In this document: positions 1-64,000 of the stretch, one piece after another | Position numbering within the stretch: position 1 is the stretch's first letter | Layout of the letters: every line of letters starts with the position of its first letter | NCBI RefSeq assembly: GCF_013410375.1 | Contig: NZ_JACCFL010000001.1 | Span: 124,001-188,000, forward strand | DNA from: Leifsonia shinshuensis | GTDB taxonomy: Bacteria; Actinomycetota; Actinomycetes; Actinomycetales; Microbacteriaceae | Length of the DNA stretch: 64,000 bases | Reading direction: 5' to 3' | Position numbers and translations under genes: made by a program | The notes under the pieces: model-generated | What the model saw: the letters and a program-made list of their open reading frames with translations, nothing else | Told to the model about the DNA's origin: nothing | Database searches by the model: none

Positions 1-322
1 CGCCCTTCTCCGGGCCCAGCCAGCGCAGCTGCGAGTCGTGCACGAACTCCCGCCAGAACCCGCCCAGGTCATCCAGGATCGCCTCGACGTCGCGCCCGAT
101 CACCCGGTGCGCCACCGCCTCGATCGCGGCGACCTGGACGTCGTTGCCGCGGCCGATGGTGAAGACGAAGGAGTGACCCTCCAGCCCGTCCGGAGCGTCG
201 GTGCTCACGCGGAGGTAGGCGGCGGAGTAGTCCGGGTCGGGATTCATCGCGTCGGAGCCGTCGAGGAGGGCGGACGTCTCGAAGCGCACGTCCAGGGTCT
301 CGAAGTCGGTCACGGTAGTCAT
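1..322 (-). CDS. L-fuconate dehydratase (enolase superfamily), N-terminal part
   Basis: The first 107 residues of a minus-strand gene are visible; the rest lies beyond the left edge. The protein starts [18 protein letters not shown] and contains [15 protein letters not shown], typical of the capping domain of L-fuconate dehydratases, which dehydrate L-fuconate to 2-keto-3-deoxy-L-fuconate. The lysine, aspartate and glutamate catalytic residues would lie outside the window. The neighbouring fucosidases, lactonase and dehydrogenase support this role. The start is the ATG at 320-322: a TAGGAT box (330-335) sits 7 bases upstream, so the mRNA is probably leaderless, and that box lies in a palindrome that is probably the GntR operator. 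The family call is fairly sure; substrate specificity is inferred. Confidence 0.85.
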
Positions 323-329
323 AGGCAAC

Positions 330-347
330 ATCCTATTGGATATAGGT
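330..347. promoter_or_regulatory. Putative GntR operator A over the fuconate dehydratase -10 box
   Basis: The 15-bp palindrome CCTAT-n5-ATAGG lies at 332-346. Its minus-strand reading includes a TAGGAT box 7 bases before the dehydratase ATG. The 12-mer CCTATWGGATAT recurs at 7971-7982, and related half-sites occur at 6494-6515. A repressor bound here would cover the -10 box. Confidence 0.6.
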
Positions 348-434
348 GTCGGACGCCAGTCGTGCAGCGCACCCTGGATACAAGAGACGCCCACGTGCAC
401 AGGCACGTGGGCGTCGGGTCGGCGCTGGCGGCGG

Positions 435-1145
435 CTACTGCCCCTCCGCCTCCTCCAGACTCGTCGCGATGCGCGTGTACGACTTGGTGATGTGGTCGAG
501 CATGGCCTTCTCGGCGCGCGCGGGATCGCCGGCCCGCAGCGCCTCCAGCACGGCCTCGTGCTCGCCCGACGTCTCCTCGACGACACCGTGCTTGAAGTAG
601 ATCCGGTACTGGTGCATGTGCGAGCGGAGCCGGAAGATCGCGTCGGCCAGCAGGGCGTTCCCGGAGTGCAGCGCGATGAGGCGGTGGAACTCGGCGTCCT
701 GGTTGGCGAAGTCCTTGTAGTCCTTGAACCGGTCGTCGCCGGTGTGGGCGGCCGCGCCACTGCGGTGCATGTCGTCGCAGAGCCGCTCGAGCTGGTCCAG
801 GGTCTCGGCGTCGATCTCGCCGGCCGCGTTGCGGGTGGCGTACGGCTCCAGCAGGCGCCGCATCTCGAACAGCTCGCGCAGCCCGTCGGCGTCCAGCAGC
901 GGAGCGGCGGTGTAGCCCTTGAGCGCCTTCTTCACGACCAGCCCCTCGGACTCCAGGCGCGCGAGAGCCTCGCGCACGGGCGTGGGCGAGACGCCGAGCT
1001 GGCGGGCGATCCCGTCGATGCTGGCCCGGCTGCCCGGCTCGATCACCTGGTCCATGAGCAGGCCGAGCACGGCGTCGTAGACGTCGTCGGCCAGCGCCCG
1101 CCTGGCCGGCAGGAAGTGTTCGCTGGGGGAGGGTTCGATGCTCAT
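435..1145 (-). CDS. GntR-family regulator with FCD ligand domain
   Basis: The protein of 236 residues has an N-terminal winged helix ([21 protein letters not shown] is the recognition region) followed by an all-helical FCD domain. The likely metal/ligand residues are seen in [21 protein letters not shown] and LDHITKS. It probably senses a sugar acid or lactone and represses the fucose genes. The ATG at 1143-1145 is preferred to the GTG six bases upstream, because a TAGGAT box (1152-1157) lies exactly 6 bases before the ATG, giving a leaderless transcript. Its position between the fuconate dehydratase and the fucose dehydrogenase gene supports local regulation. The effector is not known. Confidence 0.88.
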
Positions 1146-1171
1146 GTGCACATCCTAGGCTCGCGTGCCTG

Positions 1172-2170
1172 CTAGATAGAGGAAAGAGGATGCAGGATCG
1201 CGGGCGGCGTCAGGCCGTCGGCCTCCAGCTCCGCCCACAGCTCCTCCGGCACGGGCGGAGCCGCGAGCGCGGCGTTCCGGACGATCTGCTCCGGCGTCTC
1301 CGCGCCGAGCACGACGGTCGAGACGGCGGGATTCCGCAGGGGGAACTGCACGGCGAGGTGCGGGAGGGTGACGCCGTACGGCGCCGCGACATCGGCGATC
1401 CAGCGCGCGCGCTCGATCAGGGCGGCCGGCGCCGCTCCGTAGTCGAACGTCGCCCCGGCGCCCGGCCGCTCGGTCGCGAGGATGCCGGAGTTGAAGACGG
1501 CCGCGACCACGACCTCCACCCCGCGCTCCTGCGCGGCCGGGAGCAGGTCGGCCGCGGCGGTGCCGTCCAGCAGCGTGTAGCGGCCCGCGCACATGACCAC
1601 GTCGAGGTCCGTGTTCCGCACGAAACGCTCCAGCATCGCGGACTGGTTCATGCCCGCACCGTACGACCGGATGACGCCCTGCGAGCGCAGCTCCTCCAGG
1701 GCGGGGAAGGCGCCGTCCAGCGCCTCCCGCTCGTTCTCGTCCGGATCGTGGACGAACAGGATGTCGATGCGGTCGAGGCCGAGCCGGCTCAGCGAGTCCT
1801 CCACCGACCGCAGCACGCCGTCGCGGGAGTAGTCGAGGCGGCGGCGCCGCGTCGCGGGGACGTCGAAGAGGTTCGCGATGTCGGTGTCGCCCGGCCGGTA
1901 CTCCGGGTTCGGCTCCAGGATCCGGCCGACCTTGGTCGAGACGACGTACTCGTCGCGCGGGAGGCCGCGCAGCCCCTCGCCGAGGCGCTCCTCCGCGAGG
2001 CCGAGGCCGTAGTGCGGCGCCACGTCGAAATAGCGGATGCCCGCCTCCCACGCCGCCGGGACGATCCCCGGCCAGACGTCGTCCGGCCGGGCGCTGTAGA
2101 GATTGCCGAGCGCGGCGACGCCCAGGCCGACGGGACCGCGCTGCGCCGGCCCGTCCGTCGGGATGCCCAT
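1172..2170 (-). CDS. Aldo/keto reductase, probable L-fucose (D-threo-aldose) 1-dehydrogenase
   Basis: This 332-residue TIM-barrel oxidoreductase has the AKR catalytic set: Asp49 and Tyr54 in YFDVAPHYGLG, a lysine in VSTKVGRIL and a histidine in FVHDPD. The segment RPGDTDIANLFDVPATRRRRLDYSRDGV is cut here to its key feature: an Arg-rich DYS motif typical of the D-threo-aldose dehydrogenase group. It would oxidise L-fucose to L-fuconolactone with NAD(P). It starts one base after the stop of the enolase-superfamily gene, so the two are translationally linked at the end of the transporter operon. The family is certain and the substrate is inferred from context. Confidence 0.85.
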   Translation of the reverse strand: MGIPTDGPAQRGPVGLGVAALGNLYSARPDDVWPGIVPAAWEAGIRYFDVAPHYGLGLAEERLGEGLRGLPRDEYVVSTKVGRILEPNPEYRPGDTDIANLFDVPATRRRRLDYSRDGVLRSVEDSLSRLGLDRIDILFVHDPDENEREALDGAFPALEELRSQGVIRSYGAGMNQSAMLERFVRNTDLDVVMCAGRYTLLDGTAAADLLPAAQERGVEVVVAAVFNSGILATERPGAGATFDYGAAPAALIERARWIADVAAPYGVTLPHLAVQFPLRNPAVSTVVLGAETPEQIVRNAALAAPPVPEELWAELEADGLTPPAILHPLSSI

Positions 2171-2171
2171 C

Positions 2172-3296
2172 TCAGGCCACCCGCCGGTCGTCGATCGCGT
2201 CGAAGTCCCACTCGATCCCGAGCCCCGGGGCGTCCGGCGCGACCCCGTGACCGTCGCGGACGACCAGCTCCCGCTTGGTCACCGCGCGCAGTTGCGGGAT
2301 GTGCTCCAGGTAGAGCGCGTTCGGCACGGCGCAGCACAGCGACACGTGCAGCTCCATCAGGAAGTGCGGCGCCACCGCGACATTGAACGACTCGGCGAGG
2401 TGCGCGACCTTCAGCCACGGCGTGATGCCGCCGACCCGCGCGACGTCCACCTGCACGATGGAGGCGGCGCCCGCCTGCAGGTACTCGCGGAAGTGCCCGA
2501 CCGAGTACATCGACTCCCCCACCGCGATCGGCAGCGTCGTCGACTCCGCCAGCCGGCGGTGCCCTGCGACGTCCTCGGCCGGCAGCGGCTCCTCGAACCA
2601 GAAGATGTCCAGCGGCTCGAACAGCGCCGCCCGCCGGATGGCCTCCGCCGCCGTCATCGACTGGTTGGCGTCGACCATGATGTCCATGCCGGGACCGACC
2701 GCCGCGCGCACGGCGGCCAGGCGCTCGGCGTCCTCGTGCCCGCGCGGCTTGCCCACCTTGATCTTCACCCCGTTCAGGCCGCGCCTCTGCGACTCCACCG
2801 CCTGCGCGACGAGCTCGTCCGTGTCGTAGTGCAGCCAGCCGCCTTCGGTGTCGTACAGCGGGATGCTCGGTCGCGAGCCGCCCGCGGCGACCCACAGCGG
2901 AAGCCCGGAGGCCGTGCAGCGCGCATCCCACACGGCGGTGTCCACGGCGGCGAGCGCCAGCGACGTGATCGCGCCGACTGTAGTCGCTCGCGTAGCCGAG
3001 AAGAGAGCGCGCCACACGGCCTCCGGACGATTGACGTCCATGCCGACGAGCACGTCGAGCAGGCAGGTCCGCAGGAGGCTCAGCACCGCCTCGCCTCCGG
3101 TGCCGATCGTGTAGCTGTAGCCGACGCCCTCCACGCCCCCGGCCGTCCGCAGCCGGACGAAGATCGTCTCCTGCTTGAGGAACGACTGCACGGCGTCGGT
3201 GCGCACGGTCTCGACCTCGAGATCGCTCAGCCACGCCTCGGCGCTGACGATGGTGCCGTCGACGGCGAGGCGGGCGGTGGGCGGGGCGAGGGTCAT
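2172..3296 (-). CDS. Mandelate racemase/muconate lactonizing-type enolase superfamily enzyme
   Basis: The protein has 374 residues and the complete active site of the mandelate racemase subgroup: KIKVGK supplies the KxK lysines, VDAN the first metal-binding Asp, WFEEPL and AVGES the two metal-binding Glu residues, and VAPHF the general-base His. Most relatives dehydrate sugar acids. Because a separate fuconate dehydratase lies at the left edge, this enzyme probably handles another acid sugar released from the same glycans, but the substrate cannot be read from sequence. It sits 46 bases after the second permease gene and its stop abuts the aldo/keto reductase, so it belongs to the same operon. 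Confidence 0.8.
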   Translation of the reverse strand: MTLAPPTARLAVDGTIVSAEAWLSDLEVETVRTDAVQSFLKQETIFVRLRTAGGVEGVGYSYTIGTGGEAVLSLLRTCLLDVLVGMDVNRPEAVWRALFSATRATTVGAITSLALAAVDTAVWDARCTASGLPLWVAAGGSRPSIPLYDTEGGWLHYDTDELVAQAVESQRRGLNGVKIKVGKPRGHEDAERLAAVRAAVGPGMDIMVDANQSMTAAEAIRRAALFEPLDIFWFEEPLPAEDVAGHRRLAESTTLPIAVGESMYSVGHFREYLQAGAASIVQVDVARVGGITPWLKVAHLAESFNVAVAPHFLMELHVSLCCAVPNALYLEHIPQLRAVTKRELVVRDGHGVAPDAPGLGIEWDFDAIDDRRVA

Positions 3297-3342
3297 GCGT
3301 GTCCTGCTTTCTGGGTGGATGGTCGGTGCGCGGGCGCCGCGG

Positions 3343-4215
3343 TCAGCGCCCGCCGAAGCCGCCGAGCGCGACGCCCTTGATGAGCTGGCGCTGGAGGACG
3401 GCGACGATGATGAGCGACGGGATGATGGCGATGGTGGAGGCGGCCATCATCAGGCTCCACTGGGTGCCGTGCTCGCCGGTGAACATCGAGAGCCCGAGCG
3501 GCACGGTCGCCAGGTCCTGGCTGTTGATGATGATGAGCGGCCAGAGGTACGAGTTGTAGTAGCCCACGAAGGAGAACACGCCGAGCACGGAGATCGGGGC
3601 GGCGAGCTGCGGGAGCAGCACCGACCAGAGCGTGCGGAAGCGCGAGGCGCCGTCGATGAGGGCGGCCTCCTCGAACTCGATCGGGATGGTCAGGAAGAAC
3701 TGCCGCAGCAGGAACGTCCCGAACGCCGTGAACGCGAACGGGATGATGAGCGCGACATAAGTGTCGACCAGCCCGAGCTGGTTCATCATGATGAACAGCG
3801 GGACGACCAGCACCTCCTGCGGCAGCACCAGCGTGAGCACGTAGAGCAGGAACAGCCGGTCGCGGTACTTGAACCGCAGCCGCGAGAACGCGTACGCGGA
3901 CAGCACCGCCACCACGACGGACAGCAGCGAGCCGCAGAGCGCGACGAAGAAGCCGTTGAAGATGAACCGGCCGAACGGCACCAGCGTCCACGCGTCGACG
4001 AAGTTGGACCACTTCACCTCGGAGCCGATGAACGACGGCGTGGGCGAGAACACCTCCGACTCGGGCTTGAGCGCCGAGAAGAACATCCAGATGAACGGGA
4101 ACGTGAACACCAGCGCGACGACCGTGACCGCCGCCGTGTTCAGCCAGGTCTTGGCGACGACCTTCCGCTGGGCGGGGCGCAGCCGGCGCCGCACCCTGGT
4201 CGCTTCACTTGTCAT
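3343..4215 (-). CDS. Carbohydrate ABC transporter permease, MalG type (CUT1)
   Basis: The protein of 290 residues has six predicted membrane spans, beginning with a long hydrophobic helix after a basic N-terminus (RVRRRLRPAQRK). The cytoplasmic EAA loop that docks the ATPase reads EEAALIDGASRFRTLW, followed by LLPQLAAP. It would form a heterodimeric channel with the upstream permease to import fucose or fuco-oligosaccharides. Its start overlaps the end of the upstream permease by 11 bases. No ATPase gene is present nearby, so a shared MsiK/UgpC-type ATPase encoded elsewhere is expected. Confidence 0.9.
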   Translation of the reverse strand: MTSEATRVRRRLRPAQRKVVAKTWLNTAAVTVVALVFTFPFIWMFFSALKPESEVFSPTPSFIGSEVKWSNFVDAWTLVPFGRFIFNGFFVALCGSLLSVVVAVLSAYAFSRLRFKYRDRLFLLYVLTLVLPQEVLVVPLFIMMNQLGLVDTYVALIIPFAFTAFGTFLLRQFFLTIPIEFEEAALIDGASRFRTLWSVLLPQLAAPISVLGVFSFVGYYNSYLWPLIIINSQDLATVPLGLSMFTGEHGTQWSLMMAASTIAIIPSLIIVAVLQRQLIKGVALGGFGGR

Positions 4216-5188
4216 AGTTGACCCACCTCTTCTGTCCCGCGAACTGCAGCGCGGTGATGAGCATGACGACGATGAACAGCATCCAGGCGAGCGCGGACGC
4301 GTAGCCGAGCCGGTCGAAGACGAAGCCGTTGCGGTACAGGTAGAGAACGAACGTGTTCGTCGACTCCCCCGGGCCGCCCTGCGTCAGGATCTGCGGCTGC
4401 ACGAAGACCTGGAAGGCGCCGATCATCGTCATGGTCATGGTGAAGAACAGCGCGGGCGAGATCATCGGCAGGATGATCGAGCGCATCCGCTGCCAGGCGT
4501 TCGTGCCGTCCATCCGGGAGGCCTCCAGCAACTCCTTCGGGATGCCGGCGATGCCCGCCGAGAGCACGATGACGTTGTAGCCGAACGACTGCCACACCGA
4601 CATCGCGATCACCGAGGCCAGCGCGAACCGGGAGTCCGACAGCCAGCTCGGCCCCTGGACGCCGATCGCGTGCAGCGCCGAGTTCACGATCCCGTTGTCG
4701 CTGAGCAGCAGCCGCCACACCAGCGCGTTCGCGACCATCGGAGTGATCGCCGGGAGGAAGAAGATCACGCGCCAGAATCCGGCGCCCTTGACCCGGGTGT
4801 TCAGCCACAGCGACACCGCCAGGGCGAGCAGGAGGTTCAGCGCCGTGTAGACGAACGCGAAGATCACCGTGTTCAGAAGGACGGTGTAGAAGGTCGGGTC
4901 GCTGAACAGCTTCTGGTAGTTGGCGAACCCGACGAACGTCGGCGTCCCGAACAGCGGCCACTCGAAGAGGCTGATGACCAGCGACCCGAGCAGCGGGACC
5001 AGGATGAAGAACGTGAAGCCGGCGAGGCCCGGCCACAGGTAGGCCAGCGCGGTGAGGCCGTCGCCCTTCCGCCTCCTCCGGCCGCGCGGCGGCGTGGGAT
5101 GCGGAACATGGAACGGGCGGGTCGGGGGCGCGGCGGACGCCGCCGTCTCCTCCGAGACGACGGCGCCCGTGATCAGTGGCGAGGACAT
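4205..5188 (-). CDS. Carbohydrate ABC transporter permease, MalF/UgpA type (CUT1)
   Basis: This permease of 327 residues carries a proline- and arginine-rich cytoplasmic N-terminus (about residues 15-50) and six membrane spans. The EAA loop reads EASRMDGTNAWQRMRSIILP. It is the partner of the downstream MalG-type permease. It starts 4 bases after the stop of the substrate-binding protein gene, so the three transporter genes form a tight operon whose promoter lies near 6492-6521. The imported substrate is inferred to be fucose or a fucosylated oligosaccharide because two fucosidase genes adjoin the operon. Confidence 0.9.
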   Translation of the reverse strand: MSSPLITGAVVSEETAASAAPPTRPFHVPHPTPPRGRRRRKGDGLTALAYLWPGLAGFTFFILVPLLGSLVISLFEWPLFGTPTFVGFANYQKLFSDPTFYTVLLNTVIFAFVYTALNLLLALAVSLWLNTRVKGAGFWRVIFFLPAITPMVANALVWRLLLSDNGIVNSALHAIGVQGPSWLSDSRFALASVIAMSVWQSFGYNVIVLSAGIAGIPKELLEASRMDGTNAWQRMRSIILPMISPALFFTMTMTMIGAFQVFVQPQILTQGGPGESTNTFVLYLYRNGFVFDRLGYASALAWMLFIVVMLITALQFAGQKRWVNYDK

Positions 5189-5192
5189 CCGC

Positions 5193-6440
5193 CTACTGCC
5201 CCACCGAGTTCTGGATGGTGGTCAGCACATCCTTGGCGGTCTTGTCACCCCGGTAGCCCTCGACTCCGTACTGGGTGAACAGGGTCTCGACCTGGTTCCA
5301 GGTCGGGGTGGTGAGCTGCGCCTTCGCGTCCTTCAGCAGGGCCTGCACCGCGCTGTACGCCTCGGCGGACTTGCCGTCGGCCCACGCCGACTGCGCGTCC
5401 GGGCGCGAGGGGACGATGCCGCGCTTCTCGGCCTGGCCCTTCAGGACGCTGGTGTCGGTCATGGCCATGATCGCCTTGAACGCGCCGTCCGGGTCCTTGC
5501 AGTTCTTCGCGATGCCGAAGCCCGAGCCGGCCGTCATGCCCTTGGCGTCGCCCGACGCGGTCGGGACGATGGTGACGCCGAGCTTGAACTTGGCGGCGGC
5601 GGCGAAGGTGCCGTACATCCACGGTCCCTCGATGAGCATGTCGCTCGCTCCGGAGGTGAACGCGGACTGCGCGACGTCGGAGCCGTCTGCGGCCTCCGGC
5701 GCCTTGGCGATGCCCTCCTTCGACACCAGGTCGAAGTAGGACTGCACGGAGTCGACCAGCTTGGAGTTGGTCAGGTCGAGCTTGCCGCCCTTGACCGCCT
5801 CGGCGCCGTCGGCGATGGCCCACGCGTTCGGGATGAAGAAGCCCGGCTCGATGGCGAACGCCTTGTGGTCGGCCGTGGTCAGCTTCTTCGCGTCGGAGAG
5901 GAACTGGTCACGGGTGTAGGTCGAGCTCGGCAGCGCGAGACCGGCCTTCTGGAACGCGTCCGCGTTGTAGTAGAGGACGATCGGCTCGGCGTCGTAGGGG
6001 ATGGCGCGGATGCTGCCGTCCACCGTCATGCCCTTGAGCATGGAGGCGTCGAACTTCGACGTGTCGAGGTTGTACTTCTTGATCAGGTCGGTGAGCGGCA
6101 TCAGCAGCCCGGAGAGCTCCTGGGCGCGGGCGGCCTGCGTGGTCAGCAGGCAGGGCGGGTTGGACCCGCTCAGCCGGGTCTTCACCTTGGTCCAGTAGTC
6201 GTTGAAGCTCGGGCCCGAGATCGTCACGTCCAGCTTCGGGTCGACCTTCTTGCCGAGGTCGATGAAGCCCTGCCACTGGTCGCGGTCGCTCTGGCTGCTG
6301 ACCCAGGTGTACATGCTGATCGGGCCGCCGGAGGCGCTGCCGCCTCCGCCGCCCGCACAACCGGCGAGCGCGGTGAGCGCTCCTGCCAGCAGAATGGCGG
6401 TACCGGCCCGTACCGCTGCGCGCTTGGTTCGTGGTGTCAC
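5193..6440 (-). CDS. ABC transporter sugar-binding lipoprotein
   Basis: This is a solute-binding protein of the family 1 (MalE-like) type, 415 residues from the chosen GTG. An N-terminal hydrophobic segment ends in a lipobox (LTALAGC), so the mature protein is a lipid-anchored receptor outside the membrane. The mature part begins with a Gly-rich linker and contains the usual two-lobe features such as SMYTWVSSQSDRDQW and AIPYDAEPIVLYYN. The GTG at 6438-6440 is favoured because GGAGGAGG lies 8 bases upstream; ATG codons at 6458 and 6467 lie within or before that site. It is the first gene of the importer operon. Confidence 0.9.
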   Translation of the reverse strand: MTPRTKRAAVRAGTAILLAGALTALAGCAGGGGGSASGGPISMYTWVSSQSDRDQWQGFIDLGKKVDPKLDVTISGPSFNDYWTKVKTRLSGSNPPCLLTTQAARAQELSGLLMPLTDLIKKYNLDTSKFDASMLKGMTVDGSIRAIPYDAEPIVLYYNADAFQKAGLALPSSTYTRDQFLSDAKKLTTADHKAFAIEPGFFIPNAWAIADGAEAVKGGKLDLTNSKLVDSVQSYFDLVSKEGIAKAPEAADGSDVAQSAFTSGASDMLIEGPWMYGTFAAAAKFKLGVTIVPTASGDAKGMTAGSGFGIAKNCKDPDGAFKAIMAMTDTSVLKGQAEKRGIVPSRPDAQSAWADGKSAEAYSAVQALLKDAKAQLTTPTWNQVETLFTQYGVEGYRGDKTAKDVLTTIQNSVGQ

Positions 6441-6491
6441 GTGCTGTGCCTCCTCCATTGGATTCATCAAAGTGATCGCCGTGTTGGCGCG

Positions 6492-6521
6492 ATCCTATAG
6501 GGTGTTTGATATAGGTTTCAA
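6492..6521 (-). promoter_or_regulatory. Promoter of the importer operon with embedded operator B
   Basis: Reading the minus strand, TTGAAA (6516-6521) and TAGGAT (6492-6497) are 18 bases apart and form a good -35/-10 pair. The spacer begins with CCTATATC and ends with CCTA, so ATAGG/CCTAT half-sites (6494-6501 is the perfect 8-bp palindrome CCTATAGG; 6511-6515 is ATAGG) fill the promoter. The same half-sites occur at 332-346 and 7964-7983. A transcript from here would have a leader of about 45 bases. Confidence 0.65.
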
Positions 6522-6535
6522 GTAGTCCGGCGGAT

Positions 6536-7912
6536 CTACCCGGCGAGCGGCTCGAAGTCGATCGCGAGGACGTCGATCGCGGCTCCGGAGGCCGTCGGCG
6601 CCGGGATGTGCAGCTCGCCGAGCGGCTCGCCGTTCTGCTCGACCTGCTCGTGGACCTCGACGTTGACCTCGAACGGCAGCTCCTCGCCGGTCGCCAGCAG
6701 CCGCACCGAGCGGACCCGGCCGACCGGGATGCCGCGCACGACGACCTGCTCGATCGGACGCATGACGAGGTGGAGGTAGAGGGTCCCCTGCCGCGCGGTG
6801 GACGGCCCGTAGAAGTCGACGCCCCTGGTGGGCGAGACGCCGACGACGCTCTCCGCGTGGGTGTCCATCCACGCGCCGATCTCCTCCAGGGTCCGCACCT
6901 GCGACGCGTTGAGACTGCCGTCGCCCTTGGGGCCGATGTTGAGCAGGAGGTTTCCGCCGCGGGAGGCGACCTCGATCAGGGTGGTCAGCAGCGAGACCGT
7001 GCTCTTGCTCTTGGTGTCGCCCGGACGCCACGCCCACATCTGGCCGATGGTGAGGCAGAGCTCCCACGGCCCCTCCGGAGCGGTGACCGGGAAGCCTTGC
7101 TCCGGGGTCTTGTAGTCGCCCTGGCCGAGCAGCCGGTCGTTGATGACGACGTCGGGCTGGAGGGACTTGATGAGCGCACGCAGCCCGGCGCTGTCCCACT
7201 CCTCCTCCGACCGCTCCCACTCGCCGTCGAACCAGAGCAGGTCGATCGTCCCGTAGCCGGTGAGGAGCTCGGTCAGCTGGCCGCGCAGGTAGTCCTGGTA
7301 GCGCGCCCACTGCTCGGGGGTCGGCCGCCGGTGCCGGTCATCGGCGACGGGGGTTCCCGCGTTGGCCGGGTCGCCCGCGGCCGGCCAGTGCTCGAGCGGG
7401 TACGGCCGGTCGTCCATCGTGAACGCCGGGTAGTCGGGGTGGTTCCAGTCCGGGAGGCTGTAGTAGATGCCGACGCGGATGCCCTCCGCATGGATCGCCT
7501 CCACGAACTCCCGCGTGATGTCCCGGCCGAACGGCGAGTGCTGGATGCCGAAGTCCGAGTGCGCGGTGTGGAACATCGAGTAGCCCGCGTGGTGCCGGGC
7601 GGTGAAGACGACGTAGCGCGCACCGGCGCGCTTGGCGAGCCGGGCGAGCGCGACGGCGTCCCACTCCACCGGGTCGAACGTCGCGGCGGTGGACTGGTAC
7701 TGCTCGACCGTCACCGTGTCCTCGACGCGGTCGGAACCGGGGATGATGGAACGACCGACCAGCGGCCAGGAGATCTCGATGCCTTGCTGACTGGCGTGGT
7801 CCCAGTGCACGAACAGGCCGAAGCCGGCTCCGGTGAACCATTCGCCGCCCGGCAGGCGGACGAGGTCGGTGCGCACGAACGAGTCGGGCGCCGCGGTGAG
7901 GGTGGGGGTCAC
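6536..7912 (-). CDS. Alpha-L-fucosidase, GH29 (first copy)
   Basis: This enzyme of 458 residues has the GH29 barrel signatures GLFVHWDHAS near the start, FTARHHAGYSMF, and LLWFDGEW, where Asp229 is the predicted nucleophile. It hydrolyses alpha-L-fucosides with retention. No signal peptide is seen, so it probably acts in the cytoplasm on imported oligosaccharides. The GTG at 7910-7912 is chosen because AGGAGAG lies about 9 bases upstream; a longer upstream reading frame would run through the operator and promoter region. It is divergent from the second fucosidase and shares a 138-base control region with it. A C-terminal beta-sandwich follows the barrel. Confidence 0.92.
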   Translation of the reverse strand: MTPTLTAAPDSFVRTDLVRLPGGEWFTGAGFGLFVHWDHASQQGIEISWPLVGRSIIPGSDRVEDTVTVEQYQSTAATFDPVEWDAVALARLAKRAGARYVVFTARHHAGYSMFHTAHSDFGIQHSPFGRDITREFVEAIHAEGIRVGIYYSLPDWNHPDYPAFTMDDRPYPLEHWPAAGDPANAGTPVADDRHRRPTPEQWARYQDYLRGQLTELLTGYGTIDLLWFDGEWERSEEEWDSAGLRALIKSLQPDVVINDRLLGQGDYKTPEQGFPVTAPEGPWELCLTIGQMWAWRPGDTKSKSTVSLLTTLIEVASRGGNLLLNIGPKGDGSLNASQVRTLEEIGAWMDTHAESVVGVSPTRGVDFYGPSTARQGTLYLHLVMRPIEQVVVRGIPVGRVRSVRLLATGEELPFEVNVEVHEQVEQNGEPLGELHIPAPTASGAAIDVLAIDFEPLAG

Positions 7913-7961
7913 GGAACGAACTCTCCTTCGAGTGGGTCTTTCGACTGGGTCTTTCGAGTGA

Positions 7962-7983
7962 AGCCTATTGCCTATAGGATATC
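7962..7983. promoter_or_regulatory. Putative GntR operator C between the divergent fucosidase genes
   Basis: Two CCTAT half-sites (7964-7968, 7971-7975) and the perfect palindrome CCTATAGG (7971-7978) precede ATAT. CCTATAGGATAT matches operator A at 11 of 12 positions. A TAGGAT box faces the plus-strand fucosidase (7975-7980) and a TAGGCT box (complement of 7962-7967) faces the minus-strand one, so one bound repressor could block both. An 11-base direct repeat GGGTCTTTCGA lies beside it at about 7934 and 7948. Confidence 0.6.
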
Positions 7984-8050
7984 TGGCAGCGGATCCCACC
8001 ACAACGATTCCGCGAATCGCATCCGTTCAGCGCAGAAGGAGAAGCTCCGC

Positions 8051-9397
8051 GTGGCCATGTTCACAGACGACCCCGTCCGCCCCGAGAACTACCGCCGGTT
8101 CGAGCGGGACCTCCCGCAGTGGTTCGGCGACGCCAAGCTGGGCGTCTTCGTGCACTGGGGCCCCTACTCGGTCCCCGCGTGGGCGGAGCCGATCGGCGAG
8201 CTCGGCACCATCGAGAAGGAGTACTGGTTCGCGCACAACCCGTACGCCGAGTGGTACTACAACACCATCCGCATCGAAGGCAGCCCGGCGGCCGAGCACC
8301 AGCGCGAGGTCTACGGCGGCGCCCCCTACGACGACTTCCTCGACCAGTGGGACCCCGCCGAGTTCGACCCGGAGGAGTTCATCGCCCTGGTGAAGAGCAC
8401 CGGAGCCGGCTACTTCGTGCCGACGACCAAGCACCACGACGGCGTCACCCTCTGGGACGCGCCAGGCACCGATGGCCGCAACACCGTCGCCCGCGGCCCG
8501 CGCCGCGACCTCGTCGGCGCCTTCGAGAAGGCGACGCGCGACGCCGGCCTCCGTTTCGGCGTCTACTACTCGGGCGGCCTCGACTGGCACTTCTCGCAGC
8601 TGCCGCCGATCACCTCGGACGGCCAGCAGTTCGGCCGCCCCGTCGACGCGGCCTACGCCGAATACGCGTACAAGCACGTCGACGACCTGATCGAGCGCTA
8701 CTCCCCCGACATCCTCTGGGGCGACATCGAGTGGCCCGACGCGGGCAAGCCGTCCGGCCCGTTCAGCATGGAGAACCTGTTCGAGAAGTTCTACGCCACC
8801 CGACCGGACGGCGTCTCCAACGACCGCTGGGGTGAGACGCACTGGGACTTCCGCACCAGCGAGTACCAGCAGGGCACCGCCGTGGAGGCCTCCGGCGCCT
8901 GGGAGAACTGCCGCGGCATCGGCTTCTCGTTCGGCTACAACCAGGTCGAGGACGAGACGCACCTGCTCAGCGGCCCGGAGGCGGTGAAGTCGTTCGTGGA
9001 CATCGTCTCCCGCGGCGGCAACCTCCTCCTCAACGTCGGCCTGACCGCCCGCGGCACCGTGCCCGACCTGCAGCGCCGGACGCTGGAGCACCTCGCCGCG
9101 TGGAACGCCGTGAACGGCGACGCCGTCTTCGGCTCGACCAGGCTGGACTCGGCGATCGCCGGCGCCTCGGACGAGCCGTGGCTGCGCTGGACCCGCACCG
9201 GCGCCGTCGCCAACGCGTTCGTGGACGCGGCCGGAACGGTCCGCCTCCCGGCCTCCGCCGCCGTGGACGCGGCGAGCACCCGCCTCGCCGACGGCACCCC
9301 GGTCACGGCCTCCCGCGACGGCGACGCGATCGTCGTCACGCTGCCGGAGCCCGCGGTCGCCGGACCCTCGCTCGTCCGTTTCGACCTGGCCGAGTGA
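8051..9397 (+). CDS. Alpha-L-fucosidase, GH29 (second copy)
   Basis: The protein of 448 residues contains the GH29 hallmarks LGVFVHWGPYSVPAW, PTTKHHDGVTLWD and ILWGDIEWPD, where Asp225 is the predicted nucleophile. It lacks a signal peptide and should be cytoplasmic. AAGGAG at 8036-8041 is 9 bases from the GTG at 8051, which is therefore preferred over the ATG at 8057. It differs clearly from the divergent fucosidase, so the pair probably covers different fucosyl linkages and is not a recent duplication. The lactonase gene starts one base after its stop, so the two are co-transcribed. Confidence 0.92.
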   Translation: MAMFTDDPVRPENYRRFERDLPQWFGDAKLGVFVHWGPYSVPAWAEPIGELGTIEKEYWFAHNPYAEWYYNTIRIEGSPAAEHQREVYGGAPYDDFLDQWDPAEFDPEEFIALVKSTGAGYFVPTTKHHDGVTLWDAPGTDGRNTVARGPRRDLVGAFEKATRDAGLRFGVYYSGGLDWHFSQLPPITSDGQQFGRPVDAAYAEYAYKHVDDLIERYSPDILWGDIEWPDAGKPSGPFSMENLFEKFYATRPDGVSNDRWGETHWDFRTSEYQQGTAVEASGAWENCRGIGFSFGYNQVEDETHLLSGPEAVKSFVDIVSRGGNLLLNVGLTARGTVPDLQRRTLEHLAAWNAVNGDAVFGSTRLDSAIAGASDEPWLRWTRTGAVANAFVDAAGTVRLPASAAVDAASTRLADGTPVTASRDGDAIVVTLPEPAVAGPSLVRFDLAE

Positions 9398-9398
9398 C

Positions 9399-10226
9399 AT
9401 GACGGTCGACGCCCACCTGCACCTCTGGGACCTGGACCGGGTCGCGTACCCGTGGCTGACCGCCGCGCTCGCCCCGATCGACCGCACCTTCGCGTTCGCC
9501 GAGGTGGAGCCCCAGCTGGAGCGGGCGGGCGTCGACCGCGTGGTCCTCGTCCAGGCCGCCGACTCCGTCGAGGACTCGGCGGCGATGTTCGCCGTGCCTT
9601 CGCCCATGGTGGCGGGGGTCGTGGCCTGGGTGGACCTGCTCGACCCCGCGGCGGCGGCGCTCCAACTCGACCGGTGGTCGGAACATCCGTCGTTCGTCGG
9701 GGTCCGCCACCTCATCCACGATGAGCCGGACGCCGACTGGCTGGGCAGGCCTGCTGTGCGCGCCTCGCTCGCGCTGCTCGCGGAGCGGGGCCTGAGCTTC
9801 GATGTGATCGGGGTGCTCCCCCGGCACCTGGAGCACGCGGTCTCGATCGCCGACGAGCTGCCGTCCCTGCGCCTCGTCATCGACCACCTGGGCACGCCGC
9901 CGGTTGGAGCGCCCGACGCCGAGCCGTGGGCCGGGCTCATCACCGAGCTCTCCCGGCGCCCGAACGTGTTCGTCAAGCTCTCCGGCCTGACCACGCTCGG
10001 CGGCGGGTCGGACGCGGCGCGGCTGCGCCCCTACGTCGAGCACGCGCTCGACGCGTTCGGGGCGGCGCGGACGCTGTACGGCGGCGACTGGCCGGTGTCG
10101 ACCCTCGCCGGACCCTACGCGGAGACCTGGGCGACGGCGCAGGAGCTGCTAGCAGGGGCGTCGGAGGACGAGCAGGAGGACGTGTTCACGCGGGCGGCGG
10201 CGCGGGCGTACCGGTTGGACTCATAG
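9399..10226 (+). CDS. Amidohydrolase, probable L-fucono-1,5-lactonase
   Basis: This 275-residue amidohydrolase of the COG3618 type starts with the metal-binding pair His6 and His8 in DAHLHLWD. Further active-site motifs are GVRHLIHDEPD, LVIDHLG and YGGDWPVS, the last two carrying the conserved His and Asp. It would open the fuconolactone made by the fucose dehydrogenase to L-fuconate, the substrate of the dehydratase at the left edge. It is translationally linked to the upstream fucosidase and converges with the MarR gene 24 bases beyond its stop. Confidence 0.88.
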   Translation: MTVDAHLHLWDLDRVAYPWLTAALAPIDRTFAFAEVEPQLERAGVDRVVLVQAADSVEDSAAMFAVPSPMVAGVVAWVDLLDPAAAALQLDRWSEHPSFVGVRHLIHDEPDADWLGRPAVRASLALLAERGLSFDVIGVLPRHLEHAVSIADELPSLRLVIDHLGTPPVGAPDAEPWAGLITELSRRPNVFVKLSGLTTLGGGSDAARLRPYVEHALDAFGAARTLYGGDWPVSTLAGPYAETWATAQELLAGASEDEQEDVFTRAAARAYRLDS

Positions 10227-10250
10227 TCACGCCGCCGGCCCCGCCTCCCG

Positions 10251-10757
10251 TCACGGCCGCTCCCGCAGCCCCGGCGTCATCGCCAGCCCCGCGAAAGCCT
10301 GCCGCGCGAACCGCGCGATGTACCGGCGCAGGTTCTCGACCTCTTGCGGGTCCCAGCCGAGGGTGACCTCGTCCACCTGCGCCTGCGCGACCGCCATGAT
10401 GCGTTCGCCCAGTTCGCGGCCGGCGTCGGTCAGCGCGACGAGCACGCTGCGCTCGTCGCTCGGGGACGGCACCCGCGCCACCAGCTCGATCTCCTCCAGG
10501 CGCCGCACGATCTTGGAGATGTTCGCCTTGCCCGTGCCCAGCGTCGCCGCCAGATCGGTCGGGCGAAGGGCGCCGCGGTAGGCGAGCTGGTTGACGACGA
10601 CGAACATGGGGATGTCGTCGACCGGGAAGCCGATCTTCTCCATCACCCGCACGCGCACCTCCCGGCTGTCCGCCCAGTGCACGATCGACGCGATCGACAG
10701 GCGCAGGTCGAGGGGGTCCTGCTCGATGACCGGGGAGAGGTCGGGGGCCTCCGACAC
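10251..10757 (-). CDS. MarR-family transcriptional regulator
   Basis: The protein of 168 residues has a winged-helix domain at about residues 55-120: LAYRGALRPTDLAATLGTGK is the helix-turn-helix region, followed by the wing with the conserved DERS (PSPSDERSVLVALTDAG). The GTG at 10755-10757 is chosen because an AGGAGG site lies 6-7 bases upstream. It lies 65 bases downstream of a large glycosidase gene on the same strand and may be in its operon and control it; an inverted repeat upstream of that gene is a candidate target. The effector is unknown. Confidence 0.85.
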   Translation of the reverse strand: MSEAPDLSPVIEQDPLDLRLSIASIVHWADSREVRVRVMEKIGFPVDDIPMFVVVNQLAYRGALRPTDLAATLGTGKANISKIVRRLEEIELVARVPSPSDERSVLVALTDAGRELGERIMAVAQAQVDEVTLGWDPQEVENLRRYIARFARQAFAGLAMTPGLRERP

Positions 10758-10822
10758 GCTGCCACCTCCTTCTCGTCGCGTCGTGACAGTATCGCAGCCG
10801 GCGAGGCCGATCGGCGCCCGGC

Positions 10823-13774
10823 TCACCCCTCCCGCACGACGCTCACCGGACCGAGAAGCCCGTGCGGCCGGACCACCGTGACATGCGCCTCCTGCCGCCC
10901 GAGCAGGAACAGCCCCATGTCCGGGATGTCGTCGTAGTAGCCGCGCGCGATGAGCCGGTTGTTCAGCGAGCTGGCCACCCGGACGACGACCGTGTTGACG
11001 CCCGCCCTGGCGGCAGCCGTGATGTCGACGACCGGGCGGGAGGTGTCGAAGCCGACGGCCTCCCCGCCGTTCAGCACCACGCTTCCCAGGCCGCCCGCGG
11101 TCGAGCCGAGGTCGAGCAGCAGCCGCTCGCCCGGCGCGGCGGCCGCGTCCAGCGCGAACGAGGCGCGGTACTCCGCGACGCCCGACACCTCGGGTCCGAC
11201 GCCGGGCAGGTCGCTCCACGGCAGGAGGTCCGATCCCGTCACCGGCAGCGTGGTCACCGCGGTCGCCGGGCGCACCTCCCGGGTCTCGTAGCCGAGGCCG
11301 CGGTCCTCCACGATGAGCTCGTTCTCGCCCGCGTCCCAGCTCTCGACGGCGATGGACCAGCCGCCGACCTCCCGCACGACCTCGCGCGCGGCGACCGCCG
11401 ACGCCACCGGAGCCTGCGAGCGGTCCACGGTGAGCAGCGCGGTCTCGCCGGGCGCCAGCGCCACCGTCAGCACCGTGCGGTCGCCGTCGGCGCGCACCCC
11501 GCGGTGCTCCGCGAGGTCGCCGCTCCACGGGTCGACCCGGTAGGGCGTCCCGACGCCGGGCAGCGCGACCTCCACGACCGTGTCCTCGCCGGTCTCGTAG
11601 AGGAAGTGGTACAGGTACACGTGCAGGAGTTCGCCGTCCTCGCGCAGGTAGCCGAGCACGTTGCGGTTCTCGGCGACGAACTCGGCGCGGCCCACGACCC
11701 CCAGCCGGCGCAGCGCCGCCACCGTCTGTGCGGGGTCGTCCACCTCCGCCACGGTCGGGAGGCCGCGCAGCTCGGCCATGGTCGCGGCGAGCTCGTCGTC
11801 GCGGTGGTCGAGGCCGGGCGTGCGGGAGGCGGCGCGCTCGTTCACGACGTGCTCGCCGCGCAGGAGCAGTCTGAGCTCGCGGGCCCCGTTCACGATCAGC
11901 ACCCGGAGGCCCTGCCGGGCCCAGTCCAGCAGGTGCTGCGCGACGTCCGCGCTCAGCGCCTCCTGGTACACGATCAGCGCCTGGTAACCCGGGCCGTCCG
12001 GCTGCACCAGCCCCTCGCGGAGGACGATGTCGTCGCGGAGCAGCAGCGACCCGTCCAGGAACTCGTAGCTCCAGCCGGCGTCCTGCATCCCGAGGTCCTG
12101 CCACCAGTGGTTCTCGCGGTTCCGCATCCAATGCCGCCCGTAGGCGACCTCGTCGGGGATCCGCTTCCCGGCCTCGTCGAGGAAGGACATCCCCGACATG
12201 TTGTCGACGAAGTGGTCGGTGCGGAGGATTCCCACATCGATGCGCGGGCGGCCCTGCCGCAGCAGGTACTGGTACCGGCCGACGGCCCTGTTCCACTGCG
12301 GGTAGAACTCGCTGGCCGGCTGGCGCAGGTCGAAGCGCTCGGAGAAGCCCGGCCACATCCCCTCGTGCCCCGGCCACTCGGTCGCACCCTCGGCGCCCGC
12401 CGTGCTGGCCCAGCCGTGCAGCACCGTCTTGGTGATGCCGGCGGCGAGCTGCGTCGCGATGATCTGGTCGTAGAACCGGTGGTCGAGCATGTGGTTGCGC
12501 GTCGTCGCGCCGGTCTCGGACGAGTACTGCTTGCCGAACAGGTGCGCCGGCCCGGCGAGGAGGCGATAGGCGTCGATCTGCGAGCCGAACTCAAGCGACT
12601 CGGTCTCGATCCCGTCGACCTCCGGACCGGGACGGGTGAGCTCGAACGGCAGGCCGTAGCTGATCTCGGAGCGCAGCAGGATGCCGTTCTCGTGCAGGAA
12701 GGCGGCGAACGGCCGCAGCATGTTCTCGATGTAGAGGTCGGTCAGCGTCTCCACGTAGTCGTGGCGCACCTTCTCGACGGCCGCGCGCTGGGCGCCCGTC
12801 GGCTGGTACCGGTAGGTGGTGGCCGAGGCCATCAGCAGCACGCTGCGGGTGAGGAACGGCAGCCACGGCGTGATGTCGTAGCCGCGCCGCTCGCGGAACT
12901 CCCGCGCGACCGACGCGCCCCAGAACAGGCCGCCCTCGCCCCAGGTGTTCAGCTCGAGGGAGTCCATGTACATCTGCGCGCGCGGGTTGCGGGCGATCAG
13001 CTCGCGCAGCTCCGGCGTGAGGACAGTCGAGCCCCAGTAGTCGATCACCGCGTCGACGCCGGCGCGGTCGAGGTAGTTCACCGTGTAGTTGACGCTCGCG
13101 GACGGGGACGCCGTCTGGCCGGTGCCGTGCGACCAGAAGGTGAACAGCCGCCACTCGCGGTCGTCGGCGGGCTCCCAGTCGAGCGCGCCGTCCGCGACGA
13201 GCGGGGTGAGATCGAGGACGCCGTCGGCGTCGAGGACCCCGTCCGCGACCAGCGGCGCGGCGACGACGGCGAAGAACTCCTGCGTCTTCGGCGCCACCCG
13301 GTGCCCGGGCAGCAGGCTCTCCTCCCGCTGTGCGTCCAGGTCGATCCGGCGGAGCGCGCCGCTGCGGCCCGCGCCGGCCCGGACCTCCTCCACGACGACG
13401 TTCAACTCGCGCGCCGCCGCCGGGTGGTCGGGGTCGATCGTCGGCAGGTTCGCGTTGGACCAGTTCGTGCCGGAGGTGAAGCTCACCGACATCTCGCGCG
13501 CCGTGGTCTCCTCGACCACGAGCTGCGAGTCGTGCACCCACTCCTCAGAACCCCAGCCGTACCGGGAGTGGTCGATCGCCTGCTCGTCCATGGCGAGGAA
13601 CTCTATCCCGCCGAAGCCGAGCCGGTGCGCAGCGTCGATCTCGAAGCGGAGGGTGCGGTCGGTGTGCAGGCCCTCGGCCAGCCACCAGCGCAGCTCCGGG
13701 CGGTACTCGATCGGCGGGTCCTGGAGCGCGGCGCGATGCGCGTCGAGGGGACGGGGCTGGTCGGCTGCGGGCAT
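10823..13774 (-). CDS. Large glycoside hydrolase, GH106 (alpha-L-rhamnosidase)-like
   Basis: This 983-residue protein begins with RPELRWWLAEGLHTD and GFGGIEFL, typical of the barrel of GH106-type enzymes. Also present are SFTSGTNWSNANLP, MYMDSLELNTWGEG, LRSEISYG and KTVLHGWAS; acidic residues in these segments are likely catalytic. The last 200 residues look like a beta-sandwich (galactose-binding type) with LLLDLGSTAGG and VVVRVASSLNNRLI. There is no signal peptide. AAGGAG lies about 8 bases before the ATG at 13772-13774. Its role may be removal of rhamnose or a related deoxysugar from the same glycans attacked by the fucosidases. The exact glycosidase family should be treated as tentative. 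Confidence 0.7.
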   Translation of the reverse strand: MPAADQPRPLDAHRAALQDPPIEYRPELRWWLAEGLHTDRTLRFEIDAAHRLGFGGIEFLAMDEQAIDHSRYGWGSEEWVHDSQLVVEETTAREMSVSFTSGTNWSNANLPTIDPDHPAAARELNVVVEEVRAGAGRSGALRRIDLDAQREESLLPGHRVAPKTQEFFAVVAAPLVADGVLDADGVLDLTPLVADGALDWEPADDREWRLFTFWSHGTGQTASPSASVNYTVNYLDRAGVDAVIDYWGSTVLTPELRELIARNPRAQMYMDSLELNTWGEGGLFWGASVAREFRERRGYDITPWLPFLTRSVLLMASATTYRYQPTGAQRAAVEKVRHDYVETLTDLYIENMLRPFAAFLHENGILLRSEISYGLPFELTRPGPEVDGIETESLEFGSQIDAYRLLAGPAHLFGKQYSSETGATTRNHMLDHRFYDQIIATQLAAGITKTVLHGWASTAGAEGATEWPGHEGMWPGFSERFDLRQPASEFYPQWNRAVGRYQYLLRQGRPRIDVGILRTDHFVDNMSGMSFLDEAGKRIPDEVAYGRHWMRNRENHWWQDLGMQDAGWSYEFLDGSLLLRDDIVLREGLVQPDGPGYQALIVYQEALSADVAQHLLDWARQGLRVLIVNGARELRLLLRGEHVVNERAASRTPGLDHRDDELAATMAELRGLPTVAEVDDPAQTVAALRRLGVVGRAEFVAENRNVLGYLREDGELLHVYLYHFLYETGEDTVVEVALPGVGTPYRVDPWSGDLAEHRGVRADGDRTVLTVALAPGETALLTVDRSQAPVASAVAAREVVREVGGWSIAVESWDAGENELIVEDRGLGYETREVRPATAVTTLPVTGSDLLPWSDLPGVGPEVSGVAEYRASFALDAAAAPGERLLLDLGSTAGGLGSVVLNGGEAVGFDTSRPVVDITAAARAGVNTVVVRVASSLNNRLIARGYYDDIPDMGLFLLGRQEAHVTVVRPHGLLGPVSVVREG

Positions 13775-13822
13775 CGGCGATCTCCTTCGAACGACGGCTG
13801 GTGTCGGGAGCATAGCAGTTAT

Positions 13823-13835
13823 TGTCGCTACGACA
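13823..13835. promoter_or_regulatory. Inverted repeat upstream of the GH106-like gene
   Basis: The sequence TGTCG-CTA-CGACA is a perfect inverted repeat in the gap between the glycosidase and the divergent kinase gene. A TATGCT box on the minus strand (complement of 13809-13814) could be the glycosidase -10, which would put the repeat over its -35 region. It may be a site for the nearby MarR protein; this is inference only. Confidence 0.35.
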
Positions 13836-13876
13836 CCATATGATCGGTGCCACGTCGGTCGAAGAGAATGGTCGGC

Positions 13877-14548
13877 ATGCAGCCCGAGATCCCGCCCCCC
13901 GACGTGGACGCCCTGGCGCGCCGGGCCCTGGACCTGGTCCCGGCCGGAGCCGGACGCGCGATCGTCGGCATCGCCGGCAGCCCCGGCTCCGGCAAGACCA
14001 CCCTCGCCCGCGCGGTGGTGGACGCCGTGAACGAGCGGGCCGGGATGCCGATCGCCGCGTACCTCCCGATGGACGGCTTCCACCTGGCCGACGCCACCCT
14101 GGAGGCGCTCGGCCGCCACGACCGCAAGGGCGCGATCGACACCTTCGACGGCTGGGGCTTCGTCGCCCTGCTGGAGCGGGTCCTCGCCGAACAGGACCAC
14201 CCGGTCTACGCGCCCGCGTTCGACCGCTCCGTCGGCGAGCCGATCGCCGGCAGCCTGGCGGTCCTCCCGGAGACCCGGCTCGTCGTCGTGGAGGGCAACT
14301 ACCTCCTGGCTCCGACGGAGCCGTGGGGGCGCCTCCGTCCCCTGCTGGCCGAGACCTGGTTCGTCGCGACGCCGGAGGAGGAGCGGCTGCGCCGGCTGGT
14401 CGACCGCCACACCCGCCACGGCCGCACCCCGGACGCGGCGCGGGCTTGGGCGCACGACGTCGACGGCGCGAACGCCCGCCTCATCGAGCCGACCGCGGCG
14501 AGCGCGACACTGATCGTGGACGGCGGACTCCCAGTCGGCGCTGCTTAG
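13877..14548 (+). CDS. P-loop nucleoside/nucleotide kinase family protein
   Basis: The protein of 223 residues has a Walker A motif GSPGSGKTT (Lys40) and the phosphoribulokinase/uridine kinase-like pattern YLPMDGFHLAD, DTFDGWGF and VVVEGNYLLAP. The family (YggC/pantothenate-kinase-like) phosphorylates small alcohols or sugars; here the substrate is not known. The ATG at 13877 is chosen because a weak GAAGAGA lies about 10 bases upstream; an ATG at 13868 and a GTG at 13847 are in frame alternatives. It is divergent from the glycosidase and 10 bases upstream of the glutaredoxin-like gene. Confidence 0.78.
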   Translation: MQPEIPPPDVDALARRALDLVPAGAGRAIVGIAGSPGSGKTTLARAVVDAVNERAGMPIAAYLPMDGFHLADATLEALGRHDRKGAIDTFDGWGFVALLERVLAEQDHPVYAPAFDRSVGEPIAGSLAVLPETRLVVVEGNYLLAPTEPWGRLRPLLAETWFVATPEEERLRRLVDRHTRHGRTPDAARAWAHDVDGANARLIEPTAASATLIVDGGLPVGAA

Positions 14549-14558
14549 GCTGGAGGCC

Positions 14559-14807
14559 ATGACCGACACTTTCGACACCGTCACGATGTTCGGCGCGGAC
14601 TGGTGCCGCGACTGCATCCGCTCCAAGGCCCTCCTCGACCGCCTCGGCGCCGACTACGAGTACATCGACCTCGTCGCCCAGCCCGAGCAGGCCGACCGCG
14701 CCCAGGCGATCAGCGGCCGCACCAACATCCCGGTGATCGTGTTCCCGGACGGCCGCCACTTGGTCGAGCCGAGCGACACGGAGCTGCAGGCGGCGCTGGG
14801 GGTCTAG
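14559..14807 (+). CDS. Glutaredoxin/mycoredoxin-like protein
   Basis: This 82-residue thioredoxin-fold protein has the redox motif WCRDC (Cys16, Cys19), the cis-Pro in TNIPVIVFPDG and an acidic C-terminal helix. In actinomycetes such proteins reduce mycothiol mixed disulfides or related substrates; the CRDC motif differs from the CPYC of classical mycoredoxin-1. A TAGGCT box (14546-14551) is 7 bases before the ATG, suggesting a leaderless transcript, although GGAGG also lies just before the start. Its stop codon shares the palindrome CTAG with the stop of the convergent helicase gene. Confidence 0.82.
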   Translation: MTDTFDTVTMFGADWCRDCIRSKALLDRLGADYEYIDLVAQPEQADRAQAISGRTNIPVIVFPDGRHLVEPSDTELQAALGV

Positions 14808-16960
14808 CCTCCGAGCACCACCAACTCCCGCGTCGACCGCGTCATCGCCACGTACCGGTCGACCGCGCCCTCGATCCCGTCGCCGAACCCGTCCGGGTCG
14901 AGCAGCACCACGAGGTCGAACTCGAGCCCCTTCGACTGCGCGGGGGTGAGGACGCGGAGGCGGTCGGACGGGGACGGCCGGCGCGGCGCGCCCTCGGCCG
15001 CGATGAGTGCCCCGATCCCTGCCGGGTTCGCCGAGAGCCATGCCGCCACGATCCCGTCCAGCTCGTCCCGGCGCCCCCGCACCACCGGCAGCCCGCTGCT
15101 GCGGACCGACGTGGGCACGTTCGCGTCCGGGATGGCCGCCCGGATCACCGGAGCGGCCTCCGCCATGATCTCCTCCGGGGTGCGGTAGTTCACGGTCAGC
15201 GTGGACACCCGCACCTCGGGGAGGCCCGCCGCGGCCAGCCGCTCGGCCCACGATGACGCGAACCCGTGCCGCGCCTGTGCGCGGTCGCCCACGATCGTGA
15301 AGCTGCGCGACGGGCAGCGCCGCAGCAGCATCCCCCACTCGGCGTCCGTCAGCTCCTGCGCCTCGTCCACGACGATGTGCGCGAACGGCCCCGCCAGCAG
15401 GTCGGGGTCGAGGCTCGGGAGGGCGGCCTCGTCGATCAGGGAGCGCTGCGCGTCCTCCACCTTCAGCATCGTCACCAGGCCCTCGCCGTCGTCCGCGGCG
15501 ATCAGGTCGTCGACCACGCGGTTGCGGCCCTCGCGCTCGAAGGCGAGCACGGCCTCGCGCTCCCGGCGGACGCGGTTCGCGGCCGGGTCGCCGATGCGCT
15601 GCCGGGCGGCGTCGAGCAGCGGGAGGTCGGACACCGTCCACGCCCGCGGCTCGGCGCGCTGGAGAGCCTGGACCTCGTCCTCGGTCAGCCACGGCGCGCA
15701 CGCGCGCAGGTAGGCGGGCACCGAGAACAGGTCCCCCAGCACGCCGGCGGGGTCGAGGAGCGGCCACGCGCGCGTGAAGGCGGCGCGGAGCCCGTCGTTC
15801 CGCGTGAGCTGGCGGCGCAGCGCGGCTGCCGGGACCGCGTCGCCGGCCTTCGCCACCAGGATGGTCAGCAGCTCCTCCCACACCTCGTCGCGCGCCTCGT
15901 CGTGCGGGGCGCCGGCGCCGGCCGCGTCGAACGCGTCCGCCCAGTCCTCCGGTGCGAGCGGGAGGTCGGCCCACTCGGTCTCCACGACCATCCCGCGCGA
16001 CGGCGGGACCTCGTGGTACCGCACCGCCCGCTCGACGGCCGTCACCATCGCCGCCGACGCCTTGAGCCGGGCGACGGCCTCGTCCGGCTCCGCCCCCGCG
16101 GTCGCGCCCTCCGGCAGCAGGTCGCGCAGCGTGCAGAGCTGCACGCCCTCCTCGCCGAGGCTGGGGAGCACGTCGGAGACGTAGGAGAGGTAGGCGGGGC
16201 TCGGGCCGACGAACAGCACGCCGCCGTGCCCCTGGGAGAGCCGCGGGTCGGAGTACAGCAGGTAGGCGGCGCGGTGCAGGGCGACGACGGTCTTGCCCGT
16301 TCCCGGGCCGCCGTCGACCACGAGCGCCCCGCGCGAGCCGTCCCGGATGATGGCGTCCTGGTCGGCCTGGATGGTGGCGAGCATGTCCCGCATCCGCGGC
16401 GACCGGCTCGCGCCCAGGCTCGCGATGAACGCGGACTGGTCGTCCAGCGCGGCGCGCTCGGTCGCGTCGTCCAGGGCGTCCGGCGCGAACACCTCGTCCC
16501 AGTAGTCGGTGATCCGGCCGCCGGTCCAGCGGTAGCGGCGCCGGCTGACCAGCCCCATCGGGTCGCCGAGCGTCGCGCCGAAGAACGGCTCGGCGGCGGG
16601 CGACCGCCAGTCGACCAGCAGCTTGCGGCCGTCGGCGTCGGTGAGCCCGAACCGGCCGATGTAGACGGTCTCCGCGGTCGTGGTGACCATCCGCCCGAGG
16701 CAAACGTCCAGCCCGAATCGGCCGAGGGCGCGCAGCCGGGCGCTGAGGCGCCGCACCTCGGTGTCCCGGTCGAGCGCCTTCTGACCGTGCCCTCCCGGCG
16801 CGCGGAGCTCGGCGGCGAGCTGGTCGGACAGCTCTGCGACCGTCCGGCGGAGGGTTCCATCGATGGCGGCGAAGTGCCGTTCGTCGTCGGCGATGAGGGC
16901 GGGAGCGGACTTGGCGTGGAGGTTCTCGGGCAGGGCGAAGGCAGGCGAGGAGGCAGTCAC
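14804..16960 (-). CDS. HelD-like ATP-dependent helicase (UvrD/Rep superfamily 1)
   Basis: The protein of about 718 residues has a helical N-terminus (residues 1-130), Walker A GGPGTGKTVVALHR (Lys223), Walker B VVDEAQELTD, motif III IVGDRAQ and late motifs NYRTPEEI and PAQSKGLEFDLVVLLD. This organisation, with a long insertion between Walker A and B, matches HelD-type proteins that bind RNA polymerase and help recycle stalled complexes. The GTG at 16958-16960 gives a length close to family members; no strong ribosome binding site is seen before it. It converges with the glutaredoxin-like gene, overlapping by 4 bases. Confidence 0.88.
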   Translation of the reverse strand: MTASSPAFALPENLHAKSAPALIADDERHFAAIDGTLRRTVAELSDQLAAELRAPGGHGQKALDRDTEVRRLSARLRALGRFGLDVCLGRMVTTTAETVYIGRFGLTDADGRKLLVDWRSPAAEPFFGATLGDPMGLVSRRRYRWTGGRITDYWDEVFAPDALDDATERAALDDQSAFIASLGASRSPRMRDMLATIQADQDAIIRDGSRGALVVDGGPGTGKTVVALHRAAYLLYSDPRLSQGHGGVLFVGPSPAYLSYVSDVLPSLGEEGVQLCTLRDLLPEGATAGAEPDEAVARLKASAAMVTAVERAVRYHEVPPSRGMVVETEWADLPLAPEDWADAFDAAGAGAPHDEARDEVWEELLTILVAKAGDAVPAAALRRQLTRNDGLRAAFTRAWPLLDPAGVLGDLFSVPAYLRACAPWLTEDEVQALQRAEPRAWTVSDLPLLDAARQRIGDPAANRVRREREAVLAFEREGRNRVVDDLIAADDGEGLVTMLKVEDAQRSLIDEAALPSLDPDLLAGPFAHIVVDEAQELTDAEWGMLLRRCPSRSFTIVGDRAQARHGFASSWAERLAAAGLPEVRVSTLTVNYRTPEEIMAEAAPVIRAAIPDANVPTSVRSSGLPVVRGRRDELDGIVAAWLSANPAGIGALIAAEGAPRRPSPSDRLRVLTPAQSKGLEFDLVVLLDPDGFGDGIEGAVDRYVAMTRSTRELVVLGG

Positions 16961-17032
16961 GAGGGTCGATTCTGCGCCCTGACCGGGGCCTTGCCGCAAG
17001 CCCCCTGCCCTCCCGTATCCTGGAAATGCAGG

Positions 17033-17061
17033 GGGACGCGTCAGGCGGGACGCGTCAGGCG
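17033..17061. repeat. 14-bp tandem duplication at the 3' end of the metallo-hydrolase gene
   Basis: GGGACGCGTCAGGCG occurs at 17033-17047 and again at 17047-17061, a period of 14 bases. Each copy contains a TGA in the minus-strand direction; the copy nearer the gene provides its stop codon. It resembles, on a small scale, the larger 3'-end duplications at 31.3 kb and 51 kb. Confidence 0.75.
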
Positions 17062-17680
17062 AGACGGGCCGGGGCGCCGTGGCCGGGGCAGACGAGGCGC
17101 GGCGCGGAGGCCGTGATCGCGGAGATCGTCGCGTCCGCCGCCGCCCGGTCGCTGATGAGCAAGCCGGGGAAGTGCACGAGCCGGCCTCCGGAGACGCGGG
17201 CGGCATCGCCGATGAACGCGACCCCGCGCCAGCGGACGACGTGATGCCCCGGCGTGTGGCCCGGCGCCGGGACGGCGACGACGGCCGGTGCGACCTCGGT
17301 CTCCGCGTCGTCCGGGAGCGCGGTCAGCTCCGGGAGCTCGGGCCGGCCCAGCCAGCCCGAGCGGAACATCGCGCGGCGCGTCCGCGTGGGCGCCGGCTCC
17401 TCGCCGCGCAGGATCCGCACGTCCGCCGCGCCGAGCCACACCCTCGCACCCGTCGCCCGCTGCACGGCGGCCGCGGCTCCGACGTGGTCGGGGTCGTAAT
17501 GCGTCAGCACGACATCGGTGACCGCCGGGATGCGGGCGGCCGCCAGCTCCGCGACGACGCCCGCCGCGCCCGAGCGGAGCCCCGTGTCGATCAGCACCGC
17601 CCGGTCGCCCTCCTCGATCAGGTAGGCATTGCCGGCACGGCCGACTGCAGCCGGTGGACTCGGGGGATGACCTCGCGCAT
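17055..17680 (-). pseudogene. MBL-fold metallo-hydrolase with apparent single-base deletion
   Basis: The minus-strand frame from GTG 17597 encodes most of a metallo-beta-lactamase fold: VLIDTGLRSG, THYDPDHVGAA, APGHTPGHHVV and FIGDAAR. The variant HYDPDH in place of HxHxDH occurs in one subgroup. Upstream, a second frame from ATG 17680 reads MREVIPRVHRLQSAV and stops, while the main frame has NAYLIEEGDRA just before VLIDTG. Joining them needs one extra base near 17634-17640 and gives a normal protein of 208 residues. The gene is therefore frameshifted, or the sequence has an error there. Otherwise a short form starts at GTG 17597. Confidence 0.65.
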
Positions 17681-17808
17681 GAGTGGGATGCTAGTCCGCG
17701 GCGCCTCTCCTCGTCTCCGCCCTCTCCCCCGGATTCAGTTCCAGGACCGGACAATCCCATCCATGTCTCCTGTTGGACATCTCGCCGGTTCCAGCGGAGG
17801 CTGGCGCC

Positions 17809-18789
17809 ATGACAGACATGCAGTACACGCAGCTGGGCCGTTCCGGGCTGAAGGTGTCGCGACTGGTGCTCGGCACGATGAACTTCGGACCGGAGACGTC
17901 GGCGGAGGACTCGTTCGCGATCATGGACGCCGCCCACGCCGCCGGGATCAACTACTTCGACACCGCGAACGTGTACGGCCGCAGCCAGGGCCGCGGCGCG
18001 ACCGAGTCGATCATCGGCGACTGGCTCGCGCAGGGCGACGGCCGCCGCGAGCGCACCGTCCTCGCCACCAAGCTGTACGGCGCGATGGGCGACTGGCCCA
18101 ACGAGGGCAAGCTGTCCGCCCTCAACATCCGCCGCGCGCTCGACGCCAGCCTGAAGCGACTGCAGACCGACTACATCGACATCTACCAGTTCCACCACGT
18201 CGACCGGGACACCCCCTGGGACGAGATCTGGCAGGCGATCGACGTCGCCATCGCCCAGGGCAAGATCCTCTACGCCGGCTCCAGCAACTTCGCCGGCTGG
18301 CACATCGCGACGGCCCAGGCGGAGGCCCGCTCGCGCGGCACCCTCGGCCTGGTCAGCGAGCAGTCGATCTACAACCTCCTCACCCGGCAGGTGGAGCTGG
18401 AGGTCCTCCCGGCCGCGCAGGCGAACGGCGTCGGTGTGATCGCCTGGTCGCCGCTGCACGGCGGACTGCTCGGAGGCGTGCTGCGCAAGCAGAACGAAGG
18501 CCGGCGCCGCCTGGAGGGCCGCGCGGCGGAGACGCTCGCCACCCACCGCGACGCGATCGAGGCCTACGAGTCGTTCGCCGCCGACCTCGGCCACGAGCCG
18601 GGCGACATCGCGCTGGCGTGGCTGCTTTCCCGGCCCGGCGTGACCGGGCCGATCATCGGCCCGCGCACGCACGAGCAGCTGGAGGCGGGCATCCGCGCGC
18701 TCGACGTCCACCTGGACGAGGCCGCGCTGGCCCGGCTGGACGAGATCTTCCCCGGACACAAGACGGCGCCGGAGGACTACGCCTGGTAA
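17809..18789 (+). CDS. Aldo/keto reductase
   Basis: The protein of 326 residues has the AKR tetrad: Asp and Tyr in YFDTANVYG, Lys in LATKLYG and His in QFHHVD, and the C-terminal cofactor loop GPIIGPRTHEQLEAG. The substrate is unknown; the closest general type is the YdjG/Tas-like group. GGAGG lies 8 bases before the ATG at 17809. It is followed 42 bases later by a second aldo/keto reductase, and both are beside a LysR gene, suggesting a small inducible detoxification or sugar-redox unit. Confidence 0.88.
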   Translation: MTDMQYTQLGRSGLKVSRLVLGTMNFGPETSAEDSFAIMDAAHAAGINYFDTANVYGRSQGRGATESIIGDWLAQGDGRRERTVLATKLYGAMGDWPNEGKLSALNIRRALDASLKRLQTDYIDIYQFHHVDRDTPWDEIWQAIDVAIAQGKILYAGSSNFAGWHIATAQAEARSRGTLGLVSEQSIYNLLTRQVELEVLPAAQANGVGVIAWSPLHGGLLGGVLRKQNEGRRRLEGRAAETLATHRDAIEAYESFAADLGHEPGDIALAWLLSRPGVTGPIIGPRTHEQLEAGIRALDVHLDEAALARLDEIFPGHKTAPEDYAW

Positions 18790-18831
18790 GCGGGCGCCCC
18801 GACCCACGACCCGAACACGCAAGGAGAACGA

Positions 18832-19692
18832 ATGAAGTACCGCGCACTGGCCGACCTGCAGGTCTCCGCGATCGGCCTCGGCGGAATGCCCATGTCGATC
18901 GAGGGGCGCCCCGATCGGGCCCGCTCGATCGCGACCGTGCACGCCGCGCTGGACGCCGGCGTCACCCTGATCGACACGGCCGACGCCTACCACGTCCACG
19001 CCGACGAGGTCGGCCACAACGAGGAGCTCATCGCCGAGGCGCTGCGCAGCTGGAGCGGCGACGCCTCCACCGTCCTGGTCGCGACGAAGGGCGGCCACCT
19101 GCGGCCCGGCGACGGCAGCTGGACGGTCGACGGCCGTCCGGAGCACATCCGCGAGGCCGCTCTGGAGTCGCTGCGCCGACTCGGCGGCGACGCGGTCGGC
19201 CTGTACCAGTTCCACCGGCCCGACCCGGCGGTCCCCTACGCGGACTCGGTCGGCGCGGTGCGCGACCTCCTCGACGAGGGACTGATCCGCTACGCCGGCA
19301 TCTCGAACGCGAACCCCGAGCAGATCCGCCAGGCGCAGGAGATCCTGGGCGGCCGGCTGGTCTCGGTGCAGAACCAGTTCTCACCGGCCTTCCGTTCGAG
19401 CGAACCGGAACTGCGGCTGGCCGACCAGCTGGGAATCGCGTTCCTCCCGTGGAGCCCCCTCGGCGGCATCTCGAACGCGAGCGACCTCGGCGACCGGTTC
19501 GCCCCGTTCGCCGACATCGCCTCCGCACGCGGCATCAGCCCGCAGGTGGTCGCGCTGGCGTGGCACCTCGCGCAGAGCCCGCACGTCATCCCGATCCCGG
19601 GCGCATCCCGGCCGGAGACGATCCTGGACTCGCTCACCGCGGTGGACGTGGAGCTCACGGGCGAGGAGCTGGCGGCGCTGAACGCGGCGTGA
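18832..19692 (+). CDS. Aldo/keto reductase
   Basis: This 286-residue reductase shows Asp in LIDTADAYHV, Lys in VATKGGH and a His in YQFHRPDP. It ends shortly after the cofactor-binding PIPGASRPETILDS. AAGGAGAACGA precedes the ATG directly at good spacing. It is shorter than, and only distantly similar to, the upstream aldo/keto reductase, with which it probably forms an operon. It converges on the LysR gene 10 bases beyond its stop. The substrate cannot be assigned. Confidence 0.87.
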   Translation: MKYRALADLQVSAIGLGGMPMSIEGRPDRARSIATVHAALDAGVTLIDTADAYHVHADEVGHNEELIAEALRSWSGDASTVLVATKGGHLRPGDGSWTVDGRPEHIREAALESLRRLGGDAVGLYQFHRPDPAVPYADSVGAVRDLLDEGLIRYAGISNANPEQIRQAQEILGGRLVSVQNQFSPAFRSSEPELRLADQLGIAFLPWSPLGGISNASDLGDRFAPFADIASARGISPQVVALAWHLAQSPHVIPIPGASRPETILDSLTAVDVELTGEELAALNAA

Positions 19693-19702
19693 GCGGGGCT
19701 TC

Positions 19703-20611
19703 TCAGGCGGAGATCGTGGAGGCGTCGACGGGAGTCGGCGCCTCCACCCGCGCGAGCTGCCGCAGGAACGCGGCGGCCGCCGGGCTCGGCTCGTCCGACA
19801 CCGCGACCGCGACCGTCCACTCCGGCACGTCCCCGCTGAGCGTCACCGCGCGCAGCTGCTCCGGCCGCTTGCGCGCGAAGCTCGCCGGAACCACGGCGAT
19901 GCCGAGGTTGTAGCCGACCAGGTCGAGCAGCGGGTGGACGTCGTTGACCTCCATCGCCGCGCGGTAGTCGAAACCCGCCGCCGCGAACGCGCGCCGGGCC
20001 AGCGTCTGCGCGGCCCAGCCCTCCTGGAAGCCGACCAGCGGCTCGCCGCGCAGCGCCTCGATCGGGACGCTGTCCTCGGCGGCGAACCGGTGTTCGGGAT
20101 GGCACAGCACCAGCAGCGACTGCGTGCTCAGGGGCCGCAGCCGCACGCCGCCCGGGGTGTGGCCGGTGTCGACCACGACGGCGACGTCCGCGCGACCGCC
20201 GGCGACCGCGTCCACCAGCTCCTCGGAGCCCGAGTACCGCAACCGCACCTCCACGCCCGGGTTCGCCGTGCGGAAGGCCGCCAGCTCGGCCGGGAGGTCG
20301 ACCGAGCCGAGGCAGGGCTCCGCGCCGATCGTGAGGCGGCCGCGCACGAGGCCGCGGACCGCGGCGACCGCGTTGCGCGCGGCCGCCGCGCTGGCCAGCG
20401 TGCGCACGGAGTCCGCCAGCAGCGCCTGGCCGGCGGTTGTCAGCTCGACCCGGCGCGTGCTGCGGATGAAGAGCGACGTGCCCAGCTCCTGCTCCAGCGA
20501 GCGGATCGAGGCCGACAGGCCCGACTGGGAGATCTGCAGCAGCTCCGCCGCGCGCGTGAAGTGCCGTTCCTCGGCGACGGTGACGAAGTGCTCGAGCTGA
20601 CGAAGTTCCAT
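19703..20611 (-). CDS. LysR-family transcriptional regulator
   Basis: The protein of 302 residues begins with a canonical LysR helix-turn-helix: MELRQLEHFVTVAEERHFTRA, shortened here to its key FTRAAELL and QSGLSASIRSLEQELG segments. A periplasmic-binding-like effector domain follows (about residues 90-300). A TATTCT box lies 6 bases before the ATG on the minus strand, so the transcript may be leaderless. It converges with the second aldo/keto reductase gene and is divergent from the saccharopine-dehydrogenase-like gene; either may be its target. Confidence 0.9.
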   Translation of the reverse strand: MELRQLEHFVTVAEERHFTRAAELLQISQSGLSASIRSLEQELGTSLFIRSTRRVELTTAGQALLADSVRTLASAAAARNAVAAVRGLVRGRLTIGAEPCLGSVDLPAELAAFRTANPGVEVRLRYSGSEELVDAVAGGRADVAVVVDTGHTPGGVRLRPLSTQSLLVLCHPEHRFAAEDSVPIEALRGEPLVGFQEGWAAQTLARRAFAAAGFDYRAAMEVNDVHPLLDLVGYNLGIAVVPASFARKRPEQLRAVTLSGDVPEWTVAVAVSDEPSPAAAAFLRQLARVEAPTPVDASTISA

Positions 20612-20706
20612 TCAGCAAGAATACTGGTCAATCGCCCGCGCTCCATCGACGGGAGCGGAAGTCGACGCCTCGCCCCGGGGCCCTCCTGCCGGGCACAATG
20701 AGCAGC

Positions 20707-21993
20707 ATGCGCATCCTCTTGATCGGTGCCGGCGGTGTCGGGAACGCCATCGCCAAGATCGCCGCCCGCCGGTCGTTCTTCGAGTCCTTCGTCGTCAGCG
20801 ACTACGACCTGTCCCGGGCGGAGGCCGCGGTCGCCTGGATCCGCGGGCGCCACGGCGAGCGCGTCGCCGCGCGGTTCGCCGCGACCCGCATCGACGCCTC
20901 CGACCCGAGCTCGGTCGCCGCCGTCGCCCGCGAGCACCGCGCGACGCACGTCATGAACGCGGTCGAGCCGTCCTTCGTGGAGTCCATCTTCGCCGGGGCG
21001 CTGGCGGCGGGCGCCGACTACCTCGACATGGCGATGAGCCTCTCCCACCCGCACGAGACGGAGCCCTATCGGCGCACCGGGGTGAAGCTCGGCGACGCGC
21101 AGTTCGCCGAGAACCAGCGCTGGGAGGCTGCGGGCCGCCTCGCCCTGGTCGGCGTCGGCGTGGAGCCGGGGCTGTCCGATGTGTTCGCCCGCTACGCCGC
21201 CGACGAGCTGTTCTCGCACATCGACGAGCTCGGCACCCGCGACGGTGCGAACCTGGTGGTCCGCGACGACGACGGCAACGAGATCTTCGCGCCGTCGTTC
21301 AGCATCTGGACGACGATCGAGGAGTGCCTGAACCCTCCGGTGATCTTCGAGAAGCGCCGGCTCGGCGAGGAGGGCGGCGGCTGGTTCACCACCCCGCCGT
21401 TCAGCGAGCCGGAGGTCTTCGACTTCCCCGAGGGCATCGGGCCGGTCGAGTGCGTGAACGTCGAGCACGAGGAGGTGCTGCTGATGCCGCGCTGGCTGGA
21501 CGCCGAGCGCGTGACGTTCAAGTACGGCCTCGGCGCGGAGTTCATCGGCGTCCTCAAAACCCTGCACCTGCTCGGGCTGGACTCTACCGCGCCGCTGCGC
21601 GTCCGCAGCGCGGCGGGGCCGGTGGAGGTCGCCCCGCGCGACGTGGTCGCCGCGGCCCTCCCCGATCCGGCGACGATCGGCCCGCGCATGACCGGCAAGA
21701 CCTGCGCCGGCGTCTGGGTGACCGGCACCGGGAAGGACGGCCTCCCCCGCAGCGTGTACCTGTACCACGTGGCCGACAACGAGTGGACGATGCGCGAGTA
21801 CGAGTCGCAGTGCGTGGTCTGGCAGACCGCGCTCAACCCGGTGATCGCGCTGGAGCTGCTGGCCAACGGCACCTGGTCGGGCGCGGGCGTGCTCGGCCCG
21901 GAGGCGTTCCCGGCCCGGCCGTTCCTGGAGCTGATGGAGCGGCCGGAGGCGGAGGGCGGCTACGGCCAGGCGTGGGGGCTGCGCGAGCCGTGA
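20707..21993 (+). CDS. Saccharopine dehydrogenase-like NAD(P)-binding protein
   Basis: The protein of 428 residues opens with a Rossmann motif (ILLIGAGGVGNAIAKIAARR) and has the saccharopine reductase-like segments VMNAVEP, DYLDMAMS and VGVGVEPGLSDVFARYA. The large C-terminal domain (about residues 150-390) matches the catalytic domain of the Lys9/LYS1-type family. Such proteins act in lysine degradation or polyamine (carboxynorspermidine) metabolism; no partner genes nearby decide which. The ATG at 20707 is chosen because a CACAAT box lies 7 bases upstream; an in-frame ATG at 20698 is possible. Confidence 0.8.
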   Translation: MRILLIGAGGVGNAIAKIAARRSFFESFVVSDYDLSRAEAAVAWIRGRHGERVAARFAATRIDASDPSSVAAVAREHRATHVMNAVEPSFVESIFAGALAAGADYLDMAMSLSHPHETEPYRRTGVKLGDAQFAENQRWEAAGRLALVGVGVEPGLSDVFARYAADELFSHIDELGTRDGANLVVRDDDGNEIFAPSFSIWTTIEECLNPPVIFEKRRLGEEGGGWFTTPPFSEPEVFDFPEGIGPVECVNVEHEEVLLMPRWLDAERVTFKYGLGAEFIGVLKTLHLLGLDSTAPLRVRSAAGPVEVAPRDVVAAALPDPATIGPRMTGKTCAGVWVTGTGKDGLPRSVYLYHVADNEWTMREYESQCVVWQTALNPVIALELLANGTWSGAGVLGPEAFPARPFLELMERPEAEGGYGQAWGLREP

Positions 21994-22009
21994 GGCCCGG
22001 CGGCCCGCG

Positions 22010-22540
22010 CTACACCCGCAGCACGCTGGGCCGCGGCAGGCCGAGGTCTTCGAGCAGGTCGCCGAGCTTCCGATCGAGCTCGTACCCCGCCTGCGTGATC
22101 TTGTTGTTGCCGAACCCGCGCAGCGGCGCGCTCGGCTGCTCGACGCTGAGGACGGTGCGGCCGCCGCGCGCGGCGTGGAGCTCGACGCGCAGAGGTGCGT
22201 AGAGCAGCGCCCCGGCGTCGTGCCGGTACATCCGGGCCGCCGTCGCGTAGTCGCCGACGAGGTAGCCCACGCTTGCCGTGTCCACGCCGCCGACCCGCAT
22301 GACGGCGCTCGGGTCGCCGGTCCAGAACCGCACGAGGCCGTGCGTCGCCGGCCCTTCGAGCATCCTGGTCAGCGTCGACCAGTCCGCACGCTGGTCGAGC
22401 AGGCCGCGCTGCAGCCGCAGGTCGAGCTCCGGCACCTGCTCCTCGAACGCCCGGCGCAGCTGCGCGAACGGGACCTCCGCGTCCAGCTCGATGCGGCGCG
22501 CCTCGACGGCCTGGATGCGCTCGGTGGCGCAGTGCGTCAC
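22010..22540 (-). CDS. DUF302-domain protein
   Basis: This 176-residue protein has the DUF302 pattern [60 protein letters not shown] and a final helix with [13 protein letters not shown]. The function of the domain is not established. Its GTG start overlaps the stop of panD by 4 bases (GTGA), so the two are translated together. No signal peptide or membrane span is seen. Confidence 0.78.
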
Positions 22541-22974
22541 GCGACCACGGCGCCCGCGGCGGACGCGACCGCGAACGGCGGGACGCTCACGCCCTCGGTC
22601 AGCGCCTCGGCCGGATCGGCGCCGACGGCGAGGATGCGGTTCTGCGCGTCGACGTGCACGACGGTCGGCACGAACGTCCGCGCCTCCGCGTTGTCCAGCT
22701 GCGCGTAGGAGATCACGATGACGGTGTCGCCCACCTCGGCCAGGTGCGCCGCGGCGCCGTTGACGCCGACCACGCCGCTGCCCCGCTCGCCCGCGATCAG
22801 GTAGGTCTCGAACCGGGACCCGTTGGTCACGTCGACCACGGCGACCTGCTCGCCGGGGAGCAGGTCGGCGGCCTCCATCAGGTCGAGGTCGACGGTCAGC
22901 GAGCCCACGTAGTGGAGGTCGGCGTGGGTGACCGTGGCGCGGTGGATCTTCGACTTGAACATGGTGCGGAGCAC
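22537..22974 (-). CDS. panD: Aspartate 1-decarboxylase proenzyme
   Basis: PanD makes beta-alanine for pantothenate. The protein of 145 residues reads [16 protein letters not shown] at its start and contains the self-cleavage site Gly24-Ser25 in LHYVGS, where Ser25 becomes the pyruvoyl group; NGAAAHL and [10 protein letters not shown] are also conserved. The GTG at 22972-22974 is chosen because it restores the LRTM N-terminus common in actinobacterial PanD and lies about 6 bases after AAAGGAA. It is followed by the overlapping DUF302 gene and is divergent from the HAD hydrolase gene. Confidence 0.95.
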
Positions 22975-23049
22975 GGGACGTTCCTTTCGTGGCCTGCGTC
23001 CATTGTCCCGCTGTTCCGGCAGGTCGCGGCCCGCGCGGGAGAATGGAGC

Positions 23050-23934
23050 GTGCACAACCTCGGTCTCCTCTTCGACGTCGACGGCCCGATCGCGAGCCCC
23101 GTCACCCGGACCATCGCCATCCGCAGCATCGTCACCGACCTGGTCGCGATGACGGCGGCGGGTGTCCCGATCGCGTTCATCACCGGCCGCTCCGGCGACT
23201 TCATCCGCAACCAGGTCGTGGCGCCGCTCTGCGACGCCGGCCTCGGCGAGGCGCTGGAGTCGCACGGTGCGCGGATGTTCGGGGTGTTCGAGAAGGGCGG
23301 CGCGTGGGCGCCGATCACGGGCGACGGGATGGGCGACGTCGCGGTGGACGCCTCGGTCGCGCTCCCCGACGCTGCGGTCGACGGCATCCGCTCGCTCGTC
23401 CGCGAGCGCTTCGCCGACACGATGTTCTTCGACGAGACCAAGCGCGCCATGATCTCGGTCGAGCAACGCACCGACGTGGACGCGGACACCTACCACGAGG
23501 CGCAGAGCCGGTTCCAGGACGCCGCCTTCGACCTCCTCACCGGCCTGGGCCTCGGCCTGCGCTACGGCGAGCGCGTCGCTCCTGACGCGGCCGGGGAGGT
23601 CCCGTTCCGCATCGACCCGACGATCATCTCGACCGACATCGAGTCGGTGCTGCTGGACAAGGACCGCGGCGCCCAGCGGGCGTTCGACTACTTCGCCGAG
23701 CGCGGCCCGCTCCCCCACCGCTGGCGTTCGGTCGGCGACTCCCGCAGCGACTACAAGATGGCCGACTACGTCCACTCCACCGGGCGGGAGGTCGCGCATG
23801 TGGACGTGCGGCCGGCCGACGGCGTGCTCGACCGCCCGTACGAGGTCATCACGATCGGGGATGCCGTGCACGACACCGCGGGCGCGGAGTTCCTCGCGCA
23901 CTGGCGGCGGGAATTGGGGCTGCAGGAGGCGTAG
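23050..23934 (+). CDS. HAD-superfamily hydrolase
   Basis: The protein of 294 residues starts with HAD motif [11 protein letters not shown] (nucleophile and acid/base Asp), has motif II in [11 protein letters not shown] and motif III/IV in [17 protein letters not shown] cap domain of about 130 residues lies between motifs II and III, so it is a C2-type phosphatase. The substrate is unknown. GGGAGA (23037-23042) is 7 bases before the GTG at 23050. The gene is divergent from panD and is followed by the left copy of an 83-bp inverted repeat. Confidence 0.82.
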
Positions 23935-23940
23935 TCGGCA

Positions 23941-24023
23941 ACGGAGGAGATCGGGCGGGACACGCCGGGGCGCGGCAGCGAGCGGAGGAGTTCGCGGGCT
24001 GCGGCGGTCGGATGTCCTCCGTT
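23941..24023. repeat. 83-bp inverted repeat, left copy (downstream of the MOSC gene)
   Basis: This segment is the near reverse complement of 24783-24865, with roughly 90% identity by eye and no gaps. Its ends carry CGGAGGA (23942-23948) and TCCTCCG (24015-24021), i.e. short terminal inverted repeats, with another CGGAGGA inside at 23983. It lies in the gap between the HAD gene and the convergent MOSC gene and encodes no recognisable gene. Confidence 0.85.
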
Positions 24024-24049
24024 CGCTGCGCGCGATGTGAGCGTGGGCG

Positions 24050-24712
24050 TTACGCGGCGCGGCCGCGCACCTTCGCGATCGACTCGCGCATCTCGCGCGC
24101 CAGCTCCAGCGCGCCGGCCTCCTCCGCCGCCACCAGCGCGTCGGCCTGGTCGGCGTCCGCGCCGGTGAACCAGGACTCGATCGTGACGCCGTGGCCGGGC
24201 TTCCGCACGACCCCCACCCGGTCGCCCGCGCCGACCGTACCGGTGTGGACGACGGCCAGGTAGGCGCCCACCCGGCCCGCCTCGGTGAACCGGCGCACCC
24301 ACTGGGGCTCGCCCATTCGCCGCTGGAACGTCGCGCACGGCGTGCGCGGGCAGGTCACCTCGACGACGAGCGAGTCGCCGATCCGCCAGCGTTCGCCGAT
24401 CTCGGCGCCGTCGACGTCGAGTCCGGAGGTGCGCAGGTTCTCGCCGAAGAGCCCGGGCGGGACGGGTCGGCCGAGCTCGGCGGCCCACCACTGGGCGGCC
24501 TCCTCGGCGTAGGCGTAGAGCGCCTTGGTGGAGCCGCCGTGGTGCTTCCGGTCGGCCTGGACGTCGCCGTAGAGCCCGAGGCCGCGCACCTTCAACCGGG
24601 ACTCCACCGGCTGCTTATCGATCGCCGTCACGCCGACATTGCCGGCGTCCGGCCGCAGCTGCGCGACGCGGCACACCGCGAGCACCTGCGCCGCTCCATC
24701 CCGAACCGTCAT
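24050..24712 (-). CDS. MOSC-domain protein
   Basis: The protein of 220 residues has MOSC-domain motifs: [50 protein letters not shown] with the conserved Cys, and a C-terminal [14 protein letters not shown] proteins such as YiiM handle the molybdenum cofactor and reduce N-hydroxylated compounds, but the job here is unproven. The ATG at 24712 is used; GGAGGG lies only 2 bases before it, so a slightly later start is possible. The gene is bracketed by a pair of 83-bp inverted repeats. Confidence 0.85.
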
Positions 24713-24782
24713 GCCCTCCAGTATGCCGGGCAGCCACCTCCCGCCGGTACCGCCCCCGCCCCACACCCGCGCCCCCACAGCC

Positions 24783-24865
24783 AACGGAGGACTTCCGACC
24801 GCCCCAGCCCGCGATCTCCTCCGCTCGCTGCCGAACCGCGGCGTGTCGCGCCCGATCTCCTCCGC
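24783..24865. repeat. 83-bp inverted repeat, right copy (upstream of the MOSC gene)
   Basis: This copy matches the reverse complement of 23941-24023 without gaps. It begins AACGGAGGAC and ends with TCCTCCG (24858-24864); an internal TCCTCCG lies at 24817-24823. It lies between the stop of the POT transporter gene and the start of the MOSC gene, 70 bases upstream of the latter's ATG. Confidence 0.85.
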
Positions 24866-24882
24866 TGGCTACCGAGCGCCGG

Positions 24883-26370
24883 CTACCGCACCCCGCGCAT
24901 CATCCGCAGCACCCACGGGCTCATCAGCGCCAGCACGACCCCGATCACCACCGCGACCGCGCCGATCACGCCGAAGTACACGCCCTCGGTGGCCGGCGAG
25001 TAGAGCTTCGCGAGCTGCCCGGACATCGCCGTCCCGAGCGCCACCGACAGGAAGTACAGCGCGACCATCTGCGCCTGGTACGCGTGCGGCGCCAGCTTCG
25101 TGGAGGCCGAAAGGCCGACCGGCGAGATGAGCAGCTCCGCGACCGTGAACACGAGCAGGATGCCGACCATCGCGAGCAGCGGCGTGCTGTTCTTGCCGCC
25201 TCCCGCCCAGAACAGGAACAGGAAGAACGCCAAGCCCATCACGACCGTGCCCGCCGCGAACTTCAGCGGCGTCGACGGCTGCTTGTCGCCCCACTTGGTC
25301 CAGATCGCGGCGAAGACGCCGGAGAGGATGATGATGAAGATCGGGTTGATCGACTGCACCCACGAGACCGGGAACTCCCACCCGAACAGGTTCCGGTCGA
25401 GCCGCTCGTCGGAGTAGATCGTCACCACGGTGAACTGCTGCTGATAGAGCGACCAGAACGCGGCGTTCGTGATGAAGAGCGGGATGAACGCGACGATCCG
25501 GCTGCGCTCGTCCGGGCTCAGCAGCTTCGAGCTGAGGATGACGACGAAGTAGGAGATCGCTGCGACGATGGTGACGCCGATCACCCAGAGCGCCAGGTTG
25601 ATCGCGTTGACCACCCCGGTCAGCACCAGCGCGAGGATGACGATCACCCCGGCCACCGCGATACCGATCACGAGCGGCAGGCGCGTGCGCGGGAGCGGGT
25701 GCGGCACCTCGCGGGCGAGGTCCGGGAGGCGCTTGCGGCCGAGCGAGTACTGGATCAGGCCGATGGCCATCCCGACAGCGGCGAGCCCGAACCCCCAGTG
25801 GAAGCCGAGGGTGGACTGCAGCAGCCCGGTCAGCAGCGGCCCGAAAAACGCGCCGAGGTTGATGCCGAGGTAGAAGAGCGAGAAGCCGGCGTCGCGCCGG
25901 GGGTCGTGCTCGCCGTAGAGCGTCCCGACGATGCGGGTCGCGTTCGCCTTGAGCCCTCCGCTGCCGACGGCGATGAAGAGGAGGCCGGCGATGACGCCGG
26001 CGAATCCCGGCAGCAGGGCGAGCGAGATGTGCCCGGCCATGATGACGACCGCACTCCAGAACAGCACGCGCTCCGACCCGAACAGCCGGTCGGCCAGCCA
26101 GGCGCCGAGGATCGTGGAGAGGTACACGGCCCCGCCGTACGCCCCGACGATGCCCGCGGCGGTCGCCTGGTCGACGCCCAGGCCGCCTTTGGCCGCGTCG
26201 TAGTAGAGGTAGATGAGGAGGATGCCCTGCATCCCGTAGAACGAGAACCGCTCCCACATCTCCACGCCGAAGATGTTGGCGAGCGAGCGCGGCTGCCCGA
26301 AGAAGCCGTGGCTCGCGTCGGTGGTCGCGGTCGCCGTGCCTGGCCTGTCGCTGTCGCCGGTGTCAGTCAT
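24883..26370 (-). CDS. Proton-dependent oligopeptide transporter (POT/PTR2 family)
   Basis: The protein of 495 residues is a membrane transporter with about 12-14 spans. Signature parts are FSFYGMQGILLIYLY, the PTR2 motif GAYGGAVYLSTILGAWLADR, and FYLGINLGAFFGPLL with the second PTR2 signature. It would import di- or tripeptides together with protons. The ATG at 26370 is favoured because GGGAG lies about 10 bases before it; the in-frame ATG at 26379 is too close to that site. The nearby rocD gene suggests a link with amino acid supply, but the genes are separated by 113 bases. Confidence 0.9.
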   Translation of the reverse strand: MTDTGDSDRPGTATATTDASHGFFGQPRSLANIFGVEMWERFSFYGMQGILLIYLYYDAAKGGLGVDQATAAGIVGAYGGAVYLSTILGAWLADRLFGSERVLFWSAVVIMAGHISLALLPGFAGVIAGLLFIAVGSGGLKANATRIVGTLYGEHDPRRDAGFSLFYLGINLGAFFGPLLTGLLQSTLGFHWGFGLAAVGMAIGLIQYSLGRKRLPDLAREVPHPLPRTRLPLVIGIAVAGVIVILALVLTGVVNAINLALWVIGVTIVAAISYFVVILSSKLLSPDERSRIVAFIPLFITNAAFWSLYQQQFTVVTIYSDERLDRNLFGWEFPVSWVQSINPIFIIILSGVFAAIWTKWGDKQPSTPLKFAAGTVVMGLAFFLFLFWAGGGKNSTPLLAMVGILLVFTVAELLISPVGLSASTKLAPHAYQAQMVALYFLSVALGTAMSGQLAKLYSPATEGVYFGVIGAVAVVIGVVLALMSPWVLRMMRGVR

Positions 26371-26483
26371 GGCGCCCATGCTCCCACCGCCGCGCGCGGA
26401 GGTGAACGCCGGGTGACGGCTCCGCTGATCCCTGACGATCGGCGGAGCTCACGCCGTCCGGGTGACCTTCGGTGTGAGTTCTC

Positions 26484-27746
26484 CTACCGCGCCCCCAGCT
26501 CCCGCAGCACCGCCTCCAGCTGGTCCACCGCCCAGTCGATCTCGCTCGGCTCGACGACGATCGGCGGCGCGAGCCGGATCGTGGAGCCGTGGGTGTCCTT
26601 CGCCAGCACGCCGCGCTCCATGAGCAGCTCGCACACTTCGCGCCCGGTCGCGAGCGCCGGGTCGATGTCGATGCCGGCCCAGAGGCCCGCGCCGCGCACC
26701 TCGCGGACGCCGTGGCCGAGCAGCCGGGCGAGGTCGGAGTGCAGGCGGCGCCCGAGGAGCTCCGCGCGTTCCTGCGGCTCCCCCGTCGCCAGGAGGCCGA
26801 CCACAGCCCGGCCGACCGCCGCGGCCAGCGGGTTGCCTCCGAAGGTGGAGCCGTGCTCGCCGGGCTGGATGACGCCGAGCACGTCGCGGTCGCCGACCAC
26901 GGCCGAGACCGGAACGATCCCGCCGCCGAGCGCTTTGCCGAGCAGGTAGAGGTCGGGCACGACACCCACCAGGTCGCACGCGAACGTCGCGCCCACACGG
27001 CCGAGCCCGGACTGGATCTCGTCGGCGATCAGGAGCACCCGGCGCTCGTCGCAGAGCGCCCGGACCGCGGGGAGGAAGTCCGCCGGCGGCACGACGACCC
27101 CGGCCTCGCCCTGGATGGGCTCCACCAGCACCGCCACGGTGTCGTCGTCGATCGCGGCCGCGACGGCGTCCGCGTCGCCGTACGGGACCGTGCGGAAGCC
27201 CGGCGTGTACGGGCCGAAGCCGTCGCGCGCGTCCGGGTCGTCGGAGAAGCTCACGATCGTGATGGTCCGGCCGTGGAAGTTCCCCGCCATCACGACGATG
27301 TTCGCGCGCCCGTCCGGCACGCCCTTCACGCGGTAGCCCCACGCGCGCGCCACTTTGATCGCGGTCTCGACGGCCTCCGCGCCGGTGTTCATCGGCAGCA
27401 CCAGGTCCTTGCCCGCGAGCGCCGCGAGCTCGGCGGCGAACGGGCCGAGCTGGTCGTTGTGGAAGGCGCGGCTGGTCAGCGTGATCCGGTCCAGCTGCGC
27501 CCGCGCCGCGTCGAGCAGCAGCGGGTGGGAGTGGCCGAAGTTGACCGCGGAGTAGGCGGCCAGGCAGTCCAGGTAGCGGCGGCCGTCGATGTCGGTCACC
27601 CAGGCGCCCTCGCCTTCGGCGATGACGACGGGGAGCGGGTGGTAGTTGTGGGCAGCGTGCTCGTCCTCGAGCGCGATCGCCTGCGCCTGGCGCTCCGTCG
27701 GCGCGGGCGTCGACGGGTGGATGCGGTGGGCGACGGTGTCGGTCAT
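26484..27746 (-). CDS. rocD: Ornithine--oxo-acid aminotransferase
   Basis: This class III PLP enzyme of 420 residues converts ornithine to glutamate semialdehyde. Conserved segments are HNYHPLPVVIAEGEGAWV, YLDCLAAYSAVNFGHSHP, MNTGAEAVETAIKVARAW, NFHGRT, ADEIQSGLGR (PLP-binding Asp) and LLGKALGGG with the Schiff-base Lys271. GAGAGGA precedes the ATG at 27744-27746. It is divergent from an Lrp/AsnC regulator gene that most likely controls it. PutA, further along at 32.7 kb, would use the glutamate semialdehyde/P5C formed. Confidence 0.93.
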   Translation of the reverse strand: MTDTVAHRIHPSTPAPTERQAQAIALEDEHAAHNYHPLPVVIAEGEGAWVTDIDGRRYLDCLAAYSAVNFGHSHPLLLDAARAQLDRITLTSRAFHNDQLGPFAAELAALAGKDLVLPMNTGAEAVETAIKVARAWGYRVKGVPDGRANIVVMAGNFHGRTITIVSFSDDPDARDGFGPYTPGFRTVPYGDADAVAAAIDDDTVAVLVEPIQGEAGVVVPPADFLPAVRALCDERRVLLIADEIQSGLGRVGATFACDLVGVVPDLYLLGKALGGGIVPVSAVVGDRDVLGVIQPGEHGSTFGGNPLAAAVGRAVVGLLATGEPQERAELLGRRLHSDLARLLGHGVREVRGAGLWAGIDIDPALATGREVCELLMERGVLAKDTHGSTIRLAPPIVVEPSEIDWAVDQLEAVLRELGAR

Positions 27747-28058
27747 GGTCGTCCTCTCGGGATGGTCGCGGTGGTCGCGAAGGCCAGGCGGCGTCGACGC
27801 GCGCATCGTCGCGGGCGTCATCGCCGAAAGCTCGGAGCTAGTCTCACACGCGGATGTCAGCGATTGGCTGCGTCTTCGCGCACGAAATCGCCGCCCTTCT
27901 GCGTGTCGCGCAGAATTCGTGCACGATGATCCACTGCGCGCACAGCCCCGCGCAGGCGCCCGCGCCCAGAGTTCCACGCACGCCGATCCATTGCGCAGGA
28001 GCGCACGATTCCCGCGTAACGTTCACCTCCGCGCAACGATCCACCGTATGCTTGCGCC
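27747..28058. promoter_or_regulatory. rocD-Lrp divergent control region with repeated motifs
   Basis: This 312-base gap has no gene. It holds three copies of YGCACGA (27878, 27919, 28001; spaced 41 and 82 bases). The first two have more of a palindrome: TTCGCGCACGAA and TCGTGCACGA. A second set, GATCCA followed by YTGCGC, occurs at 27928 and 27985, with GATCCACCG at 28038. Lrp-type regulators often bind such phased sites. A TATGCT box at 28047-28052 is 6 bases before the Lrp GTG. Confidence 0.5.
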
Positions 28059-28496
28059 GTGGACAACCTCGATCGCAGCATCCTCGACCTGCTCCGCCAG
28101 AACGCGCGCGCCGGCTACGGCGACATCGGCGGCGTCGTCGGCCTGTCCGCCTCGGCGGTCAAGCGCCGGGTCGACAAGCTCGTCGGCGACGGGGTCATCC
28201 GCGGCTTCACCATCCAGGTGGACCCCGCCATCGACGGGATGAGCACGGAGGCCTACGTCGAGCTGTTCTGCCGCGGCACCGTGTCGCCCGAGGAGCTGCT
28301 GCGCATCCTCTCGGCCGTCCCCGAGGTCGTCGACGCGGGCACGGTCACCGGCAGCGCCGACGCGATCGTCCACATCCGCTCGCGCGACATCCCGAGCCTG
28401 GAGGCCGCGCTCGAGAAGGTGCGCCTGGCGCCGAACGTCGACCACACCCGGAGCGCGATCGTGCTGTCGCGGCTCATCAACCGCGGCAACAACTGA
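28059..28496 (+). CDS. Lrp/AsnC-family transcriptional regulator
   Basis: The protein of 145 residues has an AsnC-type helix-turn-helix (DRSILDLLRQNARAGYGDIG and LSASAVKRRVDKL) and a RAM/AsnC ligand domain (about residues 65-140, with VDAGTVTGSADAIVHIR). The GTG at 28059 lies 6 bases after a TATGCT box, so it is probably leaderless. Being divergent from rocD, it probably activates or represses ornithine/arginine catabolism and itself. Confidence 0.9.
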   Translation: MDNLDRSILDLLRQNARAGYGDIGGVVGLSASAVKRRVDKLVGDGVIRGFTIQVDPAIDGMSTEAYVELFCRGTVSPEELLRILSAVPEVVDAGTVTGSADAIVHIRSRDIPSLEAALEKVRLAPNVDHTRSAIVLSRLINRGNN

Positions 28497-28545
28497 CGTC
28501 GCGAATCTTCTATCCGCGCGCCGCCGACGGGTGGATGCTGGGCCA

Positions 28546-28971
28546 ATGAGCACGACAGCACGAGCGACCATCCACGTCGACGTCCCGCGCGCGGACGTCT
28601 GGCGCGCCATCACCGACCCGGACACGATCGCGCGCTACCTGTTCGGCAGCCGCGTCAGCACCGACTGGCACGAGGGCAGCCCGATCGTCTACCGCGGCGA
28701 GTGGGAGGGCAGGCCGTACGAGGACAAGGGCACGATCCTGGAGGTCGTCCCCGGCGAGCGCCTCGTCTCCAGCTACTACAGCCCGCTCAGCGGCAAACCG
28801 GACGTCCCGGAGAGCTACCAGACGGTCTCGTACCTCCTCGCCGACGACGCGGGGGGCACCGCGGTGACCGTCACCCAGGACGGCTGCGCCGACGAGGCGG
28901 AGGCCGAGCGGATGAGCGAGAACTGGGGCATGACGTTGGGCTCGCTCAAGTCGGTGGTGGAGCAAACCTGA
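28546..28971 (+). CDS. SRPBCC (AHSA1-type) domain protein
   Basis: This 141-residue protein has a START/SRPBCC fold: TIHVDVPRADVWRAITDPDTIARY at the start, EGRPYEDKGTILEVVPGERLVSSYY in the middle, and the final helix with WGMTLGSLKSVVE. The cavity ligand is unknown. The ATG at 28546 follows a GATGCT box by 6 bases, compatible with a leaderless transcript. It precedes the response-regulator gene but is separated from it by 89 bases. Confidence 0.8.
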   Translation: MSTTARATIHVDVPRADVWRAITDPDTIARYLFGSRVSTDWHEGSPIVYRGEWEGRPYEDKGTILEVVPGERLVSSYYSPLSGKPDVPESYQTVSYLLADDAGGTAVTVTQDGCADEAEAERMSENWGMTLGSLKSVVEQT

Positions 28972-29060
28972 CGTCCGTTCTGCGAGAACATTCAGCGGAC
29001 GTCAAGCGTCCGACCCCCCGATCCGAGCGCGACCACGGCGATCAGTGGCACGATGGGCGC

Positions 29061-29801
29061 ATGAAGTTGCTCGTTGTCGAAGACGATCCGGACATGGGAG
29101 GCCTCGTCGAGCGGGGTCTCGCCGCCGAAGGATACGACGTCACCCTGGTCACCAACGGCGTCGACGCCCTCATCGCGCTGCGCGGGGACACGTTCTCGGC
29201 TGCCGCGATCGACGTCATGCTGCCCGGGATGAGCGGCTTCGAGCTGTGCAGGCACATCCGCGAGGCGGCCAACCCCATGCCGATCCTGCTCCTCACCGCG
29301 CGCGACGCCATCGAGGACCGCGTGCACGGCCTCGACTCCGGCGCCGACGACTACCTGACGAAGCCGTTCGCGTTCGCCGAGCTGGCCGCGCGCGTGCGCG
29401 CCCTGCTGCGCCGCGAGCCCAGCGGGATGCGGCCGCAGGTCAGCGTCGGCCGGCTCACGATCGACTCGCACGAGCACCAGGCACTGGTCTCCGGCCACGA
29501 GATGCCGCTCAGCCGCCGGGAGTTCACCCTGCTGCGGCTGTTCGCCACGAACCCGGACAAGACGCTGTCGCGCGCCGACATCCTCGAGTCGGTCTGGGGC
29601 ACCACGGACAACATCGGGACGAACGTCATCGACCAGTACGTCTCCTACCTGCGCAAGAAGCTCGACCTGGCCGGCGCCGGCCTGTCCATCGTGACGGAGC
29701 GCGGCCGCGGCTACCGGCTCGACGCGAAGAACGCGCTGGAGTCGACGACCGAGGGCAAGCAGGCGGACGCGAAGCAGCCGACGGAGACCCCGGCGCCGTG
29801 A
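29061..29801 (+). CDS. Two-component response regulator, OmpR family
   Basis: The protein of 246 residues has a receiver domain with the acidic pocket VEDD, phospho-acceptor Asp51 (AIDVMLPGMSG), LTA and Lys101 (YLTKPF), and a C-terminal winged helix ending RGRGYRL (about residues 130-225). A tail of 20 polar residues follows. Its TGA overlaps the GTG of the sensor kinase gene by 4 bases, so the pair is cotranslated. The regulated genes are not evident. Confidence 0.92.
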   Translation: MKLLVVEDDPDMGGLVERGLAAEGYDVTLVTNGVDALIALRGDTFSAAAIDVMLPGMSGFELCRHIREAANPMPILLLTARDAIEDRVHGLDSGADDYLTKPFAFAELAARVRALLRREPSGMRPQVSVGRLTIDSHEHQALVSGHEMPLSRREFTLLRLFATNPDKTLSRADILESVWGTTDNIGTNVIDQYVSYLRKKLDLAGAGLSIVTERGRGYRLDAKNALESTTEGKQADAKQPTETPAP

Positions 29802-31279
29802 CCTGGCTGCGGCGCCTGTCGATCACCGCGCGCATCACGATCGGCAGCCTCATCGTCGCCACCCTGTTCGGCCTGGTCGCGGTCGTCGTCATCCGCGTGG
29901 GGGTGTCGTCCATCCTCCACAACGCGACCGTCACCCTCCTCGACAACGACGTGGCCGCCCCGGTCCAGTCGGTCCAGTCGAATCCGACCGGACCGTTCGA
30001 CCTGCCAGGCGGCGGGCAGGAGCTCGCCGTCGTCGACGCGAACGGCGTCATCCTGGACTCCACGCTGCCCACGGCGCTGGAGGACCGGATCGACCGCCTG
30101 CTGGCCCTCCCGCCGACGCCGTCGACCGTGCAGGTCGGCGACGACACGTACGAAGTGCTCGTGAAGGCCGTGCCGACCAAAGCGGGCACCATGCACGTCG
30201 TCGCCGCCCGCAACGACGAGACGACCTCGCTCATCCTCGACCGGCTCACCCTCGCCCTGCTGATCGGCGCGGGCGTCCTGATCCTCGGCTTCGGCGGGGC
30301 GTCCTGGCTGCTGGCGCGTGCGGCGCTGCGGCCGGTCAGCCGGATGCGCGAGCAGGCCGACCGGATCGCCGGCGGCGAGACGGCCGGCAGGGGCGACGAC
30401 GCGGGCCTGCTGACCGTCGGCCCGGCCCAGGACGAGCTGTCCGAGCTGGCGACGACGCTGAACGACCTGATCCGCCGGTTGCGGGCGTCGGCCGACCGCG
30501 AGCGCCAGATGGTGTCCGACGCCAGCCACGAGCTCCGCACGCCGCTGGCCGTGCTGCGCGGCCAGCTGGAGCTGGCGGAGCTGGACGCGGGCGACGCGGA
30601 CGCGCTCCTCGACGACATCCGCTCGTCGCACTCGACCGCCCTGCGGCTGGGGACGCTCGCCAACAACCTGCTCGAGCTGTCGCGCATCGAGGCCGGCCCC
30701 TCCAGCGGACGCATCGACTGGCGGACGCTGGTGGACGAGCTGACCGACGCGATCGACCGCGCGCGCCTGCTGGTCAGCAGCGACGAGGACGACCGGTCGA
30801 TCTCGGTGGACTTCGACTACGACCCCAAGCGCCGCCCGAGCTCGGACTCCCGGATCGCGCTGTCGCCGACCGACTTCGGCCGCATCCTGGACAACCTGCT
30901 CGGCAACGCCATCACGGCGATCCGCAGCCGCGGCGCCCGTTCGGACACCGGCCCGGTGCCGCGGCCGGGCGACGTCGAGCCGTCCGCCCCGGCGGTCGAG
31001 GACGTGGTGAGCGCCGCGTTGCACGTGGAGCCGGACTGGGTCGTCCTCACCGTGCACGACTCCGGGCCCGGCATGCCGGAGGACTTCATCCCGGTGGCAC
31101 TGGACCGGTTCACGCGCGCGGACGGGGCGAGGACGACCTCCCGCGCGGGCGGCGGCGGCGGACTCGGGCTGGCGATCGTGGCCGCGCTGGCGGGCGCCGC
31201 GGGCGGCGGAGTGCAGCTCGCGAACGCGCCGAGCGGCGGCCTCGTGGTCACCGTACGGCTGCCGCTCGTCCGCGCCTGA
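29798..31279 (+). CDS. Sensor histidine kinase
   Basis: The protein of 493 residues has two membrane spans (about residues 12-35 and 148-170) around a small extracellular domain, then a HAMP segment, the dimerisation box with His244 in DASHELRTPLAV, and an ATPase domain (NLLGNAITAI, DSGPGMP, GGGGGLGLAIV). Between the N box and the G1 box there is an unusual stretch of about 35 residues, rich in Pro and acidic residues, that is not part of the standard fold. It is coupled to the response regulator by a GTGA overlap. Its 3' end borders the 52-bp tandem repeat. Confidence 0.9.
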   Translation: MTWLRRLSITARITIGSLIVATLFGLVAVVVIRVGVSSILHNATVTLLDNDVAAPVQSVQSNPTGPFDLPGGGQELAVVDANGVILDSTLPTALEDRIDRLLALPPTPSTVQVGDDTYEVLVKAVPTKAGTMHVVAARNDETTSLILDRLTLALLIGAGVLILGFGGASWLLARAALRPVSRMREQADRIAGGETAGRGDDAGLLTVGPAQDELSELATTLNDLIRRLRASADRERQMVSDASHELRTPLAVLRGQLELAELDAGDADALLDDIRSSHSTALRLGTLANNLLELSRIEAGPSSGRIDWRTLVDELTDAIDRARLLVSSDEDDRSISVDFDYDPKRRPSSDSRIALSPTDFGRILDNLLGNAITAIRSRGARSDTGPVPRPGDVEPSAPAVEDVVSAALHVEPDWVVLTVHDSGPGMPEDFIPVALDRFTRADGARTTSRAGGGGGLGLAIVAALAGAAGGGVQLANAPSGGLVVTVRLPLVRA

Positions 31280-31590
31280 GGCTGCCGCGCCTTCAGTGCC
31301 CGCTGTGGTCGGAGTCCACGCCGGCGCCTGAGAGTCCCGCGCCTTCAGTGCCCGCTGCGGTCGGAGTCCACGCCGGCGCCTGAGAGTCCCGCGCCTTCAG
31401 TGCCCGCTGCGGTCGGAGTCCACGCCGGCGCCTGAGGATCGCGCGCCTTCAGTGCCCGCTGCGGTCCGAGTCCACGCTGGCGCCTGAGGATCGCGCGCCT
31501 TCAGTGCCCGCTGCGGTCCGAGTCCACGCCGGCGCCTGAGGATCGCGCGCCTTCAGTGCCCGCTGCGGTCCGAGTCCACGCCGGCGTCCG
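31272..31590. repeat. 52-bp tandem repeat array (six copies) in a convergent gap
   Basis: A 52-bp unit starting CTTCAGTGCC recurs at exact 52-base steps: 31291, 31343, 31395, 31447, 31499 and 31551. Five copies are complete; the sixth is the last 36 bases of the aldo/keto reductase gene, ending in its stop codon. Units differ at only a few positions, and copies 4-6 share GGTCCGAG against GGTCGGAG in 1-3. Each unit also carries GCGCCTGAG, like the sensor-kinase end at 31272-31280. The unit therefore looks like an amplified junction of the two convergent gene ends. Confidence 0.95.
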
Positions 31591-32401
31591 GGCCTTCGTC
31601 GAGGCTGTCGATGGCCGCGAGGTCGTCCGCGTCGAGCTCGAAGTCGAAGACGGCGAGGTTCTCCGCCATCCGCTCGGGGTTGCGCGACTTGGGGATCGCG
31701 ACGAGGCCGTTCTGAACGTGCCAGCGGAGCACGACCTGGCCGACGGTGCGGTCGTGCTTGGCTGCCACCTCGGCGAGGACCGGCGCGGCGAGGAGGTCGC
31801 CCGAGCCCCCGATCGGGCTCCACGACTCGGTGACGATGCCGTGCTCGACCCCATAGGCTCGCTGCTCGCGGCGCTGAATGGCGGGGCTGAGCTGGATCTG
31901 GTTGACCGCGGGCGTCACCCCCGTCTCGGCGATGAGGCGGTCGAGGTGCGCCGGCTTGAAGTTGGAGACGCCGATCGCGCGCGCCTTGCCGCTCTGCTGC
32001 AACCGGATGAAGGTCTCCCAGGTGGACACGTACTGGTCGCGCGCGGGAAGCGGCCAGTGGATGAGCAGCAGGTCGACGTAGTCGAGCCCGAGCCGCTGCA
32101 GGCTCGCGTCGAGCCCCGCGACCGCGCGGTCGTCGCCCTGGTAGCCACCGTCGAGCTTGGTCGTGACGAACCACTCCTCGCGGGCGAGGCCGCTGCCGCG
32201 GACCCCGCGCCCGACGCCGGTCTCGTTGCCGTACTTGGCGGCGGTGTCGACATGGCGGTAGCCGAGCTCCGCCGCCGCGAGGACGGCGCGCTCGACCTCC
32301 GCGTCGTCGAGCGGCCAGGTCCCGAGGCCGAGCTGCGGGATGCTCGTCCCGGAATTGAGGGCGATCGCGGGCACGGCGGCGGTGGGCGGGTTCTCGGTCA
32401 T
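31553..32401 (-). CDS. Aldo/keto reductase, 2,5-diketo-D-gluconate reductase type
   Basis: The protein of 282 residues has the AKR5-type signature RHVDTAAKYGNETGVG (Asp and Tyr), VTTKLDG (Lys) and LIHWPLP (His), plus IGVSNFKPAHLDRL and the cofactor motif AIPKSRNPERMAEN. It reduces diketogluconate or general aldehydes; the true substrate is unknown. A TACGCT box lies 7 bases before the ATG at 32399-32401 and no ribosome binding site is seen, so it is probably leaderless. The last 36 bases, coding GVDSDRSGH and the stop, form the end copy of the downstream tandem repeat. Confidence 0.9.
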   Translation of the reverse strand: MTENPPTAAVPAIALNSGTSIPQLGLGTWPLDDAEVERAVLAAAELGYRHVDTAAKYGNETGVGRGVRGSGLAREEWFVTTKLDGGYQGDDRAVAGLDASLQRLGLDYVDLLLIHWPLPARDQYVSTWETFIRLQQSGKARAIGVSNFKPAHLDRLIAETGVTPAVNQIQLSPAIQRREQRAYGVEHGIVTESWSPIGGSGDLLAAPVLAEVAAKHDRTVGQVVLRWHVQNGLVAIPKSRNPERMAENLAVFDFELDADDLAAIDSLDEGPDAGVDSDRSGH

Positions 32402-32450
32402 GCGTCTCAGCGTAGCCCCGGGTAAGGTGGCGCTCATCGGAAGGAGTGCC

Positions 32451-32696
32451 ATGTCCGCCACACCCCCGACCCCGTCGGATCCGGATGCTCTCGCCCTGGC
32501 CGTGGAGGCCGCGATCGAAGCCGAGGACCTCGCCGAGCTGCGCCGCCTCGCCGACGCCGGAAGCTCGGACGCCGAGGACGCCCTGGTCGAGCTGGCCGCC
32601 GAGCGCGGCGACCTCGAGGAGCTGCGCCGCCTCGCGGCACTGGGCAACACCGACGCCGCCGACGAGCTCCTGGAGCTCGAGGAGGAAGAGGAGTAG
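32451..32696 (+). CDS. Small acidic helical-repeat protein
   Basis: An 81-residue protein follows a clear AAGGAG site (32441-32446) 4 bases before its ATG. It consists of two similar helical units, DLAELRRLADAGSSDAEDAL and DLEELRRLAALGNTDAADEL, resembling half-TPR or Sel1/ankyrin-like pairs, and ends in five glutamates. It is strongly acidic and has no signal peptide. The function is not recognised. It is divergent from the aldo/keto reductase gene and converges with putA 18 bases beyond its stop. Confidence 0.7.
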   Translation: MSATPPTPSDPDALALAVEAAIEAEDLAELRRLADAGSSDAEDALVELAAERGDLEELRRLAALGNTDAADELLELEEEEE

Positions 32697-32714
32697 CGCC
32701 CGAGCGCTCCTGCC

Positions 32715-35700
32715 CTAGATCACCCCTTCCGAGAAGGTCGTCGGGTTGCCGAAGCGGTGGTTGGTGATCGAGATGGCCTGTTCGTGGAGGAACGGGAGCA
32801 CCTCGATGCGGCCGGACGGAGTGACCGGGCCGCTGTAGATCGCGACGTCGGGGGTTCCGCCGAGGGCTGCGGCGAGGGCCGCCGGGTCGCCGCCGATCAG
32901 GCGGATGCGGTGGGCGGTGACGCGGCGGCCGCGCACGCGCGACAGCCAGTGCTCGTCGGTCTCGACGACGACCTCGACCTCGCGCGACTTGAGCAGCTGC
33001 TGAGTGCCGCGCGGCAGCGCGACGCTCGTGCTCACCGTGAACGGCGAGCGCGCGACCGTGGCCGCCGCCATCACCCGCAGCAGTTCCGGCAGCCCGCTGC
33101 CCTCCGACAGGCGGATGGCGACCGGGACCGGCCGGTAGCGGAAGATGTTGCGCTCCACGCCGAGCCCGGAGACGTCCTTCGCCTGGTGGTACTCGGTGGC
33201 CACGGCGATCGCGTCGCTGAGGGCCGAGCGGCGGACCAGGTCGAACGCGGGGTAGTCCATCGACGACTGGCCGGACTCGATCAGGTCGGACACCCGGGGC
33301 TCCAGGCCGCGCAGGTGGAGGCTGGAGCTCGACGCGCCCGACTCCGGCTGCCACGAGCCCAGGCCGAGCAGGTAGTTGGGGCCGCCCGCCTTGGTGCCGG
33401 CGCCGACCGAGGAGCGCTTCCAGCCGCCGAACGGCTGACGGCGCACGATGGCGCCGGTGATGCCGCGGTTGACGTACAGGTTGCCGGCTTCGACCGTGTC
33501 GAGCCACTGCGCGAGCTCGTCGGAGTCGAGCGAGTGGAGGCCGGCGGTGAGGCCGTACTCGATCGCGTTCTGGAACCGGATCGCCTCGTCGAGGTTGCGG
33601 GCGGTCATGATGCCGAGCACCGGGCCGAAGAACTCGGTGAGGTGGAAGTAGGAGCCCGGCTGCACCCCGGTGCGGATCCCCGGGGACCAGAGCCGCCCGG
33701 TGTCGTCCAGCGGTCGGGGCTCGACCAGCCACTCCTCGTCGGCGCCGAGCGTGGTGAGGGCGTGGAGCAGCTTGCCGGAGGCCGGCTCGATCAGCGGCCC
33801 CATCTGGCTCACCGGGTCCTGCGGGTACCCGACCCGCAGGCTCGTGGTGGCGTCGACGAGCTGGTTGCGGAAGCGCTCCGAGCGCGCGGCGGAGCCGACG
33901 AGGATGACGAGGCTCGCCGCCGAGCACTTCTGGCCGGCGTGGCCGAACGCGCTCTTCACGATGTCGGCCACCGCGAGGTCGTAGTCGGCGCTCGGGGTGA
34001 CGATGATGGCGTTCTTGCCGCTGGTCTCGGCGAGCAGCGGGAGGTCCGGCCGCCAGGACCGGAACAGCTTGGCCGTCTCGTACGAGCCGGTGAGGATCAC
34101 CCGGTCCACGCGCGGGTCGGCGACGAGCTGCCGGCCGAGGTCGTTCTCCGCCACGTCCACGAGCGCCAGGAGCTCCTGCGGGATGCCCGCCTCCCAGAGC
34201 GCCTCCACCATGACCGCCGCGGCCCGGCGCGCCTGCGGCGCCGGCTTGATGACGACACCGCTGCCCGCGGCGAGCGCGGCCAGCACGCCTCCGGCAGGGA
34301 TCGCCACGGGGAAGTTCCACGGCGGCGTGACCACAGTGAGCGCCGACGGGACGAACACGGCGCCCTGCACGGCGTCGAGCTCGCGCGCGAGGGACGCGTA
34401 GTAGTGCGCGAAGTCGACCGCCTCGCTCACCTCGACGTCGGCCTCGGCGATCGTCTTGCCCGTCTCGCCGGCCATGACCTCGATCAGGCGGTCCCGGTTC
34501 GCTTCGAGCGCGTGGCCGGCGCGGTCGAGGACCGCGCCGCGCTCGGAGCCCGGCCGGGCGCCCCACGCCGTCCCCGCCGAACGGACGGCGGTGAGGATCC
34601 TGTCGAGGTGACCCGGGTCGACGACCTCCGCCGCCGCGATGGTGCGGAGGCCGAGCTCGCTCGTGGCGGAGCGGGCAAGGATGCGCCGCCCCCAGCCGCG
34701 GTTGGCGGCGAGCGACGGATCGGTGTCCGCCGTGTTCTGGAATCCCGCCGTGGCGGCACCCGCCACAGCGGGCGCCGGCGGTTCCAGGGCCGCTCCGCCC
34801 GACCCTCTGGTGAGCCCGAGCACGACGCTCGTCAGCCCCTCCGCCTCCGCGCCGGCCGGGCCCGCGGGCCCGTCGACCGTCGCCTCGGCGTCGACCGCGG
34901 GCGGCCGCGTGAACGACTCCGCGGTCTCCTGCTCCCATTCGCGCGAGCGGTCCTGCGTGCGGTTGGGCAGCGGCGCGGCGCCGCGCGGCAGCGGGTCGGC
35001 CTCCAGGTCGGCGACCGAGGCCAGGAAGCGGTCGCGCTCCCGGTCGAACAGCCCGCGGTCGGAGCCGAGCTCGAACACGGCGGACATGAAGTTCTCCTGG
35101 CTCGCGTTCTCCTCCAGGCGGCGGATGAGGTACGAGATCGCGACGTCGAACTCCCCCGGGTCCACCACCGGCGTGTAGAGCAGGAGCTGCCCGACCGTGC
35201 GCTTGACCGCCTCGGCCTGCTCCGTGGCCATGCCGAGCAGCATCTCGAAGTCGATACGCCCGGTCACGCCGCGATGGGAGGCGAGGATCCAGGCGTAGGC
35301 GACGTCGAACAGGTTGTGCCCGGCGACGCCGATCTTGACCGCGTCGGTGTGCTCGGGGGTCAGCGCCCAGTCGAGGACGCGCTTGTAGTTGGTGTCGGTC
35401 GCCTGCTTGCTCCCGTAGGTCGCGAGCGGCCAGCCGTGGATGGCGGCGTCGACCCGCTCCATCGCGAGGTTGGCGCCCTTCACGACGCGGACCTTGATCG
35501 GCGCCCCGCCCTGCGCGCGGCGCCGGGTCGCCCATTCGGTGAGCCCCTGCAGCGCGTCGAGCGCGTCGGGGAGGTACGCCTGGAGCACGATACCCGCCTC
35601 CAGCCCGAGCAGTCCCGGGCGGCCGAGGATGCGCTCGAACACCGCGATCGTCAGGTCGAGGTCGCGGTACTCCTCCATGTCGAGGTTGATGAACTTGGGC

Positions 35701-36434
35701 GTCGGGGACGCGGCCGCGAGCTCGTAGAGCGGCACGAGCCGCTCGACCACCCGGTCGACGGTCTCGTCGAACGACCACATCGAGAGCTGGGAGGCGATCG
35801 ACGACACCTTGATGGAGACGTAGTCGACGTCGTCGCGCGCGAGCAGCGCACGCGTCCCCTCCAGCCGGCGGGCGGCCTCCTGCTCGCCGAGCACGGCCTC
35901 GCCGAGCAGGTTGAGGTTGAGCCGGGCGCCGTGGCCCTCCCGGTCCTTCGGCGAGCGCAGCTGCGCGATGGCCGGCCCGAGCTTCTCCGGCGTCGCGTCC
36001 ACCACGAGATGGCCGACCATGCTGCGCAGCACGCGCCGCGCGATCGGGATGACCACCCAGGGCAGCACCGGTCCGAAAACGCCGCCGAGCCAGATCGCCG
36101 CGCGCATGTACCAGGGCAGGAAGGCCGGGATCCGCTTGGCGACCCGCTGCAGGTTGTAGCCGGCCACGAAGAGGTCCTGCGGCCGGGCGACGCCGTCGAT
36201 GAAGCCGACGGCGAAGTCGAGGCCGTGCGGGTCGCGCAGCACGCCGGCGAGGCGCTCGGCCGCCGGGTCGCGCGGCGCGTCCTCGCCGCTGCGCGCGCTC
36301 TCGGCGAGCCAGCGCCGGACGAGCTCGACGGCCTCCTGGGCGACGTGCGCGGGCCGCGCCTCGCCCGCGGCGGGCGCGCCGAGCGCGTCCGGCCGCACCG
36401 TGTGCGCGTCGTCCGTGTGTTCAACCATGTCCAC
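32715..36434 (-). CDS. putA: Bifunctional proline dehydrogenase / P5C dehydrogenase
   Basis: The protein of 1239 residues oxidises proline to glutamate in two steps. Residues 1-500 form the FAD proline dehydrogenase barrel (DYVSIKVSSIASQ, KFINLDMEEYRDLDL, VRVVKGANLAMER, and the arginine pair in YLIRRLEEN). Residues 600-1050 form the aldehyde dehydrogenase (TPPWNFPVAIPAGG, LAETSGKNAIIV, catalytic Cys837 in GHAGQKCSAAS, FFGPVLG). A linker of about 90 residues joins them, and about 170 extra C-terminal residues follow. No DNA-binding domain is present. GAGGAA lies 7 bases before the GTG at 36432-36434; ATG 36428 is an alternative. A LysR gene is divergent. Confidence 0.93.
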   Translation of the reverse strand: MDMVEHTDDAHTVRPDALGAPAAGEARPAHVAQEAVELVRRWLAESARSGEDAPRDPAAERLAGVLRDPHGLDFAVGFIDGVARPQDLFVAGYNLQRVAKRIPAFLPWYMRAAIWLGGVFGPVLPWVVIPIARRVLRSMVGHLVVDATPEKLGPAIAQLRSPKDREGHGARLNLNLLGEAVLGEQEAARRLEGTRALLARDDVDYVSIKVSSIASQLSMWSFDETVDRVVERLVPLYELAAASPTPKFINLDMEEYRDLDLTIAVFERILGRPGLLGLEAGIVLQAYLPDALDALQGLTEWATRRRAQGGAPIKVRVVKGANLAMERVDAAIHGWPLATYGSKQATDTNYKRVLDWALTPEHTDAVKIGVAGHNLFDVAYAWILASHRGVTGRIDFEMLLGMATEQAEAVKRTVGQLLLYTPVVDPGEFDVAISYLIRRLEENASQENFMSAVFELGSDRGLFDRERDRFLASVADLEADPLPRGAAPLPNRTQDRSREWEQETAESFTRPPAVDAEATVDGPAGPAGAEAEGLTSVVLGLTRGSGGAALEPPAPAVAGAATAGFQNTADTDPSLAANRGWGRRILARSATSELGLRTIAAAEVVDPGHLDRILTAVRSAGTAWGARPGSERGAVLDRAGHALEANRDRLIEVMAGETGKTIAEADVEVSEAVDFAHYYASLARELDAVQGAVFVPSALTVVTPPWNFPVAIPAGGVLAALAAGSGVVIKPAPQARRAAAVMVEALWEAGIPQELLALVDVAENDLGRQLVADPRVDRVILTGSYETAKLFRSWRPDLPLLAETSGKNAIIVTPSADYDLAVADIVKSAFGHAGQKCSAASLVILVGSAARSERFRNQLVDATTSLRVGYPQDPVSQMGPLIEPASGKLLHALTTLGADEEWLVEPRPLDDTGRLWSPGIRTGVQPGSYFHLTEFFGPVLGIMTARNLDEAIRFQNAIEYGLTAGLHSLDSDELAQWLDTVEAGNLYVNRGITGAIVRRQPFGGWKRSSVGAGTKAGGPNYLLGLGSWQPESGASSSSLHLRGLEPRVSDLIESGQSSMDYPAFDLVRRSALSDAIAVATEYHQAKDVSGLGVERNIFRYRPVPVAIRLSEGSGLPELLRVMAAATVARSPFTVSTSVALPRGTQQLLKSREVEVVVETDEHWLSRVRGRRVTAHRIRLIGGDPAALAAALGGTPDVAIYSGPVTPSGRIEVLPFLHEQAISITNHRFGNPTTFSEGVI

Positions 36435-36591
36435 GACTGTATTCCTCGCTCCTGAGGCGACGCGGGATGCCCGGTGATCTGTGGAGAAGTCGCAGTCGCC
36501 ACTGCCTGTGGATACATTCTGAATGCGGTTTATCATCGGCAATAGCGAACGTTTCCGAACAATATCGCTCACCCCCACCGAATGGTTGTGC

Positions 36592-37533
36592 ATGCTCGAC
36601 ATCCGCAGGCTCCGCCTCCTGCACGAACTCCGCATCCGCGGCACCGTCGCCGGCGTCGCCGCAGCGCTCTCGTACAGTCCGTCCTCGGTGTCCCAGCAGC
36701 TCGCGGCGCTCGAGCGCGAGGCCGGCGCGGTCCTGCTGGTCAAGTCCGGGCGGCGCCTGCAGTTCACCCCGCAGGGCGAACTGCTCGCGCAGCGGGCTGC
36801 GGCCATCCTCGACGCCCTCGACGCCGCGGAGGCCGCCGTCGCCGGCTCCGGCGCGACCGTCGCCGGGGTGGTCCGGGTCGCGGTCTTCCAGTCCGCAGCG
36901 CACGCCATCCTGCCCGCGGCCGTCGCGTCGCTCGCGCGCGACTACCCGGAGCTGCGCGTGGAGGTGACGGAGCGCGAGCCGGAGCAGGGCCTCTTCGACG
37001 TGTCCGCGCGCGACTTCGACCTCGCGGTCGCCGAGCAGTACCCGGGCAGCACCCGTCCGCTGCGCGCCGACCTCGACCGCACCGACCTCGCCGCCGACGG
37101 CATCCACCTCGCCACCGCGGCCGACCGCGGCGCACGGGTCCGCGCCGACTCGCTCGCGGGCGCCGCCGGCCTCCCCTGGGTGCTGGAGCCGGAGGGGACC
37201 GTCTCGCGCACCTGGGCCGTCCAGCTCTGCCGCGCCGCCGGCTTCGAGCCCGACGTGCGCTTCGAGACCGCCGACCTGGTGACGCACATCCGCCTCGTCG
37301 CCTCGGGCAACGCCGTGGGGCTGCTGCCGGACCTGGTCTGGGCGGGCGCCCGCCCGGAGGTCGCGCTGCTGCCCCTCCCCGGCGCGCCGCGGCGCACGAT
37401 CTTCACGTCCGCGCGCCGCTCGTCCGCGTCGAGTCCCGGAGTGGTCGCGGCGCGCCGGGCGCTCGCGGAGGCGGTGCCCGCCGAGCACGCCCCGCACGGC
37501 CACGGCGCCCCGCACGGTCACGGCGCGTCCTGA
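36592..37533 (+). CDS. LysR-family regulator, probably of putA
   Basis: The protein of 313 residues begins MLDIRRLRLLHELRIRGTVA with a LysR helix-turn-helix (YSPSSVSQQLAALEREAG) and has an effector domain with AVFQSAAHAILPAAV and VEVTEREPEQGL. It ends with a His-Gly-rich tail (HGHGAPHGHGAS) that could bind metal. The gap to putA (157 bases) contains repeated elements (AATAGCGAAC and AATATCGCTC near 36540-36570) that are candidate LysR sites. The ATG at 36592 is chosen by the family start; no good ribosome binding site is seen. In-frame ATGs lie further upstream. Confidence 0.85.
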   Translation: MLDIRRLRLLHELRIRGTVAGVAAALSYSPSSVSQQLAALEREAGAVLLVKSGRRLQFTPQGELLAQRAAAILDALDAAEAAVAGSGATVAGVVRVAVFQSAAHAILPAAVASLARDYPELRVEVTEREPEQGLFDVSARDFDLAVAEQYPGSTRPLRADLDRTDLAADGIHLATAADRGARVRADSLAGAAGLPWVLEPEGTVSRTWAVQLCRAAGFEPDVRFETADLVTHIRLVASGNAVGLLPDLVWAGARPEVALLPLPGAPRRTIFTSARRSSASSPGVVAARRALAEAVPAEHAPHGHGAPHGHGAS

Positions 37534-37561
37534 AGCCGACGCATCCCATAGGCTCTGAGCC

Positions 37562-39151
37562 ATGACCGACCCCGCAGCCTCCCCCGCAGCCGCGAGCCAC
37601 GATGTCGTGATCGTCGGCGGCGGTCACAACGGCCTCACCGCCGCCGCCTACCTCGCCAAGGCAGGGCGCAGCGTGATCCTGCTCGAACGCCTCGACGACG
37701 TCGGCGGCGCCGCCGTCAGCGCCCAGGCCTTCCCCGGCGTCGAGGCCAGGCTCTCGCGCTACTCGTACCTCGTCAGCCTCCTGCCGCAGCGGATCATCGA
37801 CGATCTCGGCCTCGACATCCGGCTGGCCCGGCGCCGTTACTCCTCGTACACCCCCGTGCCGGGCGACCCCGACGGCGCCGGGCTCCTCATCGACAACACC
37901 GACGCGGAGGCGACCGCCGCGTCCTTCGCCCGGATCGGCGCCGCGGCGGACGCCGACGCGTTCACCCGCTTCTACGAGTCCACCGGCTCCGTCGCCCGGG
38001 CGCTCTGGCCGACCGTCACCGAGCCGCTCCTCACGCGCAGCGAGGCCAAGGCCCTGGTCGGCGACGACGAGCTCTGGGACGCGCTCATCGAGCGTCCGAT
38101 CGGCGGCTTCATCGAGTCCCGGCTGCAGAACGACCTGGTCCGCGGCGTGGCCGCGACCGACGCGCTCATCGGGACGTTCGCGAGCGTCGACGAGCCCGAC
38201 CTGTACCAGAACCGCTGCTTCCTCTACCACGTGATCGGCCAGGGCACCGGCGAGTGGGACGTCCCGGTCGGCGGCATGGGATCCGTCACCGGCGAGCTGG
38301 CACGGGTCGCCCGCGAGGCCGGCGCGCGCATCGTCACCGGCGCGGAGGTCACCTCCATCAGCCCGGACGGCACGGTCTCCTACACGCGCAACGGCCACGA
38401 GCGCCGCGTGGACGGCGGCACTGTGCTGGTGAACGTCGCTCCGGACGTGCTCGACGCCCTCCTGGGCGAGCCCGCCGACCCGCCGCGCCCGCGCGCCGAG
38501 GGCGCCCAGGTCAAGGTCAACCTCCTCCTGAAGCGCCTGCCGAGGCTGCGGGACGAGTCGATCGACCCCGCAGCGGCGTTCGGCGGGACCTTCCACATCA
38601 ACGAGACGCTCTCGCAGCTGGAGGCCGCGCACGCGGGGATGCTGCGCGGCGTGATGCCCGAGCTGCTGCCCTGCGAGATCTACTGCCACACGCTCGCGGA
38701 CCCCAGCATCCTCGACCCCGACCTCGCCGAGAGCGGCGCCCAGACGATCACCGTGTTCGGCCTGCACACCCCCGACCGCTGGCTGACCGACGACAACAAC
38801 GACGCGACCCGGCAGCGCCTCCAGGACGCCGTGCTCGCCTCGCTGAACTCGGTGCTCGCCGAGCCGATCGAGAGCCTGCTGCTCACCGACGGCGACGGCA
38901 ACCCGTGCATCGAGACGAAGACCACACGCGACCTGGAGCAGGCGCTCAACATGCCGGGCGGCAACATCTTCCACGGGCCGCTCTCCTGGCCGTTCGCCGA
39001 GGACGACGACGACCTGCGCACCCCCGCGCAGCGCTGGGGCGTGGCGACCAGGCACGACCGCATCCTGCTGTGCGGGTCCGGAGCGCGCCGCGGCGGCGCG
39101 GTCAGCGGGCTCGGCGGCCACAACGCAGCGATGGCGGTCCTGGAGGGCTGA
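37562..39151 (+). CDS. FAD-dependent amine oxidase/phytoene desaturase-like oxidoreductase
   Basis: This 529-residue protein starts with the dinucleotide-binding motif VIVGGGHNGLTAAAYLAKAG and LLERLDDVGGAA, and ends with the FAD-contacting LCGSGARRGGAVSGLGGHNAAM. The overall pattern matches the PYROXD2/CrtI-like family of FAD oxidoreductases. The substrate is unknown, and no carotenoid genes are nearby. A TAGGCT box (37549-37554) lies 7 bases before the ATG, so the gene is probably leaderless and separate from the upstream LysR gene. Confidence 0.85.
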   Translation: MTDPAASPAAASHDVVIVGGGHNGLTAAAYLAKAGRSVILLERLDDVGGAAVSAQAFPGVEARLSRYSYLVSLLPQRIIDDLGLDIRLARRRYSSYTPVPGDPDGAGLLIDNTDAEATAASFARIGAAADADAFTRFYESTGSVARALWPTVTEPLLTRSEAKALVGDDELWDALIERPIGGFIESRLQNDLVRGVAATDALIGTFASVDEPDLYQNRCFLYHVIGQGTGEWDVPVGGMGSVTGELARVAREAGARIVTGAEVTSISPDGTVSYTRNGHERRVDGGTVLVNVAPDVLDALLGEPADPPRPRAEGAQVKVNLLLKRLPRLRDESIDPAAAFGGTFHINETLSQLEAAHAGMLRGVMPELLPCEIYCHTLADPSILDPDLAESGAQTITVFGLHTPDRWLTDDNNDATRQRLQDAVLASLNSVLAEPIESLLLTDGDGNPCIETKTTRDLEQALNMPGGNIFHGPLSWPFAEDDDDLRTPAQRWGVATRHDRILLCGSGARRGGAVSGLGGHNAAMAVLEG

Positions 39152-39268
39152 GGGCGTCCTCGGAAGGACTGAAAACTCTCGCACACGACACCCAGGCGTG
39201 GCCCCCTGCCGGAATCGTGAGCCGGTGACTAGTCTGTGGTTCACGAGGGGACTCTCCAGGAGGTCACC

Positions 39269-39823
39269 ATGATGCCGCAGCCGACAGGACGACTCGTTCG
39301 CAAAGACGACGGAGTGTATGTGGTCCTCGACCGCATCTTCAAGGCTCCGATCGAGGAGGTGTGGACGTACTTCAGCCGATCGCCGCGGCTCGCGGAGTGG
39401 ATCGGCGAGTACACCGGGACCGGCTCGACCGGCGCGGTCAAGTTCCGGATGAACGCGGAGGGCGAGGGCGCCGAGTGGCAGAACGTCGCCGTCATGCTCT
39501 GCGACGCCCCGCACCGGCTCCACGTCGACGTCGGCAAGGCGCCGGACTCGCTCGTGATGTTCGTCCACCTGACCGAGGCGAGCGGTCACACGACCGTCAC
39601 CTTCGGGCAGCGGCTGCGCGCGGTCGGCTCCTCGGCGGACTACTGCATCGGCTGGGACTACTACCTGGACCGCCTGGTCGCCGCGCACAACGGCAAGCAG
39701 CTGCCGGACTGGGAGGACTACTACCCGGCGATGCGCGACCACTACGAGACGCTGTGCCGGGAGCTGGACCGCGACCTCCGCGCCGAGCACGCGACCGCCC
39801 AGCGGAACGGCACGACCGGCTGA
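39269..39823 (+). CDS. SRPBCC-domain protein
   Basis: The protein of 184 residues has an SRPBCC fold: VYVVLDRIFKAPIEEVWTYFS at the N-terminus, WIGEYTGTGSTGAVKFRM, and the final helix around YCIGWDYYLDRLVAAH. It resembles polyketide-cyclase/AHSA1-like proteins of unknown ligand. CAGGAGGT lies 4 bases before the ATG at 39269. It follows the oxidoreductase gene after 117 bases and is 27 bases from the convergent glycosylase gene. Confidence 0.8.
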   Translation: MMPQPTGRLVRKDDGVYVVLDRIFKAPIEEVWTYFSRSPRLAEWIGEYTGTGSTGAVKFRMNAEGEGAEWQNVAVMLCDAPHRLHVDVGKAPDSLVMFVHLTEASGHTTVTFGQRLRAVGSSADYCIGWDYYLDRLVAAHNGKQLPDWEDYYPAMRDHYETLCRELDRDLRAEHATAQRNGTTG

Positions 39824-39850
39824 CCCGCGCCGACGCCTCCCGGCCGCCGC

Positions 39851-40804
39851 TCAGTGCCAGCGGTGGTCCTGGAGGGCGACGCGCGGCCCGCGGCGCTGGA
39901 AGCGGAACCCGCTGGCGAGGATCAGCCGCACCACGCGCTGACGCTGGCCGCGCCAGGGCTCGAGCAGTTCGAGCATCCCGTCGTCGTCCACCCGCGAGCC
40001 GGTGAGCGCCTCGCCCACCTGGTGCGCGAGGTGGTAGTCGCCGACGCTGACCAGGTCGGGATGCGCGTGCGAGCGCTGCAGCGTCTCGGCCGCGGTCCAC
40101 TGCCCGACTCCGGAGATGGTCCGGAGGGCCGCCTCCGCCGCGTCGAGGGAGGCCGCCGCCGCGATGGCGCGCTCCAGGGACGATGCGACCACGAGGACGG
40201 CCTGGACGGCGCGGGCCCGCCGCGGGTCGACGCCGGCACGATGCCAGTCCCAGGAGGGGATGCCGCGCCACTGCTGGAGCGTCGGCACCACGCGCATGCC
40301 CTCCGGCGCAGGACCGGGGGCGGGCTCGCCGTACCAGCGCAGCAGGCGCGCCCACGACCGGTAGGCCTCCAGGCTGGTGACGCGCTGCTCGATGATCGCG
40401 GGGAGGAGCGCTTCGAGCACCAGCCCGGTGCGCGTCAGCCGCAGGCCGGGGTTGCGGTGCAGGCTGTCCCGGAGCAGCGGGTGCGACCGGACGTCCAGCC
40501 GCGACCAGTCGTCGCCGCGCCCGAGCAGCTCCGGTACCGCGGAGATCACCCAGTGGGCGCCCGGTCCCCAGGCCGCGGCCGACACGCTCCCGTCCGCGGC
40601 CGGGCGGAGGACGCGCAGGGTCGCCGGACCCTCCGGGGTTCGCCAGGTGCGCCACATCCCGCCGAGGTCCCAGGTCGTCGTCGGGTCGTACGGCCCCCGG
40701 CCGAGCTGCCCGAGCGTGCCGGAGAGGTCGAGGGCGCCGGCCGGACGGTACACCGTCTCCACGGCGCGCCCGGACGGGGCGTCGGCGGGGAGCACGGCGG
40801 TCAT
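39851..40804 (-). CDS. DNA-3-methyladenine glycosylase II-like protein (HhH-GPD)
   Basis: The protein of 317 residues carries a helix-hairpin-helix-GPD domain in its C-terminal two thirds: AIIEQRVTSLEAYRSW, the hairpin ISGVGQWTAAETL and the downstream SVGDYHLAHQVG with the likely catalytic Asp. It would remove alkylated bases from DNA. The first 100 residues form a small beta domain as in AlkA. A TAGCAT box (complement of 40812-40817) is 7 bases before the ATG at 40802-40804, so the transcript is probably leaderless. It is divergent from the FAD oxidase gene. Confidence 0.85.
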   Translation of the reverse strand: MTAVLPADAPSGRAVETVYRPAGALDLSGTLGQLGRGPYDPTTTWDLGGMWRTWRTPEGPATLRVLRPAADGSVSAAAWGPGAHWVISAVPELLGRGDDWSRLDVRSHPLLRDSLHRNPGLRLTRTGLVLEALLPAIIEQRVTSLEAYRSWARLLRWYGEPAPGPAPEGMRVVPTLQQWRGIPSWDWHRAGVDPRRARAVQAVLVVASSLERAIAAAASLDAAEAALRTISGVGQWTAAETLQRSHAHPDLVSVGDYHLAHQVGEALTGSRVDDDGMLELLEPWRGQRQRVVRLILASGFRFQRRGPRVALQDHRWH

Positions 40805-40899
40805 GCACGGCATGCTACGTCACGCGGCTGACGATCGCGCGGCGCACGGTCGCCGGGACGGGCTGGCCGAGTGTCGGTGGCCTCCCGTAGGTTCTCGCC

Positions 40900-42270
40900 A
40901 TGGGAATCGATATCGAAGCCGACGCCGTCGCGCGCCTCCGCGACCGCGTCCACGGAACCGTCTACGTGCGCGGCGACGAGGGGCTCGCCGCCGAGGTCGC
41001 CTGCTTCAACCCCGCGATCCGGCACGACCCGGACGTCGTGGTCGCCGTGGCCGACGAGGGGGACGTCGCGGAGGCGGTGCGCTTCGCCCGCGAGCACGGC
41101 CTCCCGGTGCGCGTCCAGGCCACCGGCCACGGGTCGGAGGCTCCGATCAGCGGCGGCCTCATCGTCTCCACGCGTGCGCTCGACACGATCGACGTGGACG
41201 GCGGGTCACGGCTGGTCCGGCTCGGCGCCGGAGTCCGCTGGGCCCCGGTGATCGCCGCGGCCGCCGAGTACGGGCTCGCACCGATCACCGGATCCTCGAC
41301 CAGCGTCGGCGCGGTCGGCTACACGCTCGGCGGAGGCCTCGGCCCGCTGGCCCGCACGCACGGCTTCACAGCCGACTGGGTGCGCGGCTTCCGCGTCGTC
41401 ACCGCCGACGGCGACATCGTGACGGCCGACGCCGAGTCGCATCCGGAGCTGTTCTGGGCGCTCCGCGGCGGCAAGGGCGGCCTCGGCGTCGTCACCGAGA
41501 TGACGCTGGAGCTGGTGCCGCTGACGACCCTCTACGCCGGAAGCGTCTTCTTCGAGGGCGACGCGATCGAGCCGGCCTTCCGCGCCTGGGTCGACTGGGC
41601 GGGCGCGCTGGGGGAGGAGGCCACGACCTCCGTCGTGCTGCTGCGCGTTCCCGACGTCGACGGCCCGCCTCCGCCGCTCCGCGGTCGCACCGTGCTCAGC
41701 GTGCGGTTCGCCTACCCGGGCGACGCGTCGGAGGGCGAGCGCCTGTTCGCGCCGATCCGCGCGGCGGCGCCGGTCTTCCTCGACTTCGTCGGAGAGATCC
41801 CCACCACGGCCGTGGCGACCATCCACAACGATCCGGAGGAGGGCGCGCCGGCCTGGATCCGCGGCTTCATGCTGGACGACTTCGACGTGGCGGACGGCGA
41901 CGCGCTCTTCGACGTGGCCGGTCCCAGCGTCGATTCGCCGTTCCTCGCGCTGGAGATCCGCCAGCTCGGCGGCGCCGCCCGGCGCGACACCCGGGACGGC
42001 ACGGCGGTCGGCGGACGCGACAGCGGCTACGCCCTGAGCGCCATCGCCGCCGATCCCGCGACCTTCGGCACCACGGCTCCGGCGGCGGCCGAGGCGATCA
42101 CCCGCGCGCTGGAGCACCGCATCTCCGCGATCACCAACGTCAACTGGGCGGCCGATCTGACGGACCCGGCGGTGTTCGCGGCGACCTGGCCGGCCGAGGT
42201 GCGCGCCCGGCTCACCGAGGCGCGCGCGACCTACGATCCGGAGGGCGTCTTCGCGTTCGGGCCGGCCTGA
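40900..42270 (+). CDS. FAD-binding PCMH-type oxidase
   Basis: This 456-residue oxidoreductase has the PCMH FAD-binding domain: QATGHGSEAPISGGLIVSTR, where the His may hold FAD covalently, LGAGVRWAPVI, GSSTSVGAVGYTLGGGLG and RGGKGGLGVVTEMTLEL. A C-terminal substrate domain lacks the typical BBE ending. Relatives oxidise sugars, alkaloids or nicotine-like compounds; no substrate can be named. A TAGGTT box (40888-40893) is 6 bases before the ATG, indicating a leaderless transcript. Confidence 0.87.
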   Translation: MGIDIEADAVARLRDRVHGTVYVRGDEGLAAEVACFNPAIRHDPDVVVAVADEGDVAEAVRFAREHGLPVRVQATGHGSEAPISGGLIVSTRALDTIDVDGGSRLVRLGAGVRWAPVIAAAAEYGLAPITGSSTSVGAVGYTLGGGLGPLARTHGFTADWVRGFRVVTADGDIVTADAESHPELFWALRGGKGGLGVVTEMTLELVPLTTLYAGSVFFEGDAIEPAFRAWVDWAGALGEEATTSVVLLRVPDVDGPPPPLRGRTVLSVRFAYPGDASEGERLFAPIRAAAPVFLDFVGEIPTTAVATIHNDPEEGAPAWIRGFMLDDFDVADGDALFDVAGPSVDSPFLALEIRQLGGAARRDTRDGTAVGGRDSGYALSAIAADPATFGTTAPAAAEAITRALEHRISAITNVNWAADLTDPAVFAATWPAEVRARLTEARATYDPEGVFAFGPA

Positions 42271-42319
42271 GCGACGGTGGGCTCCCGGACTGAGCGCGGA
42301 CTCACGGGCTGAGCCCCGT

Positions 42320-42871
42320 TCAGTCAGCCCAGACGCTCGGCGCCTCCGCGCGCGTCGACGGGAGGGCGGCGTCCGCGCCCCACTCGAGCAGCCACTCCGG
42401 CACCGTGACATCGGTCGGAGCCGGCCCGACCGCCTCCAGCAGCTCCTCGATGGACACGACCCCGCCGCCGCGCTTGAGGAACCGGCCCCGGATGAACGCC
42501 TGCGTGTAGATCTCGCCGTCGACGGTGAACCGCTGCTCCACGTAGACGGCCTTCTCGTCGAAGCCGAGGATGCGCGACTCGACCACGAACGGCTGCCACA
42601 GCTCCAGCGACTTCCGGAACGAGATGGTCTCCGACGCGACCACGGGGTACCAGCCGCGCTCGGAGAAGGTCGCCCAGACGCCGTTCCTGCGCAGCAGGTC
42701 GAAGCGGCCGATGTCGGCGATCGAGAGATACACGCCGTTGTTCATGTGCTTCAGGATGTCGAGGTCGGTCGGCATCACGCGGAAGCGGGTGCGCGCGACG
42801 TCCCAGTGACCGAGCGGTTCGCCGAAGCGGGAGAGGAAAGCGTGGAGCATCGTCCGGAAGATCATGTGCAC
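42320..42871 (-). CDS. Hotdog-fold acyl-CoA thioesterase-like protein
   Basis: The protein of 183 residues is of the 4HBT/THEM6-like type. It has MPTDLDILKHMNNGVYLSIAD, where Asp and Asn are usual for the hotdog active site, then ETISFRKSLELWQPFVVESRILG and AFIRGRFLK. Its likely role is hydrolysis of an acyl thioester. The GTG at 42869-42871 is supported by a TAACAT box 6 bases upstream, so it is probably leaderless. An in-frame ATG lies 6 bases later. It is divergent from the LysM lipoprotein gene. Confidence 0.82.
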   Translation of the reverse strand: MHMIFRTMLHAFLSRFGEPLGHWDVARTRFRVMPTDLDILKHMNNGVYLSIADIGRFDLLRRNGVWATFSERGWYPVVASETISFRKSLELWQPFVVESRILGFDEKAVYVEQRFTVDGEIYTQAFIRGRFLKRGGGVVSIEELLEAVGPAPTDVTVPEWLLEWGADAALPSTRAEAPSVWAD

Positions 42872-42957
42872 GCGGTCATGTTAGTGATGCGCCAACGCCT
42901 CCTCAGCTTCGTTGTCGATGCTCTCCAAGCCCGCTAGGGTTCTGCGAGGGGGAAATC

Positions 42958-43854
42958 GTGCCGAATCGAATAATCCGGAGACGTGCGGCGGCGGCGGCGG
43001 TCGCCGCTGCGACGGTCGTGGCGCTGCTCGCAGGCTGCGCGCTGTTCGCGGGCGGAGGCCGGCCGGGCGGTGCGCCGACCCACGGCCGGACGCCGAAGCC
43101 CACCAGTACGCCAATGGCGGACGCGCGCAGCCTCGGCACCGCGACGCCGACGGCAACGCCCACCCCGACGAGCACGCCGGTTCCGCCGCCGACACTGACG
43201 CCCGTTCCCGCGGGCACCGTCGTGGCCGAGGCGAACGTGGCTTCGCCCAAGGGCAGCATCCACTTCCACTACCGGGTGGTCTCGAACGGCGACAACACGT
43301 ACTCCGCCCAGTACTCGAACTTCACCTCCACGGTTCCGGTGCCGGTTTCCGTGACGTTCATCGAGGTCCCGCCGAGCGTCGGCGACGGCCTGACCTATCA
43401 CGGGGTCGGGGACCACGCGCTCGGCGGCCCGACCTCGTCCACGGCACCGGCGTCAACGGCGCTGCTCGCGGGCACCGGTCAGCCGTCCTACCTCGCCGCG
43501 CTCGTCACGTACTCGTCCGCCGCGTCGTTCGACGGCGTCCCGCAGGAGCTCGGCCCGAACAAGGTGCTCGCGGTCGACACGGTCCGCTGGTCGGTGCCGG
43601 TCCGGCAGACGAACGTGCACCCGGCCGACGCCGGCGCACGGCCCAACGCGACGGGGACGGTCACGGCGAGGACGGCCTCCGGCGCGCCCAAGCGCTACGA
43701 GGTCGCGGCGGGCGACACCACGACGAGCGTCGCCGACCGTTTCGGCATCCCGGTGGAGTGGCTGCTCTGGCTCAACCCCGACCTCCCGGGAGACGGCGGC
43801 AACCAGTACCTCCTCGCCTCGACCGCCCTCAACCTGGACCCGGACAGCCTCTGA
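42958..43854 (+). CDS. LysM-domain lipoprotein
   Basis: The protein of 298 residues has an Arg-rich signal peptide ending in the lipobox LLAGC, then a Pro/Thr-rich wall-spanning linker (about residues 40-85). A middle beta-rich domain of unknown type follows (residues 90-220), and a C-terminal LysM domain with YEVAAGDTTTSVADRFGIPVEW and LLWLNP. It is expected to be membrane-anchored and to bind peptidoglycan. GAGGGGG lies 5 bases before the GTG start. It is preceded by the divergent thioesterase and converges with menD across a repeat-rich gap. Confidence 0.82.
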   Translation: MPNRIIRRRAAAAAVAAATVVALLAGCALFAGGGRPGGAPTHGRTPKPTSTPMADARSLGTATPTATPTPTSTPVPPPTLTPVPAGTVVAEANVASPKGSIHFHYRVVSNGDNTYSAQYSNFTSTVPVPVSVTFIEVPPSVGDGLTYHGVGDHALGGPTSSTAPASTALLAGTGQPSYLAALVTYSSAASFDGVPQELGPNKVLAVDTVRWSVPVRQTNVHPADAGARPNATGTVTARTASGAPKRYEVAAGDTTTSVADRFGIPVEWLLWLNPDLPGDGGNQYLLASTALNLDPDSL

Positions 43855-43909
43855 CCGTCGGGAAGGGCGGGCACGGCCGGGCGCGACCCCGCTCGGCTGC
43901 GTAGGCACG

Positions 43910-44055
43910 GCGGCGCCGGCGCGACGATCCCGGCGGGACATCGCCGCGGACGACAGCCGACCACGCGACGATCGCGATGCGGCGCCGGCGCGACGATCCC
44001 GGCGGAACATCCGCAGAGACGACTTCAGACGACGCGACGCGGCGCCGCGGCGGAC
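43910..44055. repeat. Degenerate direct repeats between LysM gene and menD
   Basis: A GC-rich block beginning GCGGCGCCGGCGCGACGATC recurs at 43910 and 43979 (period 69), and a weaker third copy (GCGGCGCCGCGGCGGAC) begins near 44040. The first two share about 28 of 29 bases. The region lies in the 218-base gap between two convergent genes and encodes nothing recognisable. Confidence 0.7.
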
Positions 44056-44072
44056 CCACCGGGCCGCACTGC

Positions 44073-45848
44073 TCAGCGCGGCAGCGGCACCTCGAGGATG
44101 CTCGGCCCCTGCGGCGGTGCCGACAGCGCCTGGTCGAGCTCGCCCTTCGTCCGCGCGACGCGGTACTCCCAGCCGTAGGCGCGCGCGAGCGCGGACAGGT
44201 CGACGGCCTGCGGGGTGTACAGCACCCGGTCGAACGCCTCCGCGGGCGCGGTGGCCGCGACCTCCAGCCCGTCGAAGATCGTCCCTCCCCCGTCGTTCCC
44301 CACCACGACCTGGAGGTGCGGCCGCGCCTCGCCCGCTCCCCCGAGCAGCGCGCCGACATCGTGCAGGAGGGCGAGGTCGCCGAGCAGGACCCGCGTGACG
44401 CCGGCGGCGGCGCCGGTCTCCGCCGCGCGGGCCTCCGCGGCGAGCGCGATGCCCGTCGCGGTCGCGATCGTGCCGTCGATCCCCGCGAGCCCGCGGTTGG
44501 CGTGCACGACGATCTTCTTACCCGGCACCAGCCGGTCAGCGTCGCGGATGAGCCGGGACGCTCCCAGCACCAGCCGGTCGTGCGGCCAGGTGTACCGCCA
44601 GAGCGCCTCGGCCAGCAGGGGCCGGGTGATCGGGGCGCGGACCGCGGCGAGCTCGGCCCGGGCGAACGCCAGGGCGTCGGCCGGGTCGTAGGAGCGCGCC
44701 TTCTCGACATCGGGCGCACCCGCGGCGGGGTCGGCCGCGCGCTCCGCTTCCTCTGCCAGGCGGCGGCTCGCGAAGACCCAGCTCCCGACCCAGGCCCGGA
44801 CCTCGGGGCTGCGGAGGTCGACGTCCGCCGGCGCCCGGACTCCTCCGGCCACGTGTGCGCGCCGGCCCGGGTTGTACGCCTCTCCACCGGTCGGGGCGAC
44901 CACCAGCACCTCGACGTCGTCACGGAGGAGCAGGGCGGGAACCTCGCGGCTGAGCGTGGGATGCCCGAACACGACGGCACGCTCCACCCGGCCTCCGAAC
45001 GCCTCGTCGCGGAGCAGCTCGCGGTAGGCGACGACCAGTTCCGGACCGAAGCGGCTCCCGCTGGACACCTCGGCGAGCAGCGGATAGCCGCCGGCGCGCG
45101 CCAACTCCGCCGCCTCGGCCCCCGCGTCGGCGCCGGCGACGACGACCGTGCGCGGTCCGTCGGTCAGCTCGATCACCGCCCTGCCGAGCGCCTCGGGGCC
45201 GGCCGTTGCGGGCAGGTCGCCGCGCGCGACCCCGTGGACCTGCGGCACCGCGACCGACAGCGGCTCCCGGAATCCGATGTTGAGGTGCACCGGTCCGGGG
45301 TCGGCGCTGTCGGCGCCCACCGCCTCCGCGACCGCGGCTCGTGCGAGGGCGCGGGCGTCCGAGGTCTCACCTGCCGCGCCGACCGGGGCCGCGACGTCGT
45401 GGCTCGCACGCACGACCGTGCCGTACAGGCCGTCCTGCCGCGTGGTCTGGTTGGAGCGGATGCCGCGCAGCTCGCTCGGCCGGTCGGCGGTGACGACGAT
45501 CATCGGGATGCCGGCCTCGTGGGCCTCCAGGACTGCGGGATGCAGGTTCGCGGTCGCCGTCCCGCTCGTCGTGACGATCACGGTCGGCGCACCGGTCTCC
45601 CGGGTCAGCCCGAGCGCGAGGAAGCCCCCGACGCGCTCGTCGATCCGCACGTGGAGCCGCGCGGCGCCGGCGCGTTCGAGTTCGGCCGCGGCGAGCGCGA
45701 GCGCCTGCGAGCGCGACCCGGGGCTCACGACGATGTCGGCGACCCCGGCCTCCACGAAGCCGGCGAGGAGGGCGAGGGCGTAGTCGGTCGCCGGATTGCC
45801 GGTCTGCTCCACCTCCGCGGGCTCTTCCGAGACCCGCGGGTCAGCCAT
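44073..45848 (-). CDS. menD: 2-succinyl-5-enolpyruvyl-6-hydroxy-3-cyclohexene-1-carboxylate synthase
   Basis: MenD joins isochorismate and 2-ketoglutarate in menaquinone synthesis, using thiamine diphosphate. The protein of 591 residues has [16 protein letters not shown], the conserved Glu in [43 protein letters not shown] and the diphosphate-binding [11 protein letters not shown] and [14 protein letters not shown]. It starts 8 bases before the end of the small PLDc_N-type membrane protein gene, so the two are cotranscribed. The other men genes lie just downstream in coordinate but have their own promoters. Confidence 0.95.
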
Positions 45849-46194
45849 CCCGTCGGCCGGTCTGGTCGTCCGGACCGTTGTCGTCGAGTTCGGCCAGCTC
45901 CTTCTCGAGCCGGCGGATGCGCTCCTCCTGGTCGTGGTCGATCCGGAGCTTGCCGAGGAACTCGGGGTCGTCGTCGGGTGCGCTGACCCGGCGTCCGACG
46001 TCCGCGCGTCGTCGGCCGCGCCCGATCAGGAACCAGAGGATCCCCCCGATGATGGGGAAGAGGACGACGACGAGCACCCACACGGGCTTGGGTAGGCCAC
46101 GCACCCTGGAACGGTCGAAGAGAGCGCAGTCTGCCACCGAATAGATGTAGAAAACCGCGGCTGCGACGCCGAGGACTATCCAGAGGCGAACCAT
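45841..46194 (-). CDS. PLDc_N-domain small membrane protein
   Basis: The protein of 117 residues has two membrane spans: [19 protein letters not shown] and [20 protein letters not shown], the latter in the PLDc_N pattern (PKPVWVLVV...IIGGILWF). A cytoplasmic tail of about 55 residues is charged, with a coiled-coil-like [14 protein letters not shown]. The role is unknown. A TACGAT box (complement of 46201-46206) is 6 bases before the ATG, so it is probably leaderless. It overlaps menD by 8 bases. Confidence 0.85.
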
Positions 46195-46236
46195 GGCTAC
46201 ATCGTAACTCTCAGAGAGCCTGCCTAAGCTGGGAGG
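46195..46236. promoter_or_regulatory. Compact divergent leaderless promoters
   Basis: Within 42 bases two opposing -10 boxes are seen: TACGAT on the minus strand (46201-46206), 6 bases before the PLDc_N ATG, and TAAGCT on the plus strand (46225-46230), 6 bases before the DUF4229 GTG. GGGAGG also lies between TAAGCT and that GTG. Confidence 0.55.
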
Positions 46237-46542
46237 GTGAAGCGGATTCCCTCCTGGTTGACCTACACCGTGCTGCGGCTGGTGGTGTTCGTGGTGCCGC
46301 TGGTGGTCCTGCTCCTGATCGGGATCGTCTGGTGGGCCGCGGTCATCGCCGCAGCGCTCATCGGGCTGTGCCTGTCGTACATCCTGCTCGCCAAGCAGCG
46401 CCACGCGGTCGCGACCGACCTGTACGCGGTGCGCCACCGCGACAAGCCGGCGCCGTCGGCGGACGACGCGGAGGACGAGGCGCTCGACGCCGCCGAGTCC
46501 GAGGCGGACGCCGGCGGGCCGACCCCGGGTCAGAAGGCGTAG
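46237..46542 (+). CDS. DUF4229-domain small membrane protein
   Basis: The protein of 101 residues has two adjacent membrane spans (about residues 6-45, VLRLVVFVVPLVVLLLIGIV and WWAAVIAAALIGLCLSYILL) followed by a charged, acidic cytoplasmic tail. It matches the DUF4229 pattern found next to menaquinone genes in many actinomycetes; its function is unknown. It is probably leaderless. Its last 13 bases overlap the convergent menA gene. Confidence 0.82.
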   Translation: MKRIPSWLTYTVLRLVVFVVPLVVLLLIGIVWWAAVIAAALIGLCLSYILLAKQRHAVATDLYAVRHRDKPAPSADDAEDEALDAAESEADAGGPTPGQKA

Positions 46543-47516
46543 GCGGCGCCGAGCGCGATCGCCACGAGCAGCCCGGTCAGGCTGGTGAGCTGCAGCGCCG
46601 TGACGAGTTCGCGCGGCGTCTTCCCGAACAGCGTGATGACGCACGCCGGCAGCGCTGCGAGCAGCGCGAACATCCCGAACCAGGCGAACGGGTAGAACAG
46701 CGCCAGCACCGCGAGGATGCCGAACGGCACGAGCAGGAACACGCAGTAGACGATCCGCGAGGCCGTGCTGCCGAGCAGTACGGCGAGCGTGCGCTTCTTG
46801 GCGAGCCGGTCGGGCTCGATGTCGCGGATGTTGTTGACCATGAGCACCGCGCAGGCGATGAGGCCGGCGATCACGCCGCCGAGCCACGCCTCCTGGTTGA
46901 CCGTCTTGGCGAGCATGTAGGTCGTCCCCGCGGTGGCGACGAGCCCGAAGAAGACGAAGACGAACACCTCGCCGAGGCCGTAGTAGCCGTACGGCCGCTT
47001 GCCGCCGGTGTAGAACCAGGCCGCCGCGATCGCCGCGGCGCCGACGAGGAGCACCCACCAGAGCTGCGTGAGGATGACGAGGATGAGCCCGGCGACCGCC
47101 GCCAGCCCGAAGAACGTCAGCGCCACGGTCAGGACCTTGCGGGGTGCGGCCTTCCCCGAGCCGGTGAGCCGGCCCGGGCCGACCCGGTACTCGTCGGTTC
47201 CGCGGATGCCGTCGGAGTAGTCGTTGGCGTAGTTCACGCCGATCTGGAGCAGCACGGCGACCGCGAGGCACAGCAGTGAGCGGATCGGGTGCCAGATGCC
47301 CGCGCCTTCGATGACCTTCGCCGCGCCCACGCCGATGAGCACCGGCGCCACGGCCAGCGGGAGGGTGCGGAGCCGCGCACCCGCGATCCAGTCGGATGCG
47401 GTGGCCGGGCGCACGACGGAGGCCTTGGCGCCGGGACGCCCGCTCCTCCCGCCTCGAGGTCCGCGCGCCGGGGGCGGCGCCATCCGCTGCATTCGGGGGT
47501 TGTTCTGGCTCATCAC
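46530..47516 (-). CDS. menA: 1,4-dihydroxy-2-naphthoate polyprenyltransferase
   Basis: MenA attaches the isoprenoid tail to DHNA in the membrane. The protein of 328 residues has a basic N-terminus, about eight spans, and both UbiA-family Asp motifs: NYANDYSDGIRGTD and VNNIRDIEPDRLAKKRTLAV. The GTG at 47514-47516 is favoured because a TACGAT box (complement of 47524-47529) lies 7 bases before it; ATG 47513 is the alternative. It lies 23 bases downstream of menE on the same strand. Confidence 0.94.
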   Translation of the reverse strand: MMSQNNPRMQRMAPPPARGPRGGRSGRPGAKASVVRPATASDWIAGARLRTLPLAVAPVLIGVGAAKVIEGAGIWHPIRSLLCLAVAVLLQIGVNYANDYSDGIRGTDEYRVGPGRLTGSGKAAPRKVLTVALTFFGLAAVAGLILVILTQLWWVLLVGAAAIAAAWFYTGGKRPYGYYGLGEVFVFVFFGLVATAGTTYMLAKTVNQEAWLGGVIAGLIACAVLMVNNIRDIEPDRLAKKRTLAVLLGSTASRIVYCVFLLVPFGILAVLALFYPFAWFGMFALLAALPACVITLFGKTPRELVTALQLTSLTGLLVAIALGAAYAF

Positions 47517-47539
47517 AGTGCGAATCGTAACAACAACCG

Positions 47540-48748
47540 CTATGCCGCAGGCGCTCCGCCGCCGTCGCCGCGGGCGAGGCGCGCGGCGGCCACCCGGTCG
47601 GGCTTGCCGCTGCTCAGGTGCGGGAGCTCGGCGACGGTGACGATCCGCGCGGGCGCGGCCGCCCTGCCGAGCTGTTCGGCGACGAGGCTGCGGAGGCCGG
47701 CGAGGTCGGCACTGCCGGTCGCGACGACCACGGGGACCTGACCCCAGCGTTCGTCCTCCGCCGCGACGACGACAGCGTCCCCGAGGTCGGCGCGCGAGCG
47801 CACGACGCGCTCGACCGCGTCCAGCAGCACCTTCTCGCCCCCGGAAATGATGACGTTGTCGGACCGCCCGCGCACGGTGATCCGCCCGTCGCGCACTTCG
47901 CCGAGGTCGCCGGTGCGGTACCAGCGCACCCCGTCCTCCTCGTGGAAGGCCGCCGCCGTGCGGTCGGCGTCGCCCACGTAGCCTTCGGCGAGAGTGGGAC
48001 CGCTGATCTCCAGCAGCCCGTCGACCTCGCGGACGACGGTCGTGCCGATCGGCACCCCGTCGTACACGCAGCCTCCGGCGGTCTCGCTGGAGCCGTACGT
48101 GGTCAGGATCCGTGCCCCCAGGAGCTCGGCGCGGTCGCGCAGGCCGCGGTCGAGCGACTGCCCGCCGACGAGGATGCCGTCGAACCGGCGCAGCGCGTCC
48201 CCTACCGCACGCGCACCGTTCTCGGCCGCGTCGACCAGCCGGGCGAGCTGCACGGGGACGAGCGAGGTGTAGCGGAGGTCCGCGGTCAGGTCGCCGGCCA
48301 GCGCCGCGAAGCGCACCGGATCGAAGTGCCCGTCCCCGTACACCACCGGCTCCGTGCCCGCCGCGAGCGACCGGACGATCACCTGCGCGCCGGCCACGTA
48401 GTGCGCGGGGAGGGCGAGCAGCCACTGCCCCTGCCCGCCCATCGCCCCCGCGGACGCGGCGGCGCTGGCCAGCAGCGCGTCCACCGACAGCGCCACCCGC
48501 TTCGGCACCCCGGTCGATCCGGACGTCTCGATGACGAGCGCCACGTTCTGCGGAGCCCGCTCGCCCGGTCCGGGCCACGCGTCGGCGGCGTGTGCCCGCT
48601 CACCCGGCCCGGCCCCCGACCGGCTCGCCGCCTCCGGCGTCGCCCCCCGAGGGACGACCACCGGCCCTCCCTCGGACAGCGCCTCACGCAGCGCCTCGAA
48701 CACCTCGGCGGTTCGCCCGGCATCGACGACCCGATACGCCCGGCTCAC
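47540..48748 (-). CDS. menE: O-succinylbenzoate--CoA ligase
   Basis: This adenylate-forming enzyme of 402 residues activates o-succinylbenzoate with CoA. Motifs are the P-loop ETSGSTGVPKRVALS, TYGSSETAGGCVYDG, WYRTGDLGEV, RGRSDNVIISGGEKV and the catalytic Lys region LSSGKPDRVA. It is shorter than general acyl-CoA ligases, as usual for actinobacterial MenE. GGGAGG lies 5 bases before the GTG start. It precedes menA and follows menB after a gap of 139 bases with no gene seen. Confidence 0.93.
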   Translation of the reverse strand: MSRAYRVVDAGRTAEVFEALREALSEGGPVVVPRGATPEAASRSGAGPGERAHAADAWPGPGERAPQNVALVIETSGSTGVPKRVALSVDALLASAAASAGAMGGQGQWLLALPAHYVAGAQVIVRSLAAGTEPVVYGDGHFDPVRFAALAGDLTADLRYTSLVPVQLARLVDAAENGARAVGDALRRFDGILVGGQSLDRGLRDRAELLGARILTTYGSSETAGGCVYDGVPIGTTVVREVDGLLEISGPTLAEGYVGDADRTAAAFHEEDGVRWYRTGDLGEVRDGRITVRGRSDNVIISGGEKVLLDAVERVVRSRADLGDAVVVAAEDERWGQVPVVVATGSADLAGLRSLVAEQLGRAAAPARIVTVAELPHLSSGKPDRVAAARLARGDGGGAPAA

Positions 48749-48887
48749 CCGCGCCTCCCCGTCGTCGAAGCGGTCGGCGCCGCCCCGCCAGGCCGCCTGA
48801 CCTTCACCATCCGAGTGGCCGGCGCCTCCGCATCACCAGCCTGCGCATCCCTCACCGCTTCCACGCCCAGCCGCGACCCCGTCCCGC

Positions 48888-49799
48888 TCAGTACTGCCAC
48901 GGGAACGGCGACCAGTCCGGCTCCCGCTTCTCGAGGAACGAGTCGCGGCCCTCCACCGCTTCGTCGGTGCCGTAGGCCAGCCGGGTCGCCTCGCCGGCGA
49001 ACACCTGCTGACCGACCAGCCCGTCGTCCACGGCGTTGAAGGCGAACTTGAGCATCCGGATGGCGGTGGGCGACTTCGTCAGGATCTCCCGCGCCCATTC
49101 GACGGCCGTCGCCTCCAGCTCGGCATGCGGAACCACGGCGTTCACGGCGCCCATCTCGTAGGCGCGCTGCGCCGAGTACTCGCGCGCGAGGAAGAACACC
49201 TCGCGCCCGAACTTCTGCCCGACCTGACGCGCGAAGTACGCGCTCCCGTACCCCGCGTCGAACGATCCGACATCGGCGTCGGTCTGCTTGAAGCGGCCGT
49301 GCTCCGCGCTGGCGATCGAGAGGTCGCAGACCACGTGCAGCGAGTGGCCGCCGCCCGCCGCCCAGCCCGGGACCACCGCGATGACGACCTTGGGCATGAA
49401 GCGGATCAGCCGCTGCACCTCGAGGATGTGCAGCCGCCCGCTGCGCGCGGCGTCGATGCCCGTGGCCGTCTCGCCGTCCGCATACTTGTAGCCGTCGCGC
49501 CCGCGGATACGCTGGTCACCACCCGAGCAGAACGCCCAGCCACCGTCTTTCGGGCTGGGCCCGTTGCCGGTGAGCAGGACCACGCCGATCCTCGGGTTCG
49601 TGCGGGCGTCGTCGAGGGCCGCGTAGAGCTCGTCGACCGTGTGCGGGCGGAAGGCGTTGCGCACCTCCGGACGGTCGAACGCGATCCGCGCGATGCGCCC
49701 GCTCACATCGTGGTGGTAGGTGATGTCGGTGAGCGCCCCGAATCCGGGGACGTCCGTCCACACCGCGGGGTCGAAGAGGTCTGATACTGCCGAAGCCAT
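48888..49799 (-). CDS. menB: 1,4-dihydroxy-2-naphthoyl-CoA synthase
   Basis: MenB is a crotonase-fold cyclase. The protein of 303 residues has IAFDRPEVRNAFRP, FCSGGDQRIRGRDGY, PKVVIAVVPGWAAGGGHSL, the oxyanion/active-site loop FKQTDADVGSFDAGYG and the C-terminal WSPFPWQY. Its length and loop match the long actinobacterial MenB. A TAGGCT box (complement of 49806-49811) is 6 bases before the ATG, so it is probably leaderless. menC is divergent from it across 57 bases. Confidence 0.96.
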   Translation of the reverse strand: MASAVSDLFDPAVWTDVPGFGALTDITYHHDVSGRIARIAFDRPEVRNAFRPHTVDELYAALDDARTNPRIGVVLLTGNGPSPKDGGWAFCSGGDQRIRGRDGYKYADGETATGIDAARSGRLHILEVQRLIRFMPKVVIAVVPGWAAGGGHSLHVVCDLSIASAEHGRFKQTDADVGSFDAGYGSAYFARQVGQKFGREVFFLAREYSAQRAYEMGAVNAVVPHAELEATAVEWAREILTKSPTAIRMLKFAFNAVDDGLVGQQVFAGEATRLAYGTDEAVEGRDSFLEKREPDWSPFPWQY

Positions 49800-49856
49800 G
49801 CCACAAGCCTACGGTCGAGCGCAACAGGCGACCCGGCCGCGTGCCAAACTTGTGGA

Positions 49857-50849
49857 ATGCTGCCCGAACTCGCCGACCTGTTGGGGACAGCGCGCGTCGT
49901 CCGGCTTCCGATGCGCACGCGGTTCCGCGGGATCACCGTGCGGGAGGCCGTCCTCTTCGAGGGACCGGAGGGCTGGACGGAGTTCTCCCCCTTCGTGGAG
50001 TACGACGACCAGGAGTCCGCCGCCTGGCTGCACGCCGCCATCGACTTCGGCTGGCGGCCGGCTCCCGCCGCGCTACGCGACGCGATCCGGGTCAACGCCA
50101 CCGTGCCGGCGGTCGCGGCCGCGGACGTGCCCGCCGTCCTCGACCGGTACCCGGGCGCCCGGACGGCGAAGGTGAAGGTCGCCGAGCCGGGCCAGACCCT
50201 CGCCGACGACGTCGCCCGCGTCCGGGCGGTCCGCGAGCACCTGGGTCCGGAGGGCCGCGTCCGCGTCGACGCGAACGCACTCTGGAACGTGGACGAGGCC
50301 GAGCACGCGATCCACGCCCTCGCATCGTTCGACCTGGAGTACGTCGAGCAGCCGTGCGCGACCGTGGACGAGCTGGCGGAGATCCGCCGGCGCACGCGCT
50401 ACATGGACATCCCGATCGCCGCCGATGAGAGCGTCCGCAAGGCGAGCGACCCGCTCGCGGTCGCACGTGCCGGCGCGGCCGACCTGCTCGTCATCAAGGC
50501 CCAGCCGCTCGGAGGCGTCCATTCGGCGTTGCGGATCGTCGCGGAGGCCGGCCTCCCGGTCGTCGTCTCGAGCGCGCTGGACACCTCGGTCGGCATCGCG
50601 ATGGGCGCGCACCTCGCCGCGGCCGTCCCCGACCTCGAGTTCGACTGCGGGCTCGGCACGGTCGCCCTGTTCGAGAACGACGTCGCGGACTCCCCGCTGG
50701 TCCCGGTGGACGGCGCGATCCCGGTGCTCCGCCCGGAGGTCTCGGGATTGCGACTCGACGCTCTCAGCGCACCCGATGACCGACGCGACTGGTGGCTCGA
50801 CCGCGTGCGCCGCTGCTACCGCATCGTGGAGCACACGACGGCGCTCTGA
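49857..50849 (+). CDS. menC: O-succinylbenzoate synthase
   Basis: MenC dehydrates SHCHC to o-succinylbenzoate. The protein of 330 residues has the enolase superfamily residues Lys in AKVKVAEPG, Asp in VRVDANALW, Glu in YVEQPC, Asp in IAADESVRK and Lys in VIKAQPLGG. It is divergent from menB, with an AT-poor box CAAACT 6 bases before the ATG. Together with menD, menA, menE and menB it covers the late classical menaquinone route; menF, menH and menG are not in this window. Confidence 0.93.
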   Translation: MLPELADLLGTARVVRLPMRTRFRGITVREAVLFEGPEGWTEFSPFVEYDDQESAAWLHAAIDFGWRPAPAALRDAIRVNATVPAVAAADVPAVLDRYPGARTAKVKVAEPGQTLADDVARVRAVREHLGPEGRVRVDANALWNVDEAEHAIHALASFDLEYVEQPCATVDELAEIRRRTRYMDIPIAADESVRKASDPLAVARAGAADLLVIKAQPLGGVHSALRIVAEAGLPVVVSSALDTSVGIAMGAHLAAAVPDLEFDCGLGTVALFENDVADSPLVPVDGAIPVLRPEVSGLRLDALSAPDDRRDWWLDRVRRCYRIVEHTTAL

Positions 50850-50944
50850 TCGCGGCGGACGCCAGAGGCGCCCCTCCCCGACGTGATGCTGCCGCCCCCG
50901 TATCGGAAGCCGCGCACCCGTTCTCGGTGGAGGCGCGCCGCTTG

Positions 50945-51166
50945 CTCAGCGGTACAACGTCTCCGAACCTCGAGGCCGCAGACCGCCCGTCCCGCCGCGC
51001 ACGCCGCCTGAGCGATACGACCACTCCGGCAACCTCAAGCCTGCACCTTGCCTATCGGGACATCCAGTTTGCTGCGCACGCCGCACGAAACACGTCGCGC
51101 TCGCAGCGCCTCAACCTCAGCGGTACAACCGCTCCGGCACCTCGAGGCCGTAGATCGCCCGCCCGG
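50945..51166. repeat. Degenerate copies of the 3' end of the HAD phosphatase gene
   Basis: The gene end CTCAGCGGTACAAC (51116-51129, with the stop codon TCA at 51117) recurs at 50945-50958 with the following CTCGAGGCC also kept (50970s). A third, weaker copy beginning CTGAGCGATACGACC lies at 51008. The intervening DNA has CGCACGCCGC blocks at 50998 and 51076. The copies fill most of the 267-base gap between menC and this gene, which otherwise holds no gene. Confidence 0.8.
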
Positions 51167-52136
51167 AGTCCCAGATCGCCGCGCATGCGGCGCGGAGCAG
51201 GTCGAGCTCGTCGTCGCCCTCGCTGACGATGCGCACATCGTTGCCGTCGATCGCGACCGTGGCGCTCCCGACCGTGACCGCCCCGTTCTTCGCCGTCTTC
51301 GCGGCCGGGTACGGTTCATTCAGCCCGCGTAGGTCGCCCAGGATGTAGGTCGGGCGCGAGTCGGCGTCCGCCGCCAGGAGCTGCTTGGCGCGGTCGACGC
51401 CCGTGAGCACGAGCACCGAGTCGATGCCGGCCCGGTTGGCGCCGAGGATGTCGGTGTCGAGGCGGTCGCCGATGAACAGCGGCTTGCTCGCCCGGAAGCG
51501 CGCGATGGCCTCGCGGAAGATCGCCACCTCGGGCTTGCCCGCGACCAGCGGCAACCGGCCGGCCGCCGTGTGGACGGCAGAGACCAGGGTGCCGTTGCCC
51601 GGCGCGATGCCGCGGGCGACCGGGATCGTCCAGTCCGTGTTCGTCGCGATCCACGGGCGCTCGGCGTCGCTGCGCCCCTGCAGGGCGAACGCGGCTTCGG
51701 CGAGCTGAGTCCAGCCGACTTCGGGGGCGAAGCCCTGGATCACCGCCGCCGGGTCGTCCTCCGCCGACCGGGTGACCGTGAAGCCGCCCTTCTGGACTTC
51801 GTCCACCAGGCCGTCGCCGCCGACGACGAGGATGGTGGAGCCCGCAGGAACATGCTCGCTCAGGAGCCGGACCGCGGCCTGCGGTGACGTGACGACATCC
51901 GTCGGCTGGGCGCGGAGGCCGAGCTCGCGCAGGTGCTCCGCCACAGACGCGTCGGTCCGCGAGGCGTTGTTCGTGATGTAACCGACACGAACGGTTTCAG
52001 CCGCGCTGTTGAGACTCTCGACCGCATACGGGATGGCGTTCGGGCCCGTGTAGACGACCCCGTCGAGGTCGGCCAGCACCAGGTCGACGCCGGTCAGCGG
52101 GGTCGCGGCGTCACTCGCCCGTCGAAACAGCGCCAT
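51117..52136 (-). CDS. HAD-IIA phosphatase, NagD-like
   Basis: The protein of 339 residues has motif I LADLDGVVYTG, motif II ITNNASRT, and the late motifs GKPEVAIFREA and FIGDRLDTDILGANRAG, with a C2A cap between. Relatives remove phosphate from small phosphorylated waste products such as 2-phosphoglycolate or glycerol phosphate. A C-terminal domain of about 70 residues follows the HAD core. The ATG at 52136 is 12 bases after GGAGG. It overlaps the preceding TPR-like gene by 26 bases. Its 3' end is duplicated downstream. Confidence 0.88.
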   Translation of the reverse strand: MALFRRASDAATPLTGVDLVLADLDGVVYTGPNAIPYAVESLNSAAETVRVGYITNNASRTDASVAEHLRELGLRAQPTDVVTSPQAAVRLLSEHVPAGSTILVVGGDGLVDEVQKGGFTVTRSAEDDPAAVIQGFAPEVGWTQLAEAAFALQGRSDAERPWIATNTDWTIPVARGIAPGNGTLVSAVHTAAGRLPLVAGKPEVAIFREAIARFRASKPLFIGDRLDTDILGANRAGIDSVLVLTGVDRAKQLLAADADSRPTYILGDLRGLNEPYPAAKTAKNGAVTVGSATVAIDGNDVRIVSEGDDELDLLRAACAAIWDSGRAIYGLEVPERLYR

Positions 52137-54492
52137 CGTGCGGCTCACCCTCCACGTCGTCGTCGTTGGCGGCGTCGGTCGCTGTGTCGTCGGCCGCTGT
52201 GTCGTCGGCCACGGCGCCTTCGGCCGCCGCCTCGTCGGCGGGAGCATCGGTCACGACGTCGGCGGCGCGCACGTCACCGGCCACAGCCGTGTCGGCCGCC
52301 GCCGGGTCCACTCCTGCGTCTTCCGTCGAGGCATCGTCGGTGGGCATGTCCTCGGCCAGTGCCTCGTCGGCCGCCGCCACACCGGTGGCAGCCTCCGCGG
52401 TCGTCACGCCGACCATCTCGTCGTTCACGTCTGCGCCGACGGCGTGTGCATCGGTCACGGCCTCGTCGACTGCAGTCGCCGCGCTCGTGTCCTCATCGAC
52501 GGCGTACTCGTCGGTCGTGGGCTCGTCGGTCGCCACCTCGTGCTCCACAGCACCATCGGCCGCACCATCCTCCGCTGACTCCCGGTCCTCCGCGAGATCG
52601 GCATCCGCCTCGTCCTCGAGGGCCACCGCGAACTCGAACTCTTCCTCGATAATGTCCACCGTCTCGAACTCGGCGTCGGCGTGCGCCTCTTCGAGCGCGA
52701 GCTCGGCGCGTTGCGCCCGCTCCCGCCAGGTCGCGGCGTCGGAGTCGCGGCCGAGGGCTTCGAGCACCTCCGCGTACGCGTGGAACAGGTCCGGGCTCCA
52801 GCTGAAGGCACGGTTGGGGTCAAGCTGTGGGATCTCCAGCTCGGCGAGCGCGGCTTCCTCCTGGCCGAGGTCGAGGCGTGCGCCGGACATGGCGATCGCC
52901 AGCGATACCTGGACGTCGGACGGGAGTGCGCTCCGGTCGACCGACCGGCCCAGCTCGAGAGCGCGGTCGGGCCGTCCCACCCCGCGCTCGCTGTCCACCA
53001 TCAGGGCGATCTGGTCGTTCGAGCCGGTGATCCGGCGGTACGTGCGGAGCTCCCGCAGCGCGAGCGCGAAGTCGCCGGTGGCGTACGCCGTGATCGCCAG
53101 GGTCTCGCGGACGACACCGATACGCCCGGCGCGGCGCGCGGCCGACAGGGCGTGACGGTGCGCGAGCTCCGGGTCGCTCTCGATGAGCCGGGAGGCCATC
53201 ACGAGGTGCTGCGCGACCCAGTCGGCGTTGTCCTTGCTGAGCGTCTTCAGTTCGACGCGCGCCTCCTTGGGCAGCTCGCGTGCCTCGACATCGAACGGGA
53301 GGTCGGGGTCGTCGTGCCGAGGACGCACCGACCGCAGCTCCCTGGCCAGCGCCGCCTCGGCGTCAAGCTCGTACTCGCGCTCTCGCGCGTCACGATCGCC
53401 GCGCGCCGGTCGGCCGTCCCTGGTCCACAGCTTGTCGTCCGAACGGCCGTAGCCCTTCGCTCCGCCCCCTGCCGGTCGCCCACCGCGGTCGCCCTGACCG
53501 CCGCGCCCGCCGCCGCCATCACGGCTGCCGGCGAAACCACGCGACCCGGACGTGTCCCGCGACCGCGTGGCATCCCACGAACCGGAGCGCTTCGCGTCGC
53601 GGCCCTGTTGACCGTCGCGCCGCTGGCCATCGCGGAACTGTCCGCCGCGGTTCTCACCGTCGCGGCTCCAACCACCGCCCTGACGCTGTCCTTCGCGCCC
53701 GTGACCACCGTGGCCCTGCCCGTCACGGTTCCAGCCGCCCTCGCGGCGCTGTCCATCACGAGCCTGAGCACCATGGCCCTGCCCGTCACGGTGCCAACCA
53801 CCCTCACGGCGCTGTCCATCACGGCGCTGCCCGTCGCGGCTCTGACCGTACCGGGCCTGGTTGTCACGGTGCTGTCCGTCGCGGGGCTGCGCACCACGGT
53901 TCCATTGCCCGTCACGGCTCTGCCCGTCACGATTCCAGCTGCCCTCGCGGCGCTGCCCGTCACGCGACTGCGCGCCCCGATCCTGCCCGTCACGGTTCCA
54001 GCTGCCCTCGCGACGCTGCCCATCACGGCCCTGGCCGGACCGGGCCTGTCCATCGCGGGACTGCGCACCACGGGCCCACTGCCCGTCACGACCTTGGCCA
54101 TCACGGCGCTGGCCGTCACGGCTCCATTGGCTGTCGCGGCTCTGCCCATCGCGACGCTGGCCGTCGCGCGACTGTCCGTAACCGCCCTGCCCATCGCGAC
54201 GCTGGCCGTCGCGCGACTGTCCGTAGCCGCCCTGCCCGTCGCGGCGCTGAGCTCCGCCACGCTGACCGTCGCGGTTCCACTGGCCGTCACGAGGCCGGCT
54301 CGGGGCGCCGGTGCGGTGACCACCGTCGCCGCCCTTCGCCCGGTCGTAGCCCTGGCCCGAATCGCGACGCGGAGCTCCCCCTGTGCGGGCGTCGTCCCGA
54401 CCGGCGCCGCTGCGTGGGCGGCCGGCGCCTCGACCGCGGCCGTCGCCGCTCGAGGCGGACGTCCTGTCGTCGTCTGCCGGTGTATCGCTCAC
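52111..54492 (-). CDS. RDGQ-repeat disordered protein with TPR-like core and acidic tail
   Basis: This 793-residue protein has three parts. Residues 1-365 are low-complexity and basic, with about 24 exact RDGQ units (residues 68-308) in larger blocks such as RRDGQGGYGQS and REGSWNRDGQ; Trp and Tyr are spaced through it. Residues 370-605 are helical, with TPR-like pairs (HALSAARRAGRIGVV, ALALRELRTYRRITG, HAYAEVLEALGRDSDAATW). Residues 607-793 are very acidic and Ala/Thr-rich. AGGAGAAGTC precedes the GTG. The core resembles proteins found next to NagD-like phosphatases in other actinomycetes. No function is proven; the N-terminus resembles RGG-type RNA-binding regions. Confidence 0.8.
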   Translation of the reverse strand: MSDTPADDDRTSASSGDGRGRGAGRPRSGAGRDDARTGGAPRRDSGQGYDRAKGGDGGHRTGAPSRPRDGQWNRDGQRGGAQRRDGQGGYGQSRDGQRRDGQGGYGQSRDGQRRDGQSRDSQWSRDGQRRDGQGRDGQWARGAQSRDGQARSGQGRDGQRREGSWNRDGQDRGAQSRDGQRREGSWNRDGQSRDGQWNRGAQPRDGQHRDNQARYGQSRDGQRRDGQRREGGWHRDGQGHGAQARDGQRREGGWNRDGQGHGGHGREGQRQGGGWSRDGENRGGQFRDGQRRDGQQGRDAKRSGSWDATRSRDTSGSRGFAGSRDGGGGRGGQGDRGGRPAGGGAKGYGRSDDKLWTRDGRPARGDRDAREREYELDAEAALARELRSVRPRHDDPDLPFDVEARELPKEARVELKTLSKDNADWVAQHLVMASRLIESDPELAHRHALSAARRAGRIGVVRETLAITAYATGDFALALRELRTYRRITGSNDQIALMVDSERGVGRPDRALELGRSVDRSALPSDVQVSLAIAMSGARLDLGQEEAALAELEIPQLDPNRAFSWSPDLFHAYAEVLEALGRDSDAATWRERAQRAELALEEAHADAEFETVDIIEEEFEFAVALEDEADADLAEDRESAEDGAADGAVEHEVATDEPTTDEYAVDEDTSAATAVDEAVTDAHAVGADVNDEMVGVTTAEAATGVAAADEALAEDMPTDDASTEDAGVDPAAADTAVAGDVRAADVVTDAPADEAAAEGAVADDTAADDTATDAANDDDVEGEPHDGAVSTGE

Positions 54493-54585
54493 GACTTCTC
54501 CTGTCGGGTGCCGGGGTTTCCGCCCAGCCTATGTGCGTGGATCGCGCAAGGAACCGCCCGCGCGAAAATGTGCCGTTAACGCGAA

Positions 54586-54611
54586 ATGGCCACCCATCAC
54601 TGGGTGGCCAT
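54586..54611 (-). terminator. Intrinsic terminator of the rrn operon
   Basis: An 11-bp perfect stem (ATGGCCACCCA at 54586-54596 and its complement at 54601-54611) with a 4-base loop lies just after the 5S gene. In the minus-strand direction it is followed by TTTC. It separates the rRNA genes from the RDGQ protein gene. Confidence 0.8.
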
Positions 54612-54621
54612 CTCACAAAGA

Positions 54622-54741
54622 AGTCCGGCGGTGTCCTACTCTCCCACAGGGTCCCCCCTGCAGTACCATCGGCGCAGAGAGTCTTAGCTTCCGGGTTCGG
54701 AATGTAACCGGGCGTTTCCCTCTCGCTATGGCCGCCGAAAC
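54622..54741 (-). rRNA. rrf: 5S ribosomal RNA
   Basis: The minus strand reads GTTTCGGCGGCCATAGCGAG at the 5' end and ends CACCGCCGGACTT, with the internal CCGAACCCGGAAGCTAAG loop typical of 5S rRNA. Length about 120 bases. Ends are placed by eye. Confidence 0.93.
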
Positions 54742-54800
54742 ACTATTGATGTATCAAAGTGAACGATCAAGCTTCGCTTGAATCAGTTCTCGACCGTACA

Positions 54801-54830
54801 TCGAGAACCACATAGTGGACGCGAGCAATC
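54801..54830 (-). other. Pre-23S rRNA processing stem, 3' strand
   Basis: This segment of the 23S-5S spacer is complementary to 58125-58152 upstream of 23S: GTGGACGCGAGCA is shared exactly between this plus strand and the complement of the other. In the transcript the two would form a long stem enclosing 23S rRNA, the usual RNase III target. Confidence 0.75.
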
Positions 54831-54881
54831 TCTTGCCCCTCATACCCGCCTTACAACGGTATGAGAGTAGTGATTATCAAA

Positions 54882-57985
<3,104 letters not shown>

Positions 57986-58124
57986 ATCACATGAGTTTTA
58001 GAATCGATCGGCCCAACTCCGTTGCAAATAAATGCTGTCGAAGATGAGCAGATTGACCAATGATCTATCAGTACATAAGTACTGTGATCATCTATGTGAT
58101 TCGAACCCGAAGGTTCGAATCTAA

Positions 58125-58152
58125 GATGCTCGCGTCCACTGTGTAGTTCTCA
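58125..58152 (-). other. Pre-23S rRNA processing stem, 5' strand
   Basis: On the minus strand this reads TGAGAACTACACAGTGGACG onward and pairs with 54801-54830 beyond the 3' end of 23S. Mismatches are few and mostly compatible with G-U pairing. Confidence 0.75.
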
Positions 58153-58238
58153 AAGTACGGGCGGTACCTTCTCCGCCGGCCCAGTTATGGCCGACCAGAA
58201 AAGGTCCAGAGGATTCGGTTCTCATCCGAGTGGATGAG

Positions 58239-58268
58239 GTCCGGTCCCTCAGGACCCAACAGCGTGCA
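58239..58268 (-). other. Pre-16S rRNA processing stem, 3' strand
   Basis: The plus strand ends CAACAGCGTGCA, complementary to TGCACGCTGTTG at 60150-60161 in the 16S leader; the outer 18 bases also pair with a few mismatches. Together they enclose the 16S rRNA. Confidence 0.75.
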
Positions 58269-58425
58269 TGTGCGGGGCTTCCGGGTCCGAACCGTTCCTA
58301 TCCCGAGGGATGTACTGAGTTCGAGCCGTTCGGCTCCGCACCAATGTCAATGTTCCACCCATGAGCTAACCGGCTGAGACGTTCGCTCAGATCCGGCGCC
58401 TGGACACCCGAGGGTGCCAGATGCT

Positions 58426-59957
<1,532 letters not shown>

Positions 59958-60149
59958 GTTCAGCTCCAAGTCGCAAGCGACTGGAAACATAGTGCAGGAT
60001 CGGAGAGGAATATCTCGTCTCCTGCGAGTTTGTCTTGACTAGTTTCGAATATCTACTGACATTCTGTTTCTAATCCAAAGGAATCTCTTGCATCGACTTT
60101 CAGACCGAGGTCTTCGGGTCAATGCCGAGGTTTTTGGCATTTGACATTG

Positions 60150-60179
60150 TGCACGCTGTTGAGTTCTCAAGGATCGGAC
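60150..60179 (-). other. Pre-16S rRNA processing stem, 5' strand, in the leader
   Basis: TGCACGCTGTTG (60150-60161) and the following 18 bases match the complement of 58239-58268, with about six differences in 30. The TTGAGAACTCAACAG region on the minus strand is a common actinobacterial rRNA leader element. Confidence 0.75.
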
Positions 60180-60226
60180 GCTCTCACCTTCAACCCTCTC
60201 GGGCTTCTCTGTGAGGCAACTTCTCT

Positions 60227-60254
60227 ACCTTACCACTCTCAGTCAGTTTGTCAA
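60227..60254 (-). promoter_or_regulatory. rrn operon promoter (proximal)
   Basis: On the minus strand TTGACA (60249-60254) and TAAGGT (60227-60232) are separated by 16 bases. The start of transcription would be about 265 bases before the 16S gene, consistent with the leader and processing stem that follow. Confidence 0.75.
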
Positions 60255-60349
60255 GTCGGCCGTTTCGCGCTCTTTCGTTCATCCATCGTGGGATACATCT
60301 GATTTGCACGAACCGAACCGGTTAGACCTGCTCAGTGAGTGGGGTGTTA

Positions 60350-60379
60350 ATCCTAAGCGCAGCAAAGCAACTCTTTCAA
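60350..60379 (-). promoter_or_regulatory. rrn operon promoter (distal candidate)
   Basis: TTGAAA (60374-60379) and TAGGAT (60350-60355) on the minus strand are 18 bases apart, about 120 bases upstream of the proximal promoter. The rest of the 60180-60570 region has no gene. Confidence 0.45.
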
Positions 60380-60571
60380 GTTGAGATTTGCCGCTAGGCT
60401 AAGGATTCGGTCCCGCTTGAGGCCGGGGAGCTCTTCCGCTCTCCCGCACCTTTGGGGTGACAAGTAAGTACTTTACGCAGGCCTCCGGGACGTCGCAAAT
60501 TCCGCTTACATCCCGGGCGTGTCGCAGGGCCGGATCCGCGTGATTCCGCGGAAGTCGCCCCCGGGAACGCG

Positions 60572-60601
60572 AAAACGCGGCCGCCCGGAAGGGCGACCGC
60601 G
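60572..60601 (-). terminator. Intrinsic terminator of the res/ccd operon
   Basis: A GC-rich stem (CGCGGCCGCCC at 60576-60586 pairing with GGGCGACCGCG at 60591-60601, one mismatch, loop GGAA) is followed on the minus strand by TTTT. It lies 24 bases after the resC stop. Confidence 0.8.
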
Positions 60602-60625
60602 TCTGGCGGAGCGAGTGCAAACGGC

Positions 60626-61708
60626 TCAGGATCCGAGCCCGGAGTAGGCGTGCAGTCCGTGGAAGAACACGTTGACCACGCCGAAGTTGAAGAGCACCGC
60701 GGCGAAGCCGATGATCGCGAGCCATGCGGAACGGGATCCGCGCCACCCGCGGGTCGCCCGCGCGTGGATGTAGCCGGCGTAGATCACCCAGATGATGAAC
60801 GTCCAGACTTCCTTGGTGTCCCAACCCCAATACCGGCCCCACGCCTTCTCGGCCCAGATGGCTCCGGCGATCAGCGTGAAGGTCCAGGCGATGAAGCCGA
60901 CGATGTTGATCCGGTACGCCAGGTTCTCCAGAGCGACCGCGCTCGGAAGGGTCGACAGGAACCGGAACTGCTGCGGGCGCGACTCCGCGACCTGGCGTTC
61001 GCGCCGGTACTGCAGCAGCTGGAGTCCGGACAACGCGAAGCCGAGGGCGAAGAACGCCGTGCCCAGCACGGCCACGATGATGTGGATCACCAGCCAGTAC
61101 GACTGCAGCGCCGGCTGCAGCGGGACCACCGGGACGTAGTACCGCAGCAGCGCGATCCCCTGGAGCACCAGGACCAGCCCGATGATGAACGTCCCCAGGT
61201 ACTTGATCTCCCACTCGAGGTTCGCGACCAGGAAGACGCCGACGATGACCAGCGTGCCGGTCATCGAGAACTCCCACATGTTGGCCCACGGCACCCGGTC
61301 GGCTGCGATGCCGCGGAGCACGGTCGCGATGAGGTGGAAGCCCCAGCCGGCGATGGTGAGGCCGAACGCCCACTTGATCGACGCCGACGAGGCGGCGCCG
61401 TTCATCACATCGTCCTCGAGGCGCGTGCTGATCCGGCTGGACAGTCGGCCGAGCGCGGAGGACGGCGGGGCCTGCGGGGGTGCGTCCGCGCTGCCGCCGG
61501 ACACGGACAGCCGGGCGGCTGTGGCGCCGACGGGCGTGGCCACCTCCGCTCTGCGCGCGACGGCGCTGGGGACCAGCGCGGCCTCCTCGGCCGTTGCTCT
61601 GGCTCCCCTACGGGCGAGGTCGAGCGCGAACGCGATGAACGCGGCCGCGTAGAACCCCATCGCCACATAGATGAAGACCGTGGACAGCTGGGACAGGGTT
61701 TCGGTCAC
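60626..61708 (-). CDS. resC: Cytochrome c biogenesis protein ResC/CcsB
   Basis: ResC, with ResB, delivers heme to apocytochrome c outside the membrane (System II). The protein of 360 residues has an N-terminal span, a cytoplasmic loop of about 65 residues, then about seven spans. The heme-handling WWD motif reads WGRYWGWDTKEVWTFIIW, and conserved His residues lie in QSYWLVIHIIVAVLG and YIHARATRGW. The GTG start is 9 bases after the resB stop; a TAGGCT box (complement of 61715-61720) that overlaps the resB stop lies 6 bases before it, so an additional leaderless transcript is possible. Confidence 0.92.
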   Translation of the reverse strand: MTETLSQLSTVFIYVAMGFYAAAFIAFALDLARRGARATAEEAALVPSAVARRAEVATPVGATAARLSVSGGSADAPPQAPPSSALGRLSSRISTRLEDDVMNGAASSASIKWAFGLTIAGWGFHLIATVLRGIAADRVPWANMWEFSMTGTLVIVGVFLVANLEWEIKYLGTFIIGLVLVLQGIALLRYYVPVVPLQPALQSYWLVIHIIVAVLGTAFFALGFALSGLQLLQYRRERQVAESRPQQFRFLSTLPSAVALENLAYRINIVGFIAWTFTLIAGAIWAEKAWGRYWGWDTKEVWTFIIWVIYAGYIHARATRGWRGSRSAWLAIIGFAAVLFNFGVVNVFFHGLHAYSGLGS

Positions 61709-61717
61709 GATTGAAGC

Positions 61718-63343
61718 CTAATTCGTCGGGGTTCGGGTGAGGAGTGCGGTGTGCTCGTCGGCGACGGCGGACACAGCCGCGAGGAGGTTCGGGTCCTCAC
61801 CACGGGCGAGGCCAGCGTACTCCAGGGTCAGGGAGCCGTCGGGGTTCTCGACGGCCTTGACCCAGATGCGGCGGCGCGGCACGAAGAGCGACGTCAGCAG
61901 GCCGCCCAGGATGAGGATCGCGAAGAGCAGCACCCAGCCCTGAGCGGGGTCGTGGTGCACATCGAGCGACGCGTACCGCTTGACGTCGCTCAGCGAGATC
62001 GTGCCGAGCCCGCTCGGGAGCTCGACCGTCTGCCCCGGCCTCAGCTGGAGCGCCTTCGACTTCGTGCCGGGGCCGGCCAACTGCGTCATCTTGTCGGTGT
62101 TCAGGCTGTAGACCGACTGCGGGACGCCGTTGTCGACGCCGAGGTCGCCGGCGTAGACGTTGAGGCTGAGGACCGGATCGTTCAGCCCGGGGAAGGTCGA
62201 GGTCAGGGCGCCGGCGGCGGTCCCGCTCTTGCCGACCGTCGGATAGAAGAAGCCGATCATGCCGACCTGCTCCCGCAGGCCATCCGGCACCTTCACCCAG
62301 CCGAGCGAGGTGAGCTGCGCATCCTCGGCGATGAACGGCACCGAGTCGCTGAAGACCACCTTGCCCTCCGGATCGCGGACCGTGATGGTCGGGGCGTACC
62401 CGTTGCCCAGGAGGTAGACGTTGGTGCCGCCGATCGCGAGCGGCTCGTTGACCTTGATCGTCGATGAGCCGGAGGTGTCTCCCGGCCCGGTCGTCGTCAC
62501 CTTCGCGGTGTAGTCGAGCGGCGTGCCCTTGGCGTTGGGGTTCTTGGTCTCGTAGGCGACGTCGAGGCTGTCGACCCGGATCGAGAACGGCTCGAGCGAC
62601 CCGTCGGAGAAGAACCGCCCCGGGTTGAACGAGTTGTACGAGGGCAGGCTGTTCACGAAGCTCTGACCGACGACCACGACCTTCTGGCCGGTGTAGCCGA
62701 AACCTCCGCCGATGCCGACGGCGACCAGCACGCCGAGCAGGGCGATGTGGAACACCAGGTTGCCGGTCTCGCGCAGGTAGCCGCGCTCCGCCGACACCGA
62801 GGTCGAGCGCGCGTCCTGGTAGAGCGAGACCCGGTAGCGGGAGCGGCGGAGCACCTGGCGGGCCGAGTCGATCGGGTCCGGTGCGTCCGCCCGCAGCTCG
62901 GCGGGGAGGATGCGCGCCTGGAAGCCGGACATCCGGGTGAGCCGGACGGGCGTCTTCGGCGGCCGGGCGCGGAGGGCGCGGAAGTGGTGCGCCGTGCGCG
63001 GGATGATGCAGCCGATCAGCGAGGCGAACAGCAGCAGGTAGATGGCCGAGAACCAGAACGACGTGTAGACGTCGAAGAGCTGGAACTTGTCGAGCACCGG
63101 TGCGAGCTGCGGGTTGTCGCTGAAGTACTTGGTGACACCGTTCGGGTCGGCGCCGCGCTGCGGGAACAACGAGCCGGGGACGGCGGCGATCGCCAACAGG
63201 AGCAGCAGGAACAATGCCGTGCGCATGCTCGTGAGCTGGCGCCAGGCCCAGCGCAGCCAGCCGAGCGGGCCGAGCTTGGGCTGCACGACGTCGGGGTCCT
63301 CGCGCGGAGGCGCGACGTCGATGTGGTCAGATGGCCGGGACAA
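61718..63343 (-). CDS. resB: Cytochrome c biogenesis protein ResB
   Basis: The protein of 541 residues has three N-terminal-half membrane spans (MRTALFLLLLLAIAAVPGSL, SFWFSAIYLLLFASLIGC, NLVFHIALLGVLVAVGIGG), a large extracellular domain (about residues 215-450) and a C-terminal span (GWVLLFAILILGGLLTSLF). Conserved features are FPQRGADPN and the heme-related histidines in HHFRAL and FHIALLG. It overlaps the ccdA gene by 17 bases and precedes resC by 9 bases, so the three are one operon. Confidence 0.93.
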   Translation of the reverse strand: MSRPSDHIDVAPPREDPDVVQPKLGPLGWLRWAWRQLTSMRTALFLLLLLAIAAVPGSLFPQRGADPNGVTKYFSDNPQLAPVLDKFQLFDVYTSFWFSAIYLLLFASLIGCIIPRTAHHFRALRARPPKTPVRLTRMSGFQARILPAELRADAPDPIDSARQVLRRSRYRVSLYQDARSTSVSAERGYLRETGNLVFHIALLGVLVAVGIGGGFGYTGQKVVVVGQSFVNSLPSYNSFNPGRFFSDGSLEPFSIRVDSLDVAYETKNPNAKGTPLDYTAKVTTTGPGDTSGSSTIKVNEPLAIGGTNVYLLGNGYAPTITVRDPEGKVVFSDSVPFIAEDAQLTSLGWVKVPDGLREQVGMIGFFYPTVGKSGTAAGALTSTFPGLNDPVLSLNVYAGDLGVDNGVPQSVYSLNTDKMTQLAGPGTKSKALQLRPGQTVELPSGLGTISLSDVKRYASLDVHHDPAQGWVLLFAILILGGLLTSLFVPRRRIWVKAVENPDGSLTLEYAGLARGEDPNLLAAVSAVADEHTALLTRTPTN

Positions 63344-64000
63344 AGCCGGAGATCACCCCCAGGAACTGCGACATCATGGCGGTCCAGAGGCCGGTCGCCA
63401 TCAGGACTCCGATGACCACCAGCAGCGCGCCGCCGATGATGTTGATGACCCGGATGTGCCGCTTGAGGAAGGCGACCGAACCGGCGACCCAGTCGAAGCC
63501 GAGGGCGACGAGCAGGAACGGGATGCCGAGGCCGATGCAATAGAAGAGTCCGAGGAGCGCTCCGCGCCACGGCGATCCGCTACCGACGCTGAGCGCGCTG
63601 ATCGCGGCCAGCGTCGGGCCGATGCACGGCGTCCAGCCGAGGCCGAAGACGACGCCCAGCAGCGGTGCCCCGATCAGGCCGGTCGCCGGACGCCAGGTCG
63701 GCTTGATCGTGCGCTGCAGGAAGGAGAACTGGCCGATGAAGACGAGGCCCATCACGATGACGAGCACGCCGAGCACCTGGATGACCACCTCCTGCCAGCG
63801 GACCAGCCAGCTGCCGAGCGCGCCGAAGGCGGCGCCGTAGGCGATGAAGACGACGGCGAAGCCGAGGACGAACAGGGCGACCCCGGTCAGGATCCGGCCG
63901 CGGTCGCGCTTGGCGCCGGGGTCGCTGATCCCGCCGACGTAGGCGAGGTAGCCGGGCACGAGCGGGAGCACGCAGGGCGACGCGAACGACACGAGCCCCG
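63327..64000 (-). CDS. ccdA: Cytochrome c biogenesis protein CcdA (DsbD-like membrane domain), partial
   Basis: At least 224 residues of the C-terminal part are visible; the start is beyond the right edge. Redox cysteines lie in FASPCVLPLVPGYLAYVGG and GWTPCIGPTLAAISALS. Six membrane spans fit the CcdA fold that carries reducing power across the membrane to keep apocytochrome c thiols reduced. It overlaps resB by 17 bases, the order of System II operons in actinomycetes. Confidence 0.92.
   Translation of the reverse strand, partial: GLVSFASPCVLPLVPGYLAYVGGISDPGAKRDRGRILTGVALFVLGFAVVFIAYGAAFGALGSWLVRWQEVVIQVLGVLVIVMGLVFIGQFSFLQRTIKPTWRPATGLIGAPLLGVVFGLGWTPCIGPTLAAISALSVGSGSPWRGALLGLFYCIGLGIPFLLVALGFDWVAGSVAFLKRHIRVINIIGGALLVVIGVLMATGLWTAMMSQFLGVISGFVPAI

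Follow-up and report, generated by a model that had tools for sequence, protein, structure and literature searches.

Behind the ribosomal RNA (rrn) operon of Leifsonia shinshuensis we detected a gene for a protein with a disordered arginine-rich arm, a TPR core and an acidic tail (Table 1). It lies in the window, i.e., the whole stretch of 64,000 nucleotides that was analyzed, and belongs to a family present in 223 of 246 genomes of the class and in 144 of 150 genomes of the taxonomic family of the window. We tentatively propose, as the best explanation but short of an even chance, that it is an actinobacterial TPR adaptor placed with ribosomal RNA or ribosome synthesis and acting with a phosphatase. 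In the majority of the related bacteria that were examined the gene sits behind rrn, which suggests a function together with ribosomal RNA or in ribosome assembly; this neighborhood is far more informative than the first-pass annotation recognized.

Table 1. Features of the locus, with positions in the window.
Feature	Position	Strand	Remark
TPR/IDR gene, 793 aa	52111..54492	minus	GTG start at 54492
Disordered R/G/D/Q-rich N-terminal arm, residues 1-365, net +27	53398..54492	minus	
Stretch with 24 RDGQ units, first to last	53608..54291	minus	count, sequence, tandem repeats
TPR solenoid core as folded, residues 386-619	52636..53337	minus	
Acidic disordered tail, residues 607-793, net -60	52114..52674	minus	
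HAD-IIA phosphatase gene	51117..52136	minus	26-nt overlap with TPR gene
Shine-Dalgarno AGGAG	54498..54502	minus	related sequences across genus
TAGGCT, possible -10 element of own promoter	54526..54531	minus	consensus match only
Terminator-like hairpin (inverted repeat) immediately past 5S, no long T-run	54586..54611	minus	
5S rRNA	54623..54739	minus	only 5S copy found in genome
23S rRNA	54873..57986	minus	
16S rRNA	58432..59955	minus	

Linkage to the ribosomal RNA operon

The open reading frame at 54492-52111 was confirmed as real on the minus strand, and long open frames are present on the opposite strand as well. Where the 5' end is intact, as in 27 loci of the genus, the gene always starts with GTG and has a purine-rich Shine-Dalgarno sequence directly upstream. 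The public model of the window protein (P0136, 405 aa) begins at residue 389 and leaves out the repeat.

The gene had been placed directly downstream of an rrn operon, and 130 nt indeed separate the 5S end from its start codon. A same-strand TPR gene stands behind a 5S rRNA in 153 of 175 loci (median distance 119 nt; 142 within 300 nt). These loci all differ in core sequence, have 200 nt or more upstream, and are skewed to the genus and family of the window. Eighteen of the 22 loci without a 5S match were rescanned with Rfam (all except L085, L127, L190, and L218); L155 has a 23S rRNA directly upstream, and rRNA was absent from the available stretch in the other 17. At L120 (G458) the link runs across the contig origin. 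Among 30 complete or nearly complete genomes, picked for few contigs and for spread after the link had been seen in many, and including known non-linked ones, the core lies within 2.5 kb of a 5S in 27, where random placement expects 0.02 genomes. Of 20 genomes from other classes, 13 show the same arrangement, and three of the four loci L059-L062, also from other classes, are linked to rrn. Besides, genome G408, with two 5S genes, has one TPR copy behind each. In genome G177, which is close to M. lacus, the TPR gene is retained with no rrn nearby; this counts against a role with rRNA. The gene tyrS on the other side of rrn (upstream of 16S), chosen as a negative control, proved to be conserved as well, in 12 of the 20 genomes compared (L257 was unreadable, 16S not being found in its stretch), and the rrn-TPR link thus belongs to a larger ancestral block, perhaps with no direct tie. 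No description of this linkage was found in the literature covered, most subscription journals lying outside that coverage.

The first 60 nt past the 5S fold better than shuffled sequences (z < -2) in 143 of 152 loci, and 20 of the 27 species of the genus have a TA[AG][AG][CG]T hexamer at -38 to -41. With the hairpin end taken at the main stem, the gap to the start codon is below 45 nt at 30 of 153 loci and below 35 nt at 15. Considering the frequency of the hairpin, the candidate promoter of the genus and the small number of loci below 45 nt, co-transcription with rrn is putative.

The same spacer bears on the view that the protein is an RNA-polymerase-associated adaptor that influences either the transcription of rrn or its termination at the neighboring hairpin, and that may adjust the read-through into its own gene. 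The widespread hairpin, and the little space for a full promoter in the loci where it lies close to the start, are consistent with this. In the part of the source available, the orthologue of M. smegmatis is listed among RNA-polymerase-associated proteins by AP-MS (RNAP-beta), with no DNA recovered (PMC7092591). However, that list, as far as the same part goes, is broad, with 275 proteins, and thus of low specificity (PMC7092591), a promoter fits in most loci, the genus has a promoter-like hexamer, and no elongation or antitermination factor family was matched in Pfam or NCBIfam. We consider this view very unlikely.

The arginine-rich arm and the acidic tail

The first-pass annotation had reported about 24 RDGQ repeats, and exactly 24 were counted, all in residues 1-365. 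Its description of this region as composed almost entirely of R, D, G, and Q was overstated, these residues making up 70%, while the spaced aromatics (18) and the basic character (79 R/K, 52 D/E) stood. Nearly all of residues 1-357 have pLDDT below 50 and no assigned secondary structure (AlphaFold2). The proposed likeness to RGG regions did not survive in its strict form. The arm has only 4 RGG in 365 aa, and RG/GR dipeptides are depleted, at 0.59 of expectation in the window protein (mean 0.77 over 100 arms of at least 150 aa), which rules out a strict RGG box; it does not have the clustered RGG/RG motifs that define this class. Searching the same genome with this arm for a second RDGQ-like one gave a single further match, at E 1.48, subject to the composition correction of HMMER.

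In alignments of the arm DNA from 14 pairs of close species (some species occur in more than one pair), 78 of 82 gaps have a length divisible by 3, and in every pair changes are more frequent at third positions than at first or at second positions. A high-GC or non-coding artefact was ruled out for the repeat frame, as gaps stay in frame and third positions are the most variable. Judged by these alignments, the arm is translated and under constraint.

Each of the 27 species of the genus whose locus has a complete 5' end keeps an arginine-rich N-terminus (net +20 to +30). By composition, the repeat region was thus not missing from most close relatives, an outcome that the first-pass annotation would have taken against its idea, although the RDGQ unit itself is lineage-specific, with 0-24 copies within the genus. 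Arm length there ranges from 223 to 404 aa and repeat units differ between species. Over the distinct usable homologues, arm net charge is positive in 152 of 155, with start sites chosen by rule, so that errors are possible, and with contig-edge-cut loci, masked letters, short cores, duplicates, and loci having no start with a Shine-Dalgarno score of at least 4 excluded. In the homologues compared, the repeats themselves turn over, yet the composition and net charge of the arm change little. At 50-60% GC, R/(R+K) is 0.92 in the arm versus 0.67 in the core (n=15), and at 60-65% GC only 0.86 versus 0.81 (n=13); by this measure, arginine is preferred over lysine beyond base composition in the 15 moderate-GC loci.

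These data also have to be weighed against the idea of a passenger arm, prone to slippage and under weak constraint, whose repeats expand beside a heavily transcribed locus and which is selected only for frame and solubility, with no specific binding. Units and lengths vary as described, first- and second-position changes are about tenfold commoner in the arm than in the core between L001 and L002, several mycobacterial loci have short arms, and independence of net charge from length in the genus is not significant (6.8% of resampled sets are as low). On the other hand, besides the nearly constant sign of the charge and the preference for arginine over lysine at moderate GC, the genus net charge (mean +22.5, SD 2.7) varies less than in each of 2000 block-resampled sets (mean SD 5.4), a comparison among relatives that are not independent. 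We therefore regard a passenger arm as rather improbable. Arms are short in four split-gene loci of genus g9 (34-72 aa) and in some Gordonia-type fusions (0-20 aa), and no RNA-binding domain is present in the TPR/IDR protein; both count against a role with rRNA.

The C-terminal 187 residues are strongly acidic, as had been noted, and nearly all of residues 624-793 have pLDDT below 50 and no assigned secondary structure (AlphaFold2). The accompanying suggestion that this tail pairs with the basic arm did not hold as a standard arrangement, and such pairing is ruled out as a family mechanism, since 19 of the 90 homologues whose arm reaches 200 aa or more have a tail above -10; L181, L187, L188, and L189 have arms of 550-607 aa and tails of only -5 to -8. 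Tail and arm charge are correlated across homologues (Spearman -0.59, n=150), which are not independent, and tail charges were counted from the end of the model, so that a few residues are missed. Across the loci compared, the acidic tail is a lineage-specific feature and no conserved part of the family.

The TPR core and its phosphatase neighbor

The core was described earlier as TPR-like, and the predicted fold bears this out: it is all helical with a mean pLDDT of 93.4 (AlphaFold2), its leading PDB matches are mostly TPR proteins (Foldseek, VIA-align), and it is modeled as a helical-hairpin solenoid of TPR type. These structure comparisons support the TPR fold and turned up no functional relative. 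At E ≤ 0.01, Pfam gives TPR_5 in 23 of 57 aligned homologues and TPR_12 in 23 of 57; the window protein itself has only TPR_14 (E 0.51), and no NCBIfam family at E ≤ 1. The labels 'primosomal protein' and '23S rRNA pseudouridine2605 synthase' carried by relatives were rejected, given these Pfam and NCBIfam results. Core residues are conserved class-wide, with near-invariant charged residues.

The overlap with a phosphatase gene was confirmed, the HAD ATG at 52136 lying 26 nt inside the end of the TPR gene, and it recurs in all 28 genus loci (26 nt in 26, 23 nt in 2). The HAD protein contains the Pfam domains Hydrolase_6, Hydrolase_like, and GNAT_like, and its best PDB match is the glycerol 3-phosphate phosphatase 4i9f (E 1.5e-63, residues 18-326), which we take to be Rv1692. 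TPR and HAD are fused in a single ORF at 11 loci in 10 genomes of Gordonia, Williamsia, and others. Downstream, 21 stretches contain HAD in 19, tlyA in 16, NAD kinase in 15, and recN in 15; the 6.5 kb compared downstream of the HAD gene in the window showed no tlyA. By its overlap, shared strand, and fusions, the TPR gene is genetically tied to the HAD-IIA phosphatase and often to the rRNA methyltransferase gene tlyA. The overlap and the fusions also speak for a putative physical complex of the TPR protein with the phosphatase.

The partner of the TPR protein could be purely metabolic. The protein would then be chiefly a regulatory or scaffolding subunit of a HAD-IIA glycerol-3-phosphate phosphatase, in a metabolic complex that the arm solubilizes or localizes, with rrn as a frozen high-expression position. 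The constant overlap in the genus, the fusions, the same-strand HAD in 19 of 21 downstream stretches and the homology to 4i9f all fit this explanation. However, no HAD was found within 6.5 kb in G344 (L272), where the TPR gene is still behind rrn, or behind copy L273 of G408, which also keeps the rrn link (the other copy, L150, has HAD 425 nt on); HAD is about 1.4 kb away in two genomes of family f5 (L141, L142), and an arginine-rich arm has no metabolic reason. We rate this explanation as unlikely, though it is the strongest of the alternatives.

Proposed role and comparison with known systems

A role related to RNA is favored by the arginine preference in the arm, the rrn linkage, and the AP-MS result for the orthologue in the portion of that study available (PMC7092591). 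The RNA binding and condensate formation raised by the first-pass annotation are putative, the latter being considered here from composition and predicted disorder. In the adaptor model, the arm would anchor the protein by many weak arginine contacts to nascent rRNA, pre-ribosomes, or transcribing polymerase, and the TPR surface would engage a conserved partner, most likely the phosphatase. Proximity to rrn may couple the dose of TPR protein to rRNA synthesis, through read-through past the terminator-like hairpin, a promoter of its own beside rrn, or both, and the acidic tail may modulate this lineage by lineage. A bolder version, which we think improbable, makes the family a nucleolus-like organizer of actinobacterial rRNA synthesis: the message would be made at the rrn locus, the arm would capture nascent pre-rRNA, the protein would concentrate around the source operon, and the core would bring in the phosphatase together with maturation enzymes, TlyA among them.

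The persistence of a protein gene behind rrn, in most of the class and in many genomes from other classes of the phylum, is a strong hint at an unrecognized link between a disordered arginine-rich adaptor, rRNA synthesis and a phosphatase, and provides a concrete candidate for the question of whether protein scaffolds dedicated to rrn loci exist in bacteria. Public annotation hides the family, the arm being missing from the model of the window protein and relatives being mislabeled.

The window arm resembles RGG/RG-box RNA-binding proteins in being arginine- and glycine-rich, disordered, with spaced aromatics and few lysines; it differs in that the units of its family are RDGQ or RDD-like, with about two acidic per three basic residues, and RNA binding is putative. 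MamA (3vty, 10% identity) and TTC0263 (2pl2, 18%) share the TPR fold, which is uninformative on function. The phosphatase 4i9f matches the product of the neighbor and not the TPR protein, although both are one protein in 10 genomes. The core is homologous to mycobacterial TPR proteins, and the group of Rv1691/MSMEG_3754 belongs to the family by the class-wide core model, the mycobacterial homologues, and gene order, with Rv1691 itself taken in by gene order only. Compared with the window protein, the mycobacterial split-gene loci read have short arms and no acidic tail. An operon Rv1691-Rv1692-Rv1693-tlyA-ppnK-recN is listed in the accessible part of one report (PMC3072309), and L283 has the order TPR, HAD, tlyA, NAD kinase, recN, as in that operon.

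The conserved core and the disordered arm

The TPR gene was found in all 28 Leifsonia genomes searched. Using the core alignment A2 as query, we obtained matches in 144 of 150 genomes of the family (135/137 among the good ones), in 223 of 246 of the class (209/221 among the good ones), and in 104 of 296 genomes sampled phylum-wide, 78 of them outside the class; named mycobacterial proteins are among the homologues. Nine core residues (R457, R462, E463, Y470, R487, D500, R503, G506 and D541) had a conservation of 1.00 (weighted and rounded; 155 cores, effective number 74), and the charged invariants suggest that the core may recognize one conserved ligand.

The arm, i.e., the arginine-rich N-terminus (residues 1-365), is real and constrained. 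The first-pass annotation counted about 24 RDGQ repeats, and the window arm does contain 24, while the number varies across the genus, with at most 15 in other species and none in seven, where the units include APRDGYRGDR (locus L010) and RPAREWKPRSDDG (locus L028). In the 27 genus genomes with an intact 5' end, the window's genome included, the arms were 223-404 aa long with a net charge of +20 to +30. Across 14 close species pairs, some sharing members, 78 of the 82 gaps in the arm DNA alignments were multiples of 3, and third-position changes exceeded both first- and second-position changes in every pair. With a slightly different arm boundary, the mean net charge in the genus was +22.5 (SD 2.7), and all 2000 block-resampled sets were wider (mean SD 5.4), a narrow spread that is suggestive only given the non-independence of relatives. 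That charge varies so little with length among the genus arms was not significant (6.8% of resampled sets as low).

A net-positive arm was present in 152 of 155 distinct usable homologues. The mean charge rose from 22 in arms of 200-300 aa to only 27-29 at 400-800 aa, and for arms of at least 200 aa length correlated with charge at +0.55 and with charge density at -0.61 (Spearman). Three Nocardia cyriacigeorgica loci (L205, L208, L211) break this charge pattern, with arms of 677-740 aa and a net charge of only +5 to +15. The preference of the arm for arginine over lysine is more than base composition: R/(R+K) was 0.92 in the arm vs 0.67 in the core at 50-60% GC (15 loci), with a small gap at 60-65% GC (0.86 vs 0.81, 13 loci). 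PMC6821194 reports that bacterial proteins with RNA-related functions are enriched for arginine in their low-complexity regions. The pairing of the acidic tail with the basic arm, also proposed initially, has lost weight.

The public model of the window protein (P0136, 405 aa) starts at residue 389 and leaves the arm out. Like P0136, the near relative P0171, named from L. shinshuensis and 98% identical to the core query across 86% of that query, begins C-terminal of the arm, so databases may record too few of the family's disordered arms.

Position behind the rRNA operon

In most loci the TPR gene lies behind the rRNA operon (rrn), as the first-pass annotation had noted for the window. Of 175 loci that differ in core sequence and have 200 nt or more of upstream DNA, 153 have a same-strand 5S gene upstream, and in 152 of these it is no more than 700 nt away (median 119 nt). 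All linkage counts in this section reflect shared ancestry and cannot be taken as independent events. Because this sample is weighted towards the genus and family, 30 hand-picked complete or near-complete genomes were also examined, with 5S genes placed by Rfam. In 27 of them every TPR core had a same-strand 5S no more than 2.5 kb away, where random placement expects 0.02 genomes; the distance was 3.4 and 5.7 kb in two more, and G177, a genome close to M. lacus, has the TPR gene with no rrn nearby. The window's genome has one 5S gene only, and genome G408 has two 5S and two TPR genes, each TPR gene adjoining its own 5S (L128, L150, L259, L273).

From the 78 matching genomes outside the class, 20 were inspected: 13 have a same-strand 5S at most 1.9 kb upstream of the core, 11 of them at most 0.6 kb. 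In this sample, L287 has a 16S upstream, L295 only a distant 16S end, and L285, L286, L290, L303 and L304 no rRNA upstream of the core. Four additional other-class loci have the 5S link in L060-L062 and lack it in L059.

In 143 of 152 loci the first 60 nt after the 5S give a far stronger fold than their mononucleotide shuffles do (z < -2), forming a terminator-like hairpin, with no long T-run in the window. The gap from main stem to start codon (median 73 nt) is below 45 nt in 30 of 153 loci (below 35 nt in 15); a full promoter for the gene alone would have little room in these 30, so that read-through from rrn is plausible there. In 20 of 27 Leifsonia species, a TA[AG][AG][CG]T hexamer 38-41 nt upstream of the start suggests a putative promoter of the gene's own.

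Features of the window and of two further loci
Feature	Sequence	Position	Strand	Remark
TPR gene	window	52111-54492	minus	793 aa
ccsB	window	60626-61708		upstream of rrn
52-bp tandem repeat	window	31272-31586		6.1 copies, 96% matches
23S rRNA (Rfam model)	L155	1-2587		continues into the 5' end of the TPR-HAD fusion ORF; 5S not called
Group I intron	L288	1420-1721		within the 23S rRNA gene; actinobacterial genome of another class

The phosphatase partner and the role of the TPR protein

The HAD-IIA phosphatase (HAD) encoded 3' of the TPR gene matches glycerol 3-phosphate phosphatase (PDB 4i9f, E 1.5e-63). The two genes overlap in every one of the 28 genus loci (26 nt in 26 loci, 23 nt in two), and 11 loci (L052, L133-L136, L154-L157, L162, L163) carry an uninterrupted TPR-HAD fusion ORF. 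These represent 10 genomes, Gordonia and Williamsia among them, because L136 and L154 belong to one genome (Gordonia hirsuta); since the scan query for the named loci was itself a fusion, their share gives no frequency estimate. Fusions also occur in some genomes of the genus containing G177. Overlap and fusion argue for the two proteins probably acting jointly. In genome G344 (L272) the TPR gene lies beside rrn and no HAD was found within 6.5 kb; in G408, copy L273 is without HAD and copy L150 has HAD 425 nt on.

The main rival reading, in which the TPR protein is a purely metabolic partner of the phosphatase, fits the match to a glycerol 3-phosphate enzyme, and we regard it as rather unlikely; the gene's location and the protein's composition strengthen the case for an RNA-related role. 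Our tentative preference, held at somewhat under even chances, is for an adaptor that associates with rRNA or the ribosome and acts together with the phosphatase. The M. smegmatis orthologue MSMEG_3754 is one of 275 proteins listed as co-purifying with RNA polymerase beta after cross-linking (PMC7092591) and appears in a ClpC1 interactome table (PMC10433963); no functional study of the family was found in the literature searched, whose coverage was partial.

The wider block and its mycobacterial counterpart

Downstream of the TPR gene, 21 stretches including the window encode HAD (19), a TlyA-family rRNA methyltransferase (16), NAD kinase (15) and RecN (15), one example of each having been identified by NCBIfam. 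In six genomes (L270, L271, L272, L274, L275, L276) an ORF resembling a single-stranded-DNA-binding protein separates the TPR gene from HAD or TlyA; that of L274, the sole one scanned, fell below NCBIfam cut-offs. Of 20 genomes retrieved for the region upstream of the 16S, 12 carry a tyrS-like ORF there and one could not be read; NCBIfam confirmed tyrS in one example. No such ORF was found in the window or in two other genus members.

According to PMC10218544, rrnB sits downstream of tyrS in mycobacteria with a second rRNA operon. Together with the gene order of the M. tuberculosis operon, this would suggest that single-rrn mycobacteria once had rrnB between tyrS and the TPR gene and lost it. 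As listed in PMC3072309, that operon comprises lprJ, Rv1691, Rv1692, Rv1693, tlyA, ppnK and recN, and its gene order is identical to that of the TPR-HAD-tlyA-NAD kinase-recN block.
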